Shown piece by piece: positions 1 through 45,549 of a stretch of 45,549 bases of DNA; the stretch's first letter is position 1, and every line of letters starts with the position of its first letter. The stretch is from Alphaproteobacteria bacterium. GTDB taxonomy: Bacteria; Pseudomonadota; Alphaproteobacteria; UBA8366; GCA-2717185. Both the position numbers and the translations under genes were made by a program. The notes under the pieces were generated by a model. It was given only the letters and a program-made list of their open reading frames with translations. It was not told the origin of the DNA and did no database searches. The stretch lies in NCBI GenBank assembly GCA_040905865.1, contig JBBDQU010000026.1:1-45549 (forward strand), read 5' to 3'.

Positions 1-52
1 AGCCTGGTCCCAAGCGGAAAGGGGCCGCAATATTGCGTTTTTCCGCAGCCTG

Positions 53-1258
53 CTAATTCTTCCGCATCGCCCAGTCGGCATTGCCGGTGACGGCGGTCGG
101 CGGATGCGCCTCGAGCGCTTCCTCGATGGGATCGCACCCCCAGCCGGGACGGTCGGGCACGACGATATGGCCGTCCTCGAATTCGGGGCTGTGGCTGAAC
201 AACTCATCATCCCAGGGTATCCGGTCAATATCGATTTCCATGATTCGCAGGTTCGGTACGGCAGCGGCGAAATGGACGTTCATCATTGAGCACAGATGGC
301 CGTAGAAATTATGCGGCGCGACGTTGATCTCATACGCCTCGGCCGCGTTGGCGATCTTCATCGACTGCCAGACCCCGTTCCAGACCGCATCGACGATGGC
401 GACATCCATCGATTGCGCCCTGAAATAGGGCAGGAAGTCGCGTAGCCCCAACAGCGTCTCGCAGGAACTGATCGGGTGATTGCTCTGCTGGCGGATATAG
501 GCCAGCGCGTCGGCGTTGTAGCTGTCGATCTCGATCCAGAACATGTCCAGGTCGGCGATCTCGCGCAGGATATTCACATAGCCTTCGGTCTTCGCGTTGA
601 AGTTCAGGTCGAGCAGGATGTCGATGTCCGGCCCCGCCCCGTCGCGGAAGGCCTCCAGATGGGTGCGCAGGTTGCGCAGCACTTTCCGGTCCACATTCAG
701 TTCCGGATAAAAGGGCGAGGCGAAACCGGGCCGCCAGCCACCCGGCCTGTCCTGGTCATGCATGAAAATATTGGTTTTCAGGGCGGTGAAGCCCTTCTCG
801 CGCACTTCCGCCCCCATCGCCTTCACCCCATCCAGATCGGTGATTTGCGGCGGGTAGTATTTCGGATGGTTGATGCGCCAGGTGCCGCAATGGGACCAGT
901 AGACGCGGATGCGGTCGCGCATCCTGCCGCCCAGCAGCTGGTAGCAGGGCACGCCCATGCCCTTGGCCTTGGCGTCGAGCAGCGCGTTCTCGATCGCGCC
1001 CAGCCCTTCCGCGACCACGCCGCCCGCCGCCGGCCGGGTCAGCGCATACATCAGCGCATACAGCCTCTCATGGTCATCCGCCGACTGGCCGACGATCTTC
1101 GATCCCATCGCCTCGACCACCTGCGACACGCCGGGCGAGCCGAAGCCCTCATCGAATTCGCTCCAGCCGACGATGCCGCTTTCGGTCGTCACCTTGACGA
1201 AGTGATAGTTCCGCCAGCCCGCATCGCAATGCCGTGTTTCTACCCTGGCGATTTTCAT
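53..1258 (-). CDS. Mandelate racemase/muconate lactonizing enzyme family protein (enolase superfamily)
   Basis: This 401-residue protein has the enolase-superfamily layout: an N-terminal capping domain (about 1-125) and a C-terminal barrel. Candidate metal ligands are D217 (LLDLNFN), E243 (WIEID) and E267 (SCETLLG). Candidate acid/base residues are K161 (ALKTN) and H316 (APHNFYGH). Members of this family abstract the proton alpha to a carboxylate and act as sugar-acid dehydratases, racemases or cycloisomerases. The substrate cannot be read from sequence, but the overall look is closest to the dehydratase-like MR subgroup. The barrel lysine motif is K-T-N rather than the common KxK. The ATG at 1258 follows a strong GGGGAGG ribosome site. 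It is divergent from the CoA-transferase operon, with 159 bases between them, so shared regulation is plausible. Family call is firm; specific reaction unknown. Confidence 0.9.
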   Translation of the reverse strand: MKIARVETRHCDAGWRNYHFVKVTTESGIVGWSEFDEGFGSPGVSQVVEAMGSKIVGQSADDHERLYALMYALTRPAAGGVVAEGLGAIENALLDAKAKGMGVPCYQLLGGRMRDRIRVYWSHCGTWRINHPKYYPPQITDLDGVKAMGAEVREKGFTALKTNIFMHDQDRPGGWRPGFASPFYPELNVDRKVLRNLRTHLEAFRDGAGPDIDILLDLNFNAKTEGYVNILREIADLDMFWIEIDSYNADALAYIRQQSNHPISSCETLLGLRDFLPYFRAQSMDVAIVDAVWNGVWQSMKIANAAEAYEINVAPHNFYGHLCSMMNVHFAAAVPNLRIMEIDIDRIPWDDELFSHSPEFEDGHIVVPDRPGWGCDPIEEALEAHPPTAVTGNADWAMRKN

Positions 1259-1417
1259 GACTCATCCTCCCCGATGGCTGTAACCCTTGCCCGCATATTC
1301 GCCGGCGGCGCCCGGCGTGTCGAGGAGCACCGCAACCATAAGGCGGCGTATTTACCTGCGCCGCCGGATGCCGTAGCAATTGGCGGCTTAAACAATACGC
1401 ACGTCAAAGGAACCTCC

Positions 1418-2644
1418 ATGAACAATGCACCCGCGTCCAGCCAGACCCTGGCCCTTTCCGGTATCCGGATTATCGATTTCAGCCGCCTGCTGCCGGGCCC
1501 CTGGGCCACGCAGTTGCTGGCCGACCTGGGCGCCGATGTAATCAAGGTGGAACAGCCGGGCATCGGCGATTACAGCCGACACAACCCCCCGAACTATGAA
1601 ACCGGCAGTATCTATTTCAACAGCGTCAACGCGGGCAAGCGCTCCATCGCGCTGGACCTGACCAGGCCCGACGGGCGCGCCGTGGCGCATAAACTCATCG
1701 CCGGGGCCGATGTGGTGGTGGAATCCTTCCGCACCGGCGTGCCCCGGAACCTGGACGTGCATTACGAACGCGCCCGGGCTTTGAACGAAAAGACCGTCTA
1801 CTGCTCGATCACCGGCTACGGACAGGACGGGGTGATGGCGACCGTGCCGGGACACGACCTTGTCATCCAGTCGATGACCGGGCTGATGGGCATGACGCTG
1901 GACCGCGACCCGCATCCCCCCGTACCGGGGTTCCAGGCGGCGGATTACGCGGCGGGCGCGGTGGCGCCGACGGCGATCCTGGCCGCCCTGATGCGCCGGG
2001 ACAGGACCGGCGAAGGCGCCTATATCGACCTGTCGATGTTCGACTGCCTTTTCTACATGTGCAATATCGTCCTCTCCGGCGCGATGGGGCGCCTGGCCGG
2101 CAAGGACGGCGAGCCGGGGATGCAGAGCTGGGGCGGCAACCCGCGCTACAGCACCTATCTTGCGGGCGACGGCAGGCCGGTAGCGGTGTCCCTGCTGGAA
2201 GCCAAGGCGTGGAAACAGTTCTGCGATTTCATCGAGCGCCCGGAACTGGTCGATCCGGACGAATCGCCGGCGGACCGCCACACCACCCATGGCGACCGCG
2301 AAACGATCTATCGCGACGCCATTGCCGGCTATATCGGCGCGCATACGCGGGATTCGCTGCTGGCCAAGATGGAAGCCGAACAGATTCCGATCTGCGCGAT
2401 CAATACACCCGACGAGGCCGTGCGATCCGCGCCTGTGGAGGATCGCGGGCTGATCGCCTATAGTGCTCATCCGACAGAGGGGCGCATTCCCCATCTCGTC
2501 AATCCGCTGACGCGCAGCGGGCTCGCCGCCGCCCCTTACCGGGAGGCCCCGGCACTGGGCGCGGATGGCGACAGCGTGCTGAAGGAACTGGGTTATTCCG
2601 AGGCGGAACAACAGTTATTGCGGCAATCAGGAGCGGTAACATGA
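1418..2644 (+). CDS. CaiB/BaiF-type (family III) CoA-transferase
   Basis: The product is 408 residues, the usual length for formyl-CoA transferase-like family III enzymes, which move CoA between carboxylic acids. The N-terminus has the family hallmark LPGPWATQLLADLGADVIKVE (in part), an NAGKRSIALDL segment follows, and D209 in DLSMFD is the expected catalytic aspartate that forms an acyl anhydride. The open frame extends far upstream, but that part is antisense to the neighbouring racemase gene. I chose the ATG at 1418 because it has AAGGAACC just before it and begins exactly where family similarity begins. The last four bases (ATGA) overlap the start of the MmgE/PrpD gene, so the two are probably translationally coupled and work on the same substrate. 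Substrate is not identifiable; succinyl-CoA- or itaconate-type donors are only guesses. Confidence 0.93.
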   Translation: MNNAPASSQTLALSGIRIIDFSRLLPGPWATQLLADLGADVIKVEQPGIGDYSRHNPPNYETGSIYFNSVNAGKRSIALDLTRPDGRAVAHKLIAGADVVVESFRTGVPRNLDVHYERARALNEKTVYCSITGYGQDGVMATVPGHDLVIQSMTGLMGMTLDRDPHPPVPGFQAADYAAGAVAPTAILAALMRRDRTGEGAYIDLSMFDCLFYMCNIVLSGAMGRLAGKDGEPGMQSWGGNPRYSTYLAGDGRPVAVSLLEAKAWKQFCDFIERPELVDPDESPADRHTTHGDRETIYRDAIAGYIGAHTRDSLLAKMEAEQIPICAINTPDEAVRSAPVEDRGLIAYSAHPTEGRIPHLVNPLTRSGLAAAPYREAPALGADGDSVLKELGYSEAEQQLLRQSGAVT

Positions 2645-3990
2645 CAACGGCAGCACAGATACCCAACGCAGACATCGCGGCACGGTTCATCGCCGCATCC
2701 CCGGGGCGGAACGACCCCCCGGACGTGATCGAGGCGGCGCGCATGGCGCTGGTCGATACGATCAGCGTCGCCATCGGCGCCTGCGGGCTGAAGGAGGATG
2801 CCGGCGAAACCGTGCGCCGCGTCGCCGACGCCTGGCAATCCACCGGCAGGGCGCGGATCCTGGGCGGCGCGACGGCCGCCCCCGCCATCGCCGCGCTGAT
2901 CAACGCAACCTACGGCCACTGCCTCGACTACGACGACACCCATGTCGGCGCGGTCGCCCACCTGGGCAATCCGACCTGGGCCGCTGCCCTGGCGGTCGGC
3001 CAGCACCTGGGCGCCAACGACCGGGACGTACTCAACGCCTTCATCACCGGGTTCGAGGTCGGCGCGAAACTGGGCTATGACTTCGGCGGCATCGCCAATG
3101 AACACGGCTTCCACTCCACCGGCATTTTCGGCTGCCTGGCGGCGACGGCAACGGCGGCGGTGCTGATGGGGCTGGACGAGGACGGCATCCGCAACGCCCT
3201 GGGCGCGGCGGCGACGCAGGCCGCCGGGCTGGCGGAAAGTTTCGGCACCATGTCCAAACCCTTCCACGCGGGCAAGGCGGCGATGAACGGCGTGCTGTCG
3301 GCGGAACTGGCGGCGCAGGGTTTCGTCGCCAAGCAGTCGCTGCTGGAGTCCGAGGGCGGCATCGGCGCCGCGGCGGTCCAGGACGGATCGGCGAAGATCA
3401 AAATGATCGATTTCGACGGTCCGCTGGAAATCACCCGCAATACGCTGAAACCCTATGCCTCCTGCCTGCTGACCCATCCGGTGATCGATGCGGCGCGCAG
3501 CCTGTCCGAGGCGGCGAAGGGCCGGGCCATCGCCGGGATCGAGATCGAGGTCCATCCGGCCTGTATCCAGCTGGCCGGCAAGCCCGATCCGCAGACCGGG
3601 CTGGAGGGCAAGTTCAGCACCGCCTATTGCGCGGCGCTGGGCCTGCATGGTTATCCGGTTTCAGCGGCGGATTTCACCGCGACCCGGGTGTCGGACGAAA
3701 CACTGCGCGAGACATTGCGGCTGGTGACGCTGTCGCCCGCGCCGGGCCGGGTTCTGACCTCGGCGAACATGCGAATGACCTTCGCCGATGGCGAGGTGCT
3801 GGACGCGGAAACGGCGCTGGCGCGCGGCAATCCGGACAACCCGATGACCTGGGACGACATGCGGGCAAAATTCATGCCGCTGGTCGAACCGGTGCTCGGC
3901 GACCGGGCCGGGGAACTTTACGATATGCTGCGCAATTTCGGCGACGGCGAGTCGATGGATTCTATCGCGGAATTGATGGCTTCGGCGTAG
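2641..3990 (+). CDS. MmgE/PrpD family protein
   Basis: This 449-residue protein belongs to the MmgE/PrpD family, which includes 2-methylcitrate dehydratase and cis-aconitate decarboxylase. Visible family features are the CLDYDDTH motif near residue 100, HSTGIFG near 155, the MSKPFHAGKAA motif near 205, and a helical C-terminal domain with the LEGKFSTAYC segment. Its start overlaps the CoA-transferase stop by four bases. The pairing of a family III CoA-transferase with an MmgE/PrpD protein suggests a dehydration or decarboxylation of a di- or tricarboxylic acid linked to CoA activation, but this is inference. A second MmgE/PrpD gene lies at 28204-29580 in another context. Ends 11 bases before the convergent cytochrome gene. 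Confidence 0.92.
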   Translation: MTTAAQIPNADIAARFIAASPGRNDPPDVIEAARMALVDTISVAIGACGLKEDAGETVRRVADAWQSTGRARILGGATAAPAIAALINATYGHCLDYDDTHVGAVAHLGNPTWAAALAVGQHLGANDRDVLNAFITGFEVGAKLGYDFGGIANEHGFHSTGIFGCLAATATAAVLMGLDEDGIRNALGAAATQAAGLAESFGTMSKPFHAGKAAMNGVLSAELAAQGFVAKQSLLESEGGIGAAAVQDGSAKIKMIDFDGPLEITRNTLKPYASCLLTHPVIDAARSLSEAAKGRAIAGIEIEVHPACIQLAGKPDPQTGLEGKFSTAYCAALGLHGYPVSAADFTATRVSDETLRETLRLVTLSPAPGRVLTSANMRMTFADGEVLDAETALARGNPDNPMTWDDMRAKFMPLVEPVLGDRAGELYDMLRNFGDGESMDSIAELMASA

Positions 3991-4001
3991 AGCGCATCTG
4001 G

Positions 4002-4394
4002 CTATTTCGCCGCGCGGCGTTTGACAAAGGCGATGACATTGGCGCGGTCCTGGGCGTCCGGCAGGCCGGGGAAATTCATCTTCGTCTTCGGGATGAAGGC
4101 GCCGGGTTTTGTCAGGAATTCATCCATTGTTTCCTCGGTCCAGACCAGCCCCCCGACCAGTTTCGCCCGCATCTCGGCGGAATAGGCGTAATCGGGCACG
4201 GTGCCCGCCTCCCGTCCGAAGATGCCGTACAGGGAGGGACCAAACTGGTGCTGCCCTTCGGTAAAACTGTGGCACGCCTTGCATTTCTGGAAAACCTGGC
4301 GCCCTTCGCGCCAGTCGCCTTCCTGCGCCGCGGTCTGGCCGGCGCAAAGCGCGACGAAAGCTAGCGCCGCCATTCCGATTTTATAATTCAACAT
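4002..4394 (-). CDS. Class I cytochrome c, periplasmic
   Basis: The 130-residue product has a cleavable signal peptide (about 1-23, ending QTAAQ), a single heme-attachment motif CKACH (C38, C41, H42) and a likely axial methionine at M106 in KTKMNFPGL, near the C-terminus. This is the arrangement of small soluble cytochromes c (c2/c550 type) that shuttle electrons in the periplasm. An upstream in-frame ATG exists (19 codons earlier), but the ATG at 4394 starts right at the signal peptide. It converges on the MmgE/PrpD gene and is divergent from the enoyl-CoA hydratase-like gene. It may serve general respiration or act as acceptor for a dehydrogenase; no partner is obvious in the neighbourhood. 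Confidence 0.93.
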   Translation of the reverse strand: MLNYKIGMAALAFVALCAGQTAAQEGDWREGRQVFQKCKACHSFTEGQHQFGPSLYGIFGREAGTVPDYAYSAEMRAKLVGGLVWTEETMDEFLTKPGAFIPKTKMNFPGLPDAQDRANVIAFVKRRAAK

Positions 4395-4592
4395 AAATAC
4401 TTGCGCCCACTTTCCAAAAGCCCCTAGCCTATATCGCCGCGACCGGTGCATGGTTCAACCCGGCTCTCGGGACAAAAAACCGGCGTGGGCTGGCGCTGCC
4501 CGACATCTTGGCGCTGAACCCGTTCGGGAAACGGCAAGTCATCCTGGCGCCGGCATGGGGTGCAATCCCTCAAACACTGCGAGACAACGATC

Positions 4593-5390
4593 ATGGAACT
4601 GGATTCAGATGGCAAGACCGTGCTTTTAACCGAGATCCGCGGCCCGGCCGCGATCCTGACCATGAACCGGCCGGAGAAATACAACGCGCTGAACAACGCA
4701 TTGCTGCGCGCCATCGGCGACAAGGTGCGTGAACTGGACGTGGACTGGAATGTCCGCGGCATCGTGCTGGCCGGTGCGGACAGGTATTTTTCGACCGGCG
4801 CCGATCTGGGCGACGCGCTGGAAGCACAGAACCTGCCCGCGACCCATACGATGCTGGAATCCTTCGAATACTGCAATCGCTCTATCGAACGCTCCCGCAA
4901 ACCGGTGGTCGCGGCGATCAACGGCTATTGCCTGACCGGCGGGCTGGAAGTTGCGCTGGCCTGCGATATCCGCGTCGCGGGAACAGGGGCGAAGTTCGGC
5001 GTCACCAGCTCGAAAATCGGCTCCGTTGCCGGCGGCGGCGGTACGCAACGCCTGCCCCGCACGGTCGGCATGGAACGGGCCAAGGACATGCTGTTCAGCG
5101 CCGATTTCATTGACGCCGACACCGCGATGCGCATCGGCCTTGTCAGCCGCGTGGTGGAACCCGAAGCGGTCATGGAAACCGCCCTCGCCCGGATCGGCGC
5201 TTACGCGGCGCGCGCGCCGCTGAGTGTATGGTACGCGAAGACTGCCGTGAACAAGGGCATGCAGATGGACCTGGAGCCGGCGCTGGAGTTCGAGCGGCAC
5301 CTGACCGCCAGCCTGTTCACAACCGAGGACCGGACGGAAGGTATGACCGCCTTCCTGGAAAAACGCGATGCCGACTTCAAGGGACGGTAG
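4593..5390 (+). CDS. Enoyl-CoA hydratase/isomerase family protein with one catalytic Glu replaced
   Basis: The product is a 265-residue crotonase-fold protein. The CoA-binding and oxyanion-hole segments are visible (FSTGADL and GYCLTGGLEVALACDI). By alignment with rat mitochondrial hydratase, the glutamate equivalent to Glu144 is kept (GGLE), but the position of Glu164, normally in a PE motif, falls on a serine (KFGVTSSKIG). Simple hydration needs both residues, so this member may be an isomerase, a dehydratase acting by another mechanism, or a hydrolase. The GGGGTQRLPR loop is normal. I chose ATG 4593 over an upstream ATG at 4560 because the family N-terminus begins there; the ribosome site is weak (GAG eight bases before). 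The TauD-like gene follows 30 bases downstream, so they probably form an operon. Confidence 0.9.
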   Translation: MELDSDGKTVLLTEIRGPAAILTMNRPEKYNALNNALLRAIGDKVRELDVDWNVRGIVLAGADRYFSTGADLGDALEAQNLPATHTMLESFEYCNRSIERSRKPVVAAINGYCLTGGLEVALACDIRVAGTGAKFGVTSSKIGSVAGGGGTQRLPRTVGMERAKDMLFSADFIDADTAMRIGLVSRVVEPEAVMETALARIGAYAARAPLSVWYAKTAVNKGMQMDLEPALEFERHLTASLFTTEDRTEGMTAFLEKRDADFKGR

Positions 5391-5420
5391 GGCAGAACAC
5401 GAACAGGTGGAGAATCGATC

Positions 5421-6290
5421 ATGACCAATCTCAAAATCGAGAAACTGCACGCGGATTTCGGCGCGCGGATCACCGGGATCGACCTGCGCGCGCCGCTGCC
5501 CGAGGAGGCGCTGGCGGAAATCCGCGCCGCCATCGACGACCATTCATTCCTGCACTTCCCGGACCAGCCTTTCGACGACGACCGCCAACTGGCCTTCACC
5601 AAAACCCTTGGCGAACCGGAGGAAAACCACGTCGCGCTGGGCGAGGACGGCAGGGTCAATTATTTCGGCACCATCGGCAATGTGCAGGCGGACGGCACGA
5701 AGCTGGGCAACGCCGACCGCAAGACCATCTTCCTGACCGGCAACAATATGTGGCACACGGATTCCTCGTTCCGGCAGGTGCCCGCCTTCGTGTCGATCAT
5801 GTGTGCCTATGAAGTGCCCGCAGAGGGCGGCATCACCGAATATGTGAGCGCCCGCGCCGCCTATAACCGGCTGCCCGAGGCAAAGAAGGCGGAGATCGAC
5901 CCGCTGACCGTGATCCACGACTATGTCTTCTCGCGCTCCAAGGTGGCGCCGGACGCGGTGTCGCCTTCGCTGGCGAAATCTTTGCCGCCGATCCCGCAGA
6001 AACTGGTCCGCAGGAACCCCAATACCGGCGCGAAGAACTACTATGTCGGCGCCCACGCCAAGGCCATTCAGGGCTGGCCCGACGCGGAAAGCCGCGCCCT
6101 GATCGACGACCTGTTGGAACGGGCGACACGGCCCGAACACGCCTATGCCCATCGCTGGCAGCCGGGCGACCTGGTGATCTGGGACAATCGCTGCCTGCTG
6201 CATCGCGGCAGCGGCTATGACGCGGATAAGTACCGCCGCTACATGCGGCAGACACGGGTGCGCGGCGCGGGGCCGACACCGGAGGAGTAG
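5421..6290 (+). CDS. TauD/TfdA family Fe(II)/2-oxoglutarate dioxygenase
   Basis: This 289-residue protein is a TauD/TfdA-type dioxygenase, a family that uses Fe(II), oxygen and 2-oxoglutarate to hydroxylate substrates such as taurine, 2,4-D or alkyl sulfates. The iron-binding facial triad is visible: H112 and D114 in WHTDSSF and H261 in the CLLHRG motif. The C-terminal YRRYMRQTRVRG region carries the arginines that bind 2-oxoglutarate. GEPEENH near residue 65 is also typical. The start has GGTGGAGA upstream. It follows the enoyl-CoA hydratase-like gene by 30 bases and converges on the DUF4242 gene only 6 bases later. Overall the sequence looks closer to the 2,4-D dioxygenase branch than to TauD itself, but the substrate is unknown. 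Confidence 0.92.
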   Translation: MTNLKIEKLHADFGARITGIDLRAPLPEEALAEIRAAIDDHSFLHFPDQPFDDDRQLAFTKTLGEPEENHVALGEDGRVNYFGTIGNVQADGTKLGNADRKTIFLTGNNMWHTDSSFRQVPAFVSIMCAYEVPAEGGITEYVSARAAYNRLPEAKKAEIDPLTVIHDYVFSRSKVAPDAVSPSLAKSLPPIPQKLVRRNPNTGAKNYYVGAHAKAIQGWPDAESRALIDDLLERATRPEHAYAHRWQPGDLVIWDNRCLLHRGSGYDADKYRRYMRQTRVRGAGPTPEE

Positions 6291-6296
6291 CCGGCC

Positions 6297-6842
6297 TTAT
6301 GCCGCCGGCGACGGCCAGCCCAGCGTGTTTGCCGCCCAGGCGCGGTCATAGGGCAGACCGGTGGTTTCATGCACCTTCCGAACCGCTTCGGCGTCGGGCG
6401 CCGTGTAGAAGCAGATCATCCGTCGCCGATCCAACGCAACATAGGTTTTCAGAAACCTGACATCGTGCATGTCGAGACACCAGGAACTGGCATCCTCCCG
6501 CGCCTGGAGATCTTCGATCGTCGCCGGTTCCGTAAAGCTCCGCTCCACGACAACGGTCTGACGGCCCGGCGGCGCGATATCCGCCGTTTCAGGCGGGTGA
6601 AAATAATGTCCGGTCCAGACAGTCGCCGGTACTATCGGCACCTCCCGTCCGACATTGCGCACCGCCTCCGCATCGGGCGCCAGAAAGACGCAGATGGCAC
6701 GGGAGCCATCCAGACCAAGGTAACTGCCCCGATAGGTTACCCCGTACAAATCCAGACAGGACTTGCCTTCGTCGCCAAGTTGCCCGTAACGCTGCACGGT
6801 CATCGGCGTATCGAATACACGCTCGCTGATCACATGTTCCAT
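6297..6842 (-). CDS. Tandem-repeat DUF4242 (SCO4226-like) domain protein
   Basis: The 181-residue product is two copies of a DUF4242-like domain in tandem, at about residues 2-80 and 97-177. The repeats line up with an offset of 93 residues: APDAEAVR occurs at 55-62 and again at 148-155, each preceded by an aromatic/Cys-rich strand (AICVF, MICFY) and a CLDxxxVxxxxxYxxLD segment. DUF4242 proteins are small alpha/beta ferredoxin-like proteins; the Streptomyces member SCO4226 binds nickel. The ATG at 6842 lies one base after the TGA of the large regulator upstream, and its ribosome site GGGAGAA is inside that gene, so translation is coupled. A role as ligand- or metal-binding partner of the regulator is inference. 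Confidence 0.82.
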   Translation of the reverse strand: MEHVISERVFDTPMTVQRYGQLGDEGKSCLDLYGVTYRGSYLGLDGSRAICVFLAPDAEAVRNVGREVPIVPATVWTGHYFHPPETADIAPPGRQTVVVERSFTEPATIEDLQAREDASSWCLDMHDVRFLKTYVALDRRRMICFYTAPDAEAVRKVHETTGLPYDRAWAANTLGWPSPAA

Positions 6843-6843
6843 T

Positions 6844-9800
6844 TCATTCTCCCGCGGCAGAAAGCCGGCCGCCGTCTCGCGGTTCGCGCGCCATGACACG
6901 GATGCGTTCGACGGATTCCCGCGACAGCATGTCCTTGGGTAACTCCCGCAGAGCCTCGACCTGCTGCGCCCAAAGCGCCCTGTCTCCCAATTGCGCCGCG
7001 GCGTCGCCGATAATGGCGCGCGCCAGCGCCACTTCGCTTGACCGGTCAAGCATCGTGGCAATGTCCAGCGCCGTATCGGCGCGGGACATTGCCCGTGACG
7101 CATCGCCGCGCGCCAGATCGACCTGGGCCGAACGATTCAGGATATAGGCGTGGCGCTGCTTGTTATCCGCAACGCGCAATGCTTCCAGCGCGGCAATGAT
7201 GCCGCTTTCGTCCCGGGCCGGCCCCGCAGCGTAATCGATCAGCGCCGATAGCGCCTGCGCGCACGGACGCTCGCTGCCCTGACGCAGTTTTTCCGCAAGC
7301 AGGACAAGGTCGGAGGCCCGGCGACGCGCCGCCTTGTAGGAACCGCGCTGGATTTCGATCATCGCCAGCTGTTCAAGGGCATGAAACTCGGCGGCGCGGT
7401 TGCCGTCGCGACGCGCCAGCAAGCGCGCCTGGTCCAGCAGCCGCTCGGCCTTGTCGAGTTCGCCCCGATGCAGACACAGCATGCCCTGGGCGCCCGGCAC
7501 CCCACTGATTTCCGTTCCGGACCGCGTCGACAGTGCAGCCGCCTCAAGCACCAGCGCCTCCGCCTGACCCAGGTCGCGCTCCAGAATCACGAGGCACTTT
7601 GCGGCTTCCGCAAGCGCTTCAATCCGTGCCTCGCCGTCATCCCCGACCGAACGGCTGATCATTTCCGCATGCATGCTGGCGCGATGCGCATCGGTCGAAA
7701 AACCGCCCTCCCAGTGCAGATAGGACATGACCTGGAATCCCAGCCTCGCCTGCGGCAGGGCGCCAAGGTCAAGCGCCCGTTCCGCCATGACGTTCATATC
7801 CCGTGCCGCCGCATCCAGATCATCCGGTCGCCGCGCCCCGATCAGGACGCGGGTCAGTTCGATCTGCCGCATGGTCCGTTCCGGTTCGGACAGGGCGGCG
7901 GCATGACGTAATCCGCGCCGCGCCAGGATCTCGGCTTCCGTATTGGCAAAGATGCGCAGGCATCGTGTGCCCGCAGCCAGACAGGCGCTCGCCGCCAGCC
8001 CTTCATCCCCCGCCAGCGCAGCATGGCGAACGACTTCCGGCGCAACGTCCTCTCCAACCACCTCGCCACCGGTCAGCATTTTCGCCGTGCGCGCATGCAT
8101 CATCCGGCGGCGCGGCTCCGAAATATCGTAATAGACGGCGCGGCGCAGAAGTTCGTGCATAAACCGGCAGGTTGCCGGCGGCTGGCCCGGCGCACCGGTC
8201 AGTTTTAGAATGGAATGCCGCGCCAGTGTTTCCAGCGAATCGACGAGGGCATCCGTCGACAGCCCGGCCAATGCCTCCAGATGCGGCACGGCAAAGCTCC
8301 GCCCCAGTATCGAAGCCCAGCGCGCAGCGTCTCTCGCAGCCTGCGGCAGCCGCTCGATCCGATCGCGCACCAGTTCCGCCAGACTGTGCGGCAGCGTGCC
8401 CTGCCCCTGGTTCAGGGCGCGGGCCAGTTCGATCACGTAGAGCGGGTTTCCCGCGCTTTCCGCGAAGACGGCCGCCGCATCCACATCGGATGCAACCGTA
8501 CCGGCCAGCGCCGCGGTCCCCACCGCATCCAGCGGGCGCAACAGGATATCCTCCAGAATTCCGGTGCGCCGCAACACGCGCAGAACCCGCAGCATCGGAA
8601 GGTTATCCGGCAATTCACCCTCGCGGCCGGTCAGCGCGACGAGCAGCGGCCGATGCCGGTTCATCCGGATCACGTAATGCAGTAATTCCGCCGATGCCTC
8701 GTCGATCCAGTGGACATCGTCGATGAACAGCAGGACCGGCGCCGCGCTATGGGCACGCGCGGCGACGAGTTCGGCAACCGCCCCGAACATCCGTTCGCGG
8801 CTGGATTCCGCCACGATGCCGCGGGACAGTTCCGGCAGCAACGGGGCCAGGTCCGCCGAAAGGTCCGGTCCCAGTACGGAAGCATGCACTTGCCGCAGGG
8901 CATCGATCCAGGGGCCGAACGCCCGGGCCGCCTCAACCTCGTAACAGACCCCGTCAAGAACCGTCCCGCCGGACCGGCGAACCGATCCGACCAGTTCTTC
9001 CGCCAGCCGGGTCTTGCCGATACCCGGCTCCCCCGTGATCAGAAGCACACGCGCCTGCCGCGTCTCCCGGACCTGCGCCAGCACTGTTAGCTGTTTGCGG
9101 GCTTCTGCATCTCGACCGACGATACCGCCGGATGCGGCGGGCGGCATTTCAACCCGCGCCGGTTCCGAATTGCCGGCGCCGCCGGTCGGAACCTCCGAAT
9201 CCGGCTGGTCGCGTTCCGTCAATATCGCGCGCCAGGCTACGGTCAGCGGATCCCCGGCCCGGGGGCCCAGTTCCTGCAGGGCGCGGAGCCCGGCTTCGTA
9301 CTGTTCCTTCGCCTCTTTGCGCCGCCCCGCGCCATCAAGAAGGCGGACCAGGCTGGCGCGCGCTTCGGTATCGAAGGAATCGATCCGGACCAGCAGCCTC
9401 GCGTAGGAAATTGCCCGGTCCGGATCATCGGCGAAGCGGCACAGCAGCGCCCGCAGAATCCGCGCATGCAGGTCGCGGGTATTTTCCCGTTCCGCCAAGC
9501 ACCATTCGTGGAATTCATGCAGGTTCGGCATATCGAGCCCTTCGAGGAAATCCCCGTGGAAGAGCGCCGCCGCCGCAACGAGCCTGTCCGTCTCCGTTTC
9601 CGCCAGCCCGGCGCCGGAAACCAGTTCACGAACCGATAGCAGGTCAATCGTCATACCGGCCGCATCCAGCGCCACCGTTTCGCGGTCGGCGCGGATACGC
9701 CTCGTTTCGTCGTCGTCGACCAGCGAACGGATCTTGCTCAGGCTCCAGCGCAGCGAGCCCCTCGGATCGTCCGGCAATTCCCACAGTAACGCTGAAAGGC

Positions 9801-9948
9801 GATCACGGCGATGCTTCCCCCCGGACGCTGCCAGATAGGCTAACAGGGCCCGTGTCTTTCGCGACGGGGGTAATGGTGTCGCCACTCCATCGCGAAGAAT
9901 CCTGAACTCACCCAGTAGCTTCAGTTCCAGCACGGCCATGTTTCCCAT
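6844..9948 (-). CDS. BTAD/SARP-type transcriptional regulator with AAA ATPase and TPR domains
   Basis: This is a very large one-component regulator of about 1034 residues. The N-terminus (about 1-95) is an OmpR/SARP-like winged helix (LELKLLGEF, TRALLAYLA). A bacterial transcriptional activation domain (BTAD, about 100-245) follows, with the GDFLEGL motif. An AAA/STAND ATPase comes next, with Walker A GEPGIGKT near 306-313 and Walker B LLFIDDVHW near 404-412. The C-terminal half is helical and TPR-like. There is no LuxR helix-turn-helix and no cyclase domain at the C-terminus. Such proteins usually activate transcription when a ligand releases the NTPase module. The start is uncertain: ATGs at 9939, 9948, 9972 and 10056 are all in frame and none has a strong ribosome site; similarity begins at 9939/9948. 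It is translationally coupled to the DUF4242 gene. Confidence 0.88.
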   Translation of the reverse strand: MGNMAVLELKLLGEFRILRDGVATPLPPSRKTRALLAYLAASGGKHRRDRLSALLWELPDDPRGSLRWSLSKIRSLVDDDETRRIRADRETVALDAAGMTIDLLSVRELVSGAGLAETETDRLVAAAALFHGDFLEGLDMPNLHEFHEWCLAERENTRDLHARILRALLCRFADDPDRAISYARLLVRIDSFDTEARASLVRLLDGAGRRKEAKEQYEAGLRALQELGPRAGDPLTVAWRAILTERDQPDSEVPTGGAGNSEPARVEMPPAASGGIVGRDAEARKQLTVLAQVRETRQARVLLITGEPGIGKTRLAEELVGSVRRSGGTVLDGVCYEVEAARAFGPWIDALRQVHASVLGPDLSADLAPLLPELSRGIVAESSRERMFGAVAELVAARAHSAAPVLLFIDDVHWIDEASAELLHYVIRMNRHRPLLVALTGREGELPDNLPMLRVLRVLRRTGILEDILLRPLDAVGTAALAGTVASDVDAAAVFAESAGNPLYVIELARALNQGQGTLPHSLAELVRDRIERLPQAARDAARWASILGRSFAVPHLEALAGLSTDALVDSLETLARHSILKLTGAPGQPPATCRFMHELLRRAVYYDISEPRRRMMHARTAKMLTGGEVVGEDVAPEVVRHAALAGDEGLAASACLAAGTRCLRIFANTEAEILARRGLRHAAALSEPERTMRQIELTRVLIGARRPDDLDAAARDMNVMAERALDLGALPQARLGFQVMSYLHWEGGFSTDAHRASMHAEMISRSVGDDGEARIEALAEAAKCLVILERDLGQAEALVLEAAALSTRSGTEISGVPGAQGMLCLHRGELDKAERLLDQARLLARRDGNRAAEFHALEQLAMIEIQRGSYKAARRRASDLVLLAEKLRQGSERPCAQALSALIDYAAGPARDESGIIAALEALRVADNKQRHAYILNRSAQVDLARGDASRAMSRADTALDIATMLDRSSEVALARAIIGDAAAQLGDRALWAQQVEALRELPKDMLSRESVERIRVMAREPRDGGRLSAAGE

Positions 9949-10131
9949 AGCGGAACGGAGAAAACGGCGCATTCCCGAAACGCCGGATGGCGGGCCATCA
10001 AAGCAAACCCACTGCCGCTTTTTCAATCCCGCAGAAAATACAGCGTTGTCTACCACGGCGACTCAAACGGCAAATCAGCATAACCGTCACAACCAGGCAG
10101 GGACATCAAAAACCAGCGCAGGAGTATTGCC

Positions 10132-10371
10132 ATGTCGTTACAGTATTCAACAAATTTCGTGAATAATGATTTTCCGGTATCGGTCGGCAGTCACTTTCGG
10201 CTCGTCGCCTCAGGCCTCTTCGACAGGACATGCCGCCTGCATCGGGCCATACAGCACCGTCTCACGGCGCCCCGGCGCGCGGCCCAGTTCGCCGCCATCG
10301 ACGACCGGACCCTGCGGGATATAGGCCTGCACCGGTCAATGATCCCGTTGGTCCTGCGTACCGAACCGTGA
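10132..10371 (+). CDS. DUF1127 domain-containing small protein
   Basis: The 79-residue product ends with the DUF1127 (YjiS-like) signature: an arginine-rich helix, then AAIDDRTLRDIGLHRSMI. DUF1127 proteins are small basic proteins common in alpha- and gammaproteobacteria; characterised members affect phosphate/carbon metabolism and RNA turnover. The ATG follows AGGAG at a good distance. A strong intrinsic terminator (10399-10430) lies 27 bases downstream, so it is a single-gene unit, divergent from the large BTAD regulator. The N-terminal 35 residues are unlike typical DUF1127 proteins and are not recognised. Confidence 0.82.
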   Translation: MSLQYSTNFVNNDFPVSVGSHFRLVASGLFDRTCRLHRAIQHRLTAPRRAAQFAAIDDRTLRDIGLHRSMIPLVLRTEP

Positions 10372-10398
10372 AACCGGAGCTGCCGCTGTCCGGAATTG

Positions 10399-10430
10399 CC
10401 GCCACGTCACATTGCGTGGCGGTTTTTTTT
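10399..10430 (+). terminator. Rho-independent terminator after the DUF1127 gene
   Basis: A perfect 8-bp GC-rich stem (CCGCCACG / CGTGGCGG) with an 8-base loop is followed directly by eight T residues. It sits 27 bases after the DUF1127 stop codon and separates that gene from the diiron-protein gene at 10586, which must therefore have its own promoter in 10431-10570. Confidence 0.9.
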
Positions 10431-10585
10431 CAACGGAACGAAATCAGCAAGCCGGAAGAATTCCACGGTCGCCCCGTGCCGCGCAGCCAAATCCAACGCT
10501 TCCTACCACGTTCGCCACAACGGCATCCCGGTACGTTCCTTTCAACACGGCCACACCGGCCGGCACAGCGACAAGGAGACAGAAA

Positions 10586-11500
10586 ATGCACGCCCCGTAC
10601 AGTTACGAAGCGGCCCTCAAGGCCTCCCGGAAGATCGCCTGGGAGATCGAAGATATCATCGGCGGCGAAAAGCGGCTGGATTTCGACAGACCATTCCTTC
10701 CGGAAGCCCTGGCTGGCGTCCAAAAGCTCGATTTCCTTGGACCGGACGAGCAGCGGTGCCTCAACCACATCCGGGCACATGGCTACCTCTATACCTTCGG
10801 CATGGTCGAGGAATTCATCCTGCCCTTCGTTCTGGACCACGCGCGCCCGCAATTGCATGGCGACGATTTCCGCGCCCGCGCCCTGTTGCAGTTCGCCGCG
10901 GAAGAAGCAAAGCATATCCACCTGTTCAAACGCTTCCGGGAAGAATTCACCAGCGGTTTCGGCTCGGAATGCGAGGTCATCGGGCCGCCGGAAGAAATCG
11001 CCCGCGCCGTGCTGTCGCACCACCCGCTCGGCGTCTCACTGATCATCCTGCATATCGAGTGGATGACCCAGCGCCACTATACCGGCAGCGTCCGGGAAGA
11101 TCGGGATATCGACCCGCTGTTCAGCAGCCTGCTGCGGCACCATTGGATGGAGGAAGCGCAGCACGCCCGGCTGGATACGCTGATGGTCGAATCCCTGGCC
11201 GAAGTCCACAGCGCAGCCGAAATTGCGGAAGGGATCGACGCCTATCTCGCGATCGGCGGCATGATCGACGACGGCCTGAAGCAGCAGGCGGAATTCGATG
11301 TCGATGCGCTGACACGGGCGACCGGACGGCATTTCGACACTGCGGAACGGGACCGCCTGCTGGCCGCGCAGCAACGCGCCCTGCGCTGGACCTTCATCGG
11401 CAGCGGCATGACCCATCCCAACTTCCTGGCCACGGTGGAACGGCTCGATCCCCCCGCCCGGCGCCGCCTTGAAACCGAAGTCGCGCCGGCTTTCTGCTGA
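10586..11500 (+). CDS. Ferritin-like diiron (non-heme iron) protein
   Basis: The 304-residue product is mostly helical and has the four-carboxylate, two-histidine pattern of diiron proteins: E76 (VEEF), E107 and H110 (EEAKH), E158 (HIEW), then E190 and H193 (EEAQH). The two ExxH helices and two single-Glu helices are in the order expected for a four-helix bundle. This resembles diiron oxygenases of the AurF or related types more than storage ferritin, but the family cannot be fixed by eye. I chose the ATG at 10586 because AAGGAGA lies just upstream and the upstream in-frame extension runs through the terminator and is low in protein-like content. The OsmC gene follows 44 bases later, suggesting a stress-related or oxidative unit. 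Substrate unknown. Confidence 0.8.
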   Translation: MHAPYSYEAALKASRKIAWEIEDIIGGEKRLDFDRPFLPEALAGVQKLDFLGPDEQRCLNHIRAHGYLYTFGMVEEFILPFVLDHARPQLHGDDFRARALLQFAAEEAKHIHLFKRFREEFTSGFGSECEVIGPPEEIARAVLSHHPLGVSLIILHIEWMTQRHYTGSVREDRDIDPLFSSLLRHHWMEEAQHARLDTLMVESLAEVHSAAEIAEGIDAYLAIGGMIDDGLKQQAEFDVDALTRATGRHFDTAERDRLLAAQQRALRWTFIGSGMTHPNFLATVERLDPPARRRLETEVAPAFC

Positions 11501-11544
11501 CCGCCCTTCCCCTCCTCCCAACGAAAACGAAAAGGAATCGAATC

Positions 11545-12111
11545 ATGAACACAACCACACTCGAAAAAAACATCGTCAACGGGCTGGACCTGGACGCGCT
11601 GGGCGAAATCGTCCAGCAGGTCAGCGACGACCCCGCTAACGGGATCGTATGGTTCAATGTAAACTCCGACTGGCAGGGCCGGACGAAAAGCAGGCACCAG
11701 ATCGAAGGCCTGACGCTTGGCGGCAATTACATCCCCCGCCCCTTCACGATCGTCGCGGACGAGCCGCTGGAATTTCTCGGCGCGAATTCCGCCCCGAACC
11801 CGCAGGAACTGCTGATGGCGGCCTTCAACGCCTGCATCATGGTCGGCTACGTCGCGGGCGCGGCGCTGCGCGGTATCCGGCTGGACAGTGTCCAGATCGA
11901 AACGACCGGATCGCTCGACCTGCGCGGTTTCCTCGGTCTCGATGAGAATGTCGCCGCCGGCTACGAAAAAATCAGCACGGTGGTGCGGATAAAGGGCGAT
12001 GGCACGCCGGAACAGTTTGCCGAAATCCATGAAACGGTGAAGAAGACCTCGCCCAACTACTTCAACATCACCCGACCGGTCGCCGTCGACTGCGAACTCG
12101 TCGTCGGTTGA
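11545..12111 (+). CDS. OsmC family protein, single-cysteine variant
   Basis: The 188-residue product has the OsmC/Ohr fold signature FLGANSAPNPQELLMAAFNACI, with C97 in the first conserved cysteine position. OsmC and Ohr proteins reduce organic hydroperoxides with two cysteines. Here the second position, usually a Cys-Pro pair near the SP-x-x-x-T segment, reads KTSPNYFNITRPV, so the second cysteine is missing. The protein may therefore not be a classical thiol peroxidase. The start has AAAGGAATCG upstream. It lies 44 bases behind the diiron-protein gene on the same strand and is probably co-transcribed with it. Family call is firm, activity uncertain. Confidence 0.9.
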   Translation: MNTTTLEKNIVNGLDLDALGEIVQQVSDDPANGIVWFNVNSDWQGRTKSRHQIEGLTLGGNYIPRPFTIVADEPLEFLGANSAPNPQELLMAAFNACIMVGYVAGAALRGIRLDSVQIETTGSLDLRGFLGLDENVAAGYEKISTVVRIKGDGTPEQFAEIHETVKKTSPNYFNITRPVAVDCELVVG

Positions 12112-12121
12112 CCGTCATGGC

Positions 12122-12164
12122 GGCAGGCACCCCGGGATGCGATTGCATGCCAGGCGTGCCTGCC
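12122..12164 (+). terminator. Inverted repeat after OsmC gene, possible weak terminator
   Basis: Two perfect 9-base arms (GGCAGGCAC and GTGCCTGCC) are separated by 25 bases and start 10 bases after the OsmC stop codon. There is no run of T after the hairpin, so it would be an imperfect terminator or an mRNA-end stabiliser. It marks the boundary before the 2-hydroxyacid dehydrogenase gene. Confidence 0.35.
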
Positions 12165-12265
12165 CTGCCGCGACCATTGTTGCGCGCGCTCCTGCATTCT
12201 GGCAACGTTTTCGCAGTTCCAGCCGAAATTTACCCCCTCTCCCCCACCAGACCGGAGCCGAAGCG

Positions 12266-13216
12266 ATGGCCAAATCGACACTCCTGATCAAGGTCCCCGT
12301 ACGGGACAATGAACTCGCAGACCTTTCCGAAATTTACCACGTCCAGCAGCATATCGAAGACGCACCGCGCGCCGCCTTCCTGACGCAGAGCGGGGGCACG
12401 GTGGATGCGGTGCTGACCAATGGCAGCCTCGGCGTTTCCCCGGAGGAAATGGCCGCGATGACCGGGCTGAAGGTCATCTGCTGCCTCGGGGCCGGCTACG
12501 AAGGGGTCGACCTCGACCTCTGCCGCCAGCGCGGCATCATGGTCACGCACGGGCCGGGCACCAACGATACCGCAGTCGCCGACCACACCATGGCGCTGCT
12601 TTTCGCGATCATCCGCGACATTCCGCATTTCGATGCGCTGGTAAAATCCGGCGGGTGGAAGACGGTCAACACCTCGCGCCCGATGATCAACAGCAAGACG
12701 CTGGGCATCTACGCCATGGGCCGGATCGGGTTGCATGTCGCGAAGCGCGCCCGGGGCTTCGACATGCCGGTGCATTACCACAACCGCAAAAAACGCAACG
12801 ATGTCGACTACGCCTACGAAGACTCGCTGATGGATCTGGCAAAGGTTTCCGACTACCTGATCGTCATCGCACCGGGCGGGGATTCGACATTCCATACCGT
12901 GAATGCCGAAGTGCTGATGGCGCTGGGACCGACCGGCTACCTGATCAGCATGGGGCGCGGCAGCGTGATCGACACCGACGCCCTGATCGAAGCGTTAAAC
13001 AGCGGCGCCATCGCCGGCGCCGGGTTGGACGTGTTCGAAACCGAACCGGATATCCCGTTCGAACTGCGCACGGCGAAGAATATCGTCTTCTCCCCCCATA
13101 TCGCCGGCCGCGCGCCGGAAACCCGGACGATCATGATCGACCTGTTCAAGAACAACCTGAAAAACGTGCTGACCGGCGAAGCGCCGGTGACGCCGGTGCC
13201 GGAACTGGCCGGCTGA
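12266..13216 (+). CDS. D-isomer-specific 2-hydroxyacid dehydrogenase
   Basis: The 316-residue product is a two-domain NAD(P)-dependent 2-hydroxyacid dehydrogenase, reducing 2-oxo acids such as glyoxylate or hydroxypyruvate to D-hydroxy acids. Visible features are GAGYEGVDL in the substrate domain, the nucleotide-binding GIYAMGRIG, the catalytic arginine in MGRGSVID, the glutamate in DVFETEP and the histidine in SPHIAGR. The upstream open frame (to 12137) is discarded because GGAG lies 9 bases before the ATG at 12266 and the fold starts there. The nucleotide motif has alanine where many glyoxylate reductases have a second glycine. It converges with the luciferase-like gene 5 bases downstream. 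Confidence 0.92.
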   Translation: MAKSTLLIKVPVRDNELADLSEIYHVQQHIEDAPRAAFLTQSGGTVDAVLTNGSLGVSPEEMAAMTGLKVICCLGAGYEGVDLDLCRQRGIMVTHGPGTNDTAVADHTMALLFAIIRDIPHFDALVKSGGWKTVNTSRPMINSKTLGIYAMGRIGLHVAKRARGFDMPVHYHNRKKRNDVDYAYEDSLMDLAKVSDYLIVIAPGGDSTFHTVNAEVLMALGPTGYLISMGRGSVIDTDALIEALNSGAIAGAGLDVFETEPDIPFELRTAKNIVFSPHIAGRAPETRTIMIDLFKNNLKNVLTGEAPVTPVPELAG

Positions 13217-13221
13217 GGCGG

Positions 13222-14325
13222 CTAATCCGCCGCCTGCGCCTGCCTCTTGCCGAAGGATGAATCAAAGCGCGGCGCGACATCCACGGCGAAGCGGCGGTAC
13301 ATCTCGCGGCGCACTTCCTTCGGCGTGCCGGGCATGGCGGTCGAGACCAGGAAGTAATTGAAGCCGAGGTCGTTCATCGCCTGCACCCGCCGCGCCACCG
13401 TTTCCGGACTGCCGACCAGATTCTGGTCGATCAGCGGGCCCAGGTTGTCCGGGTCCATCATCGCCCGCATGTTGCCGAACATCTTCGTGAAGACCGCGTA
13501 GTCCTCGATCCCTTCCCAGGGGTTGGCATCGACCTCGTAATGCTTCGCCTGCACCACGAAATTGCGCGGCAGGTAGATCCGGGCCAGGTCGCGCGCTTCC
13601 TCATCCGTGTCGGCGATGAAACATTTCACCTGGATCGGGGTGGTGACGTCGGTCACATGGCCCGCCGCCTCCGACGCCGCCCGCCAGTTGCCGAGAATCT
13701 TCGCCAGCAGCGAGTCCGGGAACTGCGCCAGGCAGAGCGGCGGCAGGCCCAGCTTCGCCATGATTGCCGCACTGCCGGGGCTGCCGATGGCGCCGTAGAA
13801 ATTCACCTTCTTGTCGGTCGGCGCCGGACGGATACGGATTTCACGCGGAATATCGAAATATTTCCCCTTGAAGGTGAAGGGTTCGCCCGACAGCCCGGCC
13901 GCGACGATACGGTAGATTTCATCGAAGCGGCCCCGCGCCTCGCGCATGTCGATACCATAGGCGTCGTATTCCGACTTCGCCGTGCCGCGCCCGATGCCGA
14001 GATGCAGCGTGCCGCGGGTCAGCGTATTCACCATCGAGATTTCCTCGGCGATGCGCAGCGGGTGGTACCAGGGCAGCACCAGCACCGAGGTGCCGAGGCC
14101 GAGATCGGGACAGGCGGCGGCGATATGCGCCATGAACAGCAGCGGGCTGGGCGTGGGGTAGTAATCGCTGAAATGATGCTCCAGCAGCCAGGCGGCCTCA
14201 TATCCCAGCGCCTGCCCGTGTTTGCAGTCCTCGATCACGTCCTGGTAGAGGTCGTGATCGGAGGTCGCCGCATCGCTCGATGGCGCGACCTGGAAGCCGA
14301 AGGTGATTTTGCCGTTGCCGCTCAT
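13222..14325 (-). CDS. LLM class (luciferase-like) flavin-dependent oxidoreductase
   Basis: The 367-residue product has the luciferase-like monooxygenase barrel: WLLEHHFSDYYPTPSP near residue 45-60, LGTSVLVLPWYHPLRIAEE near 80-100, and LHLGIGRGTAKSEYDAYG near 110-125. These are typical of FMN-dependent group-C monooxygenases, which oxidise aldehydes, sulfonates, aromatic or polyamine compounds with a partner flavin reductase. No reductase gene is adjacent. The start at 14325 is preferred over the longer frame to 14424 because the barrel begins at once after MSGNGKITFGFQ; GGGAATTGGGA precedes it. It is divergent from the beta-hydroxyacid dehydrogenase gene, with 114 bases between. Confidence 0.92.
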   Translation of the reverse strand: MSGNGKITFGFQVAPSSDAATSDHDLYQDVIEDCKHGQALGYEAAWLLEHHFSDYYPTPSPLLFMAHIAAACPDLGLGTSVLVLPWYHPLRIAEEISMVNTLTRGTLHLGIGRGTAKSEYDAYGIDMREARGRFDEIYRIVAAGLSGEPFTFKGKYFDIPREIRIRPAPTDKKVNFYGAIGSPGSAAIMAKLGLPPLCLAQFPDSLLAKILGNWRAASEAAGHVTDVTTPIQVKCFIADTDEEARDLARIYLPRNFVVQAKHYEVDANPWEGIEDYAVFTKMFGNMRAMMDPDNLGPLIDQNLVGSPETVARRVQAMNDLGFNYFLVSTAMPGTPKEVRREMYRRFAVDVAPRFDSSFGKRQAQAAD

Positions 14326-14439
14326 TCCCAATTCCCTGAATTTCCTGCACAGTAGTGGCCGAACGATAGGATGCCCCCGGCATGCGATCAACCGCATGCG
14401 CCTGGGGCGACAACATGCCGACAAGGAGCACTGGTTGAA

Positions 14440-15351
14440 ATGGCTGAAAAATCACTGGGATTCATAGGGCTGGGCGATATGGGCGGACCGATGGCGGGCC
14501 GCCTGCTGGACGCGGGATATACTCTCAGCGTCTATGACGTACGCAAGGACGCGATGGCGGCAGCGGTGGCGAAGGGCGCAACGGCGTGTTCCAGCCCGGC
14601 CCATGTCGCCAGCCGCGAGGCCACCGTGATGGTCAGCCTGCCGACCCCGGATGTGGTGCGCGTCGTGGCGCTGGGCCCGGACGGGATCGTCGAAGGCACC
14701 GCCATAAAGACCTATATCGATCTCTCGACCAGCGGCGCGAGCACGGCGAAAGCGGTGTCCGAGGGGCTGGCGGCGAAAGGCATCCAGTCGCTGGATTGTC
14801 CGGTCAGCGGCGGCATCCGCGGCGCCGAGGCCGGTACGCTGTCGCTCATGCTGTCCGGACCCGAGTCGTTGCTGGACGCAAACCGCCCGGCGCTGGAGGT
14901 AATCGGCGACAACCTGTTCTTCATCGGCAGCGAACCGGGACTGGGCCAGACCATGAAGCTGGTCAACAACTTCCTGTCCGCCGCCAACAACATCGCCGCC
15001 GCCGAAGCCTGCGTAATGGGCGCAAAGGCCGGGATCGATCCGAAGGTGCTGCTCGACGTGGTCAACGCCAGCAGCGGCTACAACTCCGCCACAAGGGACA
15101 AATACCCCTACGCGGTCCTCACGCGCACCTTCGCCAAGAGCATGAAGCAGAAGCTGCTGCTCAAGGACGTGGCGCTATGCATGAGCGAGGCCGAGGCGAT
15201 GAAGGTGCCGATGTGGCTCGGCAACACGGTCCGCCAGTTCCTGAGCTATGCGGTCAGCCAGGGCACGGGGGACGACACGTCCGTGTCGCTGATCAAGCAT
15301 GTCGAAGGCTGGGCAGGGACGACGTTTGGCGGGGAGAAGTACCGGAACTGA
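14440..15351 (+). CDS. NAD(P)-dependent beta-hydroxyacid dehydrogenase (3-hydroxyisobutyrate dehydrogenase family)
   Basis: The 303-residue product matches the beta-hydroxyacid dehydrogenase family that oxidises 3-hydroxyisobutyrate or reduces tartronate semialdehyde. It has the Rossmann motif GFIGLGDMGGPMA at the N-terminus, the substrate motif DCPVSGGIRGAEAGTLS near 120-135 and the catalytic lysine in GQTMKLVNN near residue 170. I chose ATG 14440, which has AAGGAG 12 bases upstream, over the in-frame ATG at 14371, since the Rossmann fold begins four residues after it. It could serve valine or glyoxylate-type metabolism; the neighbours do not settle which. Confidence 0.93.
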   Translation: MAEKSLGFIGLGDMGGPMAGRLLDAGYTLSVYDVRKDAMAAAVAKGATACSSPAHVASREATVMVSLPTPDVVRVVALGPDGIVEGTAIKTYIDLSTSGASTAKAVSEGLAAKGIQSLDCPVSGGIRGAEAGTLSLMLSGPESLLDANRPALEVIGDNLFFIGSEPGLGQTMKLVNNFLSAANNIAAAEACVMGAKAGIDPKVLLDVVNASSGYNSATRDKYPYAVLTRTFAKSMKQKLLLKDVALCMSEAEAMKVPMWLGNTVRQFLSYAVSQGTGDDTSVSLIKHVEGWAGTTFGGEKYRN

Positions 15352-15364
15352 GGAGCATTGAAGA

Positions 15365-15389
15365 CGCGGCGGCCGGGAGGGCTGCCGCG
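15365..15389 (+). terminator. GC-rich hairpin after the beta-hydroxyacid dehydrogenase gene
   Basis: A 9-bp stem with one G-T pair (CGCGGCGGC / GCTGCCGCG) and a 7-base loop starts 14 bases after the stop codon. No T run follows, so termination strength is doubtful. The sequence beyond it becomes AT-rich. Confidence 0.35.
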
Positions 15390-15637
15390 CCTGCGAATTG
15401 ACTGAATGGAACAGCATTCCGGGTGGGCTTGCCGAAACTGATATAATGGCGTTCGACCTTGCGACCCTCGCGCCATTGCGGGAACGTCAAGCCGGTCAGT
15501 GCGCGGATATGACGCGCTCAGGCTCGCCGCACCGAGCGATTACACCAATTCGGCGCAAGCCGGAACAATCAGAATTAACATTAATCGAATGATCAAACGT
15601 TTCCGCAAAATATCTTATCGCAGTCTTCTCAGCCACT

Positions 15638-17365
15638 CTATTGTGTGCGTCCCACTATGCTTCGATATTCGCCAAACTCCCGTTCTCCCTTCAGTATTTC
15701 AAATATCGCACCAATATTTCGGCATCGGATACCTTCATATATGAGGATCACACCTAACGGAAAAACCAACAAGAACATGAGGCATAACATGAACGCCTGA
15801 TCGTTAATCGCATGCCTTACGGCAAAAGTTAACATTACAGGACCAATAGAACCGAGGGTTCCAAGAAAAACGCCGCCCAAAAGAAACAAATAATCCATTC
15901 GGATGTCCGACCAGAACCGGTAAAGCGCGAACATCAAGGACGCTATGGTAACTGCAAACCCTACGTAAATGAAGAACGGAGCGAATGAAAATATTCTGGT
16001 AAAATTATCTCGTATGGAATTGTATATCAATGAAGGCCGATGCAGGAATACAAGTTCGGCAAAAAACCTGGGATCCTTTTTAATAAACTGGAAATACGCT
16101 TCCTTGATTACTCGCTCCGTTACCTTATAACGATGCCCCCATAAATCTGAAATAATGTAATCTCGTTGAATTCCATATTGCGTTTCAAGCAAATGCTCTG
16201 CAGCAAAGATTGGCGCGCCGTCGCCAACAAATAATTTGCCATCCCGTGCATGATATTGTCCGTATTTGTCATGCCAACCGGGATGTTGCGAAAGACCTGC
16301 GTAAATCGAATGCCAGACCATGTGGTAGGAAAGAGATTCGTCTGAAATCCTGTAGAATGCATTCGTGGAAGTACTTTTATAGGCACCGAACCCTATTGTA
16401 ATCAGTACAAATATTCCGACGGGCCACGATATCAAGCGACGGAGATGCAGTAGCGTTCTTTCGTCACCGCCCTTGCCATGCCAGACTCGCGCAACGACGA
16501 CCATACCGGCCAAAATCGCAACTGTCGCAATCACCCAGAGGTTTTCCCACATTACGGTGCCTCGCACCGTTACCAGCCATAGCAGAAGCAGGCCTTGGAA
16601 GCCGAACAGGACAGCGTTTATCCATTGGAATCGGGAACCCTTCAGAATATCAATAACAAGGTGTAATGCCGGAAGAATTCCCAGTATAGAAATGAACCTC
16701 GAGGAATAGACCGTACCGACACCCCAACGGTGCTCCGGCGGCAGGAACTCCGCACAATATACAAACATGAAAAGATGCAGCATTACCACCGCTGCCAATA
16801 CAGAACAATACAATGGGTTTCCATAATGCCTGATAAAGAACAGCACGACTGAAATCAAAAGAATCAGGGAATATAAATAATAAAAGGACTGGACTTTTAG
16901 CCCGAACAGATTGAATGCAAGCTCGTAATATTGCGCCATACCTATATCAGTAGGCTCAACCGGTTTAAAATCTTTGAAAACAACCGCAGGCGACCGCAAC
17001 GCCTCTATAGAGGCAGCAGACCGGAACGCGTCATTTATCAATGTCGGATTGTGGAGATTGTCGGGAAAAGTCACACCTAAAGGGTCCAGAAATTCTGAAT
17101 AGTAGGCAACGCCCCCTGCCCGTAACGCATCGTATACCTCACGATGCGCCATACCGCCCAAATCCATACCATAGGCGTACTTAGTGATCGCCGTCGCTAT
17201 ATTGACATTCTGGTATTCTATACCTTCGGTAACCCAGTGATGAAATCCTTTAGTGATTCCATACGAGAATGCCAGAGTTAATAAAAATAGGGAGCAAAGC
17301 CCCATACACACACAATAAAGGTCTTTAAGTTTCATCTTGATATTTAAATATGAATCTTTTTTCAT
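15638..17365 (-). CDS. Unknown polytopic membrane protein in an AT-rich islet
   Basis: I do not recognise this 575-residue protein. It has one N-terminal membrane helix (about 12-33), a non-cytoplasmic loop of about 110 residues, a cluster of about six helices between 149 and 330, a second large loop (about 335-455), and three helices near 457-480, 487-508 and 518-540. Two large loops between helix groups resemble GT-C-type glycosyltransferases or polymer/O-antigen enzymes, but no catalytic motif can be named. Base and codon use is clearly richer in A/T than all neighbours, and the flanks (about 15530-15640 and 17366-17480) are also AT-rich, which suggests horizontal acquisition. The ATG at 17365 is used; an alternative ATG lies 10 codons later. 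No transposase or tRNA flanks it. Confidence 0.8.
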   Translation of the reverse strand: MKKDSYLNIKMKLKDLYCVCMGLCSLFLLTLAFSYGITKGFHHWVTEGIEYQNVNIATAITKYAYGMDLGGMAHREVYDALRAGGVAYYSEFLDPLGVTFPDNLHNPTLINDAFRSAASIEALRSPAVVFKDFKPVEPTDIGMAQYYELAFNLFGLKVQSFYYLYSLILLISVVLFFIRHYGNPLYCSVLAAVVMLHLFMFVYCAEFLPPEHRWGVGTVYSSRFISILGILPALHLVIDILKGSRFQWINAVLFGFQGLLLLWLVTVRGTVMWENLWVIATVAILAGMVVVARVWHGKGGDERTLLHLRRLISWPVGIFVLITIGFGAYKSTSTNAFYRISDESLSYHMVWHSIYAGLSQHPGWHDKYGQYHARDGKLFVGDGAPIFAAEHLLETQYGIQRDYIISDLWGHRYKVTERVIKEAYFQFIKKDPRFFAELVFLHRPSLIYNSIRDNFTRIFSFAPFFIYVGFAVTIASLMFALYRFWSDIRMDYLFLLGGVFLGTLGSIGPVMLTFAVRHAINDQAFMLCLMFLLVFPLGVILIYEGIRCRNIGAIFEILKGEREFGEYRSIVGRTQ

Positions 17366-17534
17366 TATAAACTCATATTAGCATCGTTTAATCAGTATTT
17401 ACTGAACGGCCCTTTCTCAGTCAAGAAACTTTCCGCAATATAGAAATTTAGTCTTACAGATTAATCGCGACTGTACTTCCTGTTAAAAGCAGGCGCGAAA
17501 CCCCACTTCTACGTCCGAATTGGACGCTGCATCG

Positions 17535-18947
17535 CTATTCACCCGGCGCATTCTCCGAAAACCGCGTTTCCGCCTCATATGCCGCCGCCGCGCGATACAG
17601 CGCCGCCTCGGCGAACGGCCGGCCGACAAGCTGGAAGGAGGCCGGCAACCCGTTGGCCGTGAAGCCGGCCGGAACCGCCAGTGCAGGCCGGCCCAGGTAA
17701 TTGAGCGGCTGGGTGCAGTGGGTCATGCCGGCGATCAGTGCGGGGAAAGCCGGCGAATCCTTCACATCCGTCTCCGCGATCGACGGCACCGGCATGGCGA
17801 TGGTCGGGGCGTGGAAGACATCCGCCTTCGCGAATACCGCGTCGACGAAAGCCTGCGTCACCTGCGGGCGTATATGCAGGGCCGCGAGGTATTGCGCGGC
17901 ACCGATGGCGAGGCCCGGTTCCAGCCGTGCACGAACCTGCGGGCCGTAATCCTGCGGCCGATCACGCAGCCAGGCGGCGTGCAACACGGTGCCTTCCGGC
18001 CCGCGCAGGGTCGTGCAGAGCGCGCGTATCCGGTGGTGATCGGGCACTGTCACTTCGACGATTTCCGCACCCATTCCCTCGAACACCTTCAGGCTGGCCT
18101 GCATCAGGTCACGGATCTCCGGCGCGGCATTATCGTAATAGTAACTGTAGGGCACGGCGATACGCAGCCCCTTCGCCATCGGCGAACACGCCGCCGCCTC
18201 GTAATCATCCACCGGCATGGCGCTGGCGGTATGGTCCATCGGGTCGGCCCCCGCGATCAGTCCCAGCAGGCGGGCATTGTCGCGCACGGTGCGGGTCAGC
18301 GGCCCGGCGCTGTCGAGCGAGAAGGACAGGCCCATCAGCCCGTAGCGGCTCACCCGCGTCTGCGTCGGCTTCATCCCCACCAGCCCGCAACAGGCGGCGG
18401 GCAGCCGCACCGACCCGCCGGTGTCGGAACCGAGCGCGCCATAGACCATCCGCCCGCCGACCGAGGCCCCCGCGCCGCTGGACGAACCGCCGGTGACGTG
18501 GTCAGGGTTCCACGGGTTGCGGCAGGAGCCGAAATGGTCGTTGTGGCCGAATGGGCCGACGGCGAATTCCGACATGTTGAGGCCGCCCAGATGCAGCGCA
18601 CCCGCGTCGGAGAGCCGACTGATCGTCGTCGCCGTGTGGTCGGGCACGAAGTCCTGCCGGATCTTCGAGCCACAGGTCGACACCTTCCCCGCCCGGTAAT
18701 ACATGTCCTTGTGCGCCAGCGGCACGCCGTGCAACGGGCCCGACGCCGCGCCCTTCGCCAGCGCCGCATCGGCGGCATCGGCGGCGGCCAGCGCCTCGTC
18801 GGCCTCCAGCGAGATAAACATATTCAACGCCGGCTGCTTTTGTTCGATCCGCGCGAGGCAGGCTTCGGTGACCTCGCGGGAGGAGACCCGTTTCGCGGCA
18901 ATGGCTTCGGCGACTTCGGTGAGGCTCAGATGCGTCAGTTCAGTCAT
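17535..18947 (-). CDS. Amidase signature family enzyme, GatA/AtzE-like
   Basis: The 470-residue product is an amidase-signature enzyme. The Ser-Ser-Lys triad is visible: K80 in AHKDMYY, a serine of the GGSSSG motif (155-156) and S179 in SDTGGSVR. Family members hydrolyse amides such as Glu-tRNA amidation donors, biuret derivatives or aryl amides. The gene start overlaps by 8 bases the end of a DUF4089 gene (18940-19137). DUF4089 proteins are related to AtzG, the small GatC-like partner of the AtzE amidase, which supports an AtzE-like heteromeric enzyme here. panB lies just upstream in the same direction. The physiological substrate is unknown; a link to pantothenate-related amides is speculation from gene order. 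Confidence 0.9.
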   Translation of the reverse strand: MTELTHLSLTEVAEAIAAKRVSSREVTEACLARIEQKQPALNMFISLEADEALAAADAADAALAKGAASGPLHGVPLAHKDMYYRAGKVSTCGSKIRQDFVPDHTATTISRLSDAGALHLGGLNMSEFAVGPFGHNDHFGSCRNPWNPDHVTGGSSSGAGASVGGRMVYGALGSDTGGSVRLPAACCGLVGMKPTQTRVSRYGLMGLSFSLDSAGPLTRTVRDNARLLGLIAGADPMDHTASAMPVDDYEAAACSPMAKGLRIAVPYSYYYDNAAPEIRDLMQASLKVFEGMGAEIVEVTVPDHHRIRALCTTLRGPEGTVLHAAWLRDRPQDYGPQVRARLEPGLAIGAAQYLAALHIRPQVTQAFVDAVFAKADVFHAPTIAMPVPSIAETDVKDSPAFPALIAGMTHCTQPLNYLGRPALAVPAGFTANGLPASFQLVGRPFAEAALYRAAAAYEAETRFSENAPGE

Positions 18948-19137
18948 CGCGTTTCGCCATCGCAACAAGCGCGCGCTCGAAATGCGCGGGTTCCGTGTCG
19001 AACAGCGACCGGCCCCCCACGGTCGCCAGCGTGTCGGTTATGGCCGCGGAATTTGCCGCCAATCGTTCCGCCGCCGCGTCTTCCAGCGCGACGCCGTACC
19101 ATTCGGCAGCCAGCGCATACACCTGCTTCGCATCCAT
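18940..19137 (-). CDS. DUF4089 (AtzG-like) small amidase subunit
   Basis: The 65-residue product is a small helical protein with the DUF4089 pattern: an N-terminal helix (VYALAAEWYGVAL), a middle helix starting AAERLAANSAAI and a final FDTEPAHFERAL segment. AtzG, a member of this family, binds AtzE and is a GatC analogue that stabilises the amidase. The ATG at 19137 has GGGGGA upstream; a longer frame to 19176 is rejected because it runs into panB. The stop overlaps the amidase start by 8 bases (ATGACTGA), so the two are translationally coupled. The gap to panB upstream is only 14 bases. Confidence 0.8.
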   Translation of the reverse strand: MDAKQVYALAAEWYGVALEDAAAERLAANSAAITDTLATVGGRSLFDTEPAHFERALVAMAKRDD

Positions 19138-19151
19138 CTGTGGTCCCCCGG

Positions 19152-19976
19152 TTACTTTTTGACAATCCCGTAGCAATGTTCCGGTCCCGGAAATTCCCGC
19201 GTCCGGACGTCCGCCGCATAGGCGTCGACCGCATCACCGATGGTCGCCGCCAGATCGGCATAGCGTTTCACGAATTTAGGTGTGAAATCGGCGAATAGCC
19301 CCAGCAGGTCGTCGGTCACCAGGATCTGGCCGTCGCATGCGGGCGACGCGCCGATACCGATGGTCGGCACCGGCAGTTCCGCCGTCAGTTTCCGCGCCAG
19401 CGACTCCGACGTACCTTCAATGACAATGGCAAAGGCCCCCGCCGCGACCATCGCCGCGCCATCGGCGGCGATCCGCTGTGCTTCATCGTCCGACAGCCCC
19501 TGCGCGCGGAACCCGCCGATGGCGTTCACCGCCTGCGGCATCAGCCCGATATGCGCCATCACCGGAATGCCCCGGTCGACCAGAAAGCGAACGGTTTCCA
19601 TCATTTCCACGCCGCCCTCGATCTTCACGGCCTGGCAGCCGGTTTCCGACATAATGCGCGACGCGCTGCGAAATGCCTGTTCCGGGCTGGCCTCGTAGCT
19701 GCCGAAAGGCAGGTCGACCAGCACGAAGGCGTGTTTCGTCGCCCGCATCACGGCGCGACCATGGGCGATCATCATGTCCAGCGTCACCGCCAGCGTGCTG
19801 TCCATGCCATAGACCACCATGCCCAGCGAATCGCCGACCAGCAACAGGTCGACCCGTTCGTCCAGGACCGACGCCACCGGCGCGGTATAGGCGGTCAGGC
19901 AGACCAGTGGCGTATTATGTTTCGCGGCGCGGATATCGCGCACGGTAACCCGCTTGTTCCGATTGACGGCGCTCAT
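19152..19976 (-). CDS. panB: 3-methyl-2-oxobutanoate hydroxymethyltransferase (ketopantoate hydroxymethyltransferase)
   Basis: This 274-residue enzyme transfers a hydroxymethyl group from methylene-tetrahydrofolate to 2-oxoisovalerate to make ketopantoate, the first step of pantothenate and CoA synthesis in the cytoplasm. Motifs visible: LTAYTAP near 27-33, VGDSLGMV with metal ligand D49, VDLPFGSY with D88, VKIEGG with K118 and E120, MAHIGLMPQ with H142, and VIEG with the probable catalytic E187. Length is normal for PanB. It is the first gene of a minus-strand unit with the DUF4089 and amidase genes; panC is not in the window. GTGGA lies upstream of the ATG. Confidence 0.95.
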
Positions 19977-20165
19977 TGTCGTTCATCCACCATGGCGCAG
20001 CTTATTTTGCTGCATTGCCGCAAAGCGTAACCAGTGGCGCCTCGCGCCGCAAGGCGGATGCCGCGGGTATGTTCTCGCGGCTCTATGAAGCACCGGTCGA
20101 TCCAGGCTAATCTGCGGATCAGTCTGCGGACGAAGCCGAATTCAAACGATGGGGAGACAAACATA

Positions 20166-20573
20166 ATGCAGGACAGCTTCAAGACAGGAGTTACCACGAC
20201 CCGCCGGATCACGGTCGACCGCCCCCGCACCATCGATGTCATGGGCGAGGAACTGCGCGTATACGCGACGCCGGAGCTGATTCGGGACATCGAGCAGACC
20301 TGCAAGGGCCTGATTCTGGACTTCGCGGATGTGAACGAGGACTCGGTCGGCACCAACGTCAATATCGACCATATCGCGCCGACGCTGATGGGTATGTCGG
20401 TGAACATCATCGCCACGGTAAAGGAAATCGACCGCCGCAAGGTTGTATTCGAGATTTCAGCCGTGGACGATATCGAACCGATGGGCCGGGGCAGCCATAC
20501 CCGTTTCATCATCGATACCAGCAAATCCGCGGAGCGCCTCCAGGCCAAGATCGCGAAGGTCAAAGCCCTGTAA
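20166..20573 (+). CDS. FlK-like hotdog-fold thioesterase
   Basis: The 135-residue product is a short hotdog thioesterase of the FlK (fluoroacetyl-CoA thioesterase) type. T35 (YATPE), E43 (DIEQ) and H69 (NIDH) have exactly the spacing of the FlK catalytic residues Thr42, Glu50 and His76. The VGTNVNIDHIAPTLMG segment is the typical central helix-strand region. Members hydrolyse small acyl-CoAs; only true FlK is selective for fluoroacetyl-CoA, so this is better called a thioesterase of unknown substrate. ATG 20166 follows GGGGAG; the longer frame to 20034 runs through the panB promoter region. It is divergent from panB and converges on the deacetylase gene. Confidence 0.85.
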   Translation: MQDSFKTGVTTTRRITVDRPRTIDVMGEELRVYATPELIRDIEQTCKGLILDFADVNEDSVGTNVNIDHIAPTLMGMSVNIIATVKEIDRRKVVFEISAVDDIEPMGRGSHTRFIIDTSKSAERLQAKIAKVKAL

Positions 20574-20638
20574 CTCAGATCCCTTTAACAAAACCCGCGT
20601 AGCAGGGGTGGGGTAATTCAGTGCTTCGTTAACCGTTC

Positions 20639-20697
20639 AGATCAGATCGTGTTTATTTGGACCGCTCAGGCAAATTCAAACAAATACGATCTGATCT
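20639..20697. repeat. Long perfect-arm inverted repeat between convergent genes
   Basis: Arms AGATCAGATCGT (20639-20650) and ACGATCTGATCT (20686-20697) are perfect 12-base complements with a 35-base spacer. Four more pairs (one G-T) extend the stem inward. The right arm reaches into the stop codon of the deacetylase gene on the minus strand. It lies between two convergent genes, so it could be a two-way terminator, although it is not GC-rich and has no long T run. Confidence 0.65.
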
Positions 20698-21619
20698 AAC
20701 GGGCCGCTGCCTCTGCCAGGCAATAGCGCGCCACCTCCGCATGGGTTGCGAACCAGACATCCGACCGGGTTTTCATGTGTTCGATCAGCTCCTCCAGCAT
20801 CGCAAGCCGCGAGCGGTGGCCGATGAAATGCGGATGCATTGTCAGCACGAACAACCCGCCATCGACATAGGTGCCATCAAATTCGGATTTAAAAATTTCC
20901 AGGACGGCCGATGGCGGCGTATAGGGACGCAGCCCCGAAAACCGGTCCATGTTGAAGTAGACCGCGTCATCCTTGATCCATTCCACGGGCAGTTCCACCA
21001 CGCCCGTCGCCTCGCCGTTTTCCAACAGTTCATAGGGATCGTCATCGGCCATCAGGGAGGAATCGTAAATCAGTCCCATTTCGCGGGTGATGGCCAGGGT
21101 GTTCGGGCTGAAGTCCCAGGACGGCGTGCGGATACCGACCGGTCGAACGCCGCAGATCGACTCCAGGACATCCGCCGCGCGCATCTGCAAATCGCGTTCG
21201 GCGGCCGCCGGCAGTTCGCTGTTGAGTTCGTGAATCCAGCCGTGGATGCCGATCTCATGGCCCTCGTCCGCGAGGGCCCGCTGTTCGTCCGGCCACAGCA
21301 TCGCCACCACGGCGGGCACGAAGAAGCTGGCGCGAATGTCGTACCTGTCCAGCAGACGGCGAATCCGGGGCACCGATACACGCGCCGCATATTCGCCCTG
21401 CGACAGCCTGCCCGGCGAGGAATCGCCAAAGCGCAGCGTGCTCGATTCATGGTCGGAATCGAAGGACAGCGCCACCGCCGCCCGGGCGCCGTTCGGCCAG
21501 GTTTCGGGTTTCAGCGACCGGCCGGCGCGTACTTTTCCGACGATGCCGCGCCAGCGCGCTTCGGGCCATTGCCACGGCAAATCGCCCGGCGCGGTTTTTC
21601 CACTGGAATCGGCTGCCAT
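20696..21619 (-). CDS. Polysaccharide deacetylase (NodB/PuuE-like) family protein
   Basis: The 307-residue product has a NodB-homology fold: SFDSDHES near residues 52-59 carries the aspartates, GHEIGIHGWIHE has the metal-binding histidines H126 and H130, and RTPSWDFSP and LTMHPHFIG are the third and later motifs. The family removes N-acetyl groups from chitin, peptidoglycan or xylan, and one branch (PuuE) hydrolyses allantoin. There is no signal peptide, which fits a cytoplasmic PuuE-like amidohydrolase better than a wall enzyme. The ATG at 21619 follows GGGGAGGATGAC, a strong site; the longer frame to 21823 is rejected. It is divergent from the DUF983 gene. Confidence 0.88.
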   Translation of the reverse strand: MAADSSGKTAPGDLPWQWPEARWRGIVGKVRAGRSLKPETWPNGARAAVALSFDSDHESSTLRFGDSSPGRLSQGEYAARVSVPRIRRLLDRYDIRASFFVPAVVAMLWPDEQRALADEGHEIGIHGWIHELNSELPAAAERDLQMRAADVLESICGVRPVGIRTPSWDFSPNTLAITREMGLIYDSSLMADDDPYELLENGEATGVVELPVEWIKDDAVYFNMDRFSGLRPYTPPSAVLEIFKSEFDGTYVDGGLFVLTMHPHFIGHRSRLAMLEELIEHMKTRSDVWFATHAEVARYCLAEAAAR

Positions 21620-21740
21620 GTCATCCTCCCCTTCCCGGACATCCAGTCCGGACAGCCCGTGGCAATTCACCGCAATGGCGGCGTTCGCCGGAAAAGGGTA
21701 CAACCGCCCGGCAAATACCTGAAACGGTTTCGGAGCAATC

Positions 21741-22115
21741 ATGGAAATTTCAGCCCGTATCGATTTGCGCCGCGCGATCAGGCGCGGGTTTGCATGCCTT
21801 TGTCCAAAATGCGGCAACAGCAACCTGTACCGCCGCTACCTGAAGACCGAAACCGATTGCGGGTCATGCGGCGCGCCGGTCGGCAATATCCGTACCGACG
21901 ATATCGCCCCTTATTTCACCATCATGATCGTCGGGCATATTGTCGTGCCGCTACTGCTGGGCCTGGAGCAGGTAGCCTCCCCGCCCGGCTGGGTCCACTG
22001 GCTCATTTGGCCCCCCGTGACCATAGCACTGACATACTGGTTTCTGCCCCGCGTCAAAGGGTCGGTGCTGGGCTGGATGCTATGGCTCGGTATGCGTGGC
22101 GACGAGCAGCATTAG
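21741..22115 (+). CDS. DUF983 zinc-ribbon membrane protein
   Basis: This 124-residue protein starts with a zinc-ribbon-like pair of CxxC motifs (CPKC near 21-24 and CGSC near 40-43), followed by the NIRTDDIAPYF motif and two membrane helices (about 59-78 and 85-102). This is the DUF983 layout found in many alphaproteobacteria; some members lie near cytochrome oxidase genes, but the function is unknown. It converges on the glutathione transferase gene with one base between stop codons. Confidence 0.88.
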   Translation: MEISARIDLRRAIRRGFACLCPKCGNSNLYRRYLKTETDCGSCGAPVGNIRTDDIAPYFTIMIVGHIVVPLLLGLEQVASPPGWVHWLIWPPVTIALTYWFLPRVKGSVLGWMLWLGMRGDEQH

Positions 22116-22116
22116 C

Positions 22117-22725
22117 TTAGCCCGCAACGCTGGGGCGGGCGCCGATTGCGTCATACCAGCGCTGCAGATTGCCGCAGTCTTCCGGAATCCGGATTTTGGG
22201 GATCCGCCCCAGCGCGATGCCGCAGAAAGCCGTGATATCCGCCACAGAAAAGCGGTCGCCCGCAATAAATTCGCGATCCGCCATTTCGCCATCCAGCCAG
22301 GCCATGCGTTCCAGGACCGTCGTCCGGCACAATTCGCCGAAATCGGGCACCTGCGTTATCCGTCCCTCCCAATAGGGATGGCTGTGCCGGAAACATCCTG
22401 ATATCTGGCCCAGAATTTCCGATTCCATGCGCCGGTTCCACATTTCCACATTCGCCCTGTCACGAGCGTCTGTACCGAACAGCGGCGGTTCCGGCTGGAT
22501 TTCCTCGAAATAGCGGCAGATCGCCACCGATTCCGCCAGGTATGTTCCATCGTCGAATTCCAGGACGGGAACACGGGCCAGCGGGTTCTTGGCGATGAAA
22601 TCCGCTGTCAGGTTACCCTTGCCCGCGAGATCGATTTCCACCGACTCGACCTCGATCCCCTTCTCGGCGAGGAAAATATGCACCCGGCGCGGGTTCGGGG
22701 CGATTTTTGTTGTATAGAGCTTCAT
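22117..22725 (-). CDS. Glutathione S-transferase family protein
   Basis: The 202-residue product has an N-terminal thioredoxin-like domain (about 1-80) with the cis-proline motif ARVPVLE and the glutathione-binding ESVAI, and an all-helical C-terminal domain with FSVADITAF. Such enzymes conjugate glutathione or act on peroxides and dehalogenation substrates. The frame allows three ATGs (22752, 22734, 22725); 22725 is chosen because MKLYTTKIAPNPRRV is the canonical start and AGGA lies 9 bases upstream. Substrate unknown. Confidence 0.9.
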   Translation of the reverse strand: MKLYTTKIAPNPRRVHIFLAEKGIEVESVEIDLAGKGNLTADFIAKNPLARVPVLEFDDGTYLAESVAICRYFEEIQPEPPLFGTDARDRANVEMWNRRMESEILGQISGCFRHSHPYWEGRITQVPDFGELCRTTVLERMAWLDGEMADREFIAGDRFSVADITAFCGIALGRIPKIRIPEDCGNLQRWYDAIGARPSVAG

Positions 22726-22812
22726 GGCGGCCATCCTGCTACGGTGTGTCATGCACCACAGTAGACGGCGTCAGAACGTTTCATACAAGGGGCTGTGGAG
22801 CCCCGGGCAGAA

Positions 22813-22899
22813 TTATCCGCGCATATAGCGGCGTTCCGGATGGTAGGAACTGAAGCGGGTCTGAAAGAAGCGAACAATAGCAGCGGCAAGGTTTTTCAT
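22813..22899 (-). CDS. Candidate 28-residue basic small protein
   Basis: A short frame begins at ATG 22899 with a strong GGAGAAAAG ribosome site 6 bases upstream and ends with TAA at 22813. The product (MKNLAAAIVRFF at the start, ERRYMRG at the end) has an amphipathic basic helix and resembles the very small arginine-rich proteins of alphaproteobacteria, but I cannot assign a family. It lies in a 595-base stretch without other convincing genes, upstream of the glutathione transferase gene on the same strand. The evidence is only the ribosome site and the peptide character. Confidence 0.4.
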   Translation of the reverse strand: MKNLAAAIVRFFQTRFSSYHPERRYMRG

Positions 22900-23320
22900 T
22901 CTTTTCTCCATTCACCTCAGCGGCCGCCTTTCGGCGTTGCCAGCATGTCTGTCTAACGTGGAGCCATAATCGCCGATTGCGGGCACAATCGCAGTGACGC
23001 AAATCACAGGATCCGCAATATCCTGTTGCGGTGACAATTCAATGATCTCCAGCCGTTCCACCAGCCAGCGCAGCGGCACGCGTCGCCCGGCATCGGACGG
23101 GGCCGGCGCCATCCAGAATACGGATGCAATACAGGAGCGTGGCAGCGGCGCTGCGCCGGATTTCGGCATCGCACTGCCGCCGAAGAAATTCGATCACCCC
23201 GGTCCGCGGCGCCGGAAAGCCGACAGCTTGCCGCCATACCCGTTGCGCCGGCTCACATCCTGGTCATAATCCGACCCCAAGAACAGGTGATGGTTTATAA
23301 GATACAATGGAGGATAAAGA
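22900..23320. other. Intergenic stretch with no convincing gene
   Basis: This 421-base stretch holds no gene I can support. An open frame on the minus strand (22912-23169, 85 codons) ends 12 bases before the candidate small gene and has fairly GC-rich third positions, but it matches no family I know and lacks a ribosome site. The right end carries the leader of the secreted protein gene at 23321, with GGAGGATAAAG just before its ATG. Confidence 0.6.
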
Positions 23321-23755
23321 ATGCTGACAACGCTTCGTGGACTGGTGCTGGCCGCGATCATCGGCTTCGCGGCAACCAGCGCCGCCCTGGCCGCCGAGGA
23401 AACAATCACAATTGGTGAATGGCGCACAGAACCCGCAAAGTCGCTGGTCTGCAGCGGCGAGGCCGGCAACATCATCGTCGATATCGCCACCCGTGCCAAC
23501 ACCTTCTACCTGAGCGGCGGACAGAAGGGCAGTCCGGAATACGACGCTTACTGGACCGCCCTGGAAAAGGCGCTACAAGAGCGTCATTGTTTCGTGACGG
23601 AAAAGATGCGCCATCTGCCGGATGCCATCGTCTATGCGGGCCCGAAAAACCTGGACGATCAGGGCAAGCGGTTCAAGGTCCTCGGCACGACCATAGAGCA
23701 TAGCGAAAACAATTATCCCGCCTTCACGATGACGACGCTACCGGTGGTCCGGTAA
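23321..23755 (+). CDS. Secreted protein of unknown function
   Basis: The 144-residue product has a clear signal peptide (basic MLTTLR, hydrophobic core, cleavage near AALAA at about residue 25). The mature part of about 120 residues has two cysteines (C44 in SLVCSG and one in ERHCFV), which could form a disulfide, and no membrane helix. I do not recognise the family. The ATG has GGAGGATAAAG upstream, one of the best ribosome sites in the window, so it is probably well translated. It converges on the XRE regulator gene. Confidence 0.82.
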   Translation: MLTTLRGLVLAAIIGFAATSAALAAEETITIGEWRTEPAKSLVCSGEAGNIIVDIATRANTFYLSGGQKGSPEYDAYWTALEKALQERHCFVTEKMRHLPDAIVYAGPKNLDDQGKRFKVLGTTIEHSENNYPAFTMTTLPVVR

Positions 23756-23802
23756 GGCGTCCGGCCTTTCCCGGCGCGCATCGGTCAGGCGCCGCTGCGC
23801 CC

Positions 23803-24177
23803 TTAGACGGACTTGACCAGCGACAGAAAATGCTGCCGGACGTCCGGCGCAATCGTCATGAAATTGCGGACCAGTTCCAGCGTTTCACGCTTCGTGCCAA
23901 ATTCTGCCGCAGGGCTGCGCCCTTCCGCAGCGTCGGCAAAGAACCACTGCACCGGCGCATCAAGTTCTTGCGCGATCAGCCATAATTTGCTGGCGGAAAT
24001 GCGATTCATGCCGCTTTCATACTTCTGCAGCTGCTGGAACGTCAAACCGATTTTGTTGGCAAGCGCCGTCTGGCTCAGACCGCACATAACCCGGCGCATC
24101 CGCACGCGCTGCCCGACATAAACATCCACAGGATGGGCGCCGAATTCCTGAACGGTACGTCTCTTGGCTCTGGCCAT
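23803..24177 (-). CDS. XRE-type helix-turn-helix transcriptional regulator
   Basis: The 124-residue product contains a Cro/C1-type helix-turn-helix near residues 18-72: VGQRVRMRRVMCGLSQTALANKIG followed by FQQLQKYESG and RISASKLWLIAQEL (motifs shown in part). This form, with the FQQxQKYE recognition helix, is the common alphaproteobacterial cohesion of small XRE regulators. The C-terminal 50 residues are a family-like FFAD tail and an extra helix. The ATG at 24177 is chosen (GAGAG upstream); a TTG five codons earlier is also in frame. No prophage genes are nearby. Target genes are unknown. Confidence 0.9.
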   Translation of the reverse strand: MARAKRRTVQEFGAHPVDVYVGQRVRMRRVMCGLSQTALANKIGLTFQQLQKYESGMNRISASKLWLIAQELDAPVQWFFADAAEGRSPAAEFGTKRETLELVRNFMTIAPDVRQHFLSLVKSV

Positions 24178-24569
24178 GGTCTCTCTTTTCAATTGTTACA
24201 AAGAATGTAAAAATTCAATTTACGCTGCGGAACACAACAAAATCCATGCTGAAATTTCGCATGGTGCGATTTTATATGTATTCGTGTTTGAAATAGGCGC
24301 TATCACGCGCAATTCAATGGCACCTGGAACACATCAGTTGCGAAATGAACTCTATACAATAAGTGAAACCTTACCGACCTCAGCCGCGAAAATAGGCATG
24401 GATCCCGTCGTCATCGGAGCAGGGATCGGATACAGATTCTGAGCTGCGGACATGGAAACCCTGCCCGGTTATCCGGGCGAATCTCGCGGTGCCGGCGATC
24501 AGCAACACGCGGTCGAATTCCGTTTCCATCGACCGGTCCAAAACGGTTTTGCACCGGACCTGGGCGGTC
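24178..24569. other. Intergenic region upstream of the XRE regulator
   Basis: This 392-base region lies between the XRE gene start and the end of the ABC exporter gene, both on the minus strand. Its left half is relatively AT-rich and probably contains the XRE promoter. A 6-bp stem with a 4-base loop (GCCCGG TTAT CCGGGC, 24463-24478) lies about 90 bases after the exporter stop and may help end its transcript, though no long T run follows. No gene is supported. Confidence 0.55.
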
Positions 24570-28181
<3,612 letters not shown>

Positions 28182-28203
28182 TCGTCTCCGTGCGGTTACG
28201 CGC

Positions 28204-29580
28204 TCAGGACGACGCGACGCATAACCGCACGATTTCGCCGATATCGCGACAATCCTCCAGCCGGCGCACCCGGTCGACGACCGATTTCGCGTTGGCCGCC
28301 CCGATCACCGGCATCGCGTTGTCCAGGAATTTTGCCGAAAGCCGCGACCACTGACGATCCAGATCCGATTCCGGCGTTTCCACATCCAGGCGCAGCCGAT
28401 GCACCGTGCCATCCAGCATCGAAATGACGACCTCGGCTTCCGCCAGTCCCATTTCGGCGCTCGGCACCACCGTGATCTTGTCGCGGATGGCAATGACCTC
28501 CGGATCCTGCACCTTGTCATCGCTGAAATTGGCGATCAATCCGGTATTTTCTCCCAACAGCGCCATTGCCGCCGTGAACCGCAGGCTGAATTTTCCCTCC
28601 AGCCCGGTGACCGGGTTCTGGATATTGCACATTTTCAGATTGGCTTCCTTCACATGCACTTCGATGCGCGCGACATTCGCCGGGTCGATATTGTTGTTGC
28701 GTTTCAGGGCCGCCGTCGCGTCGATCGCCGCATGGGTGCCGTAACAGGCCGCGTGATACTTGAACAGGACATCCGGTGTATGGAAGACGTGGCCCAGCCC
28801 GTCCAGCGCCGCCGCCGGGTCGTAATTTTTCGTCTGTGTATCGGCGAATCCCTGGCTGCATTCCAGCACGTCGGGACGGCTCTCGAAGCCCTTCCCGGTC
28901 AGTAACGCCGCATAGAGCCCGTTCGACGCCGCCTTGCCGGCATGGAACGGCTTGCACATGGTGCCGAACATGGATTTCAGCGCCGCCGCCTGGGTTCCAG
29001 CGATACCCATGGCGTTGGCGCAGGCTTCCGCATCGAGCCCCAGCAGCCGTGCCGCCGCCGCCGCCGCGCCGAATGTGCCGACCGTCCCGGTGGTGTGCCA
29101 GCCCGCCTCGTAATGCGAATTGTTGACCAGCGCGCCGACGCGGCATTCCGCCTCGATCCCGGCCACCAGCGCGGTCAGGAATTCCCGCCCGCTGCTGCCC
29201 AGCTTTTCACCCAGCGCCAGCAATGCCGGCACGACCGGCACCGTCGGGTGCCCCGGCATGACCAGGATCACATCGTCATAGTCCAGCGCATGTCCGGCGG
29301 AGCCATTCACGACCGCGGCCTGCAGCATCGAAAGCTTGCGCCCGTCCCCGATGACGGTCGCCTGGGGGTTTCCCCCTTCTTCCAGCGCCTCGTCGAGCAG
29401 GATACGCGTCAGCGGTTCGCGCGACCCGGCCAGGGTCACCCCCAGCCAGTCGAGCAGGCAGTGCCGGGCAACCTCGACCACTTCCGGCGGCAGCGTTTCG
29501 AGCGTCACGCGCATGCTGTTCCCGGCGAGTTGAAGCGTCAGATCCGTATCGTCAGCCTGTTGCAAAGACGCGTCGGCCAT
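28204..29580 (-). CDS. MmgE/PrpD family protein
   Basis: The 458-residue product is a second member of the MmgE/PrpD family in the window. Motifs parallel the first copy: ALDYDDV near 100, HTTGTVGTFGAAAAAARL near 155, MCKPFHAGKAASNG near 210, and LEGKFSLRF near 335. The family covers 2-methylcitrate dehydratase and aconitate decarboxylase-type enzymes. The context is different: it is followed by the CydDC-like exporter and has no CoA-transferase or citrate-synthase neighbour, so the same reaction should not be assumed. GGGGGT lies upstream of the ATG. Confidence 0.92.
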   Translation of the reverse strand: MADASLQQADDTDLTLQLAGNSMRVTLETLPPEVVEVARHCLLDWLGVTLAGSREPLTRILLDEALEEGGNPQATVIGDGRKLSMLQAAVVNGSAGHALDYDDVILVMPGHPTVPVVPALLALGEKLGSSGREFLTALVAGIEAECRVGALVNNSHYEAGWHTTGTVGTFGAAAAAARLLGLDAEACANAMGIAGTQAAALKSMFGTMCKPFHAGKAASNGLYAALLTGKGFESRPDVLECSQGFADTQTKNYDPAAALDGLGHVFHTPDVLFKYHAACYGTHAAIDATAALKRNNNIDPANVARIEVHVKEANLKMCNIQNPVTGLEGKFSLRFTAAMALLGENTGLIANFSDDKVQDPEVIAIRDKITVVPSAEMGLAEAEVVISMLDGTVHRLRLDVETPESDLDRQWSRLSAKFLDNAMPVIGAANAKSVVDRVRRLEDCRDIGEIVRLCVASS

Positions 29581-29827
29581 GATTTACCCCCGTGAATTCC
29601 TGTGGTTTGTCTTGCATGAAAGAGTGCCATGCGGCCGGGATTATTGTCCAGTATACCCGCTGCCGTCATTTTCCCGTTCGGTAATTTGCGCCGGATATCG
29701 AGACGCGGGAAATTGGACGCGCCGAATCCGGTACCGGCGCCGTTGTGCCGGCGACAAGGATGTGGTCGCCGACACAAGCCGCGCGGGAAGAACCGAATAC
29801 AGCCTCATATATTGGCCGCAGGACGTG

Positions 29828-30709
29828 TCATTTCATTCCGGTGATGCTCGCGGTAACCGAACGCGGATCGCGCGGCCCCCAGGAACCGTGTTCCACGGCG
29901 GTGAAGAAATCCTGTACCGCCTGATTGAACAACTCCGGTTCTTCCAGATTGCAGGCATGGCCGGTCAGCGGCAGAATGACCAGACCTGAACTGGAAATCG
30001 AGCGCTTCATCAGCAGTCCCGGCTCCAGGCAGGGCTCGTCCTCGTCGCCGGTGATGATCATCGTCGGCACCGTCAGCGTCTTCATGTCGTCCACGAGGTC
30101 ATACAGCGACGGCCGCTCGGCCTGTATGCCGCGCATCGTGTTGGCGGAACCGAGCGCGGAATGTTCGGCCATTTTGCTGGCGAATTCCTGCCAGCCGCGC
30201 GGGTCCTTGTTCTGGTACTGCACCCGGGTCGGCCCGATGGCGTAACGCTCGGCGGTCTTCGCCATGCCGTCCGCTTCAAAACTGTCGGCAGTCGCCAGCG
30301 CCTCGGCACGGAACTGCGCACGCTTGTCCGCCTCTGCACCGTAGCCGCAGCCGCCGACCGTCAGCGACAGGGCCCGGTCCGGATGGTTCAGACCGAAATG
30401 CAGCGCGCAGAAACCGCCCATCGACAGCCCGACGATATGCGCCTTTTCGATGCCAAGATGATCCAGCACCGCGATGGCGTCGCCAACGGCCCGCATCTGC
30501 GAATAGCTGCTCGAATCGGGCGGCACGTCGGAGGGCGGAAAGCCACGCGCGTTATAGGTGATGCAGCGGTAGCGGCGCGAGAAGCTCCGCACCTGGGGTT
30601 CCCAGCCGCGATAATCGTCGGCAAATTCATGGATGAACAGAACCGGGTCGCCAGTTCCTGTTTCTTCATAATACAGCTTTACGCCGTCATCGGTCGTCGC
30701 GTGTGGCAT
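29828..30709 (-). CDS. Alpha/beta hydrolase
   Basis: The 293-residue product has an alpha/beta-hydrolase fold: oxyanion-hole segment FIHEFADDYRGW near 25-36, the nucleophile elbow GLSMGG with S96, an aspartate in ITGDEDEP near 230, and the catalytic histidine in LTGHACNLEEP near 255. It resembles 3-oxoadipate enol-lactonase and related esterases, but the substrate is not readable. It is the last gene of a minus-strand series after the MoaD/ThiS-like and the molybdoenzyme-type subunit genes, with 68 bases between it and the MoaD-like gene. A role in the same pathway is inference. Confidence 0.9.
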   Translation of the reverse strand: MPHATTDDGVKLYYEETGTGDPVLFIHEFADDYRGWEPQVRSFSRRYRCITYNARGFPPSDVPPDSSSYSQMRAVGDAIAVLDHLGIEKAHIVGLSMGGFCALHFGLNHPDRALSLTVGGCGYGAEADKRAQFRAEALATADSFEADGMAKTAERYAIGPTRVQYQNKDPRGWQEFASKMAEHSALGSANTMRGIQAERPSLYDLVDDMKTLTVPTMIITGDEDEPCLEPGLLMKRSISSSGLVILPLTGHACNLEEPELFNQAVQDFFTAVEHGSWGPRDPRSVTASITGMK

Positions 30710-30777
30710 GGATTTCCCTCCTTGATTCGTGTGCGGCTCATCTTAGGCACAACGCAACACGGGAGGAAACGCCGCCA

Positions 30778-31026
30778 TCAACCCCCTTCGACCGCGGGGA
30801 AAAAGCAGACTTCGCTGTTCGGTCCGACAGGCTCCAGGAAAAATTCACGGTGGATCTGCCCGTCAATGGCGACGGCGGTGCCCGGCCCCAGCGCCTTGCG
30901 GATTCCGGGAAAGCGGGCGTCCAGCGCCTTTACTACGGCGCGGATATTGTCCGCATCGATTTCAAATTCGGTTTCGCCATCTGCGAATTCACGCGCCAGA
31001 TCGGTCGACAAAATAACGTTGGCCAT
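30778..31026 (-). CDS. MoaD/ThiS-like ubiquitin-fold protein
   Basis: The 82-residue product has the beta-grasp length and ends in FFPAVEGG: a C-terminal Gly-Gly is the thiocarboxylate-forming end of MoaD and ThiS sulfur carriers. The segment NIRAVVKALDARFPGI near 28-43 is the typical helix. GGGGTGAAAC precedes the ATG. It lies after the 2Fe-2S subunit gene but a strong terminator stands between them (31088-31121). A role in loading sulfur onto molybdopterin for the neighbouring enzyme, or in another sulfur transfer, is plausible but unproved. No MoaE, MoeB or ThiF gene is in the window. Confidence 0.82.
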   Translation of the reverse strand: MANVILSTDLAREFADGETEFEIDADNIRAVVKALDARFPGIRKALGPGTAVAIDGQIHREFFLEPVGPNSEVCFFPAVEGG

Positions 31027-31087
31027 AGTGTTTCACCCCATCAATGCGATGCAATGATATCTCCGACGCGGCTTGCACAACAAAAGA

Positions 31088-31121
31088 AAAACCCCGCCGC
31101 GACTTCCCGCGACGGGGTTTT
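31088..31121 (-). terminator. Rho-independent terminator after the 2Fe-2S subunit gene
   Basis: A stem of 13 bp with one mismatch (AAAACCCCGCCGCG / CGCGACGGGGTTTT) and a 6-base loop lies about 20 bases after the minus-strand 2Fe-2S gene. Read on the minus strand it is followed by TTTTTCTTTT. It separates the 2Fe-2S gene from the MoaD-like gene, which therefore needs its own start signal or read-through. Confidence 0.88.
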
Positions 31122-31141
31122 CAGATAGCGATGCGACGCGA

Positions 31142-31618
31142 TCAGGCGCTGCGCATCTCCGCCGCGACGTCCATAACCGTGCGGATGATCTTGTCGTAGC
31201 CGGTGCAGCGGCACAGGTTGCCGGCCAGCCAGTAGCGGACTTCCGTTTCCGTCGGATCCGGATTGCGTTCCAGCAAAGATTTCGCCGCGATCAGCATACC
31301 CGGGGTGCAGATGCCGCATTGCAGCGCCGCCTGCTCCAGGAATTTCTGCTGCAGCGGGTGCAGCTTCTCTCCGTCGGCCATCCCTTCGATGGTCGTGATC
31401 GACTTGCCATTGGCTTCGGCACCCATCACGAGGCAGGAACAGACGAGACGCCCATCAATCGTGACGCTGCAGGCGCCGCAGTCGCCCGAAGCGCAGCCTT
31501 CCTTGCTTCCCGTCAGACCGAGTTCATCGCGAAGCACGTCGAGCAGGGTCTGGCTGGTTTCGCACAGATACTCGACCGGTTCGCCATTGATCGTCGTTAT
31601 TACGTGATTTTTCGCCAT
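31142..31618 (-). CDS. 2Fe-2S subunit of a xanthine-dehydrogenase-family (CoxS-like) oxidoreductase
   Basis: The 158-residue product is the small iron-sulfur subunit of molybdenum hydroxylases. The plant-type cluster motif CASGDCGAC and a later cysteine lie in the N-terminal half; the second cluster is bound by CGICTPG and CRCTGY in the C-terminal half. It passes electrons from the molybdenum centre to FAD. Its start overlaps the stop of the FAD subunit gene by one base (TAATG), so they are translationally coupled. The large catalytic subunit gene (CoxL/XdhB type) is not adjacent on either side in this window. Confidence 0.95.
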   Translation of the reverse strand: MAKNHVITTINGEPVEYLCETSQTLLDVLRDELGLTGSKEGCASGDCGACSVTIDGRLVCSCLVMGAEANGKSITTIEGMADGEKLHPLQQKFLEQAALQCGICTPGMLIAAKSLLERNPDPTETEVRYWLAGNLCRCTGYDKIIRTVMDVAAEMRSA

Positions 31619-32484
31619 TAGTTGCTCCTCGCACGCTCTAGCGCGATTGCGGCCGCCCGGCGGGCCATGACGCCGGAGACCTTGGTTCTGAATTCGATGG
31701 TGCCGCGTTTGTCGGTGATCGGCGTCGCGGCGGCACTGCAGGCGGCGCCGAGCGCTTCGAGCGCGGCATCGTCCACCTTCGTTCCGATCAGCGCCTTCGC
31801 GCCGGCATCGACGATAAGCGCCCGTGCCGCGACCGCGCCGAGGGAAACCCGGGCATCGGTGCAGGTACCGCTGTCATCCAGTGTCAGGCTGACGCCGGCG
31901 CCGACGACCGCGATGTCCATTTCCGTCCGCGGAATGAACCGCAGATAGGCATCCCCGGAATGCGGCGGACGCTTCGGCAAACGGATCGAGACCACGAACT
32001 CGCCCTTGGCGAGCGAGGTCTTGCCCGGACCGATCGCGACGTCTTCCACCGGCGCTTCGCGCTGTCCATTCGGCCCGGCAATAATGCAGACCGCACGCGC
32101 GGCAATCATCGCGGGAACGCTGTCCGCCGCCGGCGAGGCATTGCACAGGTTGCCGCCGAGAGAGGCGCGCCCCTGTATCTGTGTCGATCCGACCAGATCC
32201 ATGCCTTCCACGACGCCAGGCCATGCCTTGCAAAGGGCGGCATGCTCGCTGAGCTCCGCGCCCGGCACCGCGGCGCCGACCGTAAAGACACCGTCCTTTT
32301 CCGAGATCGACGTCAGTTCCGGAATATTCTTGATATCGACAATGACAGACGGCGAAATCATGCCGGCCCGCAGTTGCACCAGCAAATCGGTCCCACCTGC
32401 CAGAACCCGGCATCCGTCCGCGCCAGCCAGCAGGGCTACCGCCTCATCGACCGAACCTGGCGCTTCATATCGCAATGTGTCCAT
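31618..32484 (-). CDS. FAD-binding subunit M of a xanthine-dehydrogenase-family (CoxM-like) oxidoreductase
   Basis: The 288-residue product is the FAD subunit of molybdenum hydroxylases. The N-terminal FAD motif AGGTDLL near 31-37 and the segment TQIQGRASLGGNLCNASPAAD (in part, about 105-125) are diagnostic, and the C-terminal domain has the ALGAACSAAATPI segment. It is the first gene of the pair with the 2Fe-2S subunit. Upstream, at 32632-32672, lie a short palindrome and a hairpin that may be regulatory. The large molybdenum-binding subunit is missing from this cluster. Confidence 0.95.
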   Translation of the reverse strand: MDTLRYEAPGSVDEAVALLAGADGCRVLAGGTDLLVQLRAGMISPSVIVDIKNIPELTSISEKDGVFTVGAAVPGAELSEHAALCKAWPGVVEGMDLVGSTQIQGRASLGGNLCNASPAADSVPAMIAARAVCIIAGPNGQREAPVEDVAIGPGKTSLAKGEFVVSIRLPKRPPHSGDAYLRFIPRTEMDIAVVGAGVSLTLDDSGTCTDARVSLGAVAARALIVDAGAKALIGTKVDDAALEALGAACSAAATPITDKRGTIEFRTKVSGVMARRAAAIALERARSN

Positions 32485-32830
32485 GTCACTCCCTATGGGT
32501 TTTTAGCCTGACTTCCTCTTAGCATCGCGTATTGCGACGCCACGACATGCACCGCCCACACTAACGCGCGGGATAGTTCGGTGTCCCCGTTGACGCGCTT
32601 GACGTGATGTCGATGAAATCGCCTCAAACGTTACCTTGCCAAGGTACACCGCTTCGCGCAAGAGCGAAGCGGCCTCTCGGCAAACGCCTATCTTATACAT
32701 ACAGTGCCGCCCCCGTCGCATCAAGTATTGCGGGCAGTGTTTAAGGGCGGAATGCTGCTTTTCGCCAGCGTCGCGACAGCATTTTCACCGGGGACGGCGG
32801 AATGGCCGCCGCAACCATTTGGCGAACGCC
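32485..32830. promoter_or_regulatory. Intergenic region upstream of the FAD subunit gene with palindromes
   Basis: This 346-base stretch has no convincing gene. It holds a perfect 7-base inverted repeat with a one-base centre (TACCTTG C CAAGGTA, 32632-32646) and, next to it, a perfect 9-bp hairpin with a 6-base loop (CCGCTTCGC / GCGAAGCGG, 32649-32672). The first is of operator size; the second has no T run and might be an attenuator or structure in the leader. Both lie about 150-190 bases upstream of the FAD subunit start. Confidence 0.5.
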
Positions 32831-33334
32831 CTACCAGCCGCCGTAATAAGCCCCGTAACCGAAGCGGTGCGGTCCCCAGTAACCGAAATGGCGGTGGCGG
32901 GCGCCGTAGCTCCAATGTGGTCCCCAGGGATCGTAATAAGCCGCACTGTCCCGCTGGTACGGGCCGCGCGCGATGCGCCAGGTGCCATCCGCCCGGCGGC
33001 AGGATGTGCCATTGTAGACGGCAGTGCGGTCCCCGACGGTCACTGTCTCCTGAAATTCCCGGCAATCCTCGCCATAATCGGATTTGTACGTCCGCGTCGG
33101 CACCACCGTTCCCCGGTTGCCCGAATCGGGATTATGCCAGTTGGCGGCTTCGCCGGATTTGCGATTCTCCAACGCATCGGCGCGGGCGGCGACACGAATA
33201 GCATGATCCGCCTCGCTTAGTGCACCGCCCACGGTCGTCCCCGCACAGCCAGCCAGGAACACGCCAGCCAGCAACATTCCAAAGAGGGGGCCGACATGGA
33301 TGAACCGAAAGGTGCTTATTCGTTTTTTCCACAT
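32831..33334 (-). CDS. RT0821/Lpp0805-type surface lipoprotein
   Basis: The 167-residue product has a lipoprotein signal: a basic start, a hydrophobic core and the lipobox LAGC with C30. The central part, DCREFQETVTVGDRTAVYNGTSCRR (partial), followed by DGTWRI, is the signature of RT0821/Lpp0805 family surface proteins. The last 40 residues are rich in Tyr, Gly, His and Trp. It is probably an outer-membrane lipoprotein of unknown role. The ATG at 33334 is chosen; the longer frame to 33376 adds residues ahead of the signal peptide. Confidence 0.85.
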   Translation of the reverse strand: MWKKRISTFRFIHVGPLFGMLLAGVFLAGCAGTTVGGALSEADHAIRVAARADALENRKSGEAANWHNPDSGNRGTVVPTRTYKSDYGEDCREFQETVTVGDRTAVYNGTSCRRADGTWRIARGPYQRDSAAYYDPWGPHWSYGARHRHFGYWGPHRFGYGAYYGGW

Positions 33335-33452
33335 GTTCACATCCGGCCGGGAGCGGACCCGATTCCGATTTATCACAGGATAACAAACATTGTGACTACA
33401 ATATGGCGGTGCAGGGGACTGGAAATAATTCGTTAACTATTTACATTCAATA

Positions 33453-33481
33453 TTGACTGTACTTTTAATACTTGTTCTTAT
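33453..33481 (+). promoter_or_regulatory. Sigma-70-like promoter for the lipoprotein at 33534
   Basis: A -35 box TTGACT and a -10 box TCTTAT with a 17-base spacer lie in an AT-rich gap between two divergent lipoprotein genes, about 53 bases before the ATG at 33534. The match is five of six and four of six to consensus. Spacing and place are good, but this is by eye. Confidence 0.5.
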
Positions 33482-33533
33482 TGATCCGCTGCCTATCTAA
33501 TGGCGAGGAATAGAACTGCGCGGGACGATTGAA

Positions 33534-34292
33534 ATGTCTTTGGATTTCCAGTCAAAATTCATTGCGCCGCTCTTTGTCGCCGCGCTTGCCCTGACAGGTT
33601 GCGAGACGACAGGGACTAGCGGGCCGGACGTCGCCTGGGCCGGCATCGATGACGCCGCCATCCTCCTGACCACCGACGAATTCGCAAACGCGCCGTCGCG
33701 CCATGTCGTGTTTACGGATATGTGGCAGCGTGAGGAATACGCCCTGTTCCAGGGCGAAGATGCGCAAAGTGAAATCATTTTGTCCGTCGCCAACGAGCGC
33801 GACACCATCGTGCTGAACTATGGAATGACGATACAGCGCATGGTCGAAACCTGGAATATCGCCCGCAATCACGGTGTTTCCTGGGGCGCGAAAGGCCAAC
33901 TCGGCACCGCGCTCGGTTCCTATTTCTACCAGCATTTCAGGCTGGCGGATAACAATCGTCCCTGCGTCGGTTTCGCCAATGAATGGGATGCCCGCCAGGA
34001 CGATCCCGATTTCCGCAACAGCAAGGTGCTGTTCGGGTACAGTTGCGGCAAGGTCGGGGGGCCGGCCTATTCCGAGGCCCAGGTCGCCAACCTGCTGGAC
34101 AATATCCGGATCCGCGGCATTACGACCCGGCGAAATACGCGGTTCCAGCCGATCCCGCCCCAGGGCGCGAACCGGGCCGGCGCCCTGGCTTTTGCGCAGG
34201 GCAGCACGCCGGACACCGGAAACGCCCACTTCCCCTTCAATATGGCGTACAAGTTCACCGAACTCACAGGCGACGATATTTTCCCGAAGTAG
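33534..34292 (+). CDS. Putative lipoprotein of unknown function
   Basis: The 252-residue product has a short signal peptide with lipobox LTGC (C23), so it is probably anchored to the outer or inner membrane. I do not recognise the mature domain. It contains two cysteines (PCVGF and GYSCGK) about 40 residues apart that might pair, and several aromatic and charged segments without repeats. It is divergent from the RT0821-type lipoprotein gene, and the AT-rich gap between them holds a promoter-like sequence. It converges on the third enoyl-CoA hydratase gene with 6 bases between. Confidence 0.82.
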   Translation: MSLDFQSKFIAPLFVAALALTGCETTGTSGPDVAWAGIDDAAILLTTDEFANAPSRHVVFTDMWQREEYALFQGEDAQSEIILSVANERDTIVLNYGMTIQRMVETWNIARNHGVSWGAKGQLGTALGSYFYQHFRLADNNRPCVGFANEWDARQDDPDFRNSKVLFGYSCGKVGGPAYSEAQVANLLDNIRIRGITTRRNTRFQPIPPQGANRAGALAFAQGSTPDTGNAHFPFNMAYKFTELTGDDIFPK

Positions 34293-34298
34293 TAGCGT

Positions 34299-35090
34299 TC
34301 AGCCACTGGTAGCCCATTGCGGCGGCTGCCCAGCGGCGCGGGCGGCCAGTCCCTCCCGCGCCTCGTCGCCACCCCTTCCCCGCGTGAAGGCCCCGGCCGA
34401 GAGGGCGATGACGGATACGGTCACGGGCGGACGGGTCCATTCCCGGACCAGTGCCTTGGTCTGGACCAGCGAATCCGGCGCGCAGTGCAGCAGCGCATCG
34501 ACAATCCCCGCCACGGCGGAGTCGAGTTCCGCATCGGGCGCGACACTGCTGGCCAGGTTGATCCGCCGCGCCGTCGCCGCGTCGAAGACCTCGCCGGTCA
34601 GGCAGTATCGGCGGACCTGCCGCAATCCGACCCTGCCCATCATATACGGCAGCATCAGAGACGGCGTCAGGCCGATCCGCGCCTCTGTAATGGCAAAGCG
34701 CGCACTCTCTCCCGCCACCACAACGTCGCAGGCCGCCAGCAGGCTGCATCCGCCGGCCCAGGCGCCGCCCTGCACCCGCGCCACGACCGGCCGGGTACAG
34801 GCGTCGACGGCATGGTACATCGCCGCCAGCCTGTCCGAATCGGTCCGGTTCGCGGCCTCGTCCTGGCCCTGCGCGCGCCGCAGCCAATCGAAATCCACGC
34901 CGGCGCAAAAGACCAGCCCGGTCCCGGCGATAACCACGGCCCGCACCGAAACGTCCGCCTCGACGCGCGCAAAGGCTTCCGTCATGGCGTCAATTACCGC
35001 CATATCCAGTGCATTGCGCCGTACCGGCCGGTCGATTGTCAGTGTAACAACCCCGCGCCTGTCTCGCGTTTCCAGTAGAGGACCGCTCAT
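34299..35090 (-). CDS. Enoyl-CoA hydratase/isomerase family protein (third of three)
   Basis: The 263-residue crotonase-fold product has FCAGVDFDWL as the first oxyanion segment and GGAWAGGCSLLAACDVVVA as the second; the Glu144 position is serine, while the Glu164 position is kept (FAITEARIGLTPSL). Its start overlaps the previous hydratase by 4 bases. It is the least similar of the three to classical hydratases and may have another activity. The three overlapping genes follow the acyl-CoA carboxylase beta subunit, which points to a branched-chain or terpenoid acyl-CoA pathway. Individual substrates are not known. Confidence 0.88.
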   Translation of the reverse strand: MSGPLLETRDRRGVVTLTIDRPVRRNALDMAVIDAMTEAFARVEADVSVRAVVIAGTGLVFCAGVDFDWLRRAQGQDEAANRTDSDRLAAMYHAVDACTRPVVARVQGGAWAGGCSLLAACDVVVAGESARFAITEARIGLTPSLMLPYMMGRVGLRQVRRYCLTGEVFDAATARRINLASSVAPDAELDSAVAGIVDALLHCAPDSLVQTKALVREWTRPPVTVSVIALSAGAFTRGRGGDEAREGLAARAAGQPPQWATSG

Positions 35091-35890
35091 GATTCCGCTC
35101 CCGGATACCAGGCGGCTTCGCGTTTCTCGGCAAAACTCGTCAGGCCTTCCTCCGCTTCGGCGGACATTCGCTTCGTGGCGTGGCCGCGCGCCAGCGACTC
35201 TGCCGCTGCCTCGTCGACATCAAGCCTCGCCATCTCGCGGATCAGCGCCTTGGTCGCCGTCACCGCATTGGGGCCGTTCGACAGGGTCGCCGCGATCACC
35301 GGCGCCGCCGCCGCGTCCAGCCCGCCGGTCGGGCAGACTTCATGCACGAACCCCATCTCCCGCGCCTCCGCCGCCGTGAAGCGTTCGCAGGTCTGCGCGT
35401 AGCGTCGGACATTATGCGCGCCCATGGCCGCATTGAGCTGCGGGAAAATCGGCCCCGCCATGACGCCCCAGCGGGCCTCGGCAATCGAAAACACCGCGTC
35501 CTCCGAGGCGATGACGATATCGCAGGCCGCCGCGATACCGGTGCCGCCGCCGAAACAGCCGCCATGCACCAGCGCCAGGGTCGGTTTCGGGCAGGCGTCC
35601 AGATAAAGGATGGCGTTCGTCGTGCGGCGCGATACCTCGATATTTTCCTCGACCGATAGGGCGGAGACAGACTTCAGCCATTTCAGGTCCGCACCGGCCT
35701 GGAAATGGCGGCCGTTGCCGCGGATCACCACGAGGCGGACATCGGGATTCGCGCCCAGCGCCAGCACGCCGTCGAGCAACGCATCGACGACCTCGCCGTT
35801 ATAGGCGTTGTTGACCCGGGGCCGGTTGATCGTGACCGTCGCGACCCCGCGCGCGTCGATATCGCAAAGGACAACCGGTTCGTCATTCAT
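35087..35890 (-). CDS. Enoyl-CoA hydratase/isomerase family protein (second of three)
   Basis: The 267-residue product has FQAGADLKWL and GGCFGGGTGIAAACDIVIA, with the Glu164-type residue in FSIAEARWGV. The Glu144 position is glycine, as in the methylglutaconyl-CoA hydratase-like (LiuC/AtuE) branch. It overlaps both neighbours by four bases, so all three hydratase genes are in one translationally coupled unit. Isohexenylglutaconyl-CoA or 3-methylglutaconyl-CoA is a reasonable substrate guess from the family, not proof. Confidence 0.9.
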   Translation of the reverse strand: MNDEPVVLCDIDARGVATVTINRPRVNNAYNGEVVDALLDGVLALGANPDVRLVVIRGNGRHFQAGADLKWLKSVSALSVEENIEVSRRTTNAILYLDACPKPTLALVHGGCFGGGTGIAAACDIVIASEDAVFSIAEARWGVMAGPIFPQLNAAMGAHNVRRYAQTCERFTAAEAREMGFVHEVCPTGGLDAAAAPVIAATLSNGPNAVTATKALIREMARLDVDEAAAESLARGHATKRMSAEAEEGLTSFAEKREAAWYPGAES

Positions 35891-36684
35891 CTTGCGCCCC
35901 CCGTCTGCCAGAAAGGCTTTCGTTTCTCCAGGAAGGCGTTGAGCCCCTCGCGGCCTTCATCCGTGACCCGGATCCGGGCGTTGCCCGCCGCCGTCCGTTC
36001 CCGCATCTCAGCGGTCACCGGACCGTGCAACTGCTGCGCCAGCGCCTTGCACGCCGCAATGGCGCCGGGCCCGCCCAGCAGCAGGTCGTCGATTACCGCC
36101 GCGACCTTCACCTCAAGTTCCGCCGCCGGTACGGCGTCGTGCAGTAACCCGTAGCGCATCGCCTCTTCCACACCGAACCGCTCCGCCGTCAGCCAGTAGC
36201 GCCGCGCGGCGCGCGGGCCCATCACCGCCAGCAGATAGGGGCTGATGGTCGAGGGCGCGATACCGATCCGCACCTCCGTCACGGCGAATTGAGCATGGTC
36301 GGCGCCGATCGCGATATCGCAACAGGCGATCAGCCCGGTGCCGCCCGCATAGGCCGCCCCGTTGACCCGCGCCACGGTCGGATGGCGCATTGTATTCAGC
36401 GCGTGGAACATGGCCGCGATATGGCGGGCATCGGCAAGGTTCTCCGCCTCGCTCTGGCCCGCCGCCTGTTTCATGTAGTTGAGGTCCGCGCCGGCGGAAA
36501 AGCTCTTGCCGTTTCCGGTCAGCACCACCGCGCGCACCGCATCGTCGGCGTTCAGCCGCTCGAAGGTTTCGGTCAACGCCGCGATCAGTTCCGCATTCAG
36601 CGCATTGTGGATATCCGGCCGGTTCAGCGTCACCGTGGTGACGCCGCGCCCGTCCGTTTCACACAACAGGATTTCGTCATTCAT
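35887..36684 (-). CDS. liuC: Enoyl-CoA hydratase, LiuC-like (first of three)
   Basis: The 265-residue product has FSAGADLNYM, then NGAAYAGGTGLIACCDIAIG and FAVTEVRIGIAPSTISPYL. The pattern GGxGLIACCDI followed by TEVxIGxxPxxISPY is that of bacterial methylglutaconyl-CoA hydratases (LiuC) of leucine degradation. It begins 13 bases after the stop of the carboxylase beta gene and its stop overlaps the second hydratase by four bases. The gene symbol is a best guess by motif and context; it could instead act in the terpenoid (atu) branch. Confidence 0.85.
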   Translation of the reverse strand: MNDEILLCETDGRGVTTVTLNRPDIHNALNAELIAALTETFERLNADDAVRAVVLTGNGKSFSAGADLNYMKQAAGQSEAENLADARHIAAMFHALNTMRHPTVARVNGAAYAGGTGLIACCDIAIGADHAQFAVTEVRIGIAPSTISPYLLAVMGPRAARRYWLTAERFGVEEAMRYGLLHDAVPAAELEVKVAAVIDDLLLGGPGAIAACKALAQQLHGPVTAEMRERTAAGNARIRVTDEGREGLNAFLEKRKPFWQTGGAR

Positions 36685-36697
36685 AAATTTCTGGCCC

Positions 36698-38305
36698 TTA
36701 CATCCGGAACACGCCGAACCGGGTCGGTTCGATCGGTTTGTTCAGTGCGGCGGAAATGCCCAGCGCCAGCACCTGCCGTGTCCGGACCGGGTCGATTACC
36801 CCGTCATCCCACAGCCGGGCGGTGGCGTAATAGGGATGCCCCTCGCGTTCATACTGGTCGAGAATCGGCGCCTTGAAGGCGTCCTCCTCCTCGGCGCTCC
36901 ACGCATCGCCCTTCGCTTCCATCGCATCGCGGCGGATGGTCGCCAGCACGCTGGCCGCCTGCATCCCGCCCATGACGGAAATCCGCGCATTCGGCCACAT
37001 CCACAGCATGCGCGGGCCGAAGGCGCGGCCGCACATGCCGTAATTCCCCGCGCCGAACGAGCCGCCGATGATCATGGTGAATTTCGGCACATTGGCGCAG
37101 GCGACAGCGGTTACAAGCTTCGCGCCGTCCTTGGCGATACCGCCGGCTTCGTATTTCCGTCCGACCATGAAGCCGGAAATGTTCTGCAGAAAGATCAGCG
37201 GGATGCCGCGCTGGCAGCAGAGTTCGATAAAGTGCGCGCCCTTCAGCGCCGATTCGGAAAACAGGATGCCGTTATTGGCGACGATCCCGACCGGATAGCC
37301 GTGCAGATGGGCGAAGCCGCAAACCAGCGTGGGGCCGTACAACTGCTTGAACTCGTCGAACTCGCTGCCGTCGACGACGCGGGCGATGATTTCCCGGACG
37401 TCATAGGGCTTTCGCGGGTCAGCATTGACGATGCCGTAGAGTTCCTCCGCCGGGTAGACCGGATCGCGCGGTTCGCGCAGCGCCAAATCCACCCGCTTTG
37501 TCCGGTTCAGGTTGGCGACGATACGGCGGCAGATCGACAGCGCGTGCGCGTCGTCGTTTGCGAAGTGATCAGTCACGCCGGAGGTCCGGGAATGCAGGTC
37601 GGCTCCGCCGAGATCCTCCGCCGTGACGATTTCGCCAGTTGCCGCCTTCACCAGCGGCGGGCCGCCAAGGAAGATTGTACCCTGCCCGCGTACGATCACG
37701 GCCTCGTCCGACATCGCCGGCACATAGGCGCCGCCCGCCGTGCAGGACCCCATGACCGAGGCAATCTGCGGAATGCCCAGGCCGGACATGGTGGCCTGAT
37801 TATAGAATATCCGCCCGAAATGGTCGCGGTCGGGGAATATCCCCTCCTGGTTCGGCAGGTTGGCGCCACCGGAATCGACCAGGTAGATGCAGGGCAGGTT
37901 GTTTTCGCGCGCGATGTCCTGCGCGCGCAAATGCTTCTTCACCGTGATCGGATAATACGACCCGCCCTTCACCGTCGCGTCATTGGCGACGATGACGCAT
38001 TCGATGCCGGACACCACGCCGATGCCGGTAACGATTCCGGCGGCGGCGATATTGTCGTCATACATGCCGTGGGCGGCGAGCGCCGAGAATTCCAGAAACG
38101 GCGCACCCGGATCGCACAACACGCGGATGCGTTCGCGCACCGGCATCTTGCCCCGCGCAACATGGCGTTCCATCGCCGCCTCACTGCCGCCGCGTGCGAC
38201 GGTTTCATGCTTTTCGTTCAGGTCGTCGACCAATGCCGCCATTGCCTCGGCATTCGCCTTGAATTCCGCCGCGCGCGGTTTGATGGCGGATTGCAGAACA
38301 CTCAT
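36698..38305 (-). CDS. liuB: Acyl-CoA carboxylase beta subunit, methylcrotonyl-CoA carboxylase-like
   Basis: The 535-residue product is a carboxyltransferase beta subunit. Features include [16 protein letters not shown] near 80-95, [11 protein letters not shown] near 140, [16 protein letters not shown] near 180, and the C-terminal [12 protein letters not shown] and [14 protein letters not shown] near 510. Similarity is to methylcrotonyl-CoA carboxylase beta (leucine degradation) and to geranyl-CoA carboxylase beta. It needs a biotin-carrying alpha subunit, which is not in the window. It heads the hydratase cluster and follows the SDR gene by 51 bases. Confidence 0.92.
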
Positions 38306-38356
38306 ATCAGGATCGGCTCCTCGTGGATCGGGATGATGTGTTTACGCTAACCGGTC

Positions 38357-39016
38357 CTACCAGGGAATATCGAACCCGTCATAATTTATGAACCGGCCGT
38401 TATCCCTGGCGCCAAGCCGGGCGATGACACTGGTCATACCGCGAATACTGGTTTTCACGTCGATGGCGGCGCCAGCCCCGCCCATATCGGTGCGCACCCA
38501 TCCGGGATGGAACAGCACGCAGGCAATGCCGCGCGATTTCAGGTCATGCGACATCACATTCACCGCCTGGTTCAGGCATGCCTTGGCTGAACGATAGAAG
38601 ATCGAATCGCTGGAATGGGTCTGGCCGATACTGCCCATCCTGGACGAGATGAAGACCATCAGCTTGCGGTCGGATTTCGCGACATTATCCGCCAGCGCAG
38701 CAGCGACCCGGATCGGGGCGATTGCATCGACTTCGAGAACTTCCGCCCAGGCCTCGTAATCGAGATTGCTCACGCCGGAACCGCGTGGCCCGGTGATACC
38801 CGCATTGTTGATCAGCAGGTCGATGGGTTCGCCCGTCAGGCTGTCCACCAGCGCCTGCACGGAACCGTCGCTGGTGACATCGAGCGGCATCGCCTCCTCC
38901 GGCAGCCCCTCGGGATTGCGGGCAGTGGCGATCACGCGCCAGCCTTCCGCAGCATAATGCCCTGCAAACCCCTTGCCGATCCCCCGGCCCGCCCCGGTGA
39001 TCAATACGGTAGGCAT
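38357..39016 (-). CDS. Short-chain dehydrogenase/reductase (SDR), C-signal-like
   Basis: The 219-residue product has the SDR nucleotide motif GAGRGIG near 8-14, NNAG near 70, and the catalytic Ser (about 125), Y141 and K145 in the FYRSAKA motif. The short length and the start MPTVLITGAGRGIG are like the C-factor (CsgA) group of SDRs. It reduces or oxidises a hydroxy group with NAD(P)H; substrate unknown. It lies between the carboxylase gene and the MAPEG gene on the minus strand. Confidence 0.9.
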   Translation of the reverse strand: MPTVLITGAGRGIGKGFAGHYAAEGWRVIATARNPEGLPEEAMPLDVTSDGSVQALVDSLTGEPIDLLINNAGITGPRGSGVSNLDYEAWAEVLEVDAIAPIRVAAALADNVAKSDRKLMVFISSRMGSIGQTHSSDSIFYRSAKACLNQAVNVMSHDLKSRGIACVLFHPGWVRTDMGGAGAAIDVKTSIRGMTSVIARLGARDNGRFINYDGFDIPW

Positions 39017-39029
39017 GAATGTCTCCCTG

Positions 39030-39443
39030 CTATATCAATCCGACGATGACCATGAAGATCATCGCCATGCCGACGATGCCAGCGGCGAATGCCACTGTCC
39101 GCACAAACGGAACCGCGAAGATATAGGCGACAGCATGCACGACCCGGGCCCCGAAGAAAATCTGCGCGCCCAGCGCCGTCGTCTCGTTCGCAACGCCGGC
39201 GACATGCGCCACCAGCACCAGCGCCGCAAACGGCACGAGATTTTCCACCAGGTTGAGATGCGCCTTGTGCATCCGCGCCGACCAGGCCGGCACCTGCGGC
39301 GGCGATTCCGGGTAGCCGACGGCGTCGAGCACGCCCCAAGCGGCGAGTCGCGCCAGGATATACGGCACCCAGATCACGGCGCAGAGCGCGGCGCTCCAGG
39401 TCAGCATCATCAGGTCCGTTGACAACATCGCTTCATTCATCAT
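39030..39443 (-). CDS. MAPEG family membrane protein
   Basis: The 137-residue product has about four membrane helices and the MAPEG motif RMHKAHLNLVENLVPF in the cytoplasmic side of the second region, followed by VLVAH. MAPEG proteins include glutathione transferases and eicosanoid enzymes of the membrane; bacterial members are mostly uncharacterised. An upstream GTG (39452) is in frame, but GGGAGG fits the ATG at 39443 best. It sits 13 bases from the SDR gene and 27 from the cupin gene. Confidence 0.87.
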   Translation of the reverse strand: MMNEAMLSTDLMMLTWSAALCAVIWVPYILARLAAWGVLDAVGYPESPPQVPAWSARMHKAHLNLVENLVPFAALVLVAHVAGVANETTALGAQIFFGARVVHAVAYIFAVPFVRTVAFAAGIVGMAMIFMVIVGLI

Positions 39444-39470
39444 GACACACACCTCCCGGTTCAGGGCAGG

Positions 39471-39947
39471 TCAATAGGGCCTGCCGTCCTTGTGCCTGAA
39501 AACGCGCCCCTCCGGCCCGTTTGTCAGCGTCAGGTCGATATCGGGGTAATCCACCGTGTCGCCCGCCGTACGGTCGCCGACTTCCAGATACACGGCCCGC
39601 CGGTCCGTGCGGTTCACAAGCTGGTGTCCGTCGGCCACGCCCGCCGGGAACCCTGCCGCCATGCCGGGCGTCAGCACCTGTTCGCCCGCATTGCTAACCA
39701 GCACGATCTCGCCTTCCAGCACATAAATCAGTTCATCCTGCTTTGCGTGCCAGTGCCGGTGCGCCGAGGCGACGCCCGGCGGCAGGATGACGTGATTGAC
39801 GCCGAAATTGGTCAACCCGGCCGCATCGCCCAGCGCGCGCTTTTCCCGCCCCGCGCATACCGCATTGAGATCGCCCGGGTAGCCGGCGCCGTGGCGCACG
39901 GCAAGGGTCGCCGGGTCAAGAGCCGGTTTTTCCGGTTTTCCGCTCAT
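39471..39947 (-). CDS. Cupin domain protein
   Basis: The 158-residue product has a single cupin barrel (about 45-125) with HRHWHAKQDELIYVLEGE as the first metal-binding motif and FPAGVADGHQLVN as the second, so it probably binds a divalent metal. Cupins of this size act as sugar isomerases, dioxygenases or sensors; the specific activity is unknown. It lies in the minus-strand series between the MAPEG gene and the diacylglycerol kinase gene. Confidence 0.88.
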   Translation of the reverse strand: MSGKPEKPALDPATLAVRHGAGYPGDLNAVCAGREKRALGDAAGLTNFGVNHVILPPGVASAHRHWHAKQDELIYVLEGEIVLVSNAGEQVLTPGMAAGFPAGVADGHQLVNRTDRRAVYLEVGDRTAGDTVDYPDIDLTLTNGPEGRVFRHKDGRPY

Positions 39948-39991
39948 GGTTTATCTCCCGCATGCTTGCCGCCGCAGATGTCATCATGCCT

Positions 39992-40327
39992 TCAAACCAG
40001 CACAAGCGTCCACACCACAACGACGTTGAGCAGGCTGACCAGCACTGCCGCCGACCCCGCATCCTTGGCGATTTTGGACAGCGGCACGATTTCCCTGCCG
40101 ACCCGGTCGACCACGGCTTCAATAGCGCTGTTCAGCAATTCGACGATCAGGACCAGCAGCAGCGACCCCACCAGCACCGCCCGCTCCAGCCCCGTATCGC
40201 CCAACCAGAGACCTATCGGCATCATGATCGCGGCAAGCATGGCTTCCTGGCGAAATGCCGCCTCATTCGCCCATGTCGCCCGTAACCCCGCGAGAGAATA
40301 GCCGGTCGCGTTTATGAGCCGCTGCAT
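39992..40327 (-). CDS. dgkA: Diacylglycerol kinase
   Basis: The 111-residue inner-membrane protein has the three-helix layout of bacterial diacylglycerol kinase and its motifs: NEAAFRQE near 21-28, ELLNSAIEAVVDR near 63-75 and KDAGSAAVL near 87-95. It phosphorylates diacylglycerol to phosphatidate with ATP, recycling lipid released in membrane glucan or lipid A modification. Length is normal. It lies 10 bases downstream of the isovaleryl-CoA dehydrogenase gene. Confidence 0.94.
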   Translation of the reverse strand: MQRLINATGYSLAGLRATWANEAAFRQEAMLAAIMMPIGLWLGDTGLERAVLVGSLLLVLIVELLNSAIEAVVDRVGREIVPLSKIAKDAGSAAVLVSLLNVVVVWTLVLV

Positions 40328-40337
40328 CGCGCGCGCC

Positions 40338-41510
40338 TCACTTCGTTTCCTCGAACAATTCGCGGCCGATCAGCATGCGGCGAATTTCACTGGTGCCCGC
40401 GCCGATTTCATACAGCTTCGCATCGCGCAGCAGGCGGCCCGTGGGGAACTCGTTCATGTAGCCGACGCCGCCGAGGCACTGGATCGCCTCAAGCGCCATC
40501 CAGGTCGCCTTCTCCGCGGCATAGAGGATCGCCCCGGCCGCGTCCTTGCGTGTCGTGTCGCCCCGGTCGCAGGCCTGCGCCACGGCGTAGACGTAGGCCC
40601 GCGTCGCATTCATCGTGGTGTACATATCCGCGAGCTTGCCCTGCATCAACTGGAACTCGCCGATCGCCTGGCCGAACTGCCGGCGTTCGTGGATATACGG
40701 CACGACCACATCCATGCAGGCCTGCATGATGCCCAGCGGACCGCCGGCCAGCACCAGCCGTTCATAGTCCAGCCCGCTCATCAGTACATTGACGCCACGA
40801 CCTTCGTCGCCAAGCATGTTCTCTGCCGGGACCTCGCAGTCCTCGAAGATCAGCTCACAGGTATCCGAGCCGCGCATGCCCAGCTTGTCCAGCTTCTGCG
40901 CCGTCGAGAAGCCCCTGAATCCCTTCTCGATCAGGAAGGCGGAAATACCGCGCTTGTCCGCTTCCGGGTCGGTCTTCGCATAAACCACCAGCGTATCGGC
41001 AACCGGACCGTTGGTGATCCACATCTTGGTGCCGTTCAGGATGAAGCGGTCGCCCTTGCGGTCGGCCCGAAGCCGCATGGAAACCACATCGGAGCCGGCG
41101 CCGCTTTCGCTCATCGCCAGCGCGCCGACATGCTCGCCGGAAATCAGCTTCGGCAGGTAGCGGCGCTTCTGCGCCTCGGTCCCGTTGCGGTGGATCTGGT
41201 TGATGCAGAGGTTCGAATGCGCGCCATAGGACAGGGCGACGGCGGCGGAGGCGCGGCTGAGTTCCTCCATTGCGACGACATGTTCGGTATAGCCCATGCC
41301 CGCGCCGCCATATTCCTCCGCGATCGTGATCCCGTGCAGGCCCAGCGCGCCCATCTGCGGCCACAGGTCGATGGGAAATTCGTTGTTCCGGTCGATTTCG
41401 GCCGCGCGCGGCGCGATATGATCGGCGGCAAAGCTGCGCACCATGTCGCGCAGCATGTCGGCGCTTTCGCCCAGATGAAAATTCAGCCCCGGCAGTTGAT
41501 TGGCAATCAT
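40338..41510 (-). CDS. liuA: Isovaleryl-CoA dehydrogenase
   Basis: This 390-residue FAD enzyme oxidises isovaleryl-CoA to 3-methylcrotonyl-CoA in leucine degradation. It has [14 protein letters not shown] near 95-108, the flavin loop [11 protein letters not shown] near 135-145, MWITNG near 165, and the specific active-site segment [16 protein letters not shown] with the catalytic Glu about residue 250, as in human isovaleryl-CoA dehydrogenase. The C-terminal [23 protein letters not shown] (partial) is also diagnostic. It precedes the carboxylase and hydratase genes of the same pathway, though separated by unrelated genes. Confidence 0.94.
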
Positions 41511-41563
41511 CGTCGCTCCCTCAGGTCAGGCGCGGCAATTATGGGCCGATTTCGCGGCGCTGA

Positions 41564-42961
41564 CTAGAAAAGCACCAGCCCGGCCAGCCCCAGGAAGCAG
41601 AGGAATCCGATGACATCGGTCACCGTCGTCAGGATGACGGTGGACCCGACGGCGGGGTCGATGCCGGCGCGGTCCAGTCCCAGCGGGATCAGCAGCCCGG
41701 CCAGGCTGGCGACGATCAGGTTGATGACCATAGCGGCGCCGATCACCAGGCCCAGCGTCAGGTCGGAGAACCAGAACCAGGCGATGCTGCCCATCAGGAC
41801 AGCGAAGGCGATACCATTGATCAACCCGACCAGCATCTCCTTGCCGAGGACGCGCATGGCGTTGGCGGCGGTCAGTTCGCGCACGGCCAGCGCGCGCACC
41901 GCCACCGTCAGTGTCTGCGTCCCGGCATTGCCGCCCATCGAGGCGACGATGGGCATCAGCACCGCAAGCGCCACGATTTTTTCGATCTGCGCCTCGAACA
42001 TTCCGATCACCAGCGATGCAAGGATTGCCGTCACCAGGTTGACGAACAGCCAGGAACCGCGCAGCCGCGTGGTCTCGACGACCGCCGCATACAGATCGTC
42101 GGACTGCACGCCGCCCAGCTTCAGCAGGTCTTCTTCGTGCTCCTCATGGATGACGTCGACCACGTCGTCTACGGTGATAACTCCAACGATCCGTCCCGCA
42201 TCGTCGATCACCGGCGCCTCGACAAGCCCGTACTGGCGGAACAGGAAGGCGACATCCTCCTGATCCATCGTTGCCGGGATCATCTTGATATCGGTCTCCA
42301 TGATATTCCTGACCGGCACATAACGTCGGCGGCGCAGCAGCCGGCTGGTCATGACCATGCCGCTCGGCTTGCGGTCGGGCCCGACCACGAACAGCCCGTA
42401 GAACGCATCGGGCAGTTCGACGCCGGAGCGCATGTAGTCGATCGCCTGCCCCACATTCCATTCCAGCGAAATGGCGGCGAATTCCCGGCGCATCAGCCGT
42501 CCGGCGCTTTCCTCGGGAAAGCTGAGGGCCTCCTCGTAGAGCGCCCGGTCAACGACCGAAAGCTGCTGCAGCAGCGCAGCCTGCTCTTCTTCATCGAGAT
42601 CTTCAATGATGTCGAGCGCGTCGTCGGTATCGAGTTCGTTGACGACCCGGGCCAGCGCTTCAGGTTCCAGATCCTCCAGCAGGTCCTCGCGGACCGATTC
42701 GTCAAGATAGGAAAACAGCTCGGGGTCGAATTCCCGCCCGAGGTAATTTTCGATCAGGTCGCGATCGGATGTCGACAGCGCCTGGACAAGGTCGGCCTGG
42801 TCGGCCGCGTGCAGCGGCTCGACCAGTTCCTTCAGGGTTTCCCGGTCGTCCTCGGCAATCGCCTCATGGACCGACCGTACGAGTTCGTCTGTCAGGCCGT
42901 AAAGGCCGTCCAGGTCGTCCTCTTCCCGCTCTTCCACATCCGCAGCGCCTGGATCGGCCAT
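41564..42961 (-). CDS. mgtE: Magnesium transporter MgtE
   Basis: The 465-residue product has the MgtE layout: an acidic N-terminal superhelical domain (about 20-150), two CBS domains (about 155-290, ending ITVDDVVDVIHEEHEEDLLKLGG in part) and a C-terminal membrane domain of five helices with the MGGNAGTQTLT motif near 345. MgtE is an inner-membrane magnesium channel that is gated by magnesium binding to the cytosolic domains. The initial ATG follows a weak GGAAGGG. It is a single gene between malic enzyme and isovaleryl-CoA dehydrogenase. Confidence 0.94.
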   Translation of the reverse strand: MADPGAADVEEREEDDLDGLYGLTDELVRSVHEAIAEDDRETLKELVEPLHAADQADLVQALSTSDRDLIENYLGREFDPELFSYLDESVREDLLEDLEPEALARVVNELDTDDALDIIEDLDEEEQAALLQQLSVVDRALYEEALSFPEESAGRLMRREFAAISLEWNVGQAIDYMRSGVELPDAFYGLFVVGPDRKPSGMVMTSRLLRRRRYVPVRNIMETDIKMIPATMDQEDVAFLFRQYGLVEAPVIDDAGRIVGVITVDDVVDVIHEEHEEDLLKLGGVQSDDLYAAVVETTRLRGSWLFVNLVTAILASLVIGMFEAQIEKIVALAVLMPIVASMGGNAGTQTLTVAVRALAVRELTAANAMRVLGKEMLVGLINGIAFAVLMGSIAWFWFSDLTLGLVIGAAMVINLIVASLAGLLIPLGLDRAGIDPAVGSTVILTTVTDVIGFLCFLGLAGLVLF

Positions 42962-43008
42962 CTATAAAATCCCTTCCTTTGAGGCGGCCGACCCCGAGCG
43001 CCCCGTTA

Positions 43009-45276
43009 TCAGTGGTCCTGCGCGTCCACCACCGCGTAAGCCGTCATGTTGACGACGCCGCGGGTCGTGACCGACTGGGTCACGATATGCACCGGTTTTG
43101 CCATGCCCATCAGCATCGGTCCGACCGACAGCCCGTCGCCGATGGTCTTCAGCAGGTTGAAGGCGATATTCGCCGCATCCAGCGACGGCGCAACCAGCAG
43201 GTTGGCGCTGCCCCTGAGCTTCGAATTCGGGAACACGCGGGCGCGGATGCTTTCGTTGATCGCCGCGTCCGCATGCATTTCGCCTTCAACCTCCAGGTCC
43301 GGATCGCTGGCGTGCAGCAGGGCCACCGCTTCGCGCATCTTGACCGCCGACGGGCTGTTGCGCGTGCCGAAATTGGAATGCGACAGCAGCGCCACCTTGG
43401 GTACAAGACCGAACCGCTTCACTTCTTCCGCCGCCAGGCGCACCATCCCGGCGATTTCTTCCGCCGACGGGTCCGGCGACACATGGGTATCGCAGAGGAA
43501 ATAGGATCCGCTGGGCACGACGACAAGGCTGAGCGCGGAGACATCCGTAACGCCCTCGGCTTTGCCGACGATCTGCGCCAGGTCGTTCAGGTCCTTTTCG
43601 TACTGGCCATGGGTACCGCAGATCAGCGCATCCGCCATGCCCTGTTTCACCATCATGGCACCCAGGACGGTCGGATTGTTGCGGACGACTTCCTGCGCAT
43701 GGGTCGGCGTTACGCCGCTGCGCACGTTCATTTCGTGGTAGATCCTGGCCAGTGCGTCGGTGTTCGCCTCATCCTGCGGATCGACGATCTGGACATCGCT
43801 GCCGATCTTCACGCGCAGGCCGAGTTCCTTGACCCGTTCCTCGATGACCGCCGTCCGGCCGATCAGGATCGGCAAGGCCAGCACGTCATCGACCGCGATC
43901 TGTACCGCGCGAAGGATCCGGGGATCCTCGCCTTCGGCATAGACGACCCGTTTGGGATCGAGCCGCGCCTTTTCGAATATCGGGCGCATGACCTGACCCG
44001 AACGGAATACGAAAGAGGCCAGTTTGCGCCGGTATTCGGCGAAATCGGTTATCGGCCGGGTCGCCACCCCGCTGTCCATCGCCGCCCTGGCGACGGCTGG
44101 CGCAATTTCGGTGATCAGTCGCGGGTCGAAAGGTTTCGGGATCAGCTTTTCCGGACCGAAAGCGACATTCTGCCCACCGAACGCCGCCTGCACGATATCG
44201 GAGCTTTCCGCCATCGCCAGATCGGCAATCGCCTTGACGCAGGCGACCTTCATTTCCTCGTTGATCACCGTCGCGCCGACATCCAGCGCGCCGCGGAAGA
44301 TGAACGGAAAGCACAGCACATTGTTGACCTGGTTGGGATAGTCCGACCGGCCGGTGCCGATGATCACGTCCGGCCGCGCCTTGTGGGCCTCCTCCGGGGT
44401 GATTTCCGGGTTCGGATTGGCCAGCGCCATGATGATCGGCTTGTCGGCCATGGTCTTGACCATCTCGCCGGTGAGCGTGCCCGGCGCGGACAGGCCGAGG
44501 AAGATATCGGCGCCGACCAGCGCTTCGGTCAGCGTCCGGTGTTTGGTGTCGTTGGCGAAATATTCCTTGTACTTGTCCATCCGCTCGGTACGGCCCTTGT
44601 AGATCGTGCCGGTCCGGTCGGTGACGATGATGTTTTCCAGCGGCAGGCCGAGAGCGATGAGCTGATGCACGCAGGCCTGCGCGGCGGCGCCGGCGCCGGA
44701 GGTGACGAGGCGAACCTTCCTGATATCCTTTTCGACGACCCGCAACGCATTGTAGATCGCGGCGGCGACGACGATGGCGGTGCCGTGCTGGTCGTCATGG
44801 AATACCGGAATGTTCATCCGCGCGCGCAACAGCCGCTCGATTTCGAAGCAGGCCGGCGCGCCTATATCCTCCAGGTTGATGCCGCCGAAAGTCGGCTCCA
44901 GCCGGGCGACGCATTCGACGAATTTTTCCACATCGGTTTCATCGACTTCGATATCGAAGACATCGACATTGGCGAATTTCTTGAACAGGACGGCCTTGCC
45001 TTCCATGACGGGCTTGGAGGCCAGCGCGCCGATATTGCCGAGGCCGAGCACGGCGGTGCCGTTGGTGATGACGCCGACCAGGTTGCCGCGCACAGTGACG
45101 CTGGCTGCCTCGCTCGGATCTTCGGCGATCAGCATGCAGGCAGCAGCGACCCCGGGAGAATAGGCGAGCGCCAGGTCACGCTGATTCGCCATCGGCTTCG
45201 TCGCCACGATCTCCAGCTTGCCCGGCGGATCCATCTGATGATAGACGATTGCCGCCTTGTCCAGCTCATTGCTCAT
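43009..45276 (-). CDS. maeB: NADP-dependent malic enzyme with phosphotransacetylase-like domain
   Basis: The 755-residue product is a MaeB-type fusion. The N-terminal malic enzyme domain (about 1-160) has [13 protein letters not shown] and [15 protein letters not shown]; the nucleotide-binding domain (about 160-400) has [16 protein letters not shown]. The C-terminal part (about 430-750) is a phosphate acetyltransferase-like domain, usually inactive and regulatory in alphaproteobacterial MaeB. It converts malate to pyruvate and CO2 with NADP. Length is normal. It is a single gene; GGGGGA and AGG lie upstream of the ATG. Confidence 0.95.
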
Positions 45277-45458
45277 AGCCTGAAATCCCCCTCTGGCGCC
45301 GCCCGGAGCGACGGCTTTTCGTTATCGTATGCTGTTTAGCCAGCGGTCATTAAAGAAGTATGACCCGCTGTTAAGCAGATACCACAAATCCGGTTGCAAT
45401 GACGGGAAAATGACCGCCGGAACCGCCGAAAAAATGCGGCGCGCGGCCCGAAAATGCA

Positions 45459-45488
45459 AAAGGGCCCGCCGTTTCCGGCGAACCCTTT
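45459..45488 (-). terminator. Hairpin terminator after tRNA-Leu
   Basis: A stem of AAAGGG and CGCCG pairing with CGGCG and CCCTTT, with a two-base mismatch in the middle and a TTTC loop, lies 6 bases after the tRNA 3' end on the minus strand. Minus-strand reading gives CCCTTTTGCATTTT after the stem, so it fits an intrinsic terminator. Confidence 0.7.
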
Positions 45489-45494
45489 GAACTG

Positions 45495-45549
45495 TGGTGC
45501 GGTCGAGAAGACTCGAACTTCCACGGGATTTCTCCCACAGCGACCTCAA
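45495..45549 (-). tRNA. tRNA-Leu (anticodon GAG), 3' part, cut by window end
   Basis: Read on the minus strand, the window ends with TTGAGGT as the anticodon loop (anticodon GAG), followed by the CGCTG anticodon stem, a variable arm with TGGGAGAAATCCC, the T-arm GTTCGAGTC, the acceptor CGACCGC and the CCA end at 45495. The long variable arm and the pattern are typical of bacterial leucine tRNA. The 5' part lies beyond the window. Confidence 0.93.

Follow-up and report, generated by a model that had tools for sequence, protein, structure and literature searches.

A large SARP regulator and a small tandem SCO4226-like protein are encoded by adjacent, translationally coupled genes in the stretch of alphaproteobacterial DNA analysed here (45,549 nt, denoted the window), and we suggest, with a probability of about one half, that the pair is a single regulatory unit, in which a dedicated and probably thiol-based partner determines the state of the activator. 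This reading draws on features taken from the sequence: the conserved pair and its co-occurrence, the geometry of repeats and −10 element, the neighbouring genes, the predicted folds and the cysteine pairs. To our knowledge, the switch-on cue of large SARPs and of other STAND activators is open in most cases, and we know of no settled role for PF14026 proteins. Both questions are joined here in one compact unit of two coupled genes, a defined predicted operator with its −10 element, and few target genes. Titles and abstracts in the literature searched, which comprised open-licence full texts, gave no description of the pair.

Organization and conservation of the gene pair

The regulator gene occupies positions 6844–9948 of the minus strand (ATG at 9948, TGA at 6846–6844, 1034 aa), and the partner gene follows at 6297–6842 of the same strand (ATG at 6842–6840, stop codon at 6299–6297, 181 aa), so that a single base (6843) lies between the TGA and the ATG. 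A probable ribosome site for the small gene, GGGAG at 6849–6853 of the minus strand, can be read directly within the regulator gene. PF14026 (formerly DUF4242) matches the partner in two stretches (93.4 bits; cut-off 28.5). Thus the coupling, the ribosome site inside the first gene and the two DUF4242-like repeats given in the preliminary description were all found as described. An in-frame GTG at 10056 would be an alternative regulator start giving 1070 aa, in which case part of operator A (see below) would fall within the coding region.

The two-part unit proposed earlier also extends beyond the source genome. Scanning for relatives of the small protein gave 55 loci, of which 42 have a regulator of the same type immediately upstream and on the same strand; the two genes overlap by 4 bases in 25 loci, and no regulator–partner fusion was present among the scanned frames. 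Eight loci (L110, L118, L120, L123, L129, L130, L132 and L133) had no regulator in the 0.7–8 kb of DNA upstream. As a control, the regulator profile was run on 30 generic SCO4226-like loci with flanks of up to 1.5 kb, and it matched only one, there on the opposite strand. Moreover, among 121 genomes of one family (Halomonadaceae, as far as can be inferred), the regulator was present in 14 and the partner in all of these 14, at a distance of ≤100 nt by match ends in 13 of them; in genome G813 the partner and the regulator are 1.3 kb apart, and G866 is the sole one of the 121 with a partner and no regulator. That the genes are neighbours by chance in few genomes would agree with the finding of a small-protein relative in just 1 of 58 other genomes among near relatives, but it is refuted by the 42 loci and the 14 family genomes, and we consider it hardly credible. 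Conserved coupling by itself is evidence for joint expression only.

Domain architecture of the regulator

Predicted structures divide the regulator into three parts. Residues 3–248 (9205–9942, minus strand) form a SARP domain, i.e. a winged helix plus BTAD, whose model aligned with 8k60 (AfsR) at Z 18.9 over 233 residues (rmsd 3.8, 24% identity) and with 2ff4 (EmbR) at Z 17.9. Pfam reported no BTAD in the window regulator itself, but did so for 23 of the 43 family members that were aligned. Residues 274–693 (7870–9129, minus strand) were assigned to a STAND NTPase core by an AAA_16 match of 92.4 bits (Pfam) and by the fold match of the model to 8bob (MalT complex; Z 24.7, 364 residues aligned). 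The Walker A motif (GEPGIGKT), a Walker B motif, the winged-helix part and the repeat sensor of STAND NTPases are all present, and searching solved structures with the regulator sequence gave chiefly AAA-core matches. Residues 684–1025 (6874–7899, minus strand) form a TPR arm, the model of which matches MalT domain III (1hz4; Z 21.9, 332 aligned), with other TPR proteins scoring level. An N-terminal SARP domain with C-terminal NTPase and TPR domains defines the large SARPs of AfsR type, and the best reading of these models is that the regulator is probably such a protein. The absence of a LuxR-type helix-turn-helix and the SARP-type N-terminus, both pointed out before, agree with these fold matches and with Pfam, which reported no LuxR (GerE) domain in the window regulator or in the aligned family members.

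A predicted operator with fixed spacing to a −10 element

Three direct repeats of 12 bp, followed at a fixed distance by a −10-like element, form a predicted operator at these loci; the last repeat core ends 9 bp before the weak −10 element. In the window, operator A (10036–10085, plus strand, 15.6 bits) carries CATAAC at the −10 position, which keeps the A of the −10 pattern and not the final T, and points away from the regulator; operator B (10489–10538, plus strand, 13.1 bits) carries the −10-like TACGTT and lies 47 nt before the start codon of an AurF-like gene. Both scores come from a model built without the window, and the best of 40 resampled windows, which keep dinucleotide transitions, reached 7.8 bits. 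Across loci, 89 matches of at least 18 bits were counted in 819 kb, whereas 462 kb of shuffled sequence, which like the other shuffles keeps base composition only, gave none. Of 43 regulator loci, 41 have an operator ahead of the regulator and 33 have one behind the partner. The −10 position was first noticed by inspection and counted afterwards; 39 of 43 and 36 of 37 sites have xAxxxT at the fixed spacing. Sites in two loci outside training scored 35.0 (L134) and 43.9 (L144), and the G813 operator is weaker (17.7 bits). No such operator was found in the Nostoc locus (L069). A pattern search of the whole genome gave two matches, no more than its reversed control, and the second of these places had no operator. 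The two window sites score below most others.

Thus, the direct repeats of the predicted sites lie just upstream of a −10 element, as expected of a large SARP. Their period is 12 bp, unlike the 11 or 22 bp common in described SARP sites (PMC10936776); we regard it as a variant and treat 11 or 22 bp as a property of the described sites, not as a definition of the family. The regulator's own promoter was considered as a target and rejected, its CTATACT-like box standing at a varying distance (by eye) from the repeats; due to the spacing being fixed toward the other side, the sites were assigned to divergent or downstream genes. The region 9950–10130, named earlier as a place to look for DNA binding, contains a predicted site, operator A.

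Predicted target genes and the pathway-product alternative

Three plus-strand genes follow the operators in the window: a DUF1127-like small ORF behind operator A (10132–10371; PF06568, 24.3 bits, cut-off 23.3), a predicted target resembling AurF-like diiron oxygenases (10586–11500), of which the match to PF11583 is weak (22.3 bits, below the cut-off of 29.6), and a predicted target encoding an OsmC-like protein (11545–12111; PF02566, 60.5 bits, cut-off 27.5). In locus L087, an AurF-like gene and OsmC are paired and run divergently from the regulator; OsmC is present in 41 of 53 loci, and a PALP–glutaredoxin (PALP-Grx) gene occurs in most gammaproteobacterial loci. For 80 sites, the next matched gene in target orientation was OsmC in 39, PALP-Grx in 32, CMD in 2 and none in 7. 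The window's own genome, searched for a PALP-Grx fusion, gave matches to the PALP portion as well as two short pieces resembling glutaredoxin, and the three best loci had no operator. The predicted targets are thus a thiol/redox gene set of OsmC-like protein, flavin or diiron oxygenase and PALP-Grx.

Since OsmC, flavin oxidoreductase, PALP-Grx and peroxidase-related genes surround the small protein gene, and its tandem fold resembles the enzymes PenE, chlorite dismutase and sulfur oxygenase reductase, the small protein might be an ordinary pathway product, an enzyme or binding protein co-expressed in the regulator operon and making no contact with the regulator. We hold this to be a serious yet less probable alternative. 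The pair persists in loci that gave no OsmC match (L121, L122 from Mesorhizobium, and L124), and the partner stays with the regulator in Nostoc too. Moreover, the second operator site lies between partner and OsmC, which groups the partner with the regulator instead of the target operon. A two-gene unit conserved across many bacteria, with matching predicted sites at sulfur/redox genes, suggests that the small protein is probably the helper or sensor of the switch.

The small partner protein

The partner was modelled as a tandem ferredoxin-like protein (pLDDT 90.8, pTM 0.87), with snail ovorubin, SCO4226 and monooxygenases as the best fold matches; on 4oi6 (SCO4226) it gave Z 11.3 over 81 residues (rmsd 1.8). 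Searching solved structures with its sequence found SCO4226 only at an E-value of 0.72, and alkyltransferase matches (0.045 and weaker) were taken for chance. Single-domain partners occur too.

Each domain carries two cysteines (Cys29/Cys51 and Cys122/Cys144), conserved in 40, 40, 40 and 39 of 40 partners. The preliminary description had named chance adjacency in few genomes, or repeats lacking a conserved surface for ligand or partner, as grounds for giving up the two-part device; the adjacency is conserved, and these four residues are kept in 39–40 of 40. The first cysteine of the domain is missing from its column in all 30 generic SCO4226-like relatives. Its conservation among the scanned loci is partly built in, because one of the two peptide patterns used for the scan included it; it is also present in partners from Nostoc, Mesorhizobium (plasmid search) and L134, all found by other searches.

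A nickel role for the small protein was not supported. In SCO4226, Ni-1 is bound by Asp43, Ser46 and His76, as given in PMC4186839; in a weak alignment (E-value 0.33) these residues fall on Ala136, Arg139 and Trp169 of the partner, and the NCBIfam nickel-binder model NF033706 gave 30.4 bits against a cut-off of 125. Hence, the function proposed for SCO4226, sensing or storing nickel, has the common Pfam family and fold in its favour, but we reject it for the partner as very improbable. The tandem ferredoxin-like model, with ovorubin, SCO4226 and monooxygenases as its nearest folds, could also suit a dimeric alpha/beta-barrel ligand adaptor, which would pass a small molecule on to the TPR arm and in which the cysteines would have a structural role. 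Proteins of this fold bind haem, aromatic or sulfur compounds; however, a ligand does not follow from fold resemblance, and single-domain partners would have to dimerise, so this version appears unlikely. More generally, the small protein may sense or deliver a ligand.

Proposed mechanism and loss of the NTPase

Returning to the coupled regulatory unit, the regulator would bind the three 12-bp direct repeats before the weak −10 element and, by analogy with AfsR, would help RNA polymerase start there. The small protein would be made in step with the regulator by translational coupling, and may sit on the TPR arm and/or the NTPase core and set the activator on or off, as MalY or Aes do with MalT; such direct contact could either hold the activator off or co-activate it. 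Because of the conserved cysteine pairs, a thiol-reactive or redox signal is the likeliest input.

In 23 of 43 aligned regulator loci, all from Halomonads, the NTPase domain is absent (the missing stretch corresponds to residues 275–520) and the TPR arm stays. All 23 keep both operator sites and have the partner directly downstream. This natural experiment suggests that the essential control lies with the TPR arm and the partner and not with ATP. Tentatively, the signal input of a SARP activator may have moved from its own NTPase into a detachable, co-translated tandem ferredoxin-like thiol protein, and in most carrier Halomonads, free of the NTPase, SARP domain, TPR arm and partner would form a redox switch that works without nucleotides and governs a cysteine/glutaredoxin/OsmC regulon; we think this possible rather than probable.

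Comparison with known systems

MalT is predicted to share the STAND core and a TPR-like arm with the regulator. It carries a C-terminal LuxR-type DNA-binding domain, whereas GerE was not reported here, and its partners MalY, Aes and MalK have other folds and are not known to be gene-coupled to MalT in this way. MalT activity is set by these separate proteins (PMC10427625). SCO4226 of Streptomyces coelicolor has PF14026 and the fold in common with the partner, which differs in being tandem, in one extra conserved cysteine per domain and in not conserving the Ni-1 ligands. AfsR of the same species shows the same domain order as the regulator (PMC10936776) and like it combines a SARP domain with direct repeats adjoining a weak −10 element; however, its repeat period is 11 bp, compared with three units of 12 bp here, it serves antibiotic genes instead of predicted thiol/redox targets, and only the present system has a coupled SCO4226-like partner and, in most Halomonad forms, no NTPase. 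EmbR of Mycobacterium tuberculosis has the SARP domain fold in common with the regulator and carries an FHA domain where the regulator has NTPase and TPR parts (PMC10936776).

The gene pair and its predicted architecture

Both genes of the pair lie on the minus strand, the regulator gene at 9948-6844 (1034 residues) and the partner gene at 6842-6297 (181 residues), and a single base separates the regulator stop from the partner start, with a GGGAG at 6853-6849 inside the regulator gene. This geometry, claimed in the preliminary description, is read directly in the sequence. The small product had also been taken for two DUF4242-like repeats, and PF14026 (SCO4226-like, former DUF4242) indeed matched it in two stretches with 93.4 bits in total. 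PF14026 and this kind of regulator are each encoded once in the genome that the window comes from.

Structures were predicted with 40 sequences for the partner and 29 for the regulator. The partner model (pLDDT 90.8, pTM 0.87) has two beta-alpha-alpha-beta-beta-alpha-beta repeats and matches SCO4226 (4oi6) over 81 residues with Z 11.3 and rmsd 1.8; with both repeats spanned, it aligns with ovorubin and several monooxygenases. In the regulator model (pLDDT 89.0, pTM 0.73), residues 3-248 resemble the SARP domains of AfsR (Z 18.9 and 18.4) and EmbR (Z 17.9), residues 274-693 resemble MalT in 8bob (Z 24.7) and also Apaf-1, and residues 684-1025 resemble MalT domain III (Z 21.9), a match that other TPR proteins equal. 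Due to these fold matches, the regulator is predicted to be a large SARP in architecture. MalT has a LuxR domain, whereas the window regulator has none, and the modelled fold agrees with the N-terminal SARP-type domain proposed earlier. Since this architecture is already known from AfsR, we regard the system as a variant rather than a new kind; it consists of large SARPs, mostly proteobacterial in this set, that have a dedicated PF14026 partner and a 12-bp operator and that in one clade lack the NTPase. No description of this pair was found in the open-licence texts searched.

Conservation of the pair

One scan of genome contigs using the partner gave 55 loci, on which the regulator profile was then run. 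Their sources are Halomonas, Billgrantia, Parahaliea, Seongchinamella, Azoarcus, Piscinibacter, Deltaproteobacteria, Myxococcales, Hyphomicrobiales and others, with Halomonads over-represented. In 42 of the 55, a same-strand regulator gene immediately precedes the partner, which upholds the suggested DUF4242-regulator adjacency; the gap was −4 in 25 of these and −20 to +36 in the remainder, and in one (L112) the open regulator piece has only 286 residues. In the 13 unpaired loci, gene order is swapped once (L119), the regulator frame is broken once (L125), a contig end lies about 310 bases or less from the start in three (L082, L111, L117), and no regulator match was found in 0.7-1.8 kb upstream (L110, L118, L123, L129) or 3.4-8 kb upstream (L120, L130, L132, L133).

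Plasmid searches also found the pair. In Mesorhizobium sp. AR07, a single-domain partner comes after a regulator that is 34% identical. On a Nostoc carneum plasmid, retrieved with the regulator as query, the regulator shares a 4-base overlap with a hypothetical protein of 145 residues, which matches PF14026 with 31.7 bits (cut-off 28.5). In a genome of the window's class (G071, locus L134, 1653-5375), the regulator is 44.5% identical over 984 residues and the partner, with both cysteines, begins right after its stop.

As a control, in a sample of 385 genomes of the window's class, 36 (own included) have PF14026; the regulator profile matched one of 30 loci of this sample, on the opposite strand, and with flanks of at most 1.5 kb per side these loci could show only part of any regulator. 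Among 121 genomes of the family of G494, inferred to be Halomonadaceae, regulators above 590 bits (a line drawn after the scores were known) occurred in 14 and partner matches in 15; matches near 300 bits were taken for other SARP-STAND proteins. Each of the 14 regulator genomes also has the partner, in 13 cases no more than 100 nt away when measured by match ends; the distance is 1.3 kb in G813, and G866 has a partner without regulator. The regulator frames of G863 and G806 each contain one in-frame TAG within the matched stretch.

A predicted operator of 12-bp repeats

Motif training on the sequence upstream of 23 regulators (3 from Halomonads and 20 from other bacteria, window included) gave a motif of two 12-bp units, present in 22 of the 23 and in one orientation throughout. 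Left-out scores in these 22 were 10.0-34.0. Among 200 shuffled regions the 95% point was 3.1 and the highest score 14.3, and four of the 22, window included, stay at or below this highest score. Scanning 53 loci and the window (819 kb) gave 89 matches of at least 18 bits, whereas 462 kb of shuffled sequence gave none. Sites lie within 350 nt before the regulator in 41 of 43 regulator loci, and just past the partner stop codon, before OsmC, in 33 of 43. A third unit is present when sites are read toward divergent or following genes, and at one constant position 39 of 43 and 36 of 37 sites (non-Halomonads, 29 of 34) have xAxxxT, which is the core of −10 elements.

A 50-base model built from 39 sites, window excluded, located operator A at 10036-10085 (15.6 bits; CATAAC at the −10 position, without the T) and operator B at 10489-10538 (13.1 bits; TACGTT), both pointing to the DUF1127/AurF/OsmC side, versus a top score of 7.8 in 40 resampled windows. 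Outside the training set, it scored 35.0 bits in L134, 43.9 in L144 and 17.7 in L143, and found no site in Nostoc. According to PMC10936776, SARP sites consist of direct repeats with a spacing of 11 or 22 bp, the last of them 8 bp away from the −10 element, whereas here the period is 12 bp and the −10 element lies 9 bp from the third-unit core. The repeats and the −10 geometry are seen in the sequence; DNA binding by the regulator and transcription from A and B are predicted.

Predicted target genes

Of 80 sites, 39 have OsmC as the next matched gene in the target direction within 1.5 kb, 32 have PALP-glutaredoxin, 2 have CMD and 7 have no matched gene. OsmC and the flavoprotein were each found by tblastn in 41 of 53 loci, PALP-Grx in 33 (32 PALP matches reach the glutaredoxin part, at a looser E-value) and CMD in 30. 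For example, the Halomonad locus L095 has an OsmC-like gene (PF02566), a relative of the MSMEG_0569 flavoprotein family (370.8 bits, under its cut-off, 498.35) and a CMD protein of the peroxidase-related type (TIGR01926, 89.6 bits, cut-off 81.8), and the PALP-glutaredoxin fusion is seen in L081, L084 and L113. In the window, OsmC is accompanied by an AurF-like gene instead, and a deltaproteobacterial MAG (L087) likewise has such a pair divergent from its regulator. OsmC was not found in L121, L122 (Mesorhizobium) or L124; in Mesorhizobium a rhodanese lies behind the partner. Judging from family names, thiol/redox chemistry may be the common thread of the targets.

Partner cysteines, NTPase loss and a possible mechanism

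In 40 aligned tandem partners (39 adjoin a regulator, and L082 is cut off on that side), Cys29, Cys51 and Cys122 are present in 40 and Cys144 in 39; both cysteines are also present in nine aligned single-domain or partial partners. Generic family members have the second cysteine in 30 of 30 and the first in 0 of 30, two of them having cysteines two or three places earlier. Conservation of the first cysteine in the scanned loci is partly built in, because one of the two scan patterns contains it; it is also present in the Nostoc and L134 partners, both found through other searches. The Ni-1 ligands of SCO4226, given as Asp43, Ser46 and His76 in a portion of PMC4186839, align with window Ala136, Arg139 and Trp169 in a weak alignment with the offset worked out by hand.

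Of 43 aligned loci, 23 retain 8-33 residues in place of the window's 246 NTPase residues. These 23 all belong to Halomonas, Billgrantia, Litchfieldella or Franzmannia, and they keep the SARP part (about 235 residues), the arm (about 490), the partner and both operator sites. AAA_16 was detected in 21 of 43 members, a slightly different set, and regulators are full-length in 4 of the 14 regulator genomes of the 121-genome family. In AfsR, according to sections of PMC10936776, NOD and TPR restrain the SARP domain until ATP binds; NTPase-less regulators must be controlled without this ATP switch. A second regulator-like frame lies downstream in four Halomonad loci (L095 10776-13910, a BTAD-AAA_16 protein directly after the flavoprotein gene; also L088, L105 and L109), and might supply the missing NTPase function.

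We propose that the partner would dock on the TPR arm or core and thereby hold or release the SARP domain, and that its cysteine pairs would read a thiol-reactive signal, by analogy with MalT, which is held by separate proteins such as MalY and Aes (PMC10427625, in part). The pair, its coupling geometry, co-occurrence, cysteine pairs and predicted folds come from sequence; contact, signal and sign of effect we infer.

Other STAND proteins with small neighbours

Among 40 class-sample places outside the own genome, at least six further PF14026 genes follow other AAA_16 STAND proteins on the same strand at a distance of 12 to about 990 nt, two SAM-cyclase-AAA_16 and four AAA_16-LuxR (L078 3756-7910, L135 3267-7407, L136 2905-5971, L137 4691-8640, L138 3249-7172, L076 6444-10413). 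Small PF14026 proteins may thus be general partners of STAND signalling proteins. The Piscinibacter locus has a second pair (L113 10678-13662), an AAA_16-LuxR regulator followed after 39 nt by a single SCO4226-like protein. On the Nocardioides plasmid pNOCA01 (L070 3878-7664), an SRPBCC-family protein begins 10 nt behind a large SARP, where elsewhere the PF14026 partner stands; the small protein here is of another kind. Repeated pairs of hypothetical genes with equal lengths (387 and 1707 nt) flank the Nostoc carneum pair (L069 1912-13000); judged by these lengths, they may be copies of one mobile element. Extra SCO4226-like frames occur about 1.6-4.2 kb downstream in the same clusters in L093, L101, L126, L127 and L131, the one in L127 lying behind OsmC and flavoprotein genes.
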